Assembly (NCBI GenBank): GCA_023129415.1
Contig: JAGMCF010000077.1
Coordinates: 1-60,343 of the forward strand
DNA from: Candidatus Cloacimonadota bacterium
GTDB lineage: Bacteria; Cloacimonadota; Cloacimonadia; JGIOTU-2
Reading direction: 5' to 3'
Length of the DNA stretch: 60,343 nucleotides
Shown here: positions 1-60,343 of the stretch, in pieces
How the letters are laid out: each line of letters opens with the position of its first letter
Position numbering within the stretch: the stretch's first letter is position 1
The notes under the pieces: generated by a model
What the model was told of the DNA's origin: nothing
The model's database searches: none
Seen by the model: only the letters and a program-made list of their open reading frames with translations
Program-made: the position numbers and the translations under genes

Positions 1-2803
1 TTTCATAAGCAGTGTTTGTCATCTTTGTCGGCACAATAAGATAGGCATAAGCCTGGCGGTCAGAACGACCAACTCGTCCCCGCAGTTGATAAAGCTGTGC
101 TAAACCGAATTTATCAGCTCTGTTAATTATAATTGTATTGACATTGGGTATATCAATTCCAGACTCAATTATAGTAGTGCAAATGAGAACATCAAATTTA
201 TAATGATAGAAATCAAACATCACTTTCTCCAAAGTCCTTTCTGGCATTTGTGCGTGAGCAACTTCAAATGAAATATCTGGCATATAATTGCACAATCTTT
301 GCTTCATTGCAAAAATAGTTTCAACACGATTATGTAGAAAATAAACCTGACCTTGCCTGTCAACCTCTCGCTTGATAGCCAGTTCAATTATATCATCGTT
401 GTATGGAATTATCGCGGTTCGGATTGGCAAGCGATTCTCAGGCGGAATATTCATAATCGTCATATCTTTCACTCTGGAAAGTGCCATATTCAAAGTTCTT
501 GGAATTGGAGTTGCTGAAAGAAAAAGAATATCTGCATCCGCCTTTAATGCTTTTAACTTCTCCTTTTGTTTCACACCAAATCTTTGTTCTTCATCAATAA
601 TAATCAAACCCAAATCTTTAAATTTCACATCATCAGAAAGCAATCTGTGTGTGCCGATTACAATATCAACTTCACCAAACTGCAAGCCATCAATAATTCG
701 CTTTTGATTTTTAGGAGTGATGAAACGGCTGAGCATTTCAACTCTGACAGGATAATCCTTTAATCGCTCTGAAAATGTGATATAATGCTGTTCTGTAAGA
801 ATGGTTGTTGGAACAAGAAAGGCAACTTGTTTGCTGTCCATCACTGATTTGAAAGCAGCACGAATCGCCACTTCGGTTTTCCCAAAACCAACATCACCAC
901 AAATCAATCGTTCCATTGGAATTGCAGATTCCATATCATCTTTGATATCTTCGGTTGCTTTAGTCTGGTCAGGTGTATCTTCATAAATAAATGATGCTTC
1001 CAAATCCTTTTGCCATTCTGAATCTGGGGAGAATGCAAAGCCTTTTACAAGTGTTCTTTGTGCATAAAGATACACAAGTTCTGCTGCAATTTCTTCAATA
1101 TCTCTCCTAACTCTTTTCTTTACTCTATCCCATAATCTACCACCAATTCTATGAATATTTGGGGTAATCCCTTCTTGAGCTGAAAATTTTGAGATAAGAT
1201 TTAATTGTTCTGTTGGAACGAAAATTTTGTCATCATCTGCATAACGAATGACAATACAATCCAACTCAGAATTCTTTCCGCCAAAGGCGGATCCTTGAGA
1301 AATTTTCAACTTTTCCAATCCCTGATACAAACCAATACCATAATCAATATGAACCACATAATCACCATTTTGTAAGGACTCATAATCTGCAAGTGCTTCT
1401 GCTTTTTTGAATCGTGCAAATCGTCTTTTCTGCCTATACCTATTAAATATTTCATGATCTGTAAAAATTGCAAGACGAGCATCATCAAATATAAAGCCGT
1501 TTTGAAAGACACCTACCTCAAATCTTACCTTATCTTGATATTCTGATAAAATCTCCTGCATTCGCTGACTCTGGCTTTTATTATCAGATTGGATGAAAAC
1601 TGTAAATCCATTTTGAAGAAGTAAATCAATTTCATCTTCAAGAAGATTAAAATTACTATTAAAATTCATCTGGGATTTGAATGGAATATAAAGTGAACAT
1701 TCAGAAAGATGATAATCACTATGACTAAAGAAGAATTTTGAAAATTTATCTAAATCCAGACTATCAAATTTAGAAAAGAATTCATCAGGTTTTGGAATTA
1801 ATTTTTCTGGAATGATATTGAGCTTTTCTTTGTAACACTTTTCAATTTCCTCAAAGAGATTCCTCTCGATATTATAGAAATTCTGAAATTCATCAAAAAC
1901 CAAAAAAGTATTTTCTGAATTAAAATACTCAGAGAAGGTGGCAGTTCTATCTAAAAGTTTTGCAAAATCTTGTTCAATGCCATCATAAAAGCCTTTTGCA
2001 GAAATTCTTTCTAATAGCTCATTTGGAGATGAAGCGGAAAGACTATTGCCTGTTCCCCGTAGTCCAGATGATCCCCGATTTAATCGGGGAGGAACGAAGG
2101 GTGAAAGAGAAATTTCTCTTATCGGTTGGATGATTATTTCATTATAATTGTCATTGATCGAGCATTGAGTTTTAATAGAGAATTCTCTGATTGAAACAAT
2201 CTCATCACCAAAGAATTCAAGTCTGAAAGGATTTTCAAATTGTGGCGAGAATATATCTATTATTCCACCGCGCTTGCTTATTTCTCCTATTTGTGAAATT
2301 TGACTCGTATGATTGTATCCGCAAGCAATTAAATCTGAAACAAGCTTTTCTAAATCATATTCCTTTCCTTTTGATAGAGAAGTAATATTCGTTTTGTAAT
2401 TTTCGTGATGATTAATATTACGAAGAAATTCTTTAATAGAAACAATAAAAATACCAGATTCACCCAAGACAGCTTTGCTCAGGGTGTTGCTTCGCTCAAT
2501 CTGGCAACTCAATCTTGGTGAAAATTCCTCATAGGGTAAAAGTTCATATTCTGGTAAAAAATGAACATTATCTTTTCCAATCAGAATTTCTAAATCATCA
2601 CAGGTATTTCTAGCAATTACATCATTTTGCGTTATGTGTAAAATAGGTTTTTTCGTTATGAAAAAAATATGAGCAAGAAGCAGAGATTTTACAGAATCAG
2701 TTAAACCAAAAATCTGCTTTGGCTTCTGAATCTTAATAAGCCAGTTAAATTGATTTATTAAATCGGACTTTGATAAAAATGGCTTTAAGTTTTTGTAGAA
2801 CAT
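1..2803 (-). CDS. mfd: Transcription-repair coupling factor Mfd, C-terminus truncated by window edge
   Basis: Reverse-strand reading frame with first codon bases at positions 1 mod 3, open from ATG at 2803 to the window edge. Translated by eye: PDSEWQKDLEASFIYEDTPDQTKATEDIKDDMES..MERLICGDVGFGKTEVA, IIDEEQRFGVKQKEKLK, LSATPIPRTLNMAL, AQLYQLRGRVGRSDRQAYAYL. Missing from the ORF track because no stop lies in the window. Confidence 0.95.
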   Translation of the reverse strand, partial: MFYKNLKPFLSKSDLINQFNWLIKIQKPKQIFGLTDSVKSLLLAHIFFITKKPILHITQNDVIARNTCDDLEILIGKDNVHFLPEYELLPYEEFSPRLSCQIERSNTLSKAVLGESGIFIVSIKEFLRNINHHENYKTNITSLSKGKEYDLEKLVSDLIACGYNHTSQISQIGEISKRGGIIDIFSPQFENPFRLEFFGDEIVSIREFSIKTQCSINDNYNEIIIQPIREISLSPFVPPRLNRGSSGLRGTGNSLSASSPNELLERISAKGFYDGIEQDFAKLLDRTATFSEYFNSENTFLVFDEFQNFYNIERNLFEEIEKCYKEKLNIIPEKLIPKPDEFFSKFDSLDLDKFSKFFFSHSDYHLSECSLYIPFKSQMNFNSNFNLLEDEIDLLLQNGFTVFIQSDNKSQSQRMQEILSEYQDKVRFEVGVFQNGFIFDDARLAIFTDHEIFNRYRQKRRFARFKKAEALADYESLQNGDYVVHIDYGIGLYQGLEKLKISQGSAFGGKNSELDCIVIRYADDDKIFVPTEQLNLISKFSAQEGITPNIHRIGGRLWDRVKKRVRRDIEEIAAELVYLYAQRTLVKGFAFSPDSEWQKDLEASFIYEDTPDQTKATEDIKDDMESAIPMERLICGDVGFGKTEVAIRAAFKSVMDSKQVAFLVPTTILTEQHYITFSERLKDYPVRVEMLSRFITPKNQKRIIDGLQFGEVDIVIGTHRLLSDDVKFKDLGLIIIDEEQRFGVKQKEKLKALKADADILFLSATPIPRTLNMALSRVKDMTIMNIPPENRLPIRTAIIPYNDDIIELAIKREVDRQGQVYFLHNRVETIFAMKQRLCNYMPDISFEVAHAQMPERTLEKVMFDFYHYKFDVLICTTIIESGIDIPNVNTIIINRADKFGLAQLYQLRGRVGRSDRQAYAYLIVPTKMTNTAYE

Positions 2804-2841
2804 AAGAATTTAGTTAGTTTGAAATTATCATTAATTTTTTA

Positions 2842-3053
2842 AATATATATGAGTTTACTATAAAAAGGTCATAAAATGAAATATTTCTATAATTTATACC
2901 GATTTGAGAAACCGTTGAAACGGTTGAGTATTTCTAAGTTGTTATTAACCACCAACTTAAGTTGGTGGTTAATGAAACCTCAATATGATTATAACCGTTT
3001 TAACGGTTTACTAATACTTAAATTTGATTTTTTATAGTGGATTCATATATATT
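2842..3053. mobile_element. MITE-like palindromic element with ~25 bp imperfect terminal inverted repeats
   Basis: Left end aatatatatgagtttactataaaaa; right end reverse complement aatatatatgaatccactataaaaa (3 mismatches). Interior contains aaccgttgaaacggtt, ttaaccaccaacttaagttggtggttaa and aaccgttttaacggtt. No ORF. Confidence 0.5.
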
Positions 3054-3398
3054 TTATCTTACATTTTATACTCATATAAATTTTAATAATACAAATAGCA
3101 TCAATGTTTTAATAATTTATTATTTTAAATTATATTTTAAATTGATATAATCATTTTGCAAGTTTTTTGAAATAAATTTAACAAAGTTTTTTTGAAATTT
3201 TTTATTTATGCACAAATTTCTAATTTACTATAACCTACTATGGATTCCCGATAGGTTCGGGAATGACAAAACATAACCAGAATTCAAGTATCAAATTTCT
3301 AATTTATTATGACTTACTATAGATTCCCGATCCGTTCAGGCTCCCCGATGAAATCGGGGGGACTAATAAGTTCAGGAATGACAGACCGAAGACAAATA

Positions 3399-4931
3399 TC
3401 AAATATCAAATATCAATCTCTTTACCCACAATGCAGTTCTATCTCTATTTTTTATAAAATTTTCAATCATAAAATCTCTATCTATATTTACATTATCATT
3501 AAATACTTCTCTGCCATTTATTTTAACAGACACAGGATTTTCCAAATTGACCATATCTGGATGCAGATAAATTGCAAATTTACCCACTCGCGATGTTTCT
3601 ATATTAAAATGGTTTCCAAAGTATGTTCCTCGAATAGCTCCTGATGGTTTATTATATTTAAATGCATCATAATATGTTGTATCCGGAAATTGACCATGCA
3701 ATTCAATTTGCTCTTTTCCTCGCAAAACTGTTAGTTTAACTTCATCTCCTCGTGCTTTAAAGGTTTTCAAACTATCCATATCATCAATATCTTCTGTTTC
3801 AATACCATCCATTTTGATAATAACATCTTCGGGCACCAAACCCATCTCTTTTGCCACACATTCTCCTTCAACAAGATTCTTAACTTTAATCCCGGGTTTA
3901 TCATAATCCGTATCATGATAAAATCCAAATTGAATCCTATCATCGATCATTTCTATTTGATATTTCTTTTGCCATGCTTTTGCAGTTTCTGCAGTATCCA
4001 GACTTACAATTTCCAGCCAATCACAATGGCTGTAATCAGATGACCATGATTCCCAATAAATTTCTGGTCTAAACACATCTCTCACATGGTTTCTCATATG
4101 CTCAATCATTATAGGAACTTCATTATCAGCATAAGCAAATTCATGTCCAATGCCAAAATATTCTTTATAAAGCAAATTTGCTCCAGCTTGCAAGGACAGC
4201 TCCATAAGTGGTTTCATCTTTGCTGATGGATACAATCTGTCTAAATCCGTATTTATTGCATAAACTGACCTATTCATAAGATTAGAAATATAAACTGGTG
4301 TATCAGTAACTATTGAACCAACAGAGATATATCCATTCAGAGAATAAAAGCAAGCAAAATCATTTGGTTCAACCAGAGCGAAATGAAAAGAAGCAGACCC
4401 ACCATCAGAAAAGCCTGTGATGTATATTCTGTCATCATCAATATTATAATTTGATTTGAGAATTCGTATCTGCTGTTTTATATTATTTATTCCACTCAAA
4501 TCCCACCAAGCCGTATCTTTATTTCCCAGTGGGAATAGCATCAACCAGTTATTCTTTTCAGCAAATTGCACAAATGTATTATCTTGAATGTGTTCCATAT
4601 AGTCTTCAATGAATTCTTGTCTACCTACACCACCATGAAGATATACAATTAATGGAGTCTTACTTTGACATTGATAATTTGCAGGAATATAAACAATATA
4701 TGGAGCTTGTAAAGTATCATTAATCTGATTATAATATTGAATAAATACACCTGTGCTATCTGGCTGTGGAAATTCATTCCAATTTGAAAGAAGCGTAAAA
4801 AGTGAATCGTTTGATATCGTTTTATCATCTCTTAATTTAATAATTCTTTTGTTAAAGTTATCTTCTTGAGAAAATAACAAACTTACACTAAACAGTAAGA
4901 TTAATATTATAATAAATTTTTGTTTATTCAT
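3399..4931 (-). CDS. Secreted alpha/beta-hydrolase (esterase-like) with C-terminal PDZ domain
   Basis: Signal peptide (MNKQKFIIILILLFSVSLLFS), TPLIVYLHGGVG, ITGFSDGGSASFHFAL (nucleophile elbow GFSDGG), GIGHEF; PDZ-like GVKVKNLVEGECVAKEMGLVPEDVIIKMDGIE. Confidence 0.7.
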   Translation of the reverse strand: MNKQKFIIILILLFSVSLLFSQEDNFNKRIIKLRDDKTISNDSLFTLLSNWNEFPQPDSTGVFIQYYNQINDTLQAPYIVYIPANYQCQSKTPLIVYLHGGVGRQEFIEDYMEHIQDNTFVQFAEKNNWLMLFPLGNKDTAWWDLSGINNIKQQIRILKSNYNIDDDRIYITGFSDGGSASFHFALVEPNDFACFYSLNGYISVGSIVTDTPVYISNLMNRSVYAINTDLDRLYPSAKMKPLMELSLQAGANLLYKEYFGIGHEFAYADNEVPIMIEHMRNHVRDVFRPEIYWESWSSDYSHCDWLEIVSLDTAETAKAWQKKYQIEMIDDRIQFGFYHDTDYDKPGIKVKNLVEGECVAKEMGLVPEDVIIKMDGIETEDIDDMDSLKTFKARGDEVKLTVLRGKEQIELHGQFPDTTYYDAFKYNKPSGAIRGTYFGNHFNIETSRVGKFAIYLHPDMVNLENPVSVKINGREVFNDNVNIDRDFMIENFIKNRDRTALWVKRLIFDI

Positions 4932-5324
4932 ACTTTCTCCAGATATATGTTTTTATCAAAAAAAATAATGAAGAATATATAGTGTCAAATTATTCTTATG
5001 ATAATATAGCTTCGGAATGAAATTCTCAAAAATAACGGTCACTTCGGGGAAGTGACCCTACAAATTACAATTTTAGAAAATTATTTAAACGATTTTTCCC
5101 TTGACAGATTACAATAATTTTTTAAAAAAAGGTTAACTTTGGATATAGGAACAATTATAATGAATATTGGAAATAAAATACATGATTTTTGTTATTTTAA
5201 TATTTTACTAACTGTCAAAATTTAAAAGGAATTAACAGAGAAATACAAAGAACGATATTCTGAATAATTAAGCAGAATATATATTAGGTGCTTTTTCAAA
5301 TAATTCAAACAATTAAGGATTGGC

Positions 5325-6251
5325 ATGAAAGAAAAATATAAAAACTTTAAAGAAAATTTGGAAAAACTTTATAAGAAATTTGGACGCATTGAGAATCAGG
5401 GCTACGATATCCAGGAATTTGGTAATGCATTAGTTAATGATGGAAAAATTGGACAGGCATATTCAAAACATTTCTTAAACCAACTAAATAATTACGAAAA
5501 ATTATCTAACGACTTTCCTGAATTTAATCCTTATATTCAAGAAATAATGAAATCTTCATTATATATATTAGATCAACTAGAACAAGTTGAGGAAAAAATA
5601 TTTGCTAGTCAAGAGCATTTTAGTGATGTAGTTCTAAGTGTAAGTACAGAGGTAACAGGTGCAACGGGTTCCTTATATTTAGCTGAAAGTGGAATAAATC
5701 ATCTTGAGATAGAAAACCCGAATATTAATATCCATGAGAAGTACAATATTCAAACACCAAATATTTTGGAATATTCAAGAATTGAAAATGAAATAGATAG
5801 TTATCTTTTCAAAATTGACCCTAAATTGCCTGAACGTAGAAAAGGTGCTTGGACAACAATTAATTCTACATCTCTAGATAAAAAGGCCCAAGCAGCTCAT
5901 ACAATGCGAGATATATTGTCTACAATTATTTCTAAATTGGCTTCAAATGCTGAGGTAAAAAAAACGGAATGGTGGAAACCAACGCCTGATAAAAAGAGTG
6001 GCGTATCTCTTAAACAAAGAATCCGATTTTTACTTTTCGGGCCAAAGAATGAGATAGAAAATGCTGATGAATTAGAAAATATTGAAAATAAAGTTAATAA
6101 ATGCTTTAAAGAGGATAGTTACCTAAAATCTTTAGCGCACGGAAGTAAAAAAGGCACAGTCGAGCTTATTGAATCCATTATGCATTCAATGGAAAGTACA
6201 ATGCTTCAAATATTTAAAAGTAAAGAGAAATATGGTAAAAATGAAATATAA
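5325..6251 (+). CDS. Hypothetical protein with RRxGAW...AAHTMRDILSTIISKLA motif, possibly related to pPIWI-associating nuclease/HEPN-like accessory proteins
   Basis: Single ORF flanked by AT-rich intergenic sequence; motif LPERRKGAWTTINSTSLDKKAQAAHTMRDILSTIISKLA. Family assignment tentative. Confidence 0.45.
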   Translation: MKEKYKNFKENLEKLYKKFGRIENQGYDIQEFGNALVNDGKIGQAYSKHFLNQLNNYEKLSNDFPEFNPYIQEIMKSSLYILDQLEQVEEKIFASQEHFSDVVLSVSTEVTGATGSLYLAESGINHLEIENPNINIHEKYNIQTPNILEYSRIENEIDSYLFKIDPKLPERRKGAWTTINSTSLDKKAQAAHTMRDILSTIISKLASNAEVKKTEWWKPTPDKKSGVSLKQRIRFLLFGPKNEIENADELENIENKVNKCFKEDSYLKSLAHGSKKGTVELIESIMHSMESTMLQIFKSKEKYGKNEI

Positions 6252-6395
6252 TTTGATGATTTTAAAAGCACCAGTTCCAATAAGCCAATGATGTTAACTC
6301 CCGTTAGATAGTCTGGTTGTTAGCAAGTCAATGTAAAATTTGATTGGAATTAAAAGGTTTAAAATTATATGAAGAAATTCATTTTGGGAGGAAAA

Positions 6396-7667
6396 ATGCG
6401 AAAATTTTGTGTAAGCCTTATATTAATCGGAATTCTTATTCTTGGTTGTTCATCTAAAACAACATCACCTGGTAATGGAAACAATGACGATTATTCAAAA
6501 GTTGATTCATTAGCATATTCTGTTGATGAAGAACTGACTTCTGCTAATCTCAAATTTGCTCTTAAAATTTTTAATAAAATTGAAGAACAAAACAGCAATG
6601 AAAATATTTTTATATCACCATTAAGTTTATCTATTGCTCTTGCAATGACTTATAATGGTGCTTTAGAAGGAACTTATGAAGCTATGTCAACCACTCTGGA
6701 ATTTCAAAATATGAGTCTTGATGAAGTAAATGAAGAATTCCTAAAACTAATTAAAAGTCTTCAAAGATGCGACTCAAAAGTTGAGTTAAGTATTGCAAAT
6801 TCAATCTGGATAAGAGATGGTTTTCCTGTTAAACCTGATTTTATAGAAAGAAATGAAAACTTTTATTTGTCTCAAGTTTCTAATCTTGACTTTAATTTAC
6901 CCAATGCTCCAGATATTATAAATACTTGGGTTGAAGAGAATACAAATGGCAAAATTACTGATTTAATTCAGCAAATCAGTCCAGATGAAATGATGTTTTT
7001 GATAAATGCTTTGTATTTCAAAGGACAATGGAAATTCCAATTTGACGAAGCTGATACAGAAGAAGATATTTTTCATCTTTCTGATGAAACTACCAAAACT
7101 GTCTTAATGATGAAAAGTTCAGGTAAGGATTATAAATATTATTTCGATAATAATTTTAGTGCTGTGAGAATGCCTTATGGACGAGATAAAGTATCAATGT
7201 ATGTTTTTCTTCCTGGCGGGGAATATAATTTAGATGATTTCATAGCAAGCATAGATGCTGAAAATTGGAATAATTGGATGAATTCTTTTGATAGTTTAGC
7301 AAATATCTTTGAATATGAAGAAGAATATGAATGTTTTGAATTCGGACTTCCTAAATTTAAATTGGAATATGAAAAAGAACTAAATGATGCTTTAATTGCA
7401 TTAGGAATGGGTATAGCTTTTAATCCTTCTGCTAATTTTGGAGGAATGTCTGATGTAAAACCTCTTTGGATTAATTATGTAAAACAAAAAGCCTTCATAG
7501 AAGTAAACGAACAAGGAAGCGAAGCTGCTGCCGCAACTGTTGTTAGTATGACAAGTGGTATTCCACCAAATTTTATTGTAAATCGTCCATTCTTTTTTGT
7601 AATTAGAGATGACAGGTCAGAGACTATTTTATTTATGGGAAAGATTCTTGATCCAAGCTATGAATAA
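6396..7667 (+). CDS. Serpin (serine/cysteine protease inhibitor), lipoprotein
   Basis: NIFISPLSLSIALAMTYNGA, LINALYFKGQWKFQFD, hinge EVNEQGSEAAAATVV, NRPFFFVIRDDRSETILFMGKILDP; lipobox LILGC. GGGAGG ribosome-binding site favours ATG 6396 over the track start 6369. Confidence 0.93.
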   Translation: MRKFCVSLILIGILILGCSSKTTSPGNGNNDDYSKVDSLAYSVDEELTSANLKFALKIFNKIEEQNSNENIFISPLSLSIALAMTYNGALEGTYEAMSTTLEFQNMSLDEVNEEFLKLIKSLQRCDSKVELSIANSIWIRDGFPVKPDFIERNENFYLSQVSNLDFNLPNAPDIINTWVEENTNGKITDLIQQISPDEMMFLINALYFKGQWKFQFDEADTEEDIFHLSDETTKTVLMMKSSGKDYKYYFDNNFSAVRMPYGRDKVSMYVFLPGGEYNLDDFIASIDAENWNNWMNSFDSLANIFEYEEEYECFEFGLPKFKLEYEKELNDALIALGMGIAFNPSANFGGMSDVKPLWINYVKQKAFIEVNEQGSEAAAATVVSMTSGIPPNFIVNRPFFFVIRDDRSETILFMGKILDPSYE

Positions 7668-7773
7668 TAAATATTATTTCAAAGATAATCAGATAGAATA
7701 TCTCAGAAAAAGTGTTCGTTTACTGATACTTTTATTAAATAAATTTTAATTTTTTATTGTTAATCTAAAATTT

Positions 7774-8643
7774 TTAAGGCACTATCCTTCTGCCCATTGC
7801 ATCTCTTCTGCCTGGTGAATTATCATAAATTTCTACAACATAATAGATTACTGCAATATAATCTCTGGGAAATTTCCCATGAAAATAGCTGTGAATATCA
7901 TTAATATATCTCACAACATTCTTTTCATACTCAGTAAGGTTCGGGTCATCAGGATGTAACAATCTCACAATTGTTTTTAGCTTATATGATGGAATATCCA
8001 GAAACACAATAGTGGAAATTGGATTTGTCATCTGATTTAGGAATGTTTGGGTTTCAAACTTAGGAGTGGAATATAATTCAAGTGAACCCTGTTTGTCTAA
8101 ATCAAAAAGAGAATCAACATTTTCATAAAAGTGGATCAAGTTTTCTAATTTTTCGGGAAATGATGCATCATCTGTATCTTTAAGCAATTTCATTATTTCT
8201 TCTATCTTTTCTCTTTTTGGCAAAAATCCCATGCCTTTTACAGCATTATTTAATTTGAATTTTGAATCTTTTCTTTCAAATCCATAAGAAGCAACAATGC
8301 CATTATGAGGTCCAGATAGGTCAGGACCTTTTGAGGGTTTTCCTTTTGCAGCTATCATCTCTTTAATTACTTCAATTGTTTCTTTTCGTCTTTCAGTATT
8401 CCATTCTAAAAAATGTTCAGGGAACTTTTGAAGAGTATACTCCTGCCACTTGCCATCTACTTTTGCTCTTATTGTATTCTCACCTTTGTCAGGAGTAATA
8501 ACATTTGTTTGATGGAAATAACCATCTTTCCAGAAATTGGATTGAGCATAAATATTTTGTTCTTCCTGATTTGTATTACCACATGACATAATAAAAATTA
8601 TGCAAATTGATGATCCTATATATAAAGCCTTTTTCACTTGCAT
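7774..8643 (-). CDS. Hypothetical lipoprotein
   Basis: MQVKKALYIGSSICIIFIMSCGN lipobox-like; AGGAG upstream of ATG at 8643. Confidence 0.6.
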   Translation of the reverse strand: MQVKKALYIGSSICIIFIMSCGNTNQEEQNIYAQSNFWKDGYFHQTNVITPDKGENTIRAKVDGKWQEYTLQKFPEHFLEWNTERRKETIEVIKEMIAAKGKPSKGPDLSGPHNGIVASYGFERKDSKFKLNNAVKGMGFLPKREKIEEIMKLLKDTDDASFPEKLENLIHFYENVDSLFDLDKQGSLELYSTPKFETQTFLNQMTNPISTIVFLDIPSYKLKTIVRLLHPDDPNLTEYEKNVVRYINDIHSYFHGKFPRDYIAVIYYVVEIYDNSPGRRDAMGRRIVP

Positions 8644-8767
8644 TGGTATCTCCTTTCTGTTTTTTATCAATTAAAAGTGAGAATTTATTTGTCAAATTTA
8701 ACATAAATTAATACAAAATAATTGACACATTTTCTATAAAATTTATAAATTATGTATGGAGAAAATA

Positions 8768-10045
8768 ATGACAAATAAAATTTTAATTCTTATGTTTTTT
8801 TTATCAATTTTTACAATTTTGGAAGCATATAATTCTAATGAAATTTATCTTATAGAAATTGATGGAGTAATTGGACCTCCAATTGCAAATTATGTAGTAA
8901 ACAACATAGAAAAAGCAGAAAAAGATAATGTTCATGCAATTTTATTAGAAATCAATACACCGGGTGGTCTTGATACTTCAATGCGAAAAATCATCGCAAA
9001 AATCATGAATTCATCCATTCCAGTAATTGGATATGTTACCCCAGAAGGAGCTCATGCTGCATCTGCTGGTGCATTTATTATGATGGCTTGTGATATTACC
9101 GCAATGACGCCTACATCCAGTATCGGAGCTGCTCATCCTGTTACTATGGGTGCAAAGATTGATTCAACAATGAAGAAAAAAATCCTCAATGATATGGTCT
9201 CTTATATGACTTCAATTGTTCAAAAAAGAGATAGAAACGAAGAAGTTGCAAAAAAAATGATAACAGAAAGTATATCTCTAACTGCCCAAGAAGCTTTTGA
9301 ACAAAATATTATTGATTATGTCGTTAAGTCAAGAACTAATCTACTTGCAAAAATTAATAATATTGAAATTGAAAAAAATGATAAAAAGATTGTGCTACAA
9401 ACAGAAGACATAGAAGTAATCCCTCTCAAGATGAGTTTATTAGAACGATTCTTTTATCATATTTCTAATCCCAATATTGCTTATATTCTTTTAATGCTTG
9501 GTATATATGGAATTATCGCAGAATTTTCTTCACCAGGAATTGGGTTTGCTGGTGTTTTTGGGACAATTGCTTTATTATTAGCTTTTTTTGCACTATCAAA
9601 TCTTCCTGTAAATCTTGTTGGGATTCTCCTTATAGTTGCAGGAGTGATATTAATTCTATTAGAAATAAGAGTCCAATCCTCAGGAATATTAGGCATTGGA
9701 GGTGTTGTGGGTATCATATTAGGTTCATTAATGTTAATTCAGACAAGCGCACCATTTCTCAAAATATCCATCTCATTAATAATTGGTGTGGGGGTATTTA
9801 CTATACTGTTCTTTTTGTTACTTGCTACACTTGTATATAAAGTTCATCACCAAAAAGTCACAACTGGTAGAAAAGGTATAATTGGTGAGAAAGGATATGC
9901 AATAACCACTTTAAAACCAGAAGGAACAGTATTTGTAAGAGGAGAACTCTGGCAGGCTGAATCAATTGAAGGAAGTATAAAAAAGGATGAGAAAATCGAA
10001 GTTGTAACTGTCGAAAATCTAAAACTAATTATAAAAAAAGTTTGA
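8768..10045 (+). CDS. NfeD-family membrane-bound serine protease (ClpP-class)
   Basis: AILLEINTPGGLDTSMRKI, TPEGAHAASAGAFIMMACDITAMTPTSSIGAAHPV, multiple TM segments, C-terminal OB-like NfeD domain. Confidence 0.9.
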   Translation: MTNKILILMFFLSIFTILEAYNSNEIYLIEIDGVIGPPIANYVVNNIEKAEKDNVHAILLEINTPGGLDTSMRKIIAKIMNSSIPVIGYVTPEGAHAASAGAFIMMACDITAMTPTSSIGAAHPVTMGAKIDSTMKKKILNDMVSYMTSIVQKRDRNEEVAKKMITESISLTAQEAFEQNIIDYVVKSRTNLLAKINNIEIEKNDKKIVLQTEDIEVIPLKMSLLERFFYHISNPNIAYILLMLGIYGIIAEFSSPGIGFAGVFGTIALLLAFFALSNLPVNLVGILLIVAGVILILLEIRVQSSGILGIGGVVGIILGSLMLIQTSAPFLKISISLIIGVGVFTILFFLLLATLVYKVHHQKVTTGRKGIIGEKGYAITTLKPEGTVFVRGELWQAESIEGSIKKDEKIEVVTVENLKLIIKKV

Positions 10046-10210
10046 AGGATGAGGAGTAGTGAGTTAATAGTACAGAACCACCAGTAATTGATAAATTGCA
10101 TTTGTATTTTTTGTATAGTTATAGGTTAAGAAATCTTACTGTTTGTAAGTAAAAATCTTGACTTATAAAATATTTATTAAATTTTAAAGAAAAATTTGTG
10201 GAGGAGTTTG

Positions 10211-11230
10211 ATGAATACAAAGATACTATTAATAACAATCCTGATTATCTGTTTAAGCGTATTATTTGCTTGTCAGAGTATGTATATGAGAACAGCAAAG
10301 CTTGCAATACGGGATGAAAATGATCCTGATAAAGCTATTGAATACCTTCAGAAAGAGATTGAAAGCAACCCGACAAATGTCGAAGCATATCTTTTTATGT
10401 CTAAAATCTATGGGCAATATAAAAAAGATTACTTTAGTGCTTATAATTATGCAAAAGAAGCATTAGAATTAGATCCACAAAAAGAAGAGGAAATAAGTAA
10501 TATTTATGTTATTTGTTGGGCTGAATTATACAATCAAGGACTTAAATCTTACAATGAAAAAGATTTTGAAAACTCTCTTCAAGCTTTCAAAGACGCTGTT
10601 AAGATTTTCCCTGATAGTCTTAAATCTAAAGTAATGCTTGCAAATGTTTATGCAAAAGTTGACTCATCTAAAAAAGCAACTGAAATTTTTATTGGAATAG
10701 CCGAAAAATTACCTAACGATACTGCTTCCAGGAAAACATTAGCTAATACATATTATTTTAAAAAAGATTATAATAATGCAATTAAATATTATGAAGAATT
10801 AGCTAAAATTGAACCTCAAAATGCAGATTGGCCATTTAATATTGCAGTATGTTATTCGAACCTAAATAACCCTGAGAAAACACTCGAATATTATAAAATA
10901 ACTATTGAACTTGATCCTCAAAATATTGAGTTACTTTCTAAAATTGCTGATAATGAATTTAATAATCAAAACTATGAAGAAGCAGCTTCATATTATCAAA
11001 AAATTATAAACCTAAGTGAGACTGAACTTGATGCGATTAAATATATCTGCTATTCATATAGCAACTTAAAGGAATATGAAAATTTAGTAACATACGGGAA
11101 AAAATGGATTGCAATTGAACAAGAAAATTCAGATGCATATCGTTTTATTATTTTAGGACTTCAACAAATAGGTAAAAATACTGAAGCTCAAAAATACATT
11201 AAAATATTAGAAGAGTTAGAAAAAAAATAG
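10211..11230 (+). CDS. TPR-repeat lipoprotein
   Basis: Lipobox SVLFAC; repeated TPR motifs such as NAIKYYEELAKIEPQNADWPFNIAVCYSNLNNPEKTLEYYKITIELDPQ. GGAGG precedes ATG 10211. Confidence 0.8.
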   Translation: MNTKILLITILIICLSVLFACQSMYMRTAKLAIRDENDPDKAIEYLQKEIESNPTNVEAYLFMSKIYGQYKKDYFSAYNYAKEALELDPQKEEEISNIYVICWAELYNQGLKSYNEKDFENSLQAFKDAVKIFPDSLKSKVMLANVYAKVDSSKKATEIFIGIAEKLPNDTASRKTLANTYYFKKDYNNAIKYYEELAKIEPQNADWPFNIAVCYSNLNNPEKTLEYYKITIELDPQNIELLSKIADNEFNNQNYEEAASYYQKIINLSETELDAIKYICYSYSNLKEYENLVTYGKKWIAIEQENSDAYRFIILGLQQIGKNTEAQKYIKILEELEKK

Positions 11231-11281
11231 GAAAATTTTATCCACTAATATAATGGATAAAAAAAGAAAAAGGGAGGAAGA

Positions 11282-11470
11282 ATGAAAATACTTGTTTGGA
11301 TTTGTGGGATAATTGCTGCTATCTTGATGTTATTCGGCTTAATTGATTTCCTTATGAAAGGTCAACCCTTTCTGGGCGTACTTCATCCTGCGAATTATTT
11401 CCATGTAGCAAATGCCTTCTTATTATTCACTATTGTATTTCTTCTGTGTTCTAAAAAGGAAAAGAAATAG
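11282..11470 (+). CDS. Small two-TM membrane protein
   Basis: 62 aa, two hydrophobic segments, good RBS (gggaggaagaatg). Confidence 0.6.
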   Translation: MKILVWICGIIAAILMLFGLIDFLMKGQPFLGVLHPANYFHVANAFLLFTIVFLLCSKKEKK

Positions 11471-11487
11471 TTACTTGAACATGTAAC

Positions 11488-12162
11488 ATGCCGGTAAAAG
11501 GAATTCTATTTGATTTAGATGGTGTAATTGTAGATACACTTCATTATCATTTTCTTGCCTGGCAGGAGATGTTTAAAAGAAAGGACGGTGAGGTTAAAGA
11601 ACTCACCGTCCTTATTCATGAAGGTAGAAGTTCTAAGGAAATCCTTCCTATCCTTATTAAAGAAAGTGGAATACAAATCCCAGAAGAAAAATGGAATGAT
11701 TTTATTGAAGAAAAACGAAAATATTATCGCTCAATCGTTAAGGTTATATTTTATCCTGATGCACTTGATACAGTAAGAAAATTGCGTAAATTAGGAATTA
11801 AATGTGCATTAGTTACTGCTTGTGCCAAAAAAAATATGGAGAAAGCATTAACATCAGAGCAAAGGGCTTTATTTAACATAATTGTTACAGGTGATGATAT
11901 TCCAAGAGCAAAGCCAAACCCAGACCCCTACGAAATTGCCCAAACTCAGCTGGGATATAAAAAAGAAGAATGTTTGGTTGTGGAAAATGCTCCTTTAGGA
12001 ATCCAATCTGCAAAAGCTGCTGGGATACGCTGTGCTGTTATTGCTACTACACTTCCAATGGAATATCTAAAAGGTGCAGATTTTTATTTAAAAAAATTAC
12101 CGGATATTTTTAAATATATTTCTTTGTTTCAAAACCATTCCGAAGGTTTGCAACCATTCTGA
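11488..12162 (+). CDS. HAD-family hydrolase, beta-phosphoglucomutase-like
   Basis: GILFDLDGVIVDTLHYHFLAWQEMF, IKCALVTACAKKNMEKAL, KPNPDPYEIAQTQLGYKKEECLVVENAPLGIQSAKAAGI. Confidence 0.9.
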   Translation: MPVKGILFDLDGVIVDTLHYHFLAWQEMFKRKDGEVKELTVLIHEGRSSKEILPILIKESGIQIPEEKWNDFIEEKRKYYRSIVKVIFYPDALDTVRKLRKLGIKCALVTACAKKNMEKALTSEQRALFNIIVTGDDIPRAKPNPDPYEIAQTQLGYKKEECLVVENAPLGIQSAKAAGIRCAVIATTLPMEYLKGADFYLKKLPDIFKYISLFQNHSEGLQPF

Positions 12163-12179
12163 AGGTTTTGAGTTTACCA

Positions 12180-14297
12180 CTATTTAGTAGTAAGAGTAAA
12201 GACACCATCCCAATCTTTTGGTGGAGGATTTAATTTAAACTGTTTGCACCTTTCAATATATCTTTTAGATGGCTCATCATCATTTACTTTCAAGGCATTT
12301 TCAAATTTTAGGATAGCATTATCCCACTGTTGTTTGCGATATAAATTAATACCCTGGGCAAATAACTTATAGAGTTTACCCTCATCCTCAGGAAGTTCAC
12401 CCTTCCTGCATAATAGCTGATAGACCTTAACTGGTTCTAACCTACCAACCACACGAATCATATCCAGTTCCCGTACTTCAATAAAATTCTTTGCTGCTTC
12501 GTAAGTAAATTCACTAATCATAGAATATGTTCCATACTGCTTATTAGCTCCTTCCAAACGAGCAGCTAAATTGACTGAATCTCCCATCATTGTATAATCC
12601 ATTCGAGTTTTCGATCCCATATTACCAACAACCATTTGACCTGTATTTAGTCCGATCCTCATTTTCATATTATGAACAAGTTTGGGCCAATGCTTCTCAT
12701 TCGACCATTTTTCTCTTAACTCTGCAAGCCGTTTTTGCATCTCAATACTTACTAAACAAGCCCTTCTTGCATGGTCTTCAAAAGAAACTGGCGCACCAAA
12801 AAATGCAATTATAGCATCACCCTCAAATTTATCTACTGTTCCTTCATGTTCAAGGATAATATCTGTCATATCTGTTAGATATTCATTCAACAAATTTACC
12901 AGTTCTTCAGGAGTTAACTTCTCAGAAATAGTAGAAAAATTTGCTATATCAGAGAAGAAAGCTGTTAGCACCTTTTTTTCTCCTCCAAGCTTAAGCATGT
13001 CTGGATTTTCAGTAAGTTGCTTTATAACAGTTGGTGAAAGGTAATGTTGAAATGCATTTTTTATAAATCGCTTTTCCTTACTCCCAATATAATATTGATG
13101 AACCAAATTACCAAGAAAGGAAATTAAAATTGCTGTTGGGAACTCAGTTACATTTATCAATATGTTTTTTGCACTAAAAAAGTAATAAACAAAATAAAGA
13201 TAAACTCCTATCAGAACAAATGATGATATTATGTTAATAAAGGGCTTCTTGATAAATTGAAAAATAAAATTAATAAGAAATATGAAAACCAATAATCCAA
13301 TTAAGAAATATAAAAAACTAAATGTAGATATTGAATTATTATGTAGAACCATTTCCAAAAAGTTTGCATGAATCTCAACTCCAGGCATAAGCTTTCTTTC
13401 TTTTCCATAACTATAAAATGGTGTTGGAAAAAGGTCATGTAACTCTTCTGCAGTAGCACCAACAAATACAATCTTATCTTGAAAGGTTTTATGATTTAAA
13501 TATTCATCAAAAGTGTTAAATTCAAAATCAAATTCATGCTCACTAAATGTAGTAAACTTTTCATCATCTAATACTGTATCCATTGAATACACTGGAAAAG
13601 TATATGCGGGACCGTAATAGTTTATAAATGTAGTATTTGCTGAATATTTTGGAAAAATATAATGACCAACTCCAAATTTTGCTCCTCTATTAAGAATACG
13701 GGGCTCAGTTTTTGTTTTCGCTCTAATTAAAGATTGTAATGCTTTTATTCCAAGTGAGTAATATTCTATATCCTGAAAATTTGCAAAAAGGCTATATTGC
13801 CTTGCAAAATGGTCAGGATCTTGTGATATTCTAACAAGTCCCCAATCAAGATTTCGTTTATTAATATCAGGTATAGGTTTTAGAATACTTTTATGAATAG
13901 AACCGCCAATTTTTTGTTCAATCAATTTTCCTGCAAAAATAACATTTCCGTAAAGTGCTGCAGTCTCAGCAAGCTGCTCATCTTCTTCAGGTAAAGTTGG
14001 TTCACAGAATTCAATATCAAATATTATTAACTTTGCACCAGCTTTGTTCAAATTCTCAATGAGCTTTGCATAATAACTTCGTGGAAAAGGATATCTACCA
14101 AGTTCTTTAAATGATTGGTCAGATATTTCTACTATTACAATTTCGTCAGATGGTTCCTTTTTACCTCGCAAAGAAAAATTTGTATCTATCCATTTTAGTT
14201 CTAAATTCTTATATATTGATGTTAGAGAAAGAATGATTGTTATAAAAAACACAAATATCGAAAAAAACAATATAAATCTAAACTTAATTTTTTTCAT
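12180..14297 (-). CDS. CHASE2-domain class III adenylate/guanylate cyclase
   Basis: CHASE2-like EIVIVEISDQSFKELGRYPFPRSYYAKLIENLNKAGAKLIIFDIEF; TM segments; cyclase FFSDIANFSTISEKLTPEELVNLLNEYL, GTVDKFEGDAIIAFFGAP, RIGLNTGQMVVGNMGSKTRMDYTMMGDSVNLAARLE. Confidence 0.92.
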   Translation of the reverse strand: MKKIKFRFILFFSIFVFFITIILSLTSIYKNLELKWIDTNFSLRGKKEPSDEIVIVEISDQSFKELGRYPFPRSYYAKLIENLNKAGAKLIIFDIEFCEPTLPEEDEQLAETAALYGNVIFAGKLIEQKIGGSIHKSILKPIPDINKRNLDWGLVRISQDPDHFARQYSLFANFQDIEYYSLGIKALQSLIRAKTKTEPRILNRGAKFGVGHYIFPKYSANTTFINYYGPAYTFPVYSMDTVLDDEKFTTFSEHEFDFEFNTFDEYLNHKTFQDKIVFVGATAEELHDLFPTPFYSYGKERKLMPGVEIHANFLEMVLHNNSISTFSFLYFLIGLLVFIFLINFIFQFIKKPFINIISSFVLIGVYLYFVYYFFSAKNILINVTEFPTAILISFLGNLVHQYYIGSKEKRFIKNAFQHYLSPTVIKQLTENPDMLKLGGEKKVLTAFFSDIANFSTISEKLTPEELVNLLNEYLTDMTDIILEHEGTVDKFEGDAIIAFFGAPVSFEDHARRACLVSIEMQKRLAELREKWSNEKHWPKLVHNMKMRIGLNTGQMVVGNMGSKTRMDYTMMGDSVNLAARLEGANKQYGTYSMISEFTYEAAKNFIEVRELDMIRVVGRLEPVKVYQLLCRKGELPEDEGKLYKLFAQGINLYRKQQWDNAILKFENALKVNDDEPSKRYIERCKQFKLNPPPKDWDGVFTLTTK

Positions 14298-14804
14298 CTG
14301 AAAATCCTTTCGCCACAAAGGCACAAAGACACAAAGAAAAAAATTATTAACATGACAAATTCAACAACTCTAATGTAATTTTCATGCTCCTTTGCTTGCC
14401 CCGTTAAATCTCTTTTCCTATTTAATGGGGTGTCCCGATTTGTTTTCGGGACATGTATGTTTCATCTGAAAATCTCTTTTAATATTATATGGAGTAGCCG
14501 AGTCTCTCGGCTGAATTCGGCAAGAGACTTGCCGACTCCAAGTCAAATATAATTTTCATAATCCATTGTGTGGGCTTGCTGACAGGTGTGTCTCATCTAA
14601 AATCCTTTCTGTCCAAAGGCACATCATGCCAGAGGTAGATCCACTTCAGGAGGAAATACACAAACCTGCCCACTGCACCTTGATGAAATGGTGGCAGGCG
14701 GGGATGATTTAATAAATTATTGCTATATTCTTTTTAAAATTCTACCTCAAACTGATTCTCTCATTACACTTACTACTGCCAACAGCCAACTGCCACTGCT
14801 ACTG

Positions 14805-15740
14805 TTAATCCCAATCTCTTTCAACAATTCTATGAATTAAATCATTAAAATTTATGCCAATAACTTTTGCTGCCATAGGAACAAGACTTAAAGTCGTCAT
14901 ACCAGGCAAAGTATTAACTTCTAAGAAATAAAATTCCTTACCATCATAACGAAAATCAATTCTTGCATAATCTCGACATTGGAATTCATTATAAATCTTA
15001 ATAGCATACTTTATGACTTTATTTGATTCTTTTTTAGAGAGATTTGCTGGGACTTCATAAACAGTCTCACCTTTTGTATATTTATGCAGATAATCATACC
15101 AGCCATTTTTAGGTTTGATTTCAACAACAGGAAGTGGTTTATTCCCGAGCATTGCCACTGTGATTTCTCTTCCTTCTATATATTGTTCTATTAAAATTTC
15201 ATTATCATGTTCAAATGCATCATTTATTGCTTTTGGTAATTGATCTTGGTTTTCAACAACAGTAACTCCAACTGATGAACCTGAAGAATTTGGTTTAACA
15301 ACAAAAGGCAAACAAAACTTTTTCAAAATTTTTTCGATAATTATACTTCCATTTTCATAAAAGGGGATAAATTTAGGAACATTGATTTGCATATTCTGAG
15401 CTAATAGCTTGCTAATTTTCTTATTCATAGAAATGAAACTACCAAAAGAATTTGAACCAGTAAAGTCAATATTAAATAGTTCAAGAAATTTCTGAATTGT
15501 TCCGCCTTCACCATCACCACCATGTAAGCCATTAAATACTTTATCACATTTGCTTTCTAAAATCGTTTTCAACATTAAAGAATAGTTTATATTATGATTC
15601 CAATAAAAATCTTTAGGATCAACTGTTTGGACTGTTTTTCCAAGAGAAATGAGTGCTTGTTTTACTGCATTACTTGTTTCTAATGAAACATCTCTTTCGT
15701 TAGATATACCACCTTGTAGGAGAACTATTTTAGATTTCAT
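14805..15740 (-). CDS. ddl: D-alanine--D-alanine ligase
   Basis: VFNGLHGGDGEGGTIQ, PFVVKPNSSGSSVGVTVV, EQYIEGREITVAMLG, ARIDFRYDGKEFYFLEVNTLPGMTTLSLVPMAA. Confidence 0.93.
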   Translation of the reverse strand: MKSKIVLLQGGISNERDVSLETSNAVKQALISLGKTVQTVDPKDFYWNHNINYSLMLKTILESKCDKVFNGLHGGDGEGGTIQKFLELFNIDFTGSNSFGSFISMNKKISKLLAQNMQINVPKFIPFYENGSIIIEKILKKFCLPFVVKPNSSGSSVGVTVVENQDQLPKAINDAFEHDNEILIEQYIEGREITVAMLGNKPLPVVEIKPKNGWYDYLHKYTKGETVYEVPANLSKKESNKVIKYAIKIYNEFQCRDYARIDFRYDGKEFYFLEVNTLPGMTTLSLVPMAAKVIGINFNDLIHRIVERDWD

Positions 15741-15765
15741 AATATTAATCGATTGTGTTTTTCAT

Positions 15766-16191
15766 TTAATTATCAAAAATAACCTTTATTTCATGTTTGA
15801 CACTCTCCGAACCATCAGAAGCATGAATAGCATTCTTCCTTTCATCAGTCCCATAAAGATTTCGTATTGTACCTTTAGCTGCAACCCTTGAATCAGTATT
15901 TCCAACCAGACTTCTTAATCTATTTATTGCATCTTCTCTTTCAAGAACCATCGCAGCAATTTGACTACTTGTCATAAATTCAATTAATCCTTCAAAAAAA
16001 TTCTTATTTTTATGAACACAATAAAACTTCTGGGCAATATCATCGTTCATTTTCATCATTTTCATTTTCAAAATATGGAAGCCATCATTTTCAAGAATTG
16101 TAAGAATCTCACCTATCTTTCCAGCAGAAACAGCATCGGGTTTAATAAGACAAAGTGTTTTTTTTGTAGTCAAATTATTTTGGGAGGTCAT
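15766..16191 (-). CDS. ndk: Nucleoside diphosphate kinase
   Basis: TLCLIKPDAVSAGKIGEIL, RLRSLVGNTDSRVAAKGTIRNLYG, NAIHASDGSESV (active-site NAIHASD). Confidence 0.93.
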   Translation of the reverse strand: MTSQNNLTTKKTLCLIKPDAVSAGKIGEILTILENDGFHILKMKMMKMNDDIAQKFYCVHKNKNFFEGLIEFMTSSQIAAMVLEREDAINRLRSLVGNTDSRVAAKGTIRNLYGTDERKNAIHASDGSESVKHEIKVIFDN

Positions 16192-16207
16192 ATAAAGTTA
16201 TCTAAAC

Positions 16208-16417
16208 TTATTTTTCTATAGCTTCCTCTTTTTTATTTTCTGTTTTTTTATTACTTGAAGATTCTACCTTTTTCTTTTCTATTTTTTTTGCTTTAAAATG
16301 TCCGCAATTTTGCGATTTGGAAGTTACCATACCAAACCATTTTGATGAGAAATTCTCACAATGTATATTTTTCCAATATATACAGTTTTCACATATAATC
16401 TTTACCTGTTCTGACAC
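16208..16417 (-). CDS. Small cysteine-containing protein, unknown function
   Basis: 69 aa; ICENCIYWKNIHCENF...QNCGHF possible Zn/Fe site; Lys/Glu-rich tail. Confidence 0.5.
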   Translation of the reverse strand: MSEQVKIICENCIYWKNIHCENFSSKWFGMVTSKSQNCGHFKAKKIEKKKVESSSNKKTENKKEEAIEK

Positions 16418-16805
16418 TAATTTCTCCTAATTTCTGTTTGAATTAGATCTGCAAAATTGTATTCTCATGTCATTCCAACCTGGCTACGGCTTGCTTCGCC
16501 AAGACGAGACGCTCACAGATGTCATTCCTCCCGATATACATCGGGAATCGGGAATCCATATAGAGGGAAGACGCAGTAAAAGACAGGTTGTAATGAATGG
16601 ATTCCCGTTTTCACGGGAATGACAAATGAAGTGAAATTACTCTATTTTGCATAACTCATTCTATACAATAATATCTTGAGATTAATCAGAAACCGAATAG
16701 TTCTGAAATATAATCTTTTAAATCTCTTACTTAAGGTTTTTTCAATTAAAACAGTTGCAGATAATAAAAAGTGTTAAAATCTATTACTGGTAATTATATT
16801 TAAGA

Positions 16806-17126
16806 CTAAGAAATATATAGATTAATTTTATCTTTAATAGTTTTCTTTTGAACAACACCTATTACCTGGTCCATAGCTTTTCCGTCTTTGAATATTAACA
16901 ATGTAGGAATAGCCATTATACTATATCTTTGTGCAATCATCTGTTCGGATTGTACATCACATTCTGCAAAGGTAACTTTTTCTTTATCAAATTCATTAGC
17001 TAATTCTTCTACAATAGGTGTTATAATTTTACAGGGCATACACCACTCAGCCCAAAAATCTACTAATACTACCTTACCTGAGTTAACAACTTCATCAAAA
17101 TTTTTTTGATCCAATTTTATTGCCAT
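16806..17126 (-). CDS. trxA: Thioredoxin
   Basis: VLVDFWAEWCMPCKIITPIVEELA...IMAIPTLLIFKDGK. Confidence 0.94.
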   Translation of the reverse strand: MAIKLDQKNFDEVVNSGKVVLVDFWAEWCMPCKIITPIVEELANEFDKEKVTFAECDVQSEQMIAQRYSIMAIPTLLIFKDGKAMDQVIGVVQKKTIKDKINLYIS

Positions 17127-17218
17127 TTATACTCCTATCCGTCTGGGCGCTTGTCTCCCGATACATCGGGAGCCAAGACGGGCCGAGACCGATACTATTT
17201 TTTAATTCAATCTAAGAA

Positions 17219-18178
17219 TTAAAATTTCATATTTTCAATATAATGTCCTGCATTAATAGCTGCTCTTGCTCCTGAGCCAACAGCAGTAGTAATTTGTTTA
17301 ACAGTATCAATTGTAGCATCTCCTGCTGCAAAGACTCCTTGAACATTAGTTTTTTGATTCTGATCAATAATAACATATCCGTCTTTATCACTTTGAACAA
17401 ATCCTTCTAAGAATTCTGTATTAGGTTTTAATCCAACATAGATAAAAACACCAGAGATTTTTATTTCCTTTATTTTACCAGTCTTATTATTTTTTATTTT
17501 TATATGTGTTACTGATTTGCCATTACCTTCTATGCTTAGTAGTGAACTGTTTAGATTAAAATTCACATTCTCATATTTTTTGATTTTATCAAGTAAAACC
17601 TTTTCAGCAGTAGGCTTGGGAAGAAATTCAACAAACTCAATTTGTTTAACAAATCTTAAGAGAAACAATCCTTCTTGAATACCAGAATTTCCACAACCAA
17701 TTACAGCAATCTTTTTATCTTTATAGAAGAAGCCATCACAAGTAGCACAATAAGAAACACCATGACCCTTATATTCTTTCTCTCCAGGAATATTCAACAA
17801 CTTAGGTTTGGTGCCAACTGCTATAATTATCGCTTTAGCTTTAATCTGTCCAGAACTTGTATTAATTATCTTATATATATCATCTTGAGAAGTGAGATCT
17901 TCTTTTATTTTAACTACTCTATCTGTAATAATTTCTACACCAAATTTCTTTGCTTGGTTTGCTATATTTTCAGTCAATCTCATTCCTGAAATACCATCAG
18001 GAAAACCAGGATAGTTTTCAATTAAGTCAGTAGAAGCTGCTTCTCCCCCAACTATTCCACTTTCTATGATGCATGTTTTAAATCCTGCACGGCTTGAGTA
18101 AATAGCAGCAGTAAGTCCGGCAGGACCACCACCAATAATGATTAGGTCATACTGTTCGTATTTTCGTTCATTCATCAT
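17219..18178 (-). CDS. trxB: Thioredoxin reductase
   Basis: IIIGGGPAGLTAAIYSSRAG, YCATCDGFFYKDKKIAVIGCGNSGIQEGLFL, GVFAAGDATIDTVKQITTAVGSGARAAINA. Confidence 0.94.
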   Translation of the reverse strand: MMNERKYEQYDLIIIGGGPAGLTAAIYSSRAGFKTCIIESGIVGGEAASTDLIENYPGFPDGISGMRLTENIANQAKKFGVEIITDRVVKIKEDLTSQDDIYKIINTSSGQIKAKAIIIAVGTKPKLLNIPGEKEYKGHGVSYCATCDGFFYKDKKIAVIGCGNSGIQEGLFLLRFVKQIEFVEFLPKPTAEKVLLDKIKKYENVNFNLNSSLLSIEGNGKSVTHIKIKNNKTGKIKEIKISGVFIYVGLKPNTEFLEGFVQSDKDGYVIIDQNQKTNVQGVFAAGDATIDTVKQITTAVGSGARAAINAGHYIENMKF

Positions 18179-18210
18179 TCAAAATTCCTTGTTCAATATT
18201 CATAATTCTT

Positions 18211-18462
18211 TCAGACCTTTATTCCCAATAATCTATCTAACTTAGCTCTATCAAATCCAATTACAGGTCTATTATTTACAAGAGTTACAGGAACGCCTTG
18301 TTGGCCAGTTCTTCTAACAATATCTCTTGCAGCAGATGAATTTTTAGTTACATCAACTTCTGTAAATCTAATTCTACTCTGATGAAGATAACTTTTTACT
18401 CTTTTACACCATGAACAATATGGTGATGTAAATACAATTACTTTAGGAGGTTGATTAGACAT
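18211..18462 (-). CDS. Glutaredoxin-family protein
   Basis: VFTSPYCSWCKRVKSYLHQSRIRFTEVDVTKNSSAARDIVRRTGQQGVPVTLVNNRPVIGFDRAKLDRLL. Confidence 0.88.
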   Translation of the reverse strand: MSNQPPKVIVFTSPYCSWCKRVKSYLHQSRIRFTEVDVTKNSSAARDIVRRTGQQGVPVTLVNNRPVIGFDRAKLDRLLGIKV

Positions 18463-18472
18463 AATTCAAAAA

Positions 18473-19858
18473 TCACTTTATTTTTTCGAGAATATTATTA
18501 ACTTCAATTTCTATATTTAAAAATTCATTCAGAGTATCTATCTGTTTATTTCTTAATTCATTATCCCACTCCATGCCACTTTTGATCATTTCTTGAGACG
18601 GAACATTTTTAAAGCCGTTCTGTAAAATCTCAACTTCAGTTTTATATTTTTCAATAATTTCATTAATTAAATCTTCATTTACATTGAATTTTTCAATATT
18701 GTCAGACAAGTAATTTGTTGCGATATTACGAGCATCAAGGAGACTATAATATATCCACCAGTTTGCTAGATTTGTTTCTTCGAACCTCTTATCATCGATT
18801 TCATCAAAGTACTTCTCATCTTGTAAGTCTTTAATCCACTCCTGAATAGCTTTTATACCTGAGAAATAGTTATCAAATCTTTCGGTATTATAAAGCTCTT
18901 TCGCAAGTAAAAGAGAGTTTTTATATTGAGGGGTAATATCAACCTCTCCTTTATCAGTAATAACAAATATCACCCAGGGCATTTTTTGTGCAATCTCATA
19001 TCCTTTTGTTTTATCAAAATATGTCCTGCAGAAAAATTCTTTACCATCTTTCTGATAACCAGTAACAAGTCCCCATTCAGGAATTTCAATCAAATCAATA
19101 GCTATAACTGGCCATCCAGAATCAATACTTTTCATCATAATTTGACGGATTTCATCTTCATTTATTGCTGATTCAATCATTTCTTCATCCATAAATTCTG
19201 TTGGCATATGATATACTTCAAATTCGTATCCTAATTTTTTAAGAATTTCAGCTCCTACATCTTTTCCACAAGTTGCGTCAGGTGAACTCGGACACCATCC
19301 ATCAAAAAATTGTAATCTGAAAGCATATCCAGAGAGTCCAACAATATCTTCATAGCTAACTTCTTGCCCAAATTTCTCATTTACCCTATATACTGCTCCT
19401 AAAAATGAATTCTCCATTCCAAAACCCCAACCTAATTGACCAATATTTTCAATAATAACTGCGTCATCATCGACTTTATGGTCAGGAAGAACTTCTTTAA
19501 GATACACACCAATTTGTCCCTTTGGAATTGTAAATTTTATTTCATCCTCATCGCGTTTTACAACAACCTCAACTTCTGAAGTTTCCACAGATTCTTTAAG
19601 AGAATTTAATCCTTCAATACTATAAACATCTTCACCATTATACTTAATAATAAAATCGCCAATTTGTGCGCCTGCTTTTTTAAAATTTGAATCCTCTGTG
19701 AAGTTAACAATTTCTAAACCTACAACTTTTTTCGCTTCTTTGTAGTTTGGTTCTTCAGTCTGATTACTTTCACCTGAATTTGCAAACAAGTTACTAACAT
19801 AGTTGAAACTGAGTAAAATCATAAAACATGAAACCAAGAAAATCAGTCTTTTTCTCAT
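18473..19858 (-). CDS. Secreted PDZ-domain protein with BtrH/C39-like C-terminal region
   Basis: Signal peptide, PDZ-like AGAQIGDFIIKYNGEDVYSIEGL; MENSFLGAVYRVNEKFG..VSYEDIVGLSGYAFRLQFFDGWCPSSPDATCG and HMPTEF/WPVIAIDL/EWGLVTGYQKDG resemble papain-like BtrH-type proteins. Confidence 0.55.
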   Translation of the reverse strand: MRKRLIFLVSCFMILLSFNYVSNLFANSGESNQTEEPNYKEAKKVVGLEIVNFTEDSNFKKAGAQIGDFIIKYNGEDVYSIEGLNSLKESVETSEVEVVVKRDEDEIKFTIPKGQIGVYLKEVLPDHKVDDDAVIIENIGQLGWGFGMENSFLGAVYRVNEKFGQEVSYEDIVGLSGYAFRLQFFDGWCPSSPDATCGKDVGAEILKKLGYEFEVYHMPTEFMDEEMIESAINEDEIRQIMMKSIDSGWPVIAIDLIEIPEWGLVTGYQKDGKEFFCRTYFDKTKGYEIAQKMPWVIFVITDKGEVDITPQYKNSLLLAKELYNTERFDNYFSGIKAIQEWIKDLQDEKYFDEIDDKRFEETNLANWWIYYSLLDARNIATNYLSDNIEKFNVNEDLINEIIEKYKTEVEILQNGFKNVPSQEMIKSGMEWDNELRNKQIDTLNEFLNIEIEVNNILEKIK

Positions 19859-20120
19859 TTTTCTTTCCTCCATAATTTTTTATAATATAAGAAATATTTT
19901 TTTATAATGTCAATATTTATAATATTGATTATAAAAAAAAGGGATTATTCAGCAACAATAGTTGAAATTCTATTAAACAATGGGAATAGGGAAATAAGGA
20001 AATAAGGATATAAGGATTGTATGCTGTTGCAATTATTTTTTTCTCTCCTTATCACTCTATATTCCTATACCCCATAACTCCATACCTTTTTATTTACACT
20101 AAAAAATCCAGAAGAGTCAA

Positions 20121-20155
20121 AAAAAGCCTATTCGCGGTATAACGAATAGGCTTTT
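20121..20155 (-). terminator. Rho-independent terminator after hsp20
   Basis: aaaaagcctattcg-cggtataa-cgaataggcttttt; perfect stem with A/T runs on both sides. Confidence 0.85.
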
Positions 20156-20169
20156 TATATTATCAAGTC

Positions 20170-20583
20170 TTATTTAATTTCTATTCTCTTTTTGGTTTCA
20201 ACCTCTTTAGTTTTTGGGAATGTAATCTTTAAAATACCTTTATCAAACTTAGCTGAAATGTCTTTTTCTTTTATATCACCTGGCAATGTAAAAGAACGAG
20301 AGAACTCACCACAAGACCTTTCTCTGCGATAATAATTTTCTTCGTTGACCGTTTCATCTTTTTCCACTTTTCCACATACAGTCAGAGTATCACCTTCCAA
20401 TTCAATTGAGATATTTTCTTTTGAGAGTCCAGGGATTTCAAAATCCATATGAATTTGCCCTTTCTTTTCATAAATATCTACAGGTATATTGTATTCCCAA
20501 CTGTCAAAAAATCGAGGCATAAAGTCCTGGTCAAAGAACCTATCAACAAGACTTCTTAAAGGTCTGTATTTGATGATAGCCAT
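20170..20583 (-). CDS. Small heat shock protein Hsp20 (alpha-crystallin family)
   Basis: WEYNIPVDIYEKKGQIHMDFEIPGLSKENISIELEGDTLTVCGKVE, RSCGEFSRSFTLPGDIKEKDISAKFDKGILKITFPK. Confidence 0.95.
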   Translation of the reverse strand: MAIIKYRPLRSLVDRFFDQDFMPRFFDSWEYNIPVDIYEKKGQIHMDFEIPGLSKENISIELEGDTLTVCGKVEKDETVNEENYYRRERSCGEFSRSFTLPGDIKEKDISAKFDKGILKITFPKTKEVETKKRIEIK

Positions 20584-20689
20584 TTTATCCTCCTTTGGAG
20601 GGCTTATCCTCCAATAATTTATTTTTATGACTGTTTTTTTATCAGTCTAAATATATTATAAATAAAAAGAATAAAATGTCAATAAAAAA

Positions 20690-20716
20690 TTAGCACTCTT
20701 ATGTTGAGAGTGCTAA
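20690..20716. promoter_or_regulatory. CIRCE operator (HrcA binding site) upstream of hsp20
   Basis: TTAGCACTC-ttatgttga-GAGTGCTAA: perfect 9-bp inverted repeat with 9-nt spacer. Confidence 0.95.
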
Positions 20717-20807
20717 TATATTTTATAAAATCAATAATTTTTTATTAATTTAATTGTTTATATGAAATTTTTCCCAAAAATTTTTAGTGTATATATCTAA
20801 ATATTTG

Positions 20808-21245
20808 TTAGCCAATATCTTCTTTTGTTTCTTGTATAATTAAGTTTTCTTCTTTGAAAATAATCTTTTCCCCTATAAAAAAATTCACGCTTCCAGAGAA
20901 TAACAATGCAATCAGATTACATATAATCACATCAAAATGGAAAATTCTTTCTATGGTAATAAGCAATGCCATTTTAACACTAAAAGAAATCAATGCAGCT
21001 CCATTATAAGCTGGAATACGACGGAAGAAATCACTTGTATTATGATAAACACGATGATTCCATATCCAAAAATAACAGATTACATAAGCCACCAGTATGC
21101 CAGCCTCAAACGAAATGGTTGGTCCTAAAATATAAGTTGTAAAATAAGAATGAAAAAAGAATCTGGTTAAAATAAATAGAACAATTGTATCTACAATTGC
21201 TCCCGCTATCCCCCTTAATGTAAATTTTAAAAATCTCTTAAACAT
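20808..21245 (-). CDS. GtrA-family membrane protein
   Basis: FLKFTLRGIAGAIVDTIVLFILTRFF, IVAYVICYFWIWNHRVYH, ALLFSGSVNFFIGEKIIFK. Confidence 0.8.
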   Translation of the reverse strand: MFKRFLKFTLRGIAGAIVDTIVLFILTRFFFHSYFTTYILGPTISFEAGILVAYVICYFWIWNHRVYHNTSDFFRRIPAYNGAALISFSVKMALLITIERIFHFDVIICNLIALLFSGSVNFFIGEKIIFKEENLIIQETKEDIG

Positions 21246-21479
21246 AAAATTATGTAATTATTTCTATATGTGCTGAATATAACAAATACTTTTTTAGCTC
21301 TTTATATCTATAAATAATCAAAATATTTAATAACAACTTAATGACACATTTCAAGTCATAAATTGATAGACCGCTAAAAAGTGTTCAAGGTTTTTATGAA
21401 ATTTATGTGAGATTTGACAAAAAAATTACACTTATTTTAGTTGCTACCAAAAAAAAATTAATTAATTCAGGAGAAACTA

Positions 21480-23258
21480 ATGAGAAAATTATTATCTTTT
21501 TTTGTATTAATTCTAATAATAAGCCCGATATTAAATGCATCTGAAAATATCAAAAATACAAAAACCAAAATTTTAACTCCCAAGGAAAAAGAAGAAAAAT
21601 GGTTCTCTGAAAATCCAGAAAGCTTACCTCACTGGATGACTGAAGAAGAGAAACTAAGAATCGATGAAATTGGTAAAGATTTTATGCCAACATACCCTCC
21701 TCCTTCACCAATAAGACAACCAGCTGAATTTGAGCCAATGGAAGGTGTTTTGATTAGATATCCATTTGGAATTTCTACATCCATTATTGCTGAGATGGCT
21801 GAAGATGTTATCGTTTACTGTGTGGTTACTTCATCTCAACAACCAAGTGCTTATACTATTATGTCAAATGCTGGTGTTAATATGGATAATGTCCAATTCA
21901 TTAATTGCTCAACTGATACTTACTGGATACGAGATTATGGTCCGTGGTTTATCTTCAATGGTGAAAATGAATCTGGAATAGTTGATTTTATTTACAATAG
22001 ACCCAGACCCAATGATGATGCTGTTCCGGGATATGTAGGTAGTTATTTGGGAATCGATGTTTATGGAATGAATATTGTTCATACTGGTGGAAATTATATG
22101 ACAGATGGACAAGGTATTGCTATTTCAACTAATCTTGTATGGCAAGAAAATCCGAGTATGACTCATGTAGAAATTGACTCAATTATGAATAAATATCTTG
22201 GAATTAATACTTATCATGTTGTGCCTGATGCACTTGGTGAATATATAAAGCATATCGATTGTTGGGCAAAATATCTCGCTCCAGATATAATTATGATCAT
22301 ACAAGTATCAACAAGTCATTCTTACTATTATGAAATTGAAGCTGCTGTGGACTATTTTGAAAGTCAGATGAGTTGCTACGGAACTCCTTATCAGGTTGAG
22401 AGAGTTTATACACATTTGTATCAGCCTTATATCAACTCTCTTGTTTTGAATAACAAGGTTCTTATTCCTATAACCGGAAGCATTTGGGATGATGACGCAA
22501 TTGCTTCATATCAAACAGCAATGCCAGGATACGAAGTCCTTGGTTTCTCTGGTTCATGGTCTAATACTGATGCATTGCACTGCAGAACTATGGGAGTTAC
22601 TGATAGAGGGATGTTATATATTAAGCACACACCTATTGAAGATACAGTTTATACGGCAAATGACTATTTTGTTCAAGCCAATATTACTCCTTACAGTGAT
22701 GAAAATGTGATAGAAGATTCCACTATTGTTTATTGGAAAACCTCAGATGAGGATGAGTTTAATGCTATTCAAATGCAGCAGGTTGGTAATCGCTACTTTG
22801 CATTTATCCCATCTCAACCTGACGGAACAACTATACAGTATTATATCCACTCTGCTGACAGTTCTGGTAGAAGCGAAAATCATCCTTACATCGGTGCTCC
22901 AGATGCTAATTCATTTTATGTGCAAAGTGGTGTTAGCATAGATACTCAAATAGCATCTCAGAAAAACATAATACTTTATCAAAATTATCCCAACCCCTTC
23001 AGCAGTTCTACCACAATATTTTTTAATTTAGCCACCGGTCTTCGCTACGCTACGCCCGGGCAGGCAGAGATAAAAATTTATAACATCAAAGGACAACTAG
23101 TAAAGAATTTCGAACTCCGAACTCCGAATTCCGAATTTACGAAGGTTGTCTGGGATGGAAAAGATGAAAATGGAAAAGAAGTTCCAAACGGAATTTATTT
23201 TTGTAGATTATCTTCAGGAGATAAATTAGCAGTTAAGAAGATGCTACTTCTGAAATAG
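21480..23258 (+). CDS. Secreted Porphyromonas-type peptidylarginine/agmatine deiminase with T9SS-like C-terminal sorting domain
   Basis: Signal peptide; PAD_porph motifs FEPMEGVLIRYP, DTYWIRDYGPWFIF, HTGGNYMTDG, GEYIKHIDCWAKYL (HxD), SNTDALHCRTMGV (catalytic Cys); CTD YQNYPNPFSSSTTIFFNL..AEIKIYNIKGQLVK..VVWDGKDENGKEVPNGIYFCRL. Confidence 0.92.
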   Translation: MRKLLSFFVLILIISPILNASENIKNTKTKILTPKEKEEKWFSENPESLPHWMTEEEKLRIDEIGKDFMPTYPPPSPIRQPAEFEPMEGVLIRYPFGISTSIIAEMAEDVIVYCVVTSSQQPSAYTIMSNAGVNMDNVQFINCSTDTYWIRDYGPWFIFNGENESGIVDFIYNRPRPNDDAVPGYVGSYLGIDVYGMNIVHTGGNYMTDGQGIAISTNLVWQENPSMTHVEIDSIMNKYLGINTYHVVPDALGEYIKHIDCWAKYLAPDIIMIIQVSTSHSYYYEIEAAVDYFESQMSCYGTPYQVERVYTHLYQPYINSLVLNNKVLIPITGSIWDDDAIASYQTAMPGYEVLGFSGSWSNTDALHCRTMGVTDRGMLYIKHTPIEDTVYTANDYFVQANITPYSDENVIEDSTIVYWKTSDEDEFNAIQMQQVGNRYFAFIPSQPDGTTIQYYIHSADSSGRSENHPYIGAPDANSFYVQSGVSIDTQIASQKNIILYQNYPNPFSSSTTIFFNLATGLRYATPGQAEIKIYNIKGQLVKNFELRTPNSEFTKVVWDGKDENGKEVPNGIYFCRLSSGDKLAVKKMLLLK

Positions 23259-23507
23259 GTTTATCGGAAAAATATTTTTTCATTTGATTTGAAATAATCT
23301 TCTATGATACTCACAATATATCGGGATGTTGGATCATAATTTTGTATTTATTTTTTTACTCTTTAAATAACTTTTATTTGACAAAATTATTTTAATTATT
23401 ATTGAATTGTATTTATATTTTTGGGGACAAGATGAAAGCAAGAAAGAAAAAATTGTGTTTGAGTAATGACAATATTTTAATATTCCATTCTACCATTCAT
23501 ATCCCTG

Positions 23508-23556
23508 ATTTTTCATTTCTAATTTTACATTTTACATTTTTGATTTTTAATTTCAT
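23508..23556. repeat. Degenerate heptanucleotide tandem tract (about 7 units)
   Basis: atttttc-atttcta-attttac-attttac-atttttg-attttta-atttcat. Confidence 0.75.
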
Positions 23557-23560
23557 AATA

Positions 23561-23571
23561 CCCCCCCCCCC
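23561..23571. repeat. Homopolymeric C11 tract
   Basis: ataata-ccccccccccc-aacttac in AT-rich intergenic DNA. Confidence 0.9.
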
Positions 23572-23706
23572 AACTTACAACAAGTAAGCAAGTTACACAA
23601 ATATAAATTTTATATATTCCTTTCCAACCCGTCTTGGCTCGGCCAAGCCGAGACAGGTAGCAAATATATCTTTGTTATTGGAAAGAATAAATTCATTCGG
23701 AGGTGC

Positions 23707-23735
23707 CTTTCTACCGGCTTCTCTCTGGTAGAAAG
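23707..23735. other. Hairpin-forming sequence in leader of the small secreted protein gene
   Basis: CTTTCTACC-ggcttctctct-GGTAGAAAG. Confidence 0.5.
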
Positions 23736-23893
23736 GCTATCCGGATGGGTGAGCGTCTCTATTGTATAGGCAGAACAGAAACACGGAAACACAAAAAGAA
23801 CCTAAGGAGAATACCTTTTACTTTCTGCCATATAGGTAAAAAATGCTCGGGTGAGAGGTAAATGCGGAAAATGGAGTAAAATTTGGAGTAAAA

Positions 23894-24277
23894 ATGATTA
23901 AAAAAATTTTAACAGGTGCGATCTTGCTTGGGCTGCTTTTAGCAGGGAGCTTGATGGCAGAAGAAAAATGGACATTAAATATATATGTTGATGTATATGG
24001 TTATGCGGATCAAGTTGATATTGGATATCTTGATATTGACCATAACATAGTTCAATGGAGTGTTCAGACTTACTATAATGTTTCCAGTGGAACCACAATT
24101 CATTGTCAAATAAACGTTTGGCCTGACGATCCTTGCCCTATTTGGGTATTTGCAGAAGGATGGGGGCCACAAGGTGATGATTATGATGAATGTGATGCAA
24201 CTCTTCATTATCCAATGGATCTTGAATTATATTTAGGTGTTGTTCCCGAAGATCCTACTATTCCACAAGAAGAGTAA
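23894..24277 (+). CDS. Small secreted protein, unknown function
   Basis: Signal peptide MIKKILTGAILLGLLLAGSLMA, then 100+ aa acidic/aromatic mature domain; ggagtaaaa upstream. Confidence 0.6.
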   Translation: MIKKILTGAILLGLLLAGSLMAEEKWTLNIYVDVYGYADQVDIGYLDIDHNIVQWSVQTYYNVSSGTTIHCQINVWPDDPCPIWVFAEGWGPQGDDYDECDATLHYPMDLELYLGVVPEDPTIPQEE

Positions 24278-24292
24278 AAGCTGTTTATTATA

Positions 24293-24316
24293 GGGCAGAA
24301 GTATTTGCTTCTGCCC
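24293..24316 (+). terminator. Hairpin between small secreted protein and propeller gene
   Basis: GGGCAGAAG-tatttg-CTTCTGCCC; no long T run follows, so could be an attenuator. Confidence 0.5.
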
Positions 24317-24330
24317 TTACTATAAAACTT

Positions 24331-26628
24331 ATGGAAAATACAATGAAAAAATACCTTTTATTTTTTATTGTTTTTATTTTATCATGTATATTAACAACAT
24401 TACTTTTTGCCAACTATTTTACAATTGAGAAGATAAATGAATTTGCATTTGCACAAAGTTTTAATTATAGTGAGGAGACTATAATAATAGAGTATCCATA
24501 TTTATATGCATTAACCTCACATGGACTGGAAATTTATGAAATCCAGAATAATGGACAATTGCAACAGCTTTCCATTTTGCCTATAACTTCACCATATCGT
24601 TTTGTTTTGCAAAATAATTTTGTGTATATTATAAATGCAATTAATTATGGTGAGTACAGTTTTTATCCACTTTGCTTGTATCAGATAGATATTATTGATA
24701 AAGAAAATCCATATATTTATAACCAGATTGAATTTGAGGATCCCATTTCTACTTTTCAAATACAGATCTTTAATAATTACCTCTATTTATTGAGTCTTTC
24801 AATACCAGATAAAATATATACTATACCTGAGTTGGAATTATTTACCACTATTCCTGATTCAATAGATATTTGGAAAATTTGTGATAATGATAAAATAGGA
24901 GTAAACAAAGTATATGCCAGTCTTATGGATATATATGATGTTACAGACCTCACAAATATACAACTTATTGGCACCATAGATATGAATCCTATTCATGGAA
25001 GTTGTGTGCCAAGGTATTTTGAAATGTTGAATGATTCAGTACTAATTGCTGGTGGTCAAACTGCGATTTCTTTTTGGAATATCTCTGATAATGCTAATTG
25101 GGAATATATTTCCCACTATGAACCAGGAGATTATACAATATATGGGAAAAATTTTACAATCATTGGTAATTATTTGGTTCTGACCAGATTTGATGGATTG
25201 GAGCTTGTAGACATTTCTGATATTCATAATCCCCAATTTGCTGATTATCTCTTTTATTATCCCGCGGAGGCAAGCGCCGCCTATAATGAAAATTTATATG
25301 TTGCAACTAGACTTGATGGCATACAGAGATATCAAGTACCAAATGGTCAGATTAATTTCATAGAAAATATTTTTGAATATCCTGCATTCCGTTCAGGATA
25401 TATTTATTTAAATTATTTGTTTATTCAAACCTATCGTTATGGAATTCTTTTATTTGATATAAGTAATCCAAATGAGCCAGTAGAAATTCCAACCATACTT
25501 TCAAATCCAGATTTTAAAATACTACAGGGTTATGAAAATTTGATTGTAGTACAGGATTATTCTGATTATAGTTACAAAATATTTGATATATCTGAACCAC
25601 TAAATCCAATATTGACAAATACAATACTTATTGGCGATTGGCTTCAGATAGGTTTGTCTTATTTAAGATTTGATGATGCTGATCCAAATATCGTCTATTT
25701 TTTTACTGTTTATCCAAATACAATAATAAGAAAGTATGACATTTCTGAACCTGGAATCCCTGTATTATTATTTGAATATACTGACCTTGATGGAGATAGC
25801 TTCTTTGTGAGAAACGGGTATGGCTATATGCTGAGCGATATAAATAATTACCAGAACTTATATATCTTAGATGGATTATATGAAAATAGTCCATATATAG
25901 TAAACACAATTGACCATTTTTCTGAATATGAATATTCACCTGTTATACAACTTTGCAGTGAATATTTATATATGCGTAATTCGTATGAAGAAACAAAGTT
26001 TTTTAACTTAGATAATCCTATTATTCCGCTATTTGAATTTGATTTGGAAGTACCTTCAAATTCAGGTCAGTTGTTCACTTTTGATAATTTTATATTCACC
26101 AAAACCAGCGTCTCTTCCTATATTTATGATATAAGTGGGAATCCTTCGGGTATCTTGGAACCTATTGATAGTATTTATGGGTTAACATACATCTGTTCAA
26201 TAGATTTTTATGAGTCAGATGAAAATAATTATTTGTTTATTATTGAAGAATCTGATATAGGTGTTTTTGAGTTTTCGTATACACATTCTGTGGATGATGA
26301 AATTTTAAATAATGAAAAAATAAATCTTAATAACTATCCCAACCCATTCAGAACTTCTACAACTATATCTTTTTTCAACACAAAACCATCAAAGAATACA
26401 AAGATAAAAATCTATAATGTAAAGGGACAATTAGTGAAAACACTACTACCATTCACCCCCGTATGGTCGCAAGCTTCCTACGGGGCAGGCACTCACAACT
26501 CACCACTAATCAGTGTTATTTGGAATGGGAAAGATGAAAATGACAAGCAGGTTCCAAATGGTATTTACCTTTGTAAATTATCAATTGGGAAAGAAACGAT
26601 TGTGAGAAAGATGGTTTTGTTACGATAA
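24331..26628 (+). CDS. Secreted beta-propeller (LVIVD-like) protein with T9SS-like CTD
   Basis: Repeated 'yvYviN../LfDISNPNEPVEI/IFDISEPLNPI/KYDISEPGIPVL' units; C-terminal YPNPFRTSTTISF..TKIKIYNVKGQLVK..VIWNGKDENDKQVPNGIYLCKL. Confidence 0.75.
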   Translation: MENTMKKYLLFFIVFILSCILTTLLFANYFTIEKINEFAFAQSFNYSEETIIIEYPYLYALTSHGLEIYEIQNNGQLQQLSILPITSPYRFVLQNNFVYIINAINYGEYSFYPLCLYQIDIIDKENPYIYNQIEFEDPISTFQIQIFNNYLYLLSLSIPDKIYTIPELELFTTIPDSIDIWKICDNDKIGVNKVYASLMDIYDVTDLTNIQLIGTIDMNPIHGSCVPRYFEMLNDSVLIAGGQTAISFWNISDNANWEYISHYEPGDYTIYGKNFTIIGNYLVLTRFDGLELVDISDIHNPQFADYLFYYPAEASAAYNENLYVATRLDGIQRYQVPNGQINFIENIFEYPAFRSGYIYLNYLFIQTYRYGILLFDISNPNEPVEIPTILSNPDFKILQGYENLIVVQDYSDYSYKIFDISEPLNPILTNTILIGDWLQIGLSYLRFDDADPNIVYFFTVYPNTIIRKYDISEPGIPVLLFEYTDLDGDSFFVRNGYGYMLSDINNYQNLYILDGLYENSPYIVNTIDHFSEYEYSPVIQLCSEYLYMRNSYEETKFFNLDNPIIPLFEFDLEVPSNSGQLFTFDNFIFTKTSVSSYIYDISGNPSGILEPIDSIYGLTYICSIDFYESDENNYLFIIEESDIGVFEFSYTHSVDDEILNNEKINLNNYPNPFRTSTTISFFNTKPSKNTKIKIYNVKGQLVKTLLPFTPVWSQASYGAGTHNSPLISVIWNGKDENDKQVPNGIYLCKLSIGKETIVRKMVLLR
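26458..26490 (+). repeat. 33-bp element (copy 1) inserted in a heptad tract within CTD loop 2
   Basis: cccgtatggtcgcaagcttcctacggggcaggc; flanks rejoin as accattc|acc^actc|acaactc|accacta. Confidence 0.75.
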
Positions 26629-26654
26629 TCCTATTTATCTAAATCGGAGAACAT

Positions 26655-28628
26655 ATGAAAAAAATACTTATCTATACATTGCTTTTATTCTTTATTTCTT
26701 TAAAATTATATGCTGAATACAATCAATTACCAGGTTTTCCTTATTCTTCAGTTCAAGATGGGACATTTGGTTCAATGAGGGGAGTGGGTGTTGTTAACAT
26801 TAACGATGACCCTTTTTTAGAGATAGTAGTTTCTACCTTTGACACAACATTTGCTATAAATTATCAGGGAGAGAGATTGTGGACTGCATATACACCTCAT
26901 GAAGCACAAAATACTATGTCTTTTGCTGATATGGATAATGATGGCTATTTAGAAATATTACAAACTACAAGAAGTGGGTGGTTGTATATCTTAGATAAAG
27001 ATGGTAATAATTTTCCCGGATGGCCCAAATATTTTGGAACACCTGCTCCATATTTAAATTATGTAATAACCACACCAGTAGCTTATGATTTAGATGATAA
27101 TGGTCAGAAAGAGATTATTTGGGGAGACTTTGATACTTGCGGCTATCAAAACTATTTATATGTTGTTGATATTAATGGAGATAATTTTAATGATAACTTT
27201 CCTTTTCCCGTTCCTAATGGTGTTTCTGGTACACCTGCAATAGGAGATGTTGATAATGATGGTATTCCAGAAATTGTCTGTATGGATATTTATGAATTAT
27301 ATATTCTTAAACCTGATGGTTCAATTCTTGATGGATGGCCCCAACAACCATTTGATGGAAATGCAAAATATTGGAATACATCACCTGTTATTGCTGATTT
27401 GACAGGAGATGGATTTTTAGAAATAATAACTGCTGCTTTAGGTCCAATTCCTCCTGGAACACCCTCAGGTTTAATTGTATATACATATTATGGTACAATT
27501 CTTGATGGTTGGCCACAAGATTTTCCATATATCACAAAGTGCACTCCATCTGTTGCAGATTTAGATAATGATGGAACATTAGAAATAATCTGTGGTCGTG
27601 GAGATGTATATTCTCTTGGAAATTTATTATATATATTTGATATTAATGGTGAAAACTTCTTAAATGCTCCTTATTATAGCCATGGTAATGTAATGGGACC
27701 AATTATTATTGGAAACATAGACGATTCTTCTGAAAAAGAAATAATATTTGATTCAAATAGAGCTACTGCTTATCCTCATATAGGATATATACAGGGTATT
27801 CATTGCAATGGAGATACTATTATTGATTTTCCTTTACGACCCAAAGGTTGTACCTTGAGTAATTCCTCAGTATTTGGTGATATAAATCAAGATGGTGTAT
27901 TAGATTTAATTACATTTTCTGATGACATAATTCATGATGAAAGTTTATGGATTTATGTATACAATTTAGATCATCTATATAACCCACTTGAAATAGAATG
28001 GAAAACCTATCAATACGATTTTCAAAGGCTTGGTCAATATCATCCTCCCTACTCATTTGATCCACCAATAAATTTAACTGCTCATACAGATGAACATGGG
28101 GTATATCTTTTATGGCAACCACCAGAAAACAGAAGAAATTATGCCTATAATATCTTTCGTGATGATGATTTTCTTAAGCGTAATGCGGACACAACATATA
28201 TTGATACAGATGTGCAAAGCTACACAACATATTATTATTATGTTACATCTGTTTACGAACAGGGATATAGTCCACCTTCAGAAGTAATTGAAGTAACAAC
28301 AGACTCCATAATGTCTGTTGATAATTTGCCTTATTCAGATACATCCAAAATATGTCTAAACTGTTTCCCAAACCCCTTCACTACTTCCACAACAATTTCT
28401 TTTAATTTAGCCACCAGGCTTCGCTCCGCTTCGCCCGGGCAGGCAGAGATAAAAATTTATAATGTAAAAGGCCAATTGGTTCGAAAATTGTCAATAGTAA
28501 ATAGTCAATCTTCAATTGAATGGGATGGAAAAGATGAGAATGGGAAAGAAGTGCCAAATGGAATTTATTTTTATAGATTATCTTCAGGAGATAAATCAGC
28601 AATTAAGAAGATGCTACTTCTAAAATAG
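26655..28628 (+). CDS. Secreted FG-GAP/VCBS-repeat protein with FN3 domain and T9SS-like CTD
   Basis: Repeats such as FADMDNDGYLEILQT, IGDVDNDGIPEIVC, VADLDNDGTLEIICG; FN3-like PINLTAHTDEHGVYLLWQPPENRRNYAYNIFRDD; CTD FPNPFTTSTTISFNL..AEIKIYNVKGQLVR. Confidence 0.8.
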   Translation: MKKILIYTLLLFFISLKLYAEYNQLPGFPYSSVQDGTFGSMRGVGVVNINDDPFLEIVVSTFDTTFAINYQGERLWTAYTPHEAQNTMSFADMDNDGYLEILQTTRSGWLYILDKDGNNFPGWPKYFGTPAPYLNYVITTPVAYDLDDNGQKEIIWGDFDTCGYQNYLYVVDINGDNFNDNFPFPVPNGVSGTPAIGDVDNDGIPEIVCMDIYELYILKPDGSILDGWPQQPFDGNAKYWNTSPVIADLTGDGFLEIITAALGPIPPGTPSGLIVYTYYGTILDGWPQDFPYITKCTPSVADLDNDGTLEIICGRGDVYSLGNLLYIFDINGENFLNAPYYSHGNVMGPIIIGNIDDSSEKEIIFDSNRATAYPHIGYIQGIHCNGDTIIDFPLRPKGCTLSNSSVFGDINQDGVLDLITFSDDIIHDESLWIYVYNLDHLYNPLEIEWKTYQYDFQRLGQYHPPYSFDPPINLTAHTDEHGVYLLWQPPENRRNYAYNIFRDDDFLKRNADTTYIDTDVQSYTTYYYYVTSVYEQGYSPPSEVIEVTTDSIMSVDNLPYSDTSKICLNCFPNPFTTSTTISFNLATRLRSASPGQAEIKIYNVKGQLVRKLSIVNSQSSIEWDGKDENGKEVPNGIYFYRLSSGDKSAIKKMLLLK

Positions 28629-28705
28629 TATAAATATTTTGTAAAAATAAATAGCGGGTAGAGTTGAAAAAATCAAATCTATCCGTTTTTCTATATTTAT
28701 CTCAA

Positions 28706-28747
28706 ATTTGGGATTTGATATTTGTAATCTGATACTTAATATCTTTT
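28706..28747. repeat. Degenerate heptanucleotide tandem tract, intergenic
   Basis: atttggg-atttgat-atttgta-atctgat-acttaat-atctttt. Confidence 0.65.
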
Positions 28748-28770
28748 ACGAAAATTGAATTATTGAAAAT

Positions 28771-29742
28771 TTATATTCTATTTAATTTTTTTAAATGTTC
28801 TCTATAAGTTGTTGAAAAGATATGTCTTGATTTCTTACCAGCGAAAAAGAAAAAGTAATCGGTTTTTGCTGGATTTAATGCAGCATTAATTGATTTAATA
28901 CCAGGATTGCAAATAGGGGTTGGTGGCAAGCCAAGGTGTTTGTAAGTATTATAAATTGAATTTATTTTCAAATCCTCATAATAAATTTTCCTTCGCGACT
29001 TTCCTGATAATTCTAATGCATAAGCAACTGTTGGATCTGCTTGTAGAAGCATTCTGTTAGCAAGCCTATTTTTATAAACTCCTGCAATCAAAGCCCTCTC
29101 ATCATCACAAATTGCTTCTTTCTCAATAATTGAAGCTAAAATCAAAAAAGAATACAAAGAATCAAAAGGAATTTTTTCAGGATAAATAGTATTAAACTGA
29201 AGAAAAAAATTATCAACCATCATTTTTATGATATATTCTTCATCTGCAAAATATGGGATGTAATATGTATCTGGGAAAAGAAATCCTTCTAAATTTTCTG
29301 ACTCAATATTCAAAGATGAGACGAATGTTGTGTCTGATGTTAGCTTAACAAATTTTGAATAATCTGCTAAATTATTTTTTGCAAGTTGATATGCAATTTT
29401 ACGAACTGTAAATCCTTCTGGAATCGTAATTTGATTTTTAACTATCTCAGCATTAGAAAGAACTCTTATAACACCAATCAGAGAATATTTTCCTGAAAAA
29501 TTAAACTTTCCATAATGTAATTTTTGTTCTCTATTTAATAACTTACTAATTGTAACAAACATAGAAGCAGAACGAATTATTCCTTCTTCTTCTAATAAAG
29601 AACCTATCTTAGCAATTGAAATACCTTTTTTTATATTAATCGTTTTATTTGGAATTATTTGAGGTTTAAATACACCAATAAAAAAAGAAACCGAAAAACC
29701 AATAAGTATTAGAATAAGAACAAAAAACAAGAACTTTCTCAT
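28771..29742 (-). CDS. mltG: Endolytic transglycosylase MltG (YceG-like)
   Basis: ITIPEGFTVRKIAYQLA, NLEGFLFPDTYYIP, LILASIIEKEAICDDERALIAGVYKNRLANRMLLQADPTVAYAL, YNTYKHLGLPPTPICNPGIKSINAALNPAKTDYFFF. Confidence 0.93.
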   Translation of the reverse strand: MRKFLFFVLILILIGFSVSFFIGVFKPQIIPNKTINIKKGISIAKIGSLLEEEGIIRSASMFVTISKLLNREQKLHYGKFNFSGKYSLIGVIRVLSNAEIVKNQITIPEGFTVRKIAYQLAKNNLADYSKFVKLTSDTTFVSSLNIESENLEGFLFPDTYYIPYFADEEYIIKMMVDNFFLQFNTIYPEKIPFDSLYSFLILASIIEKEAICDDERALIAGVYKNRLANRMLLQADPTVAYALELSGKSRRKIYYEDLKINSIYNTYKHLGLPPTPICNPGIKSINAALNPAKTDYFFFFAGKKSRHIFSTTYREHLKKLNRI

Positions 29743-30155
29743 TATTTTCTATTCGTTAAATAATCTTTCAATATTAAGGAAGCAGCAATCATGTCCAGCT
29801 TGGATTTATTCTTTTTTAAAGATTTTTTTTGGATATTCAGAACTTCAGTTGCTTTTTGAGTAGTATAGGATTCATCCCAGAATATAATTGGTAAATGTAC
29901 ATACTTTTCTAATTCTTTGGCAAAATCTCTTACTTGTTTTGATTTTTTTGTTTCAATATTTTCAGTATTTAGAGGAATTCCAATAATGATTTTCCCTACA
30001 TCTTGATCTTTTACAATTTCAGCAATTTTAATAAAATATGATAGTATTTTCCTTGTATCAATTGTCAAATATGGAAAAGCAATAAGCTGTCCTGGATCAG
30101 ATAAAGCTATACCTATATGGCGTTCGCCATAGTCAATTGCCAATAACCTTTTCAA
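29742..30155 (-). CDS. ruvX: Putative pre-16S rRNA nuclease / Holliday-junction resolvase-like RuvX (YqgF)
   Basis: LLAIDYGERHIGIALSD, IIIGIPLNTE, IIFWDESYTTQKATEVL, KLDMIAASLILKDYL. Confidence 0.92.
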   Translation of the reverse strand: MKRLLAIDYGERHIGIALSDPGQLIAFPYLTIDTRKILSYFIKIAEIVKDQDVGKIIIGIPLNTENIETKKSKQVRDFAKELEKYVHLPIIFWDESYTTQKATEVLNIQKKSLKKNKSKLDMIAASLILKDYLTNRK

Positions 30156-30458
30156 AACTAACTGCCTATTTTTTTCCCTTTGACTGTTTAGTGTCTGTCA
30201 ATAAAATGCATATTTGTAGAACGACCTTTCCGTTCAGTCTCGGCGACTAGACGGGCTGGGCGCCGAGACCGACCAAGGTCGTTGGTCTAAATGTGTATTA
30301 AGAACATGAGTTCCACTTCGTAGTCCCGAAATTTCGGGACGGAGAACGAGCTAAGAACCTCGTTCTACTTTTACCCCGGCTTGATACATCGGGATTATGT
30401 ATAATATTTTTGAAACATGCTATAGAATAGCTATCTAAACAGGGCTCACGGATAGACT

Positions 30459-30788
30459 CTATTTGGATTTCTCTTTCTTTTTCTTGGATTCTTCTTTTGC
30501 AGACAATTTAAGTTCTTCTATAGTCTTTTTAGCAATTTCATTCTTTTTATTAATATCATCTACCTCTTTTAACATATCTGCAAGAAAAGAATCTTTTGAA
30601 AATTCATCTTTCTTAGAAAAGATGTATTCTCCAATTTCCTGATAGCAGGAATTAATTGCTGATTTTCTGGTTGCTATTTCAAGTTTCAGTTTTGAAATCT
30701 TTGCTACATGCTCAGCTTTACCAGCTACTTTGGAAAGCACACCACTTATTTCACCTTTTACCTTATCTAACATTTGTTTTGTTTCCAT
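30459..30788 (-). CDS. Small coiled-coil protein, unknown function
   Basis: METKQMLDKVKGEISGVLSKVAGKAEHVAKISKLKLEIATRKSAINSCYQEIGEYIFSKK; charged helical. Confidence 0.55.
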   Translation of the reverse strand: METKQMLDKVKGEISGVLSKVAGKAEHVAKISKLKLEIATRKSAINSCYQEIGEYIFSKKDEFSKDSFLADMLKEVDDINKKNEIAKKTIEELKLSAKEESKKKKEKSK

Positions 30789-30958
30789 TATCACCTCAAA
30801 CAAAAAAATAAAAAACAATCCTAATATGTCAATTAATTTAAATACAACCTTTCAGAAAATTAAAAAATTTTATTTCTCTTGACAAATAAAGTTCTAAATA
30901 AATTTTTTAATCAAATTTTTTTGAATAAAAATCAATTAAATAAAAAATGGAGGAAAAA

Positions 30959-33900
30959 ATGAAAAAATCAATACTTAAAAATTGGTTTATACTGTTATTG
31001 ATGTTCTTTTCAACAATTTCTTTTCTGTTTGCTAAAGAATTTAATATTGATCTTATTAATGATGAAAACCGAATCACAGTAACCGAAAATACCTATGAAA
31101 AGTTGAGTATATCTTACTGCTTCTCAAAAATCAAAAGCTTTGAAGTTCAAACTAAAAAAGGTGTGTTTAATGAAATTATTATTCCCAATACCTATTATAT
31201 TGGTGAAATTGGCACCCCAAAACTTCCTACTTCAAAAAAACTTATTGAAATACCTTTTGGTGCACAGGTATCTGTAAATGTAAGGAGTTATACAATAGCT
31301 GAATACAAACTAAGTGATTACGGTATTACAAATCCAATAATGCCTGTTCAACCTTCTTTGCCCAAAAGTATTGACCCAACCACTGTTGAGTTTGAATACA
31401 ATGAAGATTCATATAGTCAAGATGCTTTTACTGAGCATGAATTAGCGACCGTTGAAATTTTGGGTGTGCTGCGTGGCGTTCGTCTCGCTCGTATTGATGT
31501 CTCTCTTGTTCGTTACAATCCAGTTACCGGAGTGATTCAGGTTTATAACAATATTGAAGTTGATGTAAATCTTACAGATAGTGACAGAGGGTTAACTGAA
31601 TATACAAAAGCATCTACCTACTCTCCTTATTTTGAATCAATTTACGAAAGAATAATTAATTATAGACAACATGGCTACCCTGCTCATCCTGATTTAACTA
31701 CATATCCTGTAAAATATTTAATCGTTTCACACAGAATGTTTGAAACACAATTACAACCCTTTATTGAATGGAAAACACAAAAAGGCTTTACTGTTATTGT
31801 TGCTTATACTGATACACTTGGTTCTTCAGCATATAATATTCAAACTTGGATTCATTCGCAGTATGCTGCAGGAACGCCAACAGACCCAGCACCGAGCTTT
31901 GTTTTACTTGTAGGAGATACTGGACAGATTACAGCATCAGCAACTGGCTCTACTACTGGTAAAGTAACTGATTTATACTACTGTAGTGTTGATGGAGATT
32001 ATTTCCCGGAAATGTATTATGGAAGATTTTCTGCTACAAATACAACACACGCACAGACACAAATAAACAGAACCCTTTATTATGAGAAATACGAATTTAA
32101 TGACCCCTCTTTTTTAGATGATGTAACTTTAATCGCTGGTGTAGATGGTTACTGGAATCCACATGTGGGTCAACCAACTGTACTTTACGGAACTAACAAT
32201 TATTTCAATGCTGCTTATGGATTTGATGAGGTTCATGCGTATCTTACAACCTATAGCGGATGTTATGATACAATTGATGATGGTATCTGTATGATAAATT
32301 ATACTGCTCATGGAAGTCAAACATCCTGGGGTAATCCTTCTATGACTCAAACTATGGTAAATAATTTAACAAATGTTAGTAAATATCCACTTGCAATTGG
32401 AAATTGTTGTCTTGCATGTGATTTTGGATATCCAGAATGCTTTGGTGAAACTTGGGCAAGAGCAACTCACAATACAATAGGTGACCCAACAGGTGCAATC
32501 GGTTATATTGGTTCAGCTCCTTCTTCTTACTGGTGGGAAGATTTTTATTGGGCAGTAGGCGCATTTCCTACTCCTGGTGGATATGTGCCAACATACAATG
32601 AGACTTCGTGGGGAATGTTTGATGGACCTTTTGTTTCTGATTATGTGACCCAAGATGCACTAATCTTTGTTGGCAACCTTGCTGTTACAGAAGCTCATAC
32701 TGAAGGCTATCCCACTCATGTTGGTGCCGGTCCAATTTATTACTGGCAAGCATACAACTTGCTTGGTGACCCATCTCTTGTTGTATATATGACACAAGGT
32801 GAGGTTAATGATGTTAGCTTCGCTGGTTTATTGCCAATCGGTTCCACAAGCTTTACGGTTGATGCAGAACCGGGTTCTTATGTAGGAATTTCAATGAATG
32901 GAGTTTTACATGGTGCAGCTTTAGTAGATGAATCAGGTAGTGTTGATGTCCCAATTACGCCATTTGCTACAGCAGGAACAGCAGATATCGTGGTAACCAA
33001 ACCTCAGTATCAACCAGTTATAGAAACTGTTGTAGTTGCAACACCAGCAGTCATTATAATAGACCCAATCTCCATTCCAATAGATACTCTCACAGATGTA
33101 ACAATCTCAGTGTATGAAGAAGATGGCACTACACCTATTCCAGATGTAAATATTGAAATTTCAGGATTAGGAGCATTTGGCACCTTACAAGGCATTACTG
33201 ATACAAGTGGTACTTGTGCACTCAATTTTGGTGGTCATTATGGCGGAACACAAGTACTCAATTTAAGAGGATGGAGAGAAGGTGATGGTTACAACCTATT
33301 TGAAGAACCTATGGAAGTAACAGGAGGTTCAGACCTTACTAATCCAGATATCTGGATTACAACAACATTCGGGTTATCTGATACCTTTGGACTGAATATG
33401 CCAGGAACAGCTCATTTTACACAAGATGAAACTGATTGCGATTATACTATCTATGTTGTTGATGCAGATACCTTTATTACAGAATCCCTAAATGATTCAA
33501 TAACTTATACACCTACAACTCTTACAGATATTTACGGATATATAACTAAAACTGGATATAATGTTTATTCCGAACTCTTTACTACAGTGGAAGTTTATGG
33601 CACAGTCTCAGGTATAGTAACAGAGAGTGAGAATGGCGATCCTGTTCCTGATATTGAGGTTAAATTTTATGAACAGGGTGCTAACCCAACAACTGATGAC
33701 CCATTATTCACTGATATAACTGATGCTTATGGATTCTACGAAATTACTGAGAACCAACCTGTTGATTATTATGATATCCATATTAATGAATGGGGCTTTA
33801 ATCCTTATGAAGAGCTAAACTATTTCCTTGGTTATGGTTCTGACTCTCATGATATTGTTATTGACTCTGTTGAAACTGCTGTTGTTCATGGAAGAATTTA

Positions 33901-34996
33901 TGATGATGACAAAGGAGCTGTTAGCAATGCTACTATAACCTATTACCGCTCAGATAATGGAGAACCATATGATACTGTATATGTATCAATATCAGGAAGA
34001 TACAGTGTCTTCTTGCCTTATTTCATTTATGATGTTTATGTAAGTGCTCCAGAACATGTGCCTTTTAGAGGTTCCATTACTATTGATCGTGATCTTACAG
34101 TTGATTATAGATTAGGTTTAGCAGCTTTATTCAGTAACTTTGAAGATAATGATGGAGATTTTTCTCCCACTCCTCCAACTGGAGCATGGGAATGGGGTGA
34201 ACCTACTGCTGGTAGCATTAATGCTTATTCAGGTGTGAATGTATGGGCTACTAATCTTGATGGTTATTATGTAGATGATGCAAACTGGTATCTTGACTCC
34301 CCTGAATTCACTGTGCCTGATAATGGAATATTAAATTTCTATCATTATCATAACTTTGAAGGTAGCAAAGGCGATAAGACTCTCTGGGATGGTGGAAATG
34401 TAAAAATCTCAAATGATGGCGGTACTTCATTTAGCCTTATAACTCCTGTAAATGGTTATGATGGAACTATATCTGCACTTGGAGAGTCAGGTTTTGGGGG
34501 CACAATTGGTGATTGGGAATTAGTAGAGTTTGACATAAGTAGCTATGAAGGGGATAATGTTATAATAAGATGGCATTTTGCTTCTGATGGTTCTCAGTGC
34601 GACTATTATGGCTGGTATATTGATGATTTCCTTGTATTTGACCCTAATAGCAGCGAACAAATAATAAATCCTGTTTCTGTTAATAGTACTCAAATAACAT
34701 ATAAACTTGAACTCTATCAAAACTATCCTAATCCTGTCCGAACTTATACGACAATATCGTTTTCAATCCCAAGAGATATTGCCACGGATTTACACAGATT
34801 AGCACAGATAAAGATTTATAATATCAAAGGACAGCTTGTAAAGAAATGCGAAATGCAGAATGTGAAGTGCGGAATGAATAGTATGGTATGGAATGGAAAA
34901 GATGATTCTGGAAAACCTGTTGCCAATGGTATTTACTTCTATAGACTTTCTGCAAATAATAAAAACCTTATTAAAAAAATGATTATATTAAGATAA
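30959..34996 (+). CDS. Gingipain-like peptidase C25 with C-terminal accessory modules and T9SS-like CTD
   Basis: Propeptide-like N-term; YLIVSHRMFETQLQPFIEWKTQKGFTVIVAY, FVLLVGDTGQI, MINYTAHGSQTSWG (His), LAIGNCCLACDFGYPECFGETWARA (Cys); MAM/LamG-like module; CTD. GGAGG precedes ATG 30959. Confidence 0.88.
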   Translation: MKKSILKNWFILLLMFFSTISFLFAKEFNIDLINDENRITVTENTYEKLSISYCFSKIKSFEVQTKKGVFNEIIIPNTYYIGEIGTPKLPTSKKLIEIPFGAQVSVNVRSYTIAEYKLSDYGITNPIMPVQPSLPKSIDPTTVEFEYNEDSYSQDAFTEHELATVEILGVLRGVRLARIDVSLVRYNPVTGVIQVYNNIEVDVNLTDSDRGLTEYTKASTYSPYFESIYERIINYRQHGYPAHPDLTTYPVKYLIVSHRMFETQLQPFIEWKTQKGFTVIVAYTDTLGSSAYNIQTWIHSQYAAGTPTDPAPSFVLLVGDTGQITASATGSTTGKVTDLYYCSVDGDYFPEMYYGRFSATNTTHAQTQINRTLYYEKYEFNDPSFLDDVTLIAGVDGYWNPHVGQPTVLYGTNNYFNAAYGFDEVHAYLTTYSGCYDTIDDGICMINYTAHGSQTSWGNPSMTQTMVNNLTNVSKYPLAIGNCCLACDFGYPECFGETWARATHNTIGDPTGAIGYIGSAPSSYWWEDFYWAVGAFPTPGGYVPTYNETSWGMFDGPFVSDYVTQDALIFVGNLAVTEAHTEGYPTHVGAGPIYYWQAYNLLGDPSLVVYMTQGEVNDVSFAGLLPIGSTSFTVDAEPGSYVGISMNGVLHGAALVDESGSVDVPITPFATAGTADIVVTKPQYQPVIETVVVATPAVIIIDPISIPIDTLTDVTISVYEEDGTTPIPDVNIEISGLGAFGTLQGITDTSGTCALNFGGHYGGTQVLNLRGWREGDGYNLFEEPMEVTGGSDLTNPDIWITTTFGLSDTFGLNMPGTAHFTQDETDCDYTIYVVDADTFITESLNDSITYTPTTLTDIYGYITKTGYNVYSELFTTVEVYGTVSGIVTESENGDPVPDIEVKFYEQGANPTTDDPLFTDITDAYGFYEITENQPVDYYDIHINEWGFNPYEELNYFLGYGSDSHDIVIDSVETAVVHGRIYDDDKGAVSNATITYYRSDNGEPYDTVYVSISGRYSVFLPYFIYDVYVSAPEHVPFRGSITIDRDLTVDYRLGLAALFSNFEDNDGDFSPTPPTGAWEWGEPTAGSINAYSGVNVWATNLDGYYVDDANWYLDSPEFTVPDNGILNFYHYHNFEGSKGDKTLWDGGNVKISNDGGTSFSLITPVNGYDGTISALGESGFGGTIGDWELVEFDISSYEGDNVIIRWHFASDGSQCDYYGWYIDDFLVFDPNSSEQIINPVSVNSTQITYKLELYQNYPNPVRTYTTISFSIPRDIATDLHRLAQIKIYNIKGQLVKKCEMQNVKCGMNSMVWNGKDDSGKPVANGIYFYRLSANNKNLIKKMIILR

Positions 34997-35004
34997 ATAA
35001 AAAA

Positions 35005-35305
35005 TGGTTAAGTATAATTTATGAATAAAAAACAGAGACACAGAATTCACAAGAACACACCAGCAAATGAAATATGGCTTTTTGTATGGTTTAGAATAGG
35101 GGGTGAAAAAATTGGAGAACTTTTAACTGGGTTTTTCTCTTTAGAACAGCAATGCCAGAGAAATAGAAGAAGTGCCATAATTGGCCCTATTATTGGATGT
35201 TAAAGAAATATAAGCCCTAATGATAATACTTATAAAATAAGAAAATCTTTGTGTTCTTTGTGAACTTTGTGGTTAATATTATACATAACAAAAAAAATAT
35301 GGAGG
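35005..35305 (+). promoter_or_regulatory. Leader region A, paralogous to 45098..45510, upstream of a secreted protease gene
   Basis: Shared blocks: ggttaagtataatttatgaataaaa, agaaatataa, cttataaaataa, aatctttgtg, tgaactttgt.gttaatattatacaaac-like end. Confidence 0.55.
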
Positions 35306-35311
35306 ATTAAT

Positions 35312-38300
35312 ATGAAAAAATATCTATGCCTATTAAGTGTATTATTCTTCTTTTGCAGCAGTCTTTTTGCTGCTAAAGAAGAATGGATTACATTATCTAA
35401 TTCTAATAGTTATGTGGTAGATGTTAATGTAATTAGTTCAAATGAAAATCTAATTGAAATAGAATATCAATTAAATGGATTCTACAAAAAGCCTATTGAG
35501 ATTAACGGAGAAAAATATTCAAAAATTATTATACCTGATGAAAGTATCTTTTTGCAAGAAGGATTTCCTGAACTACCAAGAGTAAATCGAAGTATCATAA
35601 TACCTGCCAAAGCAAAGATGATTGCAAGGGTGGTCGATTATGAAATTGAAGAATTCAGAAATATTGATATTATTCCATCAAAAGGCAATCTACCTCGTAG
35701 TGTAAACCCAGAAGATGTTCCATATACATTTGATGATTTCTATTCAACTGATAGCTGGTTCCCACAGGAGATTGTAACAACTTATGACCCTTATATCCTG
35801 CGAGATGCACGAGGAATGGTTGTTGAACTGCATCCTTTCCAATACAATCCTGTCAAAAAAATTATGAGGGTTTATAAGAACCTAAAAATAAAAGTTGAAA
35901 ATGTTGGTCTGAATGATGTCAATACTTTGGATGTAGATTTAGCAGACCAAAGAAAAGTGGTCAAAGAGTTTCTTACTATGTATAAACGCAGATTTATCAA
36001 TTTCAAACATAATAGATACGACCTGGTTCCTGAAATCGGAAGTATGCTTATTATCTCTGCAGATGAATACTATGATGCAGTTATTCCACTTGTAGAATGG
36101 AAAAATCAAAAAGGGATTCCTACTACATTGAAGAGTATCACTGAAATTGGTGGGAATACACAAGCAAATATAATGGCTGAAATACAATTTCAATATGATA
36201 ATAATGATATGGCTTTTGTGCTTTTGGTTGGAGATGCAAATAATGTGACTCCGCACTCCAGTTGTAAAGACCCATTATATGTTTTACTTGCTGGTTATGA
36301 CCATTATCCAGATGCATTTATTTCAAGATTCTGTGCAACTTATGTTTCAGATGTAGAAAATCAAGTTAATCGTTCTGTTAGATATGAAAGAGATGTGGAA
36401 GAACTGGGTGGTGATTGGTATCATAAAGGATTGGGAGTTGCTTCTAATCTTGGTCCTGGAGATGATGGTGAGTATGATTGGCAGCATTTACGGAATATTC
36501 GTGCTCAACTTATGGTATATAACTATACAGATGTAGATGAATTGTATGATGGCACACATGGTGGTGAAGATGCCCCAGGTAATCCAAATCCTGGCATGGT
36601 AACAACATCTATAAATGATGGAAGGAGTTTAGCAAATTATACAGGTCATGGGAATCAAACTGGATGGGGCACCTCAGGGTTTTCAAACGGTAATATTGAT
36701 GGACTTTCAAATGGATTTAAAATGCCCTTAGTTTTCTGTGTTGCTTGTAATAATGGAGAATTTCATACTGGAGAATGTTTTGGAGAACATTGGTTAAAAG
36801 CTGGCACTACAGATAATCCAAAAGGGGCTATCGCTTGTTATGCTTCATCACATGGTCAAGGCTGGAATCCTCCAATGGAAGCCCAGGATGAAGCTACTTA
36901 TATGATTGTTGATGAAACAGCTCTCACACTTGGAGGAATTTGTTTTAATGGAGCTTGCTCAATGATGGATGATTACGGATATAGTGGACAAAGTGAATAT
37001 GATCATTGGATCTTATTCGGTGATGCGTCTATTCAAATCAAAACAACTAATGCAGAAGCTATGACTGTCATTCATAATACAATTATTCCACTTGGCTCAG
37101 CAACTTATGATGTTGAAGTGGTTGGTGTGGAAGGTGCATTAATTGGATTATATATGGATAACACTCTCTATGGTTATGGCTATACTGATGAAACCGGAAA
37201 TGTAACTATTACACTACTTGAAGAATTACTTAATCCCGGAGAAATGGCATTAACAGTAACTGCATATAATAAAATTCCATATATTACAACAATTGATGCT
37301 ATCGTTCCTGTTCAAGTCACTATTTCACCTGATACAATAAATGTAAATGAATCAACTGAAGTAACTGTTACAGTTTTAGATAGTGATGGAATTGAGCCAG
37401 AGGTTGGGGTTAATGTTTGGGCTATTGGCTTAGATTATGAAATTGGCTCTGTTGCTACCGATACAAGTGGGGTAGCAGTTCTAACAATTAACTACCAATT
37501 CGGTCCAAGTTTAAACATATTAGGACAAAGACCTGATGATAGTTATTTATTATTTGATGAACTTCTATATGTGATTGCACTAGATCTTATAGACCCAGAT
37601 TTAGAGGTAACAACTGACTTCGGACTGACTGATGGATTCGGTATGAATCTGCCCGGAACAATTCATGCATATTGTGATGATGATACCACAACTCTTTGGG
37701 CAAAATTAAACGACAATGAATATATTTCCACAACTGAAGACTCACTTGAATTTATTCCTGATGAATTCGGAACTGTCTATGCTATAATTTCCAAGTCTGG
37801 TTATAACCTATATCAAGAAGAATTTCCTGTAATAATTGCTTATGGCACAATCTCAGGTATAGTAACAAACAGTGAGACTGGCGATTCTGTTCCTGATATT
37901 GAGGTGAAATTCTATGAACAGGGTGCTAACCCAACAACTGACGACCCATTATTCACTGATATAACTAATGCTAATGGATTATACGAAATTACTGAGGACC
38001 AACCTGTTGATTATTATGATATCCATATTGATGAATGGGGCTTTAATCCTTATGAAGAGCTAAACTATTTCCTTGGTTATGGTTCTAACTCTCAAGATAT
38101 TGTTATTGATCCTTTTGAAACTGCTGTAGTTCACGGAAGGGTTTATGATGAAAATGGAGTTGTTAGCAATACTACCTTAATCTATTACCGCTTTGACAAT
38201 GGTGAAGAATATGCTGTTGTTAATGCTGGAATATCTGGAAGATATAGCGTCACTCTTCCCTATTTCACCTATGATGTTTATGTAAGTGCCCCTGAACATG

Positions 38301-39229
38301 TGCCTTTTAGAGGTTTCATTACTATTGATAGTGATCTTACTGTTGATTATAGCTTAGGTTTAGCAGATTTATTCAGCGACTTTGAAGATAATAATGGAGA
38401 CTTTTCTCCCACTCCTACAACTAATGCATGGGAATGGGGTGAACCCACTGCAGGAAATATTAATGCTTATTCAGGTGTGAATGTATGGGCTACCAATCTT
38501 GATGGATACTATGATAATTCTGCAAATTGGTATCTTGACTCTCCTGAATTTACTGTGCCTGATAATGGTGTATTAAATTTCTATCATTATCATAACTTTG
38601 AAGGTAGTAAAGGCGATAAAACACTTTATGATGGCGGAAATGTCAAAATCTCAACTAATGGCGGTACTTCATTTAGCCTTATAACTCCAGAAGGTGGTTA
38701 TGATGGAACTATCTCTGCACTTGGACAGCAAGGATTTGGCAGCACAATTGATGATTGGGAATTAGTAGAGTTCGACCTTAGCAGCTATGAAGGGAATGAT
38801 GTTATAATAAGATGGCATTTTGCTTCTGATGGCTCTGCTAATAACTATTATGGCTGGTACATTGATGATTTTTTTGTCTTTGACCCTAATAGCAGTATAC
38901 AAATAATAGACCCTTATGTTTCTGTTAATAATACTCAAATGGCATACAAACTTGAATTATACCAAAACTATCCTAATCCTGTGAAAAGCTCAACCACAAT
39001 ACAATTCACCACCGAGAACACCGAGAAAAACACCGAAATAATTATTTATAATATCAAAGGACAGAAAGTGAAACAATTTAAAATTGAAAATTTAAAATTG
39101 AAAATTAACGAAGTTGTCTGGGATGGAAAAGATGATTCAGGAAAACCAGTCGCAAATGGTATTTATCTCTATCGTCTAAAAGTTGGTGATAAAGTTATAG
39201 ATACCAAGAAGTGTTTACTTATAAGATAG
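35312..39229 (+). CDS. Gingipain-like peptidase C25 with C-terminal accessory modules and T9SS-like CTD
   Basis: SMLIISADEYYDAVIPLVEWKNQKGIPT, FVLLVGDANNVTPHSS, LANYTGHGNQTGWG, LVFCVACNNGEFHTGECFGEHWL; CTD. GGAGG precedes ATG 35312. Confidence 0.92.
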   Translation: MKKYLCLLSVLFFFCSSLFAAKEEWITLSNSNSYVVDVNVISSNENLIEIEYQLNGFYKKPIEINGEKYSKIIIPDESIFLQEGFPELPRVNRSIIIPAKAKMIARVVDYEIEEFRNIDIIPSKGNLPRSVNPEDVPYTFDDFYSTDSWFPQEIVTTYDPYILRDARGMVVELHPFQYNPVKKIMRVYKNLKIKVENVGLNDVNTLDVDLADQRKVVKEFLTMYKRRFINFKHNRYDLVPEIGSMLIISADEYYDAVIPLVEWKNQKGIPTTLKSITEIGGNTQANIMAEIQFQYDNNDMAFVLLVGDANNVTPHSSCKDPLYVLLAGYDHYPDAFISRFCATYVSDVENQVNRSVRYERDVEELGGDWYHKGLGVASNLGPGDDGEYDWQHLRNIRAQLMVYNYTDVDELYDGTHGGEDAPGNPNPGMVTTSINDGRSLANYTGHGNQTGWGTSGFSNGNIDGLSNGFKMPLVFCVACNNGEFHTGECFGEHWLKAGTTDNPKGAIACYASSHGQGWNPPMEAQDEATYMIVDETALTLGGICFNGACSMMDDYGYSGQSEYDHWILFGDASIQIKTTNAEAMTVIHNTIIPLGSATYDVEVVGVEGALIGLYMDNTLYGYGYTDETGNVTITLLEELLNPGEMALTVTAYNKIPYITTIDAIVPVQVTISPDTINVNESTEVTVTVLDSDGIEPEVGVNVWAIGLDYEIGSVATDTSGVAVLTINYQFGPSLNILGQRPDDSYLLFDELLYVIALDLIDPDLEVTTDFGLTDGFGMNLPGTIHAYCDDDTTTLWAKLNDNEYISTTEDSLEFIPDEFGTVYAIISKSGYNLYQEEFPVIIAYGTISGIVTNSETGDSVPDIEVKFYEQGANPTTDDPLFTDITNANGLYEITEDQPVDYYDIHIDEWGFNPYEELNYFLGYGSNSQDIVIDPFETAVVHGRVYDENGVVSNTTLIYYRFDNGEEYAVVNAGISGRYSVTLPYFTYDVYVSAPEHVPFRGFITIDSDLTVDYSLGLADLFSDFEDNNGDFSPTPTTNAWEWGEPTAGNINAYSGVNVWATNLDGYYDNSANWYLDSPEFTVPDNGVLNFYHYHNFEGSKGDKTLYDGGNVKISTNGGTSFSLITPEGGYDGTISALGQQGFGSTIDDWELVEFDLSSYEGNDVIIRWHFASDGSANNYYGWYIDDFFVFDPNSSIQIIDPYVSVNNTQMAYKLELYQNYPNPVKSSTTIQFTTENTEKNTEIIIYNIKGQKVKQFKIENLKLKINEVVWDGKDDSGKPVANGIYLYRLKVGDKVIDTKKCLLIR

Positions 39230-39230
39230 G

Positions 39231-39283
39231 ATTTTGGAGTGGGTAGCTTGTCTACCTCTGGTGGGGTCAGTGCACTCCAAAAT
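39231..39283. other. Nested inverted repeat between two secreted-protein genes
   Basis: attttggagtg ... cactccaaaat (11-bp perfect) enclosing ggtag-cttgt-ctacc. Confidence 0.55.
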
Positions 39284-39294
39284 ATATAGCAATT

Positions 39295-41394
39295 ATGAAA
39301 AGATTATCCATTTTTGTTGCTTTATTTATTTTGGCGACTCCTTTATTCTCCATTGAGGTTGGCGGTCACATAACCGAAGATACCATTTGGTCACCGGAAA
39401 ACAATCCATATCTTGTTATTGATGATGTTTATGTAGATGAGAATGTCACACTCACCATTCTTCCCGGAACAATAGTAAAATTTAATGCTGCTCCACTATA
39501 TAATTCATCATGTATAGACGATTATTTTGTATATTATAATGGGACAAATGTAGCAAAGATGCTCTGGGTTGATGGAAGAGTTAGTGCAAATGGAACTGAG
39601 AATGAACCAATTACTTTTACTAGAATGCAGGATTCTCTATATTATCATTGGGGAATCGTATATCTACGCGAGCAAGCAGAATTAAGCAGTTTTAAGTATT
39701 GTGATTTTGAGTACTCGGCATTGATGTTGATTGTGCTCGGTATTATACCAAGAGGAGCAATTAGTATCTATAATGAAAGTGTAATTGTTGTAAATTGTAA
39801 TTTTATAGATAATCTATGCGGTGTATTTATAGACAGACCAACTCAAAATATAATTATAAAAAATAATCTATTTTATAATATAGAAAATTTACCCCCTAAT
39901 GTAATGTATTCAACAGGTGGAATAGATATTTCAGCAAGTCCTCATGGTGAATCATCATCAATTCTCATTGCAGAAAATATATTTAATGAAACAATTGCAA
40001 ATTATGCTCCTTTAATTATAGCTGGTGCACCTGCTGATGTAGTGAATAACCAATTCTATGAAGGTGGCATTTGCGCTTGGATGGATTCAGAAGCAGCTTC
40101 ATATTTTTATGATAATAGATTTATAAATTGCAATACAGGAATTGATGGGGATGGACCAACCGATTCACTTTATATCAAAAAAAATCACTTTGTAAATGGT
40201 TACGATGGTGTTGATATTAATTATGCTTATATTGAAATATCTGATAATTATTTTGAAGGGTGTACACTTTATACAGGACCACATTGTTCAGGTAGAGTTT
40301 ATAATAATTTTGTTAATGGGGGTAGGATCCGAACACCTGGCTATCTTGAGGTTTTCAATAATATATCTACGAACAGCGTAGGGACAGGGTTAATAGTAAG
40401 CAGTATGGGTAGTTATTTTAACAATAACTCATCTATAAATAATAGTTATGCAATTGGAAGTAGCGGAATCATACATTATAATAACTGTATCATTATTGGA
40501 AATAATGAATTAACAGAGCACTCAATAATCGGCAGTTTTTATTTCCGCAACTGTATATTAGATTTTGAACTACCACCAGAATGTATTGATGCCGGTGGCA
40601 ACATCTGGGTAGATTCATTATCAGCAGATTCCCTTTTCGTGGATTTTCAGAATGGAGATTTTCATCTTATAGAAGGTAGTCTTGCTATTGATGCAGGTTT
40701 TGATACAACAGGATATTATTGTCCATTCGATTTAGATTATAATACTCGTGTGGGGGATGGAGATGAGGATGGGAATGCAATAATAGATATTGGTCCTTAT
40801 GAATTTGCCTCACCGCAATTAGGTGGTATTTGTGGAACAGTTTATCAAACAGAGAATGGAGAGCCATTAGATTATGTATTATTAAAGATTAATAACCAAC
40901 CTGGAGAATTTGAGTTTTCGGATAGTGCAGGTTATTTTGAGTTTCGCTTGCCAGCGGGAGTTTACGATATTTATGCCTCACGAGTTTTTTATGATGATGT
41001 GATTGTAGAGGATATTGAAGTAATTGAAGGTGATTTTACAGAAGTTGAAATCCCAATGACAACTACATTGGTAGGAATAGATGAACAACCTTTCCAACCT
41101 TCTGAAATATCAGATTTGAATATTTACAACTATCCAAATCCTGTACATAGTTCAACAACAATATCTTTCACTATTCCAAGAGATATAACAGAAGCTGAAT
41201 TAAAGATTTACAACATTAAAGGACAATTGGTAAAACAATTCCTGCCTGAAATAAATAATCAAACTCGAGTAATAGATTTTGTCTGGAATGGAAAAGATGA
41301 TTCAGGAAAACCCGTATGTTCAGGGATTTATTTCTATCGCTTAAAAGTGGGTGATAAAGTTATTGATACAAAGAAATGTTTGGTCTTGAGATAA
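39295..41394 (+). CDS. Secreted right-handed beta-helix protein with T9SS-like CTD (paralog 1)
   Basis: Signal peptide; NPYLVIDDVYVDENVTLTILPGTIVKF; repeated N-rich beta-helix rungs; CnaB/CarboxypepD_reg-like GGICGTVYQTENGEPLDYVLLKINNQ; CTD. Confidence 0.85.
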   Translation: MKRLSIFVALFILATPLFSIEVGGHITEDTIWSPENNPYLVIDDVYVDENVTLTILPGTIVKFNAAPLYNSSCIDDYFVYYNGTNVAKMLWVDGRVSANGTENEPITFTRMQDSLYYHWGIVYLREQAELSSFKYCDFEYSALMLIVLGIIPRGAISIYNESVIVVNCNFIDNLCGVFIDRPTQNIIIKNNLFYNIENLPPNVMYSTGGIDISASPHGESSSILIAENIFNETIANYAPLIIAGAPADVVNNQFYEGGICAWMDSEAASYFYDNRFINCNTGIDGDGPTDSLYIKKNHFVNGYDGVDINYAYIEISDNYFEGCTLYTGPHCSGRVYNNFVNGGRIRTPGYLEVFNNISTNSVGTGLIVSSMGSYFNNNSSINNSYAIGSSGIIHYNNCIIIGNNELTEHSIIGSFYFRNCILDFELPPECIDAGGNIWVDSLSADSLFVDFQNGDFHLIEGSLAIDAGFDTTGYYCPFDLDYNTRVGDGDEDGNAIIDIGPYEFASPQLGGICGTVYQTENGEPLDYVLLKINNQPGEFEFSDSAGYFEFRLPAGVYDIYASRVFYDDVIVEDIEVIEGDFTEVEIPMTTTLVGIDEQPFQPSEISDLNIYNYPNPVHSSTTISFTIPRDITEAELKIYNIKGQLVKQFLPEINNQTRVIDFVWNGKDDSGKPVCSGIYFYRLKVGDKVIDTKKCLVLR

Positions 41395-41449
41395 TTTGGA
41401 GTATGTCCGTCAGCTGGCGGAAAGTCCCTACGATATTCCAGAAGAACCA

Positions 41450-43594
41450 ATGAATAAAAATACTTTGATTCTAATCTTTCTTTTCTCCGTTCTACTTTCT
41501 ACTTTCTTTTTTTCTCCGCTTTTTTCTATTGAGGTTGGTGGACACATTTCTGAAAATACAACCTGGTCACCTGAAAACAACCCCTATTATGTTACTGATG
41601 ATGTGTATGTTGATGAGAACATAATCCTAACAATTCTTCCCGGAACAATAGTAAAATTTAATGCTGCTCCACTATATAATTCATCATGTATAGACGATTA
41701 TTTTGTATATTATAATGGGACAAATGTAGCAAAGATGCTCTGGGTTGATGGAAGAGTTATTGCAAATGGAACTGAGAATGAACCAATTACTTTTACTAGA
41801 ATGCAGGATTCTCTATATTATCATTGGGGAATCGTATATCTACGCGAGCAAGCAGAATTAAGCAGTTTTAAGTATTGTGATTTTGAGTACTCGGCATTGA
41901 TGTTGATTGTGCTCGGTATTATACCAAGAGGAGCAATTAGTATCTATAATGAAAGTGTAATTGTTGTAAATTGTAATTTTATAGATAATCTATGCGGAGT
42001 ATTTATAGACAGACCAACTCAAAATATAATTATAAAAAATAATCTATTTTATAATATAGAAAATTTGCCCCCTAATGTAATGTATTCAACAGGTGGAATA
42101 GATATTTCAGCAAGTCCTCATGGTGAATCATCATCAATTCTCATTGCAGAAAATATATTTAATGAAACAATTGCAAATTATGCTCCTTTAATTATAGCTG
42201 GTGCACCTGCTGATGTAGTGAATAACCAATTCTATGAAGGTGGCATTTGCGCTTGGATGGATTCAGAAGCAGCTTCATATTTTTATGATAATAGCTTCAT
42301 AAATTGCAATACAGGAATTGATGGGGATGAACCAACCGATTCACTTTATATCAAAAAAAATCGTTTTGTAAATGGTTACGATGGTATTGATATTAATTAT
42401 GCTTATATTGAAATATCTGATAATTATTTTGAAGGGTGTGATTTTTATACTGACCTTGACTGCTCTGGAAAAGTTTATAATAATTTTGCTAATGGAGGAG
42501 GAGTATTTACTCCAGGTAATTTAGAAGTATTTAATAATATTGCATCAAGTAATAATGGTCCAGGTTTATGTGCAACTTATCAAAGAATATCATGTTACAA
42601 TAATATTTCAATCAATAATCAATATGCTTTTGAAGCTAGTGAATCTTTTGATAATTGTATTTTTCTTGGCAATGAAGAAATTGAGCAGTTTGGTATTACT
42701 GGTAACCCCATCTTCCGAAACTGTATTTTAGATTTTGAATTACCTCCAGAATGCATAGATGCTGGTGGCAATATCTGGGTAGATTCACTTTCGTTTGATT
42801 CTATTTTCGTGGATTGGCAGAATGGAGATTTTCATCTTGTAGAGGGCAGTCTTGCTATAGATGCTGGTTTTGACACAACTAACTATTATTGTCCATTCGA
42901 TATGGATTATAATCAAAGAATATGGGATGGAGATGAGGATGGAACTCCTATAATAGATATAGGACCTTATGAGTTTGCCTCACCGCAATTAGGTGGTATC
43001 TGTGGAACAGTTTATCAAACAGGAAATAGTGAACCATTGGATTATGTTCTTCTAAAGGTAAATAACCAACCAGGAGAATTTGAGTTTTCAGATAGTTTAG
43101 GTTACTTTAAGTTTCGCCTACCAGCAGGTGTTTATGATATTTATGCAGAAAGAGTCTTTTATGAGGATGTTGTTGTTGAGGATATTGAGGTAATTGATGG
43201 TGAATTTACAGAAGTTGAAATCCCAATGACAACTACATTGGTAGGAATAGATGAACAACCTTTCCAACCTTCTGAAATATCAAATTTAAGTATTTACAAC
43301 TACCCAAATCCTGTCCGAAATTCAACTACTATATCTTTCACAATTCCAGGAGATATAACAGAAGCTGAATTAAAAATTTACAACATTAAAGGACAGCTTG
43401 TAAAGAATTTCGAACTCAGAACTCCGCCCGTCCTCCGCAGAAGCTCTGCTTCGGAGGATGGAAACTCTGAACTTAATAATGTCGTCTGGAATGGAAAAGA
43501 TGATTCTGGAAAACCCGTTGCCAATGGCATCTACTTCTATAAAATATCTGTAAATAATAAAAACCTTATTAAAAAAATGATTATATTAAGATAA
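41450..43594 (+). CDS. Secreted right-handed beta-helix protein with T9SS-like CTD (paralog 2)
   Basis: Near-identical to 39295..41394 over the first half. Signal peptide MNKNTLILIFLFSVLLSTFFF starts at 41450; the track N-terminus (MEYVRQLAESPYDIPEEP) reads through a palindrome. Confidence 0.85.
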   Translation: MNKNTLILIFLFSVLLSTFFFSPLFSIEVGGHISENTTWSPENNPYYVTDDVYVDENIILTILPGTIVKFNAAPLYNSSCIDDYFVYYNGTNVAKMLWVDGRVIANGTENEPITFTRMQDSLYYHWGIVYLREQAELSSFKYCDFEYSALMLIVLGIIPRGAISIYNESVIVVNCNFIDNLCGVFIDRPTQNIIIKNNLFYNIENLPPNVMYSTGGIDISASPHGESSSILIAENIFNETIANYAPLIIAGAPADVVNNQFYEGGICAWMDSEAASYFYDNSFINCNTGIDGDEPTDSLYIKKNRFVNGYDGIDINYAYIEISDNYFEGCDFYTDLDCSGKVYNNFANGGGVFTPGNLEVFNNIASSNNGPGLCATYQRISCYNNISINNQYAFEASESFDNCIFLGNEEIEQFGITGNPIFRNCILDFELPPECIDAGGNIWVDSLSFDSIFVDWQNGDFHLVEGSLAIDAGFDTTNYYCPFDMDYNQRIWDGDEDGTPIIDIGPYEFASPQLGGICGTVYQTGNSEPLDYVLLKVNNQPGEFEFSDSLGYFKFRLPAGVYDIYAERVFYEDVVVEDIEVIDGEFTEVEIPMTTTLVGIDEQPFQPSEISNLSIYNYPNPVRNSTTISFTIPGDITEAELKIYNIKGQLVKNFELRTPPVLRRSSASEDGNSELNNVVWNGKDDSGKPVANGIYFYKISVNNKNLIKKMIILR
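43427..43462 (+). repeat. 36-bp palindromic element inserted in heptad tract of CTD loop 2
   Basis: cccgtcctccgcagaagctctgcttcggaggatgga; removal rejoins cgaactc|agaactc|cg^aactc|tgaactt. Confidence 0.7.
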
Positions 43595-43609
43595 ATAAAA
43601 AATAGGTTT

Positions 43610-43645
43610 TATTGCGGGGTTTACTTAAGCCCCGCAATTCTGATT
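43610..43645 (+). terminator. Terminator-like hairpin
   Basis: attgcgggg-tttacttaag-ccccgcaat followed by A/T-rich tail. Confidence 0.65.
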
Positions 43646-43655
43646 AAAAAATAGT

Positions 43656-45095
43656 ATGCAAGATATATTTTATATTTCTACCATCAAGGCTATCAAAACA
43701 TTATCCTCAGATAGAAGATTGAAAATTCTTCGATATCTTGTAGATAATGAATATACTGCACAGGATTTAGGATTAATCCTCAAAATCAAACCCAATGTTC
43801 TGTGGTATGATATGAAGCAGTTAGAAGATGCTAATTTGATTGAGTTGATTCATACTGAGCAAATAAGAGGAACGGTCAAAAAATTCTATCGTGCAGTAGC
43901 AAGAAACTTTTTCGTAGATATTTCTCTGGGTGCTGCAAATATTAACAATACGAAAAAAATACAGAATCTCATAAATCAAGAAATTGAGGATTGGCGTAGA
44001 GAAAAAATTATCAAAATCAGTTTCAAAAAATTAGCTAATAAAATTGTTAATCAAAACCTTGGAATCAAAGAAAATGAAATCGTTGTTATTAGCTATCAGC
44101 CAATGCATCAAAAATTAGTAGAAGACCTTATGGTTGAAATTGCAAAGAAAGGTGCTTATGCTATTCCTATATTCTTGACTAAAAGAATGGAATATAACTT
44201 AATAAAAAATGTTCCTGTAAAATTCGCCTGTAGAGATGTTATCAGTGACTATCTGTTAGATAGAATTGATGTCCATATTATATTCTCAGGTGAATTTCTT
44301 GAAGAAAGTGGTGAATTTCATTTTACTCAGGATTTGTTAGAAAAAAGTAATCAGATAGAAGAAGTCAAAAGAGAAAATATTCGTAAAACCTATCAAACAA
44401 AGGTTCGTTTCTTAACTATTGATACTTTAGCAAATAATCAAATTGCAGAATTAAAATTGGAACTTTGTAAGGAGATGTATTGGAAATCTTTGAACATTGA
44501 ACCTGATTCTCTTCATAATGAGTGTGAATTTGTTCAACAAAGATTACTCTCTGCTCAATCCATAGAAATACAAGATGGAAACGGAAGCAGATTAAAGATT
44601 TCTCTACCAAAAGAAAGAACTATTGAAATAAAGGATGGTATAGCTAATTTACAATCAATTGATTCCGAACTACCAGGTGGAATGGTTGTTGGACTTCTTG
44701 AGAATGGAAGTATTGAAGGTGAATTTCATACTGATTTTGCATATCTGTTTGATAAAAAGTTTGAAGATGTATTTATAAAAATTGAAAAGGGGAAATTAAC
44801 AAAGATAGTTGCCCAAAAAAACAACCAGGAACTTCAAAAAATGTTCAATAATGCAGATGGTGATAAGGATGTAGTTGGCTCATTCTGTATCGGGCTTAAT
44901 CCCGAAATTTATCAGAATATTAACCATCCGTATATTAATTCAAAAATTTATGGTACAATGAGTCTTCAAGTAGGATGGGATGAATTGGAAGTAAGTCAAG
45001 TAGATTCTGATATGATAGCACAGTTCTTTATGCTTAATAAAACAATTTTGGTTGATGGTGAAATATTATTTGAAAATGGGAAATTGTATAAATAA
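43656..45095 (+). CDS. ArsR-like winged-helix domain fused to M29 aminopeptidase-like domain
   Basis: ISTIKAIKTLSSDRRLKILRYLVDNEYTAQDLGLILKIKPNVLWYDMKQLEDANLIEL; then M29-like IVVISYQPMHQKLVEDLMVEIAKKGAYAIP, SRLKISLPKERTIEIKDGIANLQSIDSELPGGMVVGLLENGSIEGEFHTDFAYLFDKKFEDVFIKIEKGKLTKI. Confidence 0.65.
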   Translation: MQDIFYISTIKAIKTLSSDRRLKILRYLVDNEYTAQDLGLILKIKPNVLWYDMKQLEDANLIELIHTEQIRGTVKKFYRAVARNFFVDISLGAANINNTKKIQNLINQEIEDWRREKIIKISFKKLANKIVNQNLGIKENEIVVISYQPMHQKLVEDLMVEIAKKGAYAIPIFLTKRMEYNLIKNVPVKFACRDVISDYLLDRIDVHIIFSGEFLEESGEFHFTQDLLEKSNQIEEVKRENIRKTYQTKVRFLTIDTLANNQIAELKLELCKEMYWKSLNIEPDSLHNECEFVQQRLLSAQSIEIQDGNGSRLKISLPKERTIEIKDGIANLQSIDSELPGGMVVGLLENGSIEGEFHTDFAYLFDKKFEDVFIKIEKGKLTKIVAQKNNQELQKMFNNADGDKDVVGSFCIGLNPEIYQNINHPYINSKIYGTMSLQVGWDELEVSQVDSDMIAQFFMLNKTILVDGEILFENGKLYK

Positions 45096-45097
45096 GG

Positions 45098-45510
45098 GTT
45101 AAGTATAATTTATGAATAAAACAGAAGTACCCCATAATTCACAAATGCTGACCAGTAAATGATCTGTGGGATAATACAAGTAAAAATAGGGAGTGTAAAA
45201 AAATTAGGAACTTTTATTTAGGTTTTTCTTCCCGATGTATCGGGACAGCAAGACCAGATACATGAAAAAGTGCTATTATTAGTTCTATTATTGAGTTTAG
45301 AGAAATATAAACTCTCAAAAAAGAACTCTTATAAAATAAAAATCTTTGTGCTCTTTTTGCCCCGTTAGATAATTTATTTAATAATATCTAATGAAGTTTA
45401 TCCACTTAGATATTTTTATCCCAGGGCATAAAAAACATTTAACCTAGAGAATATCTAACGGGGTGAATGAACTTTGTAGTTAATATTATACAGAACAAAA
45501 AAAAGAAAGG
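45098..45510 (+). promoter_or_regulatory. Leader region B, paralogous to 35005..35305 with insertions
   Basis: Same block order as region A but with a CCCGATGTATCGGG palindrome and a ~104-bp element inserted. Confidence 0.55.
45360..45463. mobile_element. MITE-like element with 11-bp perfect TIRs
   Basis: CCCCGTTAGAT (45360-45370) ... ATCTAACGGGG (45453-45463). Absent from the paralogous leader A (ctttgtgttctttgtgaactttgtgg). Confidence 0.7.
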
Positions 45511-45536
45511 AGTCACAAATTAAGAAAAATTTAAGT

Positions 45537-48047
45537 ATGATTGTCAAAATAGTCTTGATGACTACACTATTTATTATTGTCACATTTTCACAAGTGATGT
45601 GCAATATTGAAGAGCAGAAAATTAATCCTGAGGTTCTTGAACTCTTGAATGAGGCAGGTGCAGAAGAAAAAATAGGTATAATCGTTGTTATGAAAGAACA
45701 AGCTGATTTACAAAACTTTAAGGGTGTTAATCGGTTAGAAAAGTTAAACTATATGCAGGAATTTTCCGAAATATCACAAGAACCTGTTCAAGAAGCCCTT
45801 GAAAAAATGCCAATAAACAAGGTTAAAGCATTGAAGCCATACTGGATATTCAATGGATTTTATATGAAAGCTACAAAAGATGTAATCTATTGGTTAGCAG
45901 AAAGGTCTGATGTAGAACATATAGAAAATGATGCACTTATTGAATACTTTCCAGACGAGAATCTAAAGGAAAATACTCGGGCTCATGGATGGAATATCGA
46001 CAGAATAAAGGCTGATTCGGTATGGACAGAGTTAGGTTTATCCGGTGAGGGAGTTGTAGTGGGTATTCTTGATACTGGTTGTGATGTTACACATCCGGCA
46101 TTAGCAGATAAGTATCTTGGATATTGGTATGATGTTGAGGGTGGTTTAACTCCATATGATATTGATGGACACGGAACCCACATGACTGGGATAATTGTTG
46201 GCGGAGATGGACCGGGTCCCTTTTACAATGATACTGGCGTTGCGTATGGAGCAAAGTTCGTCTCTGCAAAGATCGACAGTAATTACTGTATATTCAGGCG
46301 TTTTACCTTCAATGCTATGGAATGGGTAGCATCATTGATTGAAGAAGGAGTGGATATAAGGGTAATTAACTGTTCATGGGGAAGGTCCGATCCGTTATGT
46401 TTGCCCCTATGGTGGGCGATTCTTAATCTAAAAGAGCTTGATATTTATTCAGTTTTTGCTGTTGGCCCCTATTCTCCAGTAGGTACTCCTGGAAATCATC
46501 CCACTGTTATTGGTGTAGGAGCAACTGATGTTGATAATAGTATTGCCTGCTTCTCTGGACACGGACCTGCTCCTAATGTATCTTTATGGGCCGATACTAC
46601 TTATTGGGGAAGACCCGATTGGAATTTCATTAAACCAGACATTGTTGCCCCAGGCTATGATATACCTACCTGTGAAACAGGAGGTGGTTATACAACTTCC
46701 TGTGGCACTTCCCCGGCAGCTCCTCATATAGTTGGTGTTATCGCACTGATATTAGAGAGAAATCCAACACTGGATTACAAAACTATTTATAATCTCATTC
46801 TTGATAATGCTTTTCAACCTGGCTGTGGAGCTCCTTATCCTAATAATGAATATGGCTGGGGTATAGTAGATGCATATCACGCAGCGCTTGCTACACCAGA
46901 GTTAACCACTGCTTTTGTTAAATATCTGGGATATGTAGTATGCGATACACTCGGAAATAGCAATGGAATCCCTGACCCCGGTGAAGTGGTGGATTTCCAT
47001 GTGCGGTTGAAAGCCTACTACGAAGATGTTTATGATGTACAGGCAACCTTGACTACAGATGAAACCGGTATTACAATAATTGATGGGTTTGGTGGATATG
47101 GTGATATTTGTGCTGATTCAACTGCTCTAAATGAGGAGGACCCTTTCTGCTTTAGTGTTGGTGATTCCTGGACACCCGGTTTGGATGCTACTTTTTACTT
47201 GCACATTAATGCTGTTAATGGTAGCTGGTCAGATACTTTTAAAATTCAAATAGGTTCACCCTCTTATGTAGTTTTATGGGAAGATGATTTTGAAAATGGT
47301 TTAGATAACTGGAATATTGATGGTAACTGGGCACTTAGTACAGAGCAATATAATTCCCCAACTCACAGCATATATAGTTTCAAAGAAACAGATGAAGTAG
47401 ATGAGGTTCATTATTTGACCCTTGCTGAACCACTTAACTTGTCCAACTATAATTTTGCCAGGGTCTCATTCTGGTCAATGGAATGGCAGGTATTCATGTG
47501 CCAGTATGGAATAGCTTATGTATTTACTCCTGATATTGATCATGTCTTGATTGCTGATATAGAATATTATGAGCCCACAGCTATGTCTTATTCATGCGAT
47601 ATTTCATTCTTTGCTGGGGAACCTGAGGTCTATCTTGAATTCGTTTACTGGTGCTGTGGTTCAATATCCGACCAAGCACATTGGTATCTTGATGACATAC
47701 GAGTTCTGGTGGATAGTTTTTCTTATGTAGGAGTAGAAGAACCGCTGGTAAATAAACCCACTGAAATAAATATATACCAGAACTATCCGAATCCATTCAG
47801 CACTTCCACCACGATTTCCTTTGATTTGGCCACAAAGTTACACGAAGAAATGCGAATAAGAATTTATAACATTAAAGGTCATCTTGTAAAAACTCTTACT
47901 CCTATGACAAATGACCAATGTCCAATGACAAGTGTCATCTGGGATGGAAAAGATGATACTAATAAGCCAGTTTCCAGTGGAATTTACCTGTATAAACTCA
48001 AAGCAGGCGGACACACGAGCATCAAGAAGATGATTATTATGAGATGA
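45537..48047 (+). CDS. Secreted subtilisin-family (S8) protease with T9SS-like CTD
   Basis: VVVGILDTGCDVTHPAL (Asp), DIDGHGTHMTGIIVG (His), TSCGTSPAAPHIVGVIALI (Ser); I9-like propeptide; CTD YQNYPNPFSTSTTISFDL. Confidence 0.93.
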   Translation: MIVKIVLMTTLFIIVTFSQVMCNIEEQKINPEVLELLNEAGAEEKIGIIVVMKEQADLQNFKGVNRLEKLNYMQEFSEISQEPVQEALEKMPINKVKALKPYWIFNGFYMKATKDVIYWLAERSDVEHIENDALIEYFPDENLKENTRAHGWNIDRIKADSVWTELGLSGEGVVVGILDTGCDVTHPALADKYLGYWYDVEGGLTPYDIDGHGTHMTGIIVGGDGPGPFYNDTGVAYGAKFVSAKIDSNYCIFRRFTFNAMEWVASLIEEGVDIRVINCSWGRSDPLCLPLWWAILNLKELDIYSVFAVGPYSPVGTPGNHPTVIGVGATDVDNSIACFSGHGPAPNVSLWADTTYWGRPDWNFIKPDIVAPGYDIPTCETGGGYTTSCGTSPAAPHIVGVIALILERNPTLDYKTIYNLILDNAFQPGCGAPYPNNEYGWGIVDAYHAALATPELTTAFVKYLGYVVCDTLGNSNGIPDPGEVVDFHVRLKAYYEDVYDVQATLTTDETGITIIDGFGGYGDICADSTALNEEDPFCFSVGDSWTPGLDATFYLHINAVNGSWSDTFKIQIGSPSYVVLWEDDFENGLDNWNIDGNWALSTEQYNSPTHSIYSFKETDEVDEVHYLTLAEPLNLSNYNFARVSFWSMEWQVFMCQYGIAYVFTPDIDHVLIADIEYYEPTAMSYSCDISFFAGEPEVYLEFVYWCCGSISDQAHWYLDDIRVLVDSFSYVGVEEPLVNKPTEINIYQNYPNPFSTSTTISFDLATKLHEEMRIRIYNIKGHLVKTLTPMTNDQCPMTSVIWDGKDDTNKPVSSGIYLYKLKAGGHTSIKKMIIMR

Positions 48048-48145
48048 AATTAAAAGTGGATTAAAGGGCTAATTTCTATGTGGAGTGTTGAAACAAGTTC
48101 TCCGCCAACTGGTGGAGGACGAACTTTCATCAATGTAAAAAGTTC

Positions 48146-48210
48146 GTCCCGATTGAATCGGGACTATACCCGTCCTCCGTAGTCCCGATATAATCGGGAC
48201 TGAGGATGGA
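48146..48210. repeat. Composite palindromic repeat cluster
   Basis: GTCCCGATTGAATCGGGAC (48146-48164), then cccgtcctccgt-AGTCCCGATATAATCGGGACT-gaggatgga (48169-48210). Confidence 0.75.
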
Positions 48211-48321
48211 GAGAACGGGTCAGGACAAGACTAGATCCCCGCATACGCTGGGATGAAAAAAATGCTTCTTCTAAAATAATCATTCAGTATTTTTTTGATA
48301 TAAAAAATTGGAAGTATTAAA

Positions 48322-50025
48322 ATGAAAACAATTGTATTCATCGCACTATTACTAACATTGATAGTTATAATAGGAAACAATTCTCTTTCTGCTCAAGATT
48401 GGAAAACCTATCCTTATCACCAAGAAGGAAGTGTGATCTATTTTCCGGAAGATGAAGGTTGGCATCCTTCCGAACCAGCAGAATGGTGGTACACATGTGC
48501 ACATCTTACTGGAGAGTCAACAGGTACAGAATATAGTTTAATGCTTACATATTTTTACCATCCTGACTTTGGGTTTGACGGTTTTCGCATTTTTAATATT
48601 TCTGATGAAACAAACGGGCAATTCTATGCTCAAACTTTACCTTGTAATTATAGCAACCTGGCACAAGACCACCTGAATATCCAGGCATATCCCCTTGGAA
48701 GTGTTGCCGAAGAATGGGTTACTCTTGAAGACTCATTAGAAAATTTAATCCCTTTTGAGTATCACCTATCTGCAACATCTGAAAACGGAGCAATTGATTT
48801 ATATTATAATACTGTGAAAAGACCTCTTATGGTTGGCGGAACAGGTTTTCTTTACCAGGGTGCTTCAAGTTATACATATTACTATTCTCAAACAATGCTT
48901 GATGTATCTGGAATTCTCACTCTTAATGATATTACAGAGCCAGTAACCGGAACTGCATGGTTAGACAGGCAATATGGTGAATTTGATCCGAGCGAGAATG
49001 AAGATTACGAATGGTTTTGTGTTCAACTCTCAAATGGAATGGATTTGAATATTTATAATATTTTTGATGCCCAAAATCAAATACCTGATACATTAACTTA
49101 TAAACTTTGTAGTATTTACATTAATGATTCAACTTATACTGCTACATCAGATTTCGAAATAACCCGTGTTCAATATTCATTTATGCCGGATAGTGTTATG
49201 TGTTACTCACAGCAATGGTGCATCACATTGAATAATATAGATCTTACTATTACTACTCAAAACCAAAATAATGAAGTATTATTACCTTTTAGGTTTTACG
49301 AAGGAAGTACAACCGTTCAAGGAATGGTTGACAGCATAATGGTTACAGGAAAAGGTTTTGCAGAACTTCTGCATTCTTATGAGAATCCTGATATTCAACT
49401 TATTGCTCCCAATGGTAATGAAATATGGGATGGCTCGGACCCGGTGATCTGGCAATTATCAAATCCTGATGATGGCAGACCTGTCTTATTCGATTTGGAA
49501 TTGAGTACGGATAATTGTATAACTTATGAGCCAATTGCACAAGGTTTGATAGATACCCTGTATTATTGGGATATTTCCGGAATTGAAGAAGGAACAGTTT
49601 GCTGGCTTAAGGTTACCGGTTATTCTTTGGACAGCACACTTGTTGGTTTCGACGAAACAGATACATCTTTTGTAATTGGTGCTACCAGTATTGACGAATA
49701 TGAAACTTCAATTCCTGGCAGATTTGGCTTAAGCCAGAACTACCCCAATCCCTTCAACCCTAAAACAACAATTTCATTTAATCTCACCGCAGAGGACACG
49801 GAGAACACGGAGTTAATTATTTATAATCTCAAAGGGCAGAAGATTAGACAATATTCAATATTCCCCGAACAGTCGCAAGCTCCTTACGGGGCAGGCAATA
49901 ATCAATCTTCAATTGTCTGGGATGGAAAGGATGCCAATGGTAAACCTGTTTCCAACGGTGTATACTTCTATAAACTCTCTACTGACAAAAAAACTTCTAT
50001 AAAGAAAATGCTTGTATTAAGGTAA
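48322..50025 (+). CDS. Secreted CrtC/AttH-like lipocalin-fold protein with T9SS-like CTD
   Basis: DEGWHPSEPAEWWYTCAHLTGESTGTEYSLMLTYF, EPVTGTAWLDRQYGEFDPSENEDYEWFCVQLSNGMDLNIYN; CTD YPNPFNPKTTISFNL. Confidence 0.8.
   Translation: MKTIVFIALLLTLIVIIGNNSLSAQDWKTYPYHQEGSVIYFPEDEGWHPSEPAEWWYTCAHLTGESTGTEYSLMLTYFYHPDFGFDGFRIFNISDETNGQFYAQTLPCNYSNLAQDHLNIQAYPLGSVAEEWVTLEDSLENLIPFEYHLSATSENGAIDLYYNTVKRPLMVGGTGFLYQGASSYTYYYSQTMLDVSGILTLNDITEPVTGTAWLDRQYGEFDPSENEDYEWFCVQLSNGMDLNIYNIFDAQNQIPDTLTYKLCSIYINDSTYTATSDFEITRVQYSFMPDSVMCYSQQWCITLNNIDLTITTQNQNNEVLLPFRFYEGSTTVQGMVDSIMVTGKGFAELLHSYENPDIQLIAPNGNEIWDGSDPVIWQLSNPDDGRPVLFDLELSTDNCITYEPIAQGLIDTLYYWDISGIEEGTVCWLKVTGYSLDSTLVGFDETDTSFVIGATSIDEYETSIPGRFGLSQNYPNPFNPKTTISFNLTAEDTENTELIIYNLKGQKIRQYSIFPEQSQAPYGAGNNQSSIVWDGKDANGKPVSNGVYFYKLSTDKKTSIKKMLVLR
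49864..49896 (+). repeat. 33-bp element (copy 2) inserted in a heptad tract within CTD loop 2
   Basis: cccgaacagtcgcaagctccttacggggcaggc; flanks rejoin as tcaatat|tc^aataa|tcaatct|tcaattg. Confidence 0.8.
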
Positions 50026-50049
50026 ATAAAAAAACAAAAAGGAGTTAAA

Positions 50050-53000
50050 ATGAAAACGATTAAGATTGCAACAATATTGCTTCTTATAGGAGCAATGACT
50101 TGTTTTGCAAGTACCATTTCTAAAACATATTACTTTGATGAGCCTGTTTTGATATCTGAAGGAGATTATTCAAAAGTTCATATAGAAGATGGAGTAACAT
50201 TGGGAACTCCTGGTGACCCTGCAATTCCTTATATTGGAATCAGATTATTACTTCCTCAAAATGAAAGTATTGTAAGTGTGTCCCTTGCACTGAAAGACGA
50301 AGTAAACTTAGGAAGTTATATTCTTTATCCAAAACAACAGCAAGTTCCTCTATCAAAAATTGAAGGTGCGAAATTCACAGAACCTAATCCTGATATCTAT
50401 CAAAGCGAAACCCAATTTCCATCATGTCAATATACTAATTACAGCACACATTATCTTGCTGGATATTCTCTCGGATTTCTGGCTCTAACCCCAATTAAAT
50501 ATATTCCTGCAACTTGCGAATTGTCATACTATAAAGAAATAGCCGTTTTAGTAGAAACTGAATATGATGAGGCTGCTGAAATGTCTAATCGATTCTTATT
50601 CAAAAATTTACCATTAGAAAAGAGATTACAAAAAATAGTAGATAATCCTGAAGAGATGGATGATTATATAATCATTCAAACAAGAGATGATGATGCTTAT
50701 GATTATATTATTGTTACTTCTGCAGATTATGTTGATGACTTCCAACCATTAGTAGATTTTCATGCCCTTCGTGGATTTAGAACAAAAATCGAACTAATTA
50801 GTGATATTTATTCTAACTACACAGGATTCGATAATCAGGATAAACTCAGAAATTATTTCATTGATCAGTATTCACAAGGTCCTATTCAATTTGTTCTTCT
50901 TGGAGGTGACTCTGCGCCTAATAATCCTTCTGAGAATATTATTCCACATCGTGGACTTTTTGCTGATCCAGGTTATGGAATGGAGGACTATGATATTCCT
51001 GCTGATATGTATTATGCCTGTTTAGATAGAACTTTGGCTCCAGGTTCAGGTCCTGATTGGAATAATGATAATGACGACAGATGGGGTGAACCAGATGAAG
51101 CAGACCTCTTGGCAGAATTCTATATCGGAAGGATTTGTATGAATAACTCTACAGAAATTTCAAATGCCATCAATAAAATGATGCTCTATTCAGAAACACC
51201 TGTGGCTGATGAGGTTAAGTCCACTTTATTGGTCGGAGAGCTTCTCTGGGCCCCACCGCAATACCCAACTTACACTTGGGGTGGAACATATATGAATGAG
51301 TTAATTAGTGGCTGCAGTAGCAATGGCTACACAACTGTTGGTGTTCCTGCTGACTGGGATATATCCACATTGTATGAAATGGAAGGTGATTGGACTGCGT
51401 ATGATTTGTTTACTGAACTCAATCTAGGTCCAAATATTCTTTGCCATCTTGGACATTGTGGTGTAAGCTATTGTATGACAATTTACAATTCTGATTTAAC
51501 CACTTACAATATTACTAATAATGGAATTGATCATAACTTTTTTAATGGCTATACTCAGGGTTGTTATGCCGGTTCATTTGATAATAGAAATGCTTATTTA
51601 AATTATGAGAGCTATGATTGCTTTTCAGAGAAGATCTCAACTATCCCCACAGCCGCTTCAACCTTTATAGCCAATTCTCGTTATGGCTGGGGTGAACCAG
51701 GTGGAACTGATGGACCTTCTCAAATATTTAATAGAGAATGGATTGATGCTTTCTTTGATGATGGTGTATATTCAATAGGAGGAGCTAATCAGGTTTCAAA
51801 AGAACATGCTATTCCCTTTATTGAAGCAGAGCAGGTCATAAGATGGTGCTGTTATGAACTAACTGTTTTCGGCGATCCTTCTCTTGACCTCTGGACTGAA
51901 GAACCTACAAATCTATCTCCTACATATCCTCAAACAATAATGGCTGGCACACCAGAAATTGATGTTATTGCTCCTGCTTATTCAAGAATTACAGTTTATG
52001 ATGACGATACTATTTATGGTTATGGTATGACAAATTTCTTGGGAGAAGCAACTGTCATTTTTGACAACATTCCCCAAGAAGCAGGAATTATCCAGATTTC
52101 AATAGTTGCACATAATTTCTATAAATATGTTGGTGACATCACAGTTATATCCTGTGTTGTGAATATTTTTCCTGATTCAATATTTGCCAATGTGCCTTCA
52201 ATAATTAACATTGAAGTATTATCACCAGACAGTTTATCACCAGAAGTTGGTGTAAATGTCTGGGCAGAGGGTCTTGGTTATGCTTCTGAAACAGTCATTA
52301 CAGATGATAATGGAATTGCAAATTTAACAGTAGATTATCCTTTTGGTCCAAGTATTCAAATCTATGGAAAACGACCAGAAAACAATTATTATACTTTCCA
52401 GGAAGAAATAATAGTGATAGCAGAAGATCTGACAAATCCAGACATTATAGTTACTACTTACATTGGTTTGGAAGATACATTTGCTCTCAATCTACCTGGA
52501 ACTGTTGAGGCTTTTGTAGAAAATGATACAACTACACTCTGGATAAATTTTGATGATAGCGGATTCTTCAGCACTTCAGAAAGTAGTTATGAAGTTACAC
52601 CTTGCACAATCAATCCAATAATTGCTATCATTTCTAAGTCCGGATATAACTTATATCAAGAGGAATTCCCTGTTGTAGTAGTTTATGGAACTATTTCAGG
52701 AATAGTAACAGAAAGTGAAAATGGAAATGTTGTCTCAAATGCTGAGGTTAGATTTTATGAACAAGGTGCTGACCCAATATATGATGACCCCATATTCAGT
52801 GCTATAACTAATGCTAATGGTATTTATGAAATTACTGATGAATATCCTGTAGATTATTATGATATTTATGTTAATAAATGGGGGTATAATCCTTATGAAG
52901 AATTCGATTACTTCCTTGATTATGGTGTAAATACTTATAATATTGTTCTTGACCCTGTAGAAAGTGGTTTGGTTAGAGGAAGAATTTTTGATGATACAGG

Positions 53001-54066
53001 TGGTATAAGCAATGTCACTCTAATTTATTACCGTTCGGACAATGGTGAAGAATATGCAGTTGTTGATGCTGGAGTATCTGGAAGATATAGTGTATCTTTA
53101 CCCCATTACACCTATAATATTTATGTCAGTGCTCCCGGATATGTCCCATATAGAGGAGCAATTAATATAATGGGCAATGCCATTATTGATTATCATTTAG
53201 GAGTTGCAGCTTTATTCAGCAATTTTGAAGATGATGATGGTGGTCTTACTAGTACTCCGTCAACTGGCGCATGGCAATGGGGAGAACCTATTGGTAGTAC
53301 AATTCAAGCATATTCTGGAATAAAATGCTGGGCTACAAACCTAAGTGGTTATTATGTAAATTATGCAGATTGGTATCTGGATTCACCAGAAATAACTGTG
53401 CCAGCTTCAGGTATTTTTAGTCTCTTTCATTATTATGATTATGAACAAGCAGGTTCAGGAACACTATATGATGGAGGAAATGTAACAATTTCAACTGATG
53501 GTGGTTCAACATTCACACTAATTACTCCTGTAGATGGTTATGATGGATATGTCGTTGCTCTTGGTCAAGATGGATTTGGTGAAACGAATTATGATTGGGA
53601 ACCAGTAGAATTCGATATCAGCAGTTATGCTGGGGAGGATGTTATCCTGAGATTACATTTTGCTTCTGATCAATATGTGTGTGACCATTACGGCTGGTAT
53701 ATCGATGATATTATGATTGGTGACCCAAATAGTAGTTATGAAATACCTGTTGTCTCAGCAGATAATACTCAATTAATTTATGAGCCCAGTTTAAATCAGA
53801 ACTATCCAAATCCTGTCATAAATTCGACCATTATATCATTCACAATCCCCAAAAATACCGACAAGGCTGAATTGAAAATATACAATATTAAAGGTCAATT
53901 AGTAAGAACATTTCACCCAGATACAAATGAAAACTCACCAATAAAGAAAATAATTTGGAATGGAAAAGATGAAAGTGGAAAATCAGTCCAATCAGGAATT
54001 TACTTCTATCGGCTAAAAGTGGGTGATAAAGTTATAGATATCAAGAAATGTTTGGTCTTGAGATAA
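50050..54066 (+). CDS. Gingipain-like peptidase C25 with C-terminal accessory modules and T9SS-like CTD
   Basis: YIIVTSADYVDDFQPLVDFHALRGFRTKIELISDI, FVLLGGDS, EFYIGRICMNNSTEISNAINKMM, LCHLGHCGVSYCM (His), NGYTQGCYAGSFDN (Cys); shared C-terminal module and CTD. Confidence 0.87.
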   Translation: MKTIKIATILLLIGAMTCFASTISKTYYFDEPVLISEGDYSKVHIEDGVTLGTPGDPAIPYIGIRLLLPQNESIVSVSLALKDEVNLGSYILYPKQQQVPLSKIEGAKFTEPNPDIYQSETQFPSCQYTNYSTHYLAGYSLGFLALTPIKYIPATCELSYYKEIAVLVETEYDEAAEMSNRFLFKNLPLEKRLQKIVDNPEEMDDYIIIQTRDDDAYDYIIVTSADYVDDFQPLVDFHALRGFRTKIELISDIYSNYTGFDNQDKLRNYFIDQYSQGPIQFVLLGGDSAPNNPSENIIPHRGLFADPGYGMEDYDIPADMYYACLDRTLAPGSGPDWNNDNDDRWGEPDEADLLAEFYIGRICMNNSTEISNAINKMMLYSETPVADEVKSTLLVGELLWAPPQYPTYTWGGTYMNELISGCSSNGYTTVGVPADWDISTLYEMEGDWTAYDLFTELNLGPNILCHLGHCGVSYCMTIYNSDLTTYNITNNGIDHNFFNGYTQGCYAGSFDNRNAYLNYESYDCFSEKISTIPTAASTFIANSRYGWGEPGGTDGPSQIFNREWIDAFFDDGVYSIGGANQVSKEHAIPFIEAEQVIRWCCYELTVFGDPSLDLWTEEPTNLSPTYPQTIMAGTPEIDVIAPAYSRITVYDDDTIYGYGMTNFLGEATVIFDNIPQEAGIIQISIVAHNFYKYVGDITVISCVVNIFPDSIFANVPSIINIEVLSPDSLSPEVGVNVWAEGLGYASETVITDDNGIANLTVDYPFGPSIQIYGKRPENNYYTFQEEIIVIAEDLTNPDIIVTTYIGLEDTFALNLPGTVEAFVENDTTTLWINFDDSGFFSTSESSYEVTPCTINPIIAIISKSGYNLYQEEFPVVVVYGTISGIVTESENGNVVSNAEVRFYEQGADPIYDDPIFSAITNANGIYEITDEYPVDYYDIYVNKWGYNPYEEFDYFLDYGVNTYNIVLDPVESGLVRGRIFDDTGGISNVTLIYYRSDNGEEYAVVDAGVSGRYSVSLPHYTYNIYVSAPGYVPYRGAINIMGNAIIDYHLGVAALFSNFEDDDGGLTSTPSTGAWQWGEPIGSTIQAYSGIKCWATNLSGYYVNYADWYLDSPEITVPASGIFSLFHYYDYEQAGSGTLYDGGNVTISTDGGSTFTLITPVDGYDGYVVALGQDGFGETNYDWEPVEFDISSYAGEDVILRLHFASDQYVCDHYGWYIDDIMIGDPNSSYEIPVVSADNTQLIYEPSLNQNYPNPVINSTIISFTIPKNTDKAELKIYNIKGQLVRTFHPDTNENSPIKKIIWNGKDESGKSVQSGIYFYRLKVGDKVIDIKKCLVLR

Positions 54067-54156
54067 TTTGGGAAGTGAAGACTCTCTTTCCACAAATGAA
54101 ATATTAAAATCAACTCATGAGGATTTATTTCTCCTGAGTGAAATATTGGAGGTAGT

Positions 54157-55884
54157 ATGAAAAATCCAATAACAAAATTAGACTTTCAGTTGGCTTATCT
54201 GACTATGCTTACAAAACAGCAAATAAAGCCTTTAAGCCGCTGGGAAAAAAGAATCTCTTCACAAAAAGTTGGAATACTGAAAAAACAAGGATTAAAATTA
54301 GAAACGGTTCAGCGAAAACTTCTAAACGGAAAATATTCATATGAAACCATATTTAGCACTAAATCCAGATACTTAGATATCTATCTGAAAAACTTTTACA
54401 ACCAACCAATAGTTACTCAAAAATCTGACAGAAAAAAAGAAGGTTTCCTTTTTGGATACCCATCATGTTGTGTAAAAAATTTCATTGAAAATGGATACAC
54501 CAAAAATCCATATATTGGAAAAGAACAAGAAATCCTTTTCCATTGGGTTTGCCCTGATTGCAGGATAACTCCTTCTCTTATTCCTTACTATCAAAAAATT
54601 CATAATGAATGCCAGCAATTATTTTCTGAATCAGATGTAAGACTTTTTCCGCACCACATGGCAGGTTTTGGTAAAAAAGCTCTTCCTTATGCTGCTGCAT
54701 TCTTATTAGCATTGGGAACACCTCTTCTTGCTGATGACCATTGGTTAACAGTTCCGGATGACCCGGATCTAAATTATCTTAGCTACAAAGAGGATATTCT
54801 ATTAGGAACTCAATGCTTATATTCATTCATACCTTCTGCAGACTCAATAGCAAAAGCATATAAAACAATTATTGACAATCTACCAAGAGAACAATCAGAC
54901 ACAACCTGTTATGCTGTTGATAATTACACTTATGGATTTTACAATTGCCCAATTTGTGGAGAAACAGCAAATATGGGTACAGTTACTGTGCATAATCCAC
55001 TTCGTAACCTCGAAATAGATATTCCTTATATGGCAATGCATTTTATGAACCACGGTAGTTTCTCTTTTATAATAGAAGAAGACACATCAAGAGTTGATAT
55101 TGAACTTTTGAAAGAAGTCTTGGCTCCATTTGATATAGAACATCTTTCTATTATTACTTTGAATGACAATGATAATGATGGATTAAATAACCCTTCTGAA
55201 TTATATTTTGAGACTGATCCTGAAAATCCCTATACTCATAATTTGGGTATAGATGATGGACAGGAGATGACAGAAGCAATAATCGAGCATATCAGTGATT
55301 TGCCAGTAGTTGAAGCTGGCGGAACCCCGCCAGATGACAAGGTGTATCTCCTATACGGCGAAGTTTGGGGATTTGAATCCTGCGATATCTGTGGACAAAA
55401 TTTAAATATGGGCACAGTTGATATTATTAATCCGATGAATGGGACTTCAATGAGTTTTTCTATTATTGGTCTGCACTATATGGCTCATGGACGCTTTGCA
55501 TATAACGGGACTGAAAATACAGGAGAAATTGACCCGATTGAATTAGCTACAATACTGGATATAAACTTGGTAAGTATTGATAATCTACCAGAGATTGCTG
55601 AAAAATATGGGTATCAATTGATAAACTTTCCTAATCCTTTTACTGGCTCAACCACAATTTCGTTTTCAGCCACAGATTTACACGAATTATCAAATATAAG
55701 GATTTATAACATAAAAGGGCAACTTGTGAAGCAATTCATAATTCCTAATTCTAAATTCTTAATTAATGAAGTTGAATGGGATGGTAAAGATGAAAATGGA
55801 GAATCTGTACCCACTGGCATATACCTCTATATGCTTTCTGATGGAGAAAATAGTATTACAAAAAAGATGATTTTGCTTAGATAA
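54157..55884 (+). CDS. Fusion: DUF483-like N-terminal module, internal signal-peptide-like segment, two CxxCG/HxMxHG repeats, T9SS-like CTD
   Basis: GFLFGYPSCCVKNFIENGYTKNPY..QEILFHWVCPDCRITPSLIPYY; MAGFGKKALPYAAAFLLALGTPLLADDHW; repeats CPICGETANMGTVTVHNP..MAMHFMNHGSF and CDICGQNLNMGTVDIINP..IGLHYMAHGRF; CTD. Confidence 0.7.
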   Translation: MKNPITKLDFQLAYLTMLTKQQIKPLSRWEKRISSQKVGILKKQGLKLETVQRKLLNGKYSYETIFSTKSRYLDIYLKNFYNQPIVTQKSDRKKEGFLFGYPSCCVKNFIENGYTKNPYIGKEQEILFHWVCPDCRITPSLIPYYQKIHNECQQLFSESDVRLFPHHMAGFGKKALPYAAAFLLALGTPLLADDHWLTVPDDPDLNYLSYKEDILLGTQCLYSFIPSADSIAKAYKTIIDNLPREQSDTTCYAVDNYTYGFYNCPICGETANMGTVTVHNPLRNLEIDIPYMAMHFMNHGSFSFIIEEDTSRVDIELLKEVLAPFDIEHLSIITLNDNDNDGLNNPSELYFETDPENPYTHNLGIDDGQEMTEAIIEHISDLPVVEAGGTPPDDKVYLLYGEVWGFESCDICGQNLNMGTVDIINPMNGTSMSFSIIGLHYMAHGRFAYNGTENTGEIDPIELATILDINLVSIDNLPEIAEKYGYQLINFPNPFTGSTTISFSATDLHELSNIRIYNIKGQLVKQFIIPNSKFLINEVEWDGKDENGESVPTGIYLYMLSDGENSITKKMILLR

Positions 55885-55904
55885 ACTATTAAATATCTTT
55901 AAAA

Positions 55905-55938
55905 TAAGAGCGGAAATGAACATTCCGCTCTTTTTTTA
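55905..55938 (+). terminator. Rho-independent terminator
   Basis: aagagcggaa-tgaacat-ttccgctctt followed by T run. Confidence 0.9.
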
Positions 55939-56016
55939 TAACTAAAAATTTTACTAATATTTTGACAATAATTTCAAATAAATATCAATCACTACAAATA
56001 AGTTTATATAAAAAAT

Positions 56017-56919
56017 ATGAATGCCAAAAAAGTTTGGACAATAAAAGATGTCCTTTTATGGACTTCTGAATATTTCAAAAAGAACGATATTCAATCAGCC
56101 CAATTAAATGCTGAAATGATAATTGCAAAAGTTCTAAATTGTTCGCGAATGGAATTGTATCTTAAATATGATAAACCATTAAATCTTATCAAGAGAAAAG
56201 AAATAAGAAATTTAGTTAAAAAGCGAGCTACTCATTATCCTATTCAATATCTACTTGGTGAAACAGAATTTTATGGATATAAATTTCTCGTTGATGAAGG
56301 AGTTATGATTCCCAGACCAGAAACTGAAATTTTAGTTGATGCAGTTATCTCCTACATCAAACAATCAAATAATGATCAATGGAATATTTTAGACATCGGT
56401 ACAGGCACGGGTATTATTCCAATCTCTATTAATAAATACTTTGAAAATAAAGAAGTTAATATGCATTTTTTAGCAACTGATATTTCAGAAATTGGATTAG
56501 AAAATGCAAAAAAAAATATTGAATTGCATAATATAAAAAATATTAAACCAATAAAATCAAACTTATTTGAGAATGTGTCCACCAAATGGCGGATTGACAT
56601 TATTACATCAAATCCACCCTATATTTCTGATAAAGAATTTGAAGATCTTCAAAAAGAAGTTAAAGATTTTGAGCCAAAATTAGCTTTGTTTGGTGACGAA
56701 AAAGGTCTTACATATTATAAAAAAATTTTACAAAATGCAGAAAATTTTCTAAATAAAAATGGAAAGATTTTCTTCGAAATTGGAGCTAATCAAAAAGATG
56801 ATATGGAAAAAATCATTCATCATTTCGATTATAAATTAATTGACATAATAAAAGATTATAATGATTTATATCGGGTTCTTATTATAGAAAAGATAAATAA
56901 AAAGCAGGAAGTGATTTAA
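56017..56919 (+). CDS. prmC: Peptide chain release factor N5-glutamine methyltransferase
   Basis: YLLGETEFYGYKFLVDEGVMIPRPETEILVD, ILDIGTGTGIIPI, DIITSNPPYISDKE. Confidence 0.95.
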   Translation: MNAKKVWTIKDVLLWTSEYFKKNDIQSAQLNAEMIIAKVLNCSRMELYLKYDKPLNLIKRKEIRNLVKKRATHYPIQYLLGETEFYGYKFLVDEGVMIPRPETEILVDAVISYIKQSNNDQWNILDIGTGTGIIPISINKYFENKEVNMHFLATDISEIGLENAKKNIELHNIKNIKPIKSNLFENVSTKWRIDIITSNPPYISDKEFEDLQKEVKDFEPKLALFGDEKGLTYYKKILQNAENFLNKNGKIFFEIGANQKDDMEKIIHHFDYKLIDIIKDYNDLYRVLIIEKINKKQEVI

Positions 56920-56924
56920 AAATT

Positions 56925-58178
56925 ATGGATAAATTTATAGTTCGCGGAGAAAAAAAACTTAAAGGTATCATTTCTGTTAGTGGTTCAAAAAATGCCGGAT
57001 TGCCAATTATGGCTGCATCGCTGCTTGCAGAGGGTCATTACATTTTGAAAAATGTGCCTGATATAATTGATATCAGAACAATGGCAAAATTACTTCGAAT
57101 TCTTGGAGCAAAAGTAGAATTTGAAAATCATGAACTAAAAATCAATACAGAGAATTGTTCGTATTATGAAGCACCCTATGATTTGGTAAAAACTATGCGA
57201 GCTTCTATATATGTATTAGGACCACTCCTTGCTAAATTTGGAAAAGCCAAAGTCTCTTTCCCAGGTGGATGTGCCTTAGGAGCCAGACCTATCAATCTGC
57301 ATTTAGAAGGATTACAAAAATTGGGTGCAAACATTGAAATTGAGCATGGATACATCAATGCAAGAACAAAAAAATTTCAAGGGAGTGAGATAATTTTTGA
57401 AAAGAGAAGTGTAGGCGCAACTGCCAATATTATTATGGCTTCTGTATTGGCTGAAGGAACAACAATTCTAAGAAATACTTCATGTGAGCCAGAAATAAAT
57501 GCTCTTGCAAACTTTTTAAATAAAATGGGAGCTGAAATTGAAGGTCTCGGAACAGATTGCCTGACAATAAATGGGGTTAAGGATTTACATCCTGCTGATG
57601 TTACTCTCATTCCGGACCGAATTGAAACTGGAACATTACTACTTGCTGGAGCAATTACTAAAGGTAATATTAATGTGAAAAACTGCTGTCCTATGGATTT
57701 AGGTATTGTGCTGGAAAAGCTAAAAGAAATCGGATTTTCACTTGAAACTGAAAATGATTCGATCAAAATCTCAGGTAAAGCTAAAAATCCAATTGAAATC
57801 TCCACAAATCCTTACCCAGCTTTTCCAACTGACTTACAAGCACCATTTGCAGCACTGCTGTCTACAGTTAAAGGTATAAGCATTATCGATGAAAATATAT
57901 TTTCAGATAGATTTATGTATATTAGTGAATTGCAAAGATTGGGTGCTGATATAAAATTAGACAAAAATAGAATTGTTATACATGGTGGGAACAAACTTAC
58001 TGGAGCACCTTTAATGGCTTCTGATATTAGAGCAACTGCTGCTCTGGTTATTGCTGCATTAGCCTCGGAAGGTAAAACTGAAATTTCTCGTGTATACCAT
58101 TTGGATAGAGGATATGAAAGACTTGAAAATAAACTTACTCAACTTGGGGCTGATATAGAAAGAGTTGAAGACAATTAA
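56925..58178 (+). CDS. murA: UDP-N-acetylglucosamine 1-carboxyvinyltransferase
   Basis: GIISVSGSKNAGLPIMAASLLAEG, TMRASIYVLGPLLAKFGKAKVSFPGGCALGARPINLHLEGLQKLGA, TDLQAPFAALLSTVKG, SDIRATAALVIAALASEGKTEISRVYHLDRGYE. Confidence 0.97.
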   Translation: MDKFIVRGEKKLKGIISVSGSKNAGLPIMAASLLAEGHYILKNVPDIIDIRTMAKLLRILGAKVEFENHELKINTENCSYYEAPYDLVKTMRASIYVLGPLLAKFGKAKVSFPGGCALGARPINLHLEGLQKLGANIEIEHGYINARTKKFQGSEIIFEKRSVGATANIIMASVLAEGTTILRNTSCEPEINALANFLNKMGAEIEGLGTDCLTINGVKDLHPADVTLIPDRIETGTLLLAGAITKGNINVKNCCPMDLGIVLEKLKEIGFSLETENDSIKISGKAKNPIEISTNPYPAFPTDLQAPFAALLSTVKGISIIDENIFSDRFMYISELQRLGADIKLDKNRIVIHGGNKLTGAPLMASDIRATAALVIAALASEGKTEISRVYHLDRGYERLENKLTQLGADIERVEDN

Positions 58179-58304
58179 GCCATGAATTACCACAAATAAG
58201 AAATTGGGTTTTGTGAAATATTTTTAATCATTCAATTGCCTGTAAACTTTAAAATCATGTTACTGTGTCGGAAATGCAAAGTCTCTTAATATAACAAGTT
58301 ATGA

Positions 58305-58363
58305 TTTGGGGTAAACCCAAATCTACCCATCTACGGTGGGTAGAAACAGGTTTATCCTGTTTC
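58305..58363. repeat. Three back-to-back perfect hairpins
   Basis: TTTGGG-gtaaa-CCCAAA; CTACCCA-tctacgg-TGGGTAG; GAAACAGG-tttat-CCTGTTTC. Confidence 0.75.
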
Positions 58364-58578
58364 TCCATATGTATTCAATGTTATATTATTATGATTTATA
58401 AATTTGTGTATACACAAAAAGGATATTCCTATGCAATTAAATTAGCTGATGATTATAATTTATTATTTCATTATAAATATTTAGTAAAAAATCCTTTGTG
58501 TCCACGCGGACACGGGGATAGTGTCCCCAATTCCTGAGCTCGTCAGAAACGGGCTTAATTGGGGATCGTGGTAAAAAA

Positions 58579-59049
58579 ATGAGTAAATTCATAAGAAATC
58601 TTCTGGTCTCTGTGTTTTTCTTAGGCTATTTTCCTATAGCTTCTGGAACACTTACAAGCGCAGTTATAGCAGTCTTCTATTACTTTTTCCTTCCCGAACT
58701 TACACAAATAGGATATTTAATCCTATTATTTATTATAATATTAGTTAGTCTTATTTTCGTTCCAATTATAAAAAATGCTGAAAAAGATTTGGGAAAGGAC
58801 AGCCGTAAAATTGTAATTGATGAAGTGCTTGGTTACTGTGTTGCAATCCTCTTTCTACCCCATTCTCTGATGATAGCAATTTATGCCTTTATACTTTTTA
58901 GAGTATTTGATATTGCAAAACCACCACCAATATACCAAATCCAAAAATTACCACATGGTTGGGGAGTAATTGCTGATGATATAGTAGCTGGTATATATTC
59001 TAATATTGTTTTGCAGATATTGTTGATATTGTTTCCGAAGTTTTTTTGA
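58579..59049 (+). CDS. pgpA: Phosphatidylglycerophosphatase A
   Basis: GYFPIASGTLTSAVIAVFYYFF, VIDEVLGYCVAILFLP, FRVFDIAKPPPIYQIQKLPHGWGVIADDIVAGIYSN. Confidence 0.93.
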   Translation: MSKFIRNLLVSVFFLGYFPIASGTLTSAVIAVFYYFFLPELTQIGYLILLFIIILVSLIFVPIIKNAEKDLGKDSRKIVIDEVLGYCVAILFLPHSLMIAIYAFILFRVFDIAKPPPIYQIQKLPHGWGVIADDIVAGIYSNIVLQILLILFPKFF

Positions 59050-59080
59050 TCTCTTTTTAATATATTGAATCTGTAGTCAA

Positions 59081-59118
59081 AAAAAAGCGATGCACAAATG
59101 AATGCACATCGCTTTTTT
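59081..59118. terminator. Bidirectional terminator between pgpA and cold-shock gene
   Basis: aaaaaagcgatg-cacaaatgaatgca-catcgctttttt. Confidence 0.8.
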
Positions 59119-59139
59119 AGTACACTGTATCTGTTCAAG

Positions 59140-59349
59140 CTATAATTTTACAACATCTTGTGCTTGGGGACCTTTGTTCCCTTGAACAATAGTGAAACTT
59201 ACTTTTTGTCCCTCATCTAAAGTGCGATATTCATCGCCTTTTATTGAAGAAAAGTGAACAAAAACATCTTCTCCATTGTCGCGTTCAATGAAGCCAAAAC
59301 CTTTTTTAGCATTGAACCACTTGACAGTACCTGTTTCAGTTTTTGCCAT
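59140..59349 (-). CDS. Cold-shock protein (CspA family)
   Basis: [60 protein letters not shown]. Confidence 0.95.
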
Positions 59350-59741
59350 TAGCAAGAAACCTCCTTTATAATAATTCCGTCAGCTGACGGATTGGAACAT
59401 TCAAAACCGGTTTCAGAAAGGTTTCTTAATCACGATTAGAACGACTTCCAACTGTTGCTAGTTTTAAGTATAGTTTTTTTTGTGTCAATAAAAACAATAA
59501 TTTATTTAACTTCATTACTTTCAGTTATCTAGAATCAATCCAACCATTATTTTATATCTATCTCTGAAAATCAATCAGTTTATAGTTTAAATCTCACTAA
59601 AATTCCAATCAGCTCCCTGTTTGATAACTCGGAAATGTGTTTGGTCCTCACCTTTGAATATGATTTTCTGACATTAGTCCGATAAATAAAGCATCAACAT
59701 TGATTTTATCTATAATTATTTTCCTTTCGCTTATTAAAGGG

Positions 59742-60263
59742 TTAATTAATTATACCTCTGCATTGTATCTTAAAAAAATCATTTACTTCTCTATTGCAAT
59801 TTAGTATGATAATTTTCTTTTCCTTTGATACATTCTTTAGCATTTCTAAAATTTGGGGTTTAATATCTTTGGGATAATTCCATATCCATTTAAAAAATTC
59901 CCAATCGAACTTTTCATAGCATCCCCTGGCTAAATCTGGTCTTATTCGTCCTCTATATTTAATGAATCTTTTAAAGCATCTCCATAAACATTTAAACCGA
60001 TTTGAGTTAATAAAGATAACAGTATCTGCATGTTTCAATCGCAAATCCAATGAACTTGCGTAATTGCCATCCATTATCCAGCAATTTTTTTGGAGTAAAA
60101 CTTTCAATTTCTCTTTCCATTCTTCTCTCGGTGTATTAATCCAATTCGGTTTCCAATAATAAGAATCAAGATGCACGACTTCAATATTGAGCAATTCTCC
60201 AAATTTCTTTGCAAATGTAGATTTCCCCGCACCACTTGAGCCAATGATTAAAATTTTACTCAT
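59742..60263 (-). CDS. P-loop nucleotide kinase-like protein (FlaR/topology-modulation-like)
   Basis: ILIIGSSGAGKSTFAKKFGELLNIEVVHLDSYYWKPNW, W IMDGNYASSLDLRLKHADTVIFI. Confidence 0.85.
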   Translation of the reverse strand: MSKILIIGSSGAGKSTFAKKFGELLNIEVVHLDSYYWKPNWINTPREEWKEKLKVLLQKNCWIMDGNYASSLDLRLKHADTVIFINSNRFKCLWRCFKRFIKYRGRIRPDLARGCYEKFDWEFFKWIWNYPKDIKPQILEMLKNVSKEKKIIILNCNREVNDFFKIQCRGIIN

Positions 60264-60343
60264 TATTTACCGGATTCTTCTAAAAAAAGCAATTTATTAA
60301 AAACAAACTAATTCATATTAAGAACATAGCTTCGTAAATTGAT

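Follow-up and report, generated by a model that had tools for sequence, protein, structure and literature searches.

A gene for a CrtC-like secreted protein in Candidatus Cloacimonadota carries, inside a tract of tandem heptanucleotides in its C-terminal sorting domain, 33 nucleotides that interrupt the tract but not the reading frame. How such a segment came to lie there, and whether it belongs to a mobile sequence or to the protein, is the question addressed here. Features are listed in Table 1.

Table 1. Features in the window, the whole stretch of 60,343 nucleotides that was analysed
Feature	Position	Strand	Sequence or product	Basis
Sorting domain encoded by ORF 24331-26628 (second protein); its loop C holds an independent element copy	26332..26625	+		
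Second element copy	26457..26490	+	CCCCGTATGGTCGCAAGCTTCCTACGGGGCAGGC; PVWSQASYGAG	Word search of window, family pattern
Empty-site paralogue, block exactly 33 nt shorter	28362..28625	+	KLSIVNSQSSIEWDGKD	
Sorting domain with a different repeat-derived loop-C insert	43298..43591	+	CGTCCTCCGCAGAAGCTCTGCTTCGGAGGATGG	
Gene that hosts the insert, for a CrtC-like secreted protein ending in a T9SS sorting domain	48322..50025	+		PF07143, PF17186, PF18962
Por_Secre_tail sorting domain, insert in loop C	49738..50022	+		TIGR04183, PF18962, predicted fold
5′ heptads	49849..49862	+	CAATATT CAATATT	TRF, junction periodicity scoring
Hairpin element, 34 nt	49863..49896	+	CCCCGAACAGTCGCAAGCTCCTTACGGGGCAGGC	Family pattern, fold, phase, filled/empty comparison
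3′ heptads	49897..49915	+	AATAAT CAATCTT CAATTG	Read from sequence

The insert and its host domain

The original prediction, made from the letters alone, described a CrtC-like secreted protein with a C-terminal domain, and both PF07143 and Por_Secre_tail (PF18962) were indeed found. The sorting domain lies above the cut-off for TIGR04183 and PF18962 and adopts the CTD fold in prediction, which places it in T9SS type A; its model matches PorZ (5m11) and the substrate chain of the dGldL-NucA complex (8glk_D), as well as the CTDs of mirolase (8qb1) and RgpB (7pq4). By sequence and predicted fold it is an ordinary member of this family, but unlike ordinary members its loops are enlarged by repeat-derived peptides, a feature for which a search of open-access papers returned no report. 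In the AlphaFold model the insert, residues 48-58 of the 100-residue domain, lies between two strands; pLDDT falls under 50 at domain residues 50-59, and the insert loop is accordingly predicted to be disordered. The N-terminal part of the CrtC-like protein has no match among 59 other genomes, ranging from the same genus to the same class, and sorting-domain paralogues were therefore compared instead of orthologues.

The sequence quoted in the prediction for 49848-49915 reads exactly so, and its central claim, that removing 33 nt restores an unbroken heptad series, is correct at 49864-49896: excision in silico leaves CAATATT CAATATT CAATAAT CAATCTT CAATTG. The excised unit encodes the 11 residues PEQSQAPYGAG. 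Cutting at 49863-49895 yields the identical product, the boundary being shiftable by one base because a C is present at both ends. For the window copies, periodicity across the junction was evaluated for periods of 6-12 and for cuts shifted by −6 to +6; the copy at 49863-49896 scores highest (0.86) at period 7 when a single base of the 34-nt hairpin is kept. As had been stated, no target-site duplication is visible, with at most one base common to element and target. The 3′ heptads are kept in sorting domains both with and without the insert.

A dispersed hairpin family

The insert belongs to a family of elements of 33-43 nt, each composed of CCCC, a variable stem-loop and CGGGGCAGGC, for which the search pattern was CCCC-N12..42-CGGGGCAGGC. 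This pattern has 29 matches in the host genome, a few of them overlapping and most of them intergenic, and its reversed form, used as a control, has 0. A slightly stricter pattern is present in 13 of 17 genomes of the host's taxonomic family, while the reversed control of that pattern gave 0 in all 60 genomes searched. Among the matches listed in a contig scan, a subfamily occurs in Cloacimonadota, Bacteroidota, Neomarinimicrobiota, Scalindua and other MAGs, and the copies outside the host genome lie mostly between genes. Some of these matches carry 'Armatimonadota' in their record names, a label that is probably wrong, the same sequences being found in genomes of the window genome's class.

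The stems vary in sequence with pairing kept, 4 of 10 stem pairs showing double, compensatory changes. The conserved flank is GCAGGC at the 3′ side, or GCCTGC at the 5′ side on the opposite strand. The ends first proposed for the element, CCCG...CGGGG, do belong to a hairpin family but are insufficient alone to define it, the conserved GCAGGC tail being needed as well. A regulatory RNA was considered and rejected, with 0 Rfam matches in the window.

A lack of further copies had been named beforehand as grounds for abandoning the idea of an element; copies exist in the window, elsewhere in the host genome and in other genomes. The second copy in the window has joined flanks that read ACTACCA TTCACCA CTCACAA CTCACCA CTAATCA, a tract different from that at 49849-49915, and its periodicity peaks at the same setting as the first copy (period 7, one base retained; score 0.67). 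A paralogue without this copy, 11 residues shorter, lies at C120:9860 (KTLLPTTTHQSPLTKVIWDGKD). The assembly is a draft with an estimated contamination of 7%, and an assembly or binning artefact would be a conceivable source of such a segment; given that the same sequence appears in several independent assemblies and that both window copies lie inside intact reading frames, we regard this as wildly improbable.

Position within tandem repeats

The phase of the two window copies is part of a general pattern. For 97 non-redundant copies, the flanks were joined at every offset and periodicity was scored across the junction, with shuffled right flanks as the null. Copies embedded in tandem repeats number 33, against 6.2 expected, and in 17 of the 97 the exact phase is restored on removing all but one base, against 0.76 expected (Poisson p about 1e-17); five further copies among the 33 high-scoring ones peak at an equivalent phase. 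The remaining 64 copies have no strong tandem tract at their present flanks. Mean periodicity over all copies, taken offset by offset, shows only weak peaks, and it is the best offset of each copy, compared with shuffled flanks, that is decisive. Beyond sorting domains, such embedding is seen for instance in CACGGAGGCA[..]CAGAGAACACAG and CAGTTACCACTCACCAGTTAC[..]CACTCAC, and many intergenic copies sit in tandem tracts other than the heptads. These junctions are consistent with copies that arise by transposition-like insertion.

Within the window, heptanucleotide tandem tracts of six sequences occur at 23105, 34843, 39075, 47904, 49849 and 55733, each in loop C of a different sorting domain, with the 7-nt unit running through all three frames.

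Filled and empty loops

Alleles lacking exactly 33 nt, whose absence had likewise been set out in advance as evidence against insertion, do exist. In a DNA alignment, the block measures 80 nt in six filled sorting domains, drawn from different genomes, and 47 nt in eight empty ones, which are paralogous or foreign; the nearest empty allele, L212, reads NLTAEEAENAELIIYNIKGQRIKQFSIDNCQSSIVWDGKD. Together with the dispersed family and the restored phase, these shorter alleles support the original notion of a small, frame-preserving element in a periodic tract.

Identity of the element among the six filled copies is 0.99, a value inflated in part by selection since the search patterns fixed much of its core. 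The heptads, left unfixed in the first search pattern for filled copies, are 0.89-0.92 identical, and the rest of the domain 0.60-0.64. This unusual conservation of the heptads could mean that a block of about 66 nt moves as a whole: the hairpin and the heptads on either side of it would be inserted or exchanged together, and the 33-bp hairpin would be just the GC-rich centre of the block. A scan of the phylum found the insert with heptad flanks in 5 of 125 genomes at 14 places, of which 11 are in loop C of sorting domains (one of them truncated where its contig stops) and three are intergenic; one of the latter (L331/L264) has heptads on both sides, as a mobile block would predict. In the empty alleles, however, the heptads are present and nothing but the hairpin is missing, and the copy at 26457-26490, the loop-B copies and many intergenic copies occupy other tracts, which makes mobility of the whole block unlikely.

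Every loop-C copy of this subfamily has the identical position and frame, which favours copying of the loop over repeated insertion. The N-terminal cargo parts of the filled copies are unrelated, save one distant pair, and the loop with its insert has thus probably been copied between sorting domains of unrelated cargo, through recombination or gene conversion. The allele at 49864-49896 is probably not a fresh insertion, because the same insert with its heptads occupies the same loop of unrelated cargo in other Cloacimonadota. The common heptad flanks and position would also fit a single ancient insertion followed by duplication of that one domain; yet outside the block the domains share no more than 60-64% identity, the cargo parts are unrelated as noted, and the copy at 26457-26490 and those in loop B represent separate insertions, so that we give this history very little credence.

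A further alternative treats the peptide rather than the DNA as the unit: SQAPYGAG would be a selected feature of the sorting domain, passed on as coding sequence, its likeness to a DNA repeat being secondary. The constant position and frame in loop C, and conservation of the peptide across genomes, would be expected from this. Against it, the family is mostly intergenic, the tail of the element is translated differently in the loop-B copies, whose frame gives TGQA where loop C has YGAG, and the peptide is absent from most sorting-domain paralogues and predicted to be disordered. Selection for the peptide accordingly appears improbable, and insertion of a DNA element followed by loop copying remains the preferred reading.

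Sorting domains as probable landing sites

The distribution of repeats was compared within a sample of 1.01 Mb of the host genome that was chosen for contigs with sorting domains, with genes called by ORF length. It holds 143 sorting domains and comprises 150 kb of intergenic, 813 kb of other coding and 40 kb of sorting-domain DNA. Matches in intergenic, other coding and sorting-domain DNA, respectively, number 9, 0 and 4 for the CCCC...CGGGGCAGGC family (F1), 111, 15 and 22 for YCCCGA..TCGGGR hairpins (F2), 22, 0 and 6 for CCCGTYCTCCG (F3), and 1, 0 and 3 for a fourth family (F4). The density of F2 in sorting domains is about 30-fold that in other coding DNA, and for F1 to F3 the sorting-domain density equals the intergenic density within error. 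Scattered repeats are thus about as frequent in the sorting domains of this genome as in its non-coding DNA, and they are rare in other genes.

The copies that persist there are uniform in length: each of the four F1 copies that lie in the host genome's sorting domains has a net length of 33, while intergenic copies vary more. Many sorting-domain loops match intergenic repeats directly. As to domain size, 29 of 130 sorting domains in the host genome exceed 90 residues. In two relatives outside the host's family, F1 is absent from 30 sorting-domain loci, and the 16 sorting domains recovered fall within a narrow size range, all with at most 85 residues.

Several loops record other repeats. At 22983-23255 of the window, the loop-B peptide GLRYATPGQAE (GTCTTCGCTACGCTACGCCCGGGCAGGCA) matches intergenic repeat DNA, and the loop-B peptide RLRSASPGQAE at 28362-28625 looks related to it. 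An intergenic cluster of CCCGATNNAATCGGG hairpins at 48140-48235 is related to inserts in loops A to C of sorting domains. Elsewhere, a loop-B repeat occurs with and without a nested second hairpin (DLHPSSAVPIKSGRRVD vs DLHPSSAVAMLRRVD; L073 near 18163, minus strand, and L088 near 5014, plus strand). Four sorting domains of the host genome, on C187, C89, C241 and C59 (L019, L023, L028 and L032), share a loop-C insert LECGESLS... that derives from a longer nested palindrome, GGAGTGTGGAGAGTCTCTCTCCAC...ACTCC.

Relation to known small repeats

The small dispersed repeats (SDRs) of Nostoc and its relatives, described by Elhai et al. in 2008, are reportedly dispersed hairpins with compensatory changes that lie in tandem heptamers and have no known transposase. 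The element resembles them in its tiny size, dispersal, compensated hairpin and embedding in tandem heptamers; it differs in length (33-43 nt, against 21-27 nt for SDRs), in sequence and in the phyla concerned and, unlike SDRs, has copies in frame in one protein domain family. As a multicopy dispersed repeat of less than 50 nt with a compensated hairpin and precise embedding in tandem repeats, it can be called SDR-like.

REP and REPIN sequences are moved by RAYT transposases (PMC3116915), and REPs with GTAG and CGTC tags are distinguished (PMC3733652). Both they and the element are short palindromes with a conserved flank, mainly intergenic but with some copies within ORFs. The element, however, has GCAGGC as its flank in place of a GTAG or CGTC end tag, sits in tandem repeats, and is not found on both sides of a RAYT gene. 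A RAYT was rejected as the mover, since none of the 12 Y1_Tnp matches in the host genome is flanked by the element, and no other transposase gene so flanked was found there. One F1-like hairpin lies about 270 bp upstream of one Y1 gene; on either side of this gene stand matched hairpins of other kinds. At L179:1250-2140 (C205 of the host genome), a Y1 transposase gene (1444-1989) lies between three matched hairpin pairs, including CGTCAGGGAWTGGTCCCTGACG; as CGTC-tagged REPs have no dedicated transposase (PMC3733652), this pairing deserves a check.

Rickettsia palindromic elements (RPEs; Ogata 2000, 2002, reviewed in PMC10969869) are palindromic repeats found in frame in protein genes and between genes, and the element resembles them in both respects. 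RPEs are typically near 150 bp (100-150 bp), a length that sets them apart from the element, and they occur in unrelated genes, in contrast to coding copies in the host genome that are confined to loops of one sorting domain. The combination of terminal inverted repeats and a target-site duplication of at least 2 bp that marks classical MITEs and IS elements is not seen, junctions sharing at most one base.

Interpretation and implications

We consider it likely that a small dispersed SDR/REP-like hairpin element enters short tandem repeats, that sorting-domain loops tolerate it when the frame is kept, and that the loop at this locus then spread among sorting domains. The element would be a non-coding hairpin that shares no more than one base with the tandem tract it enters. 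T9SS sorting-domain loops in this lineage appear to be built from such tracts and to tolerate in-frame additions, so that copies free of stops and of multiple-of-three length could persist as extra flexible peptide, here of 11 residues. The insert peptide may be neutral for secretion. Identical loops in unrelated proteins would most readily result if the loop was afterwards copied from one sorting domain to another.

A wider reading is conceivable, although we lean somewhat against it: the element may represent a new family of very small hairpins, specific for tandem tracts and distributed over several phyla of uncultured anaerobes. The Cloacimonadota T9SS sorting domain would then offer a safe haven within coding sequence, its loops being rebuilt from such repeats again and again, and secretion tags would evolve by taking in DNA from between genes.

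With filled sites that can be paired with empty ones, copies by the dozen and a precise rule for the target, the spread of one of the smallest dispersed DNA elements becomes testable. One protein domain is about as open to repeat DNA as non-coding sequence is, which offers a route to new in-frame peptides in surface loops. The same observation carries a warning, in that conservation of loops between sorting domains may stem from the spread of repeats rather than from selection on the protein.
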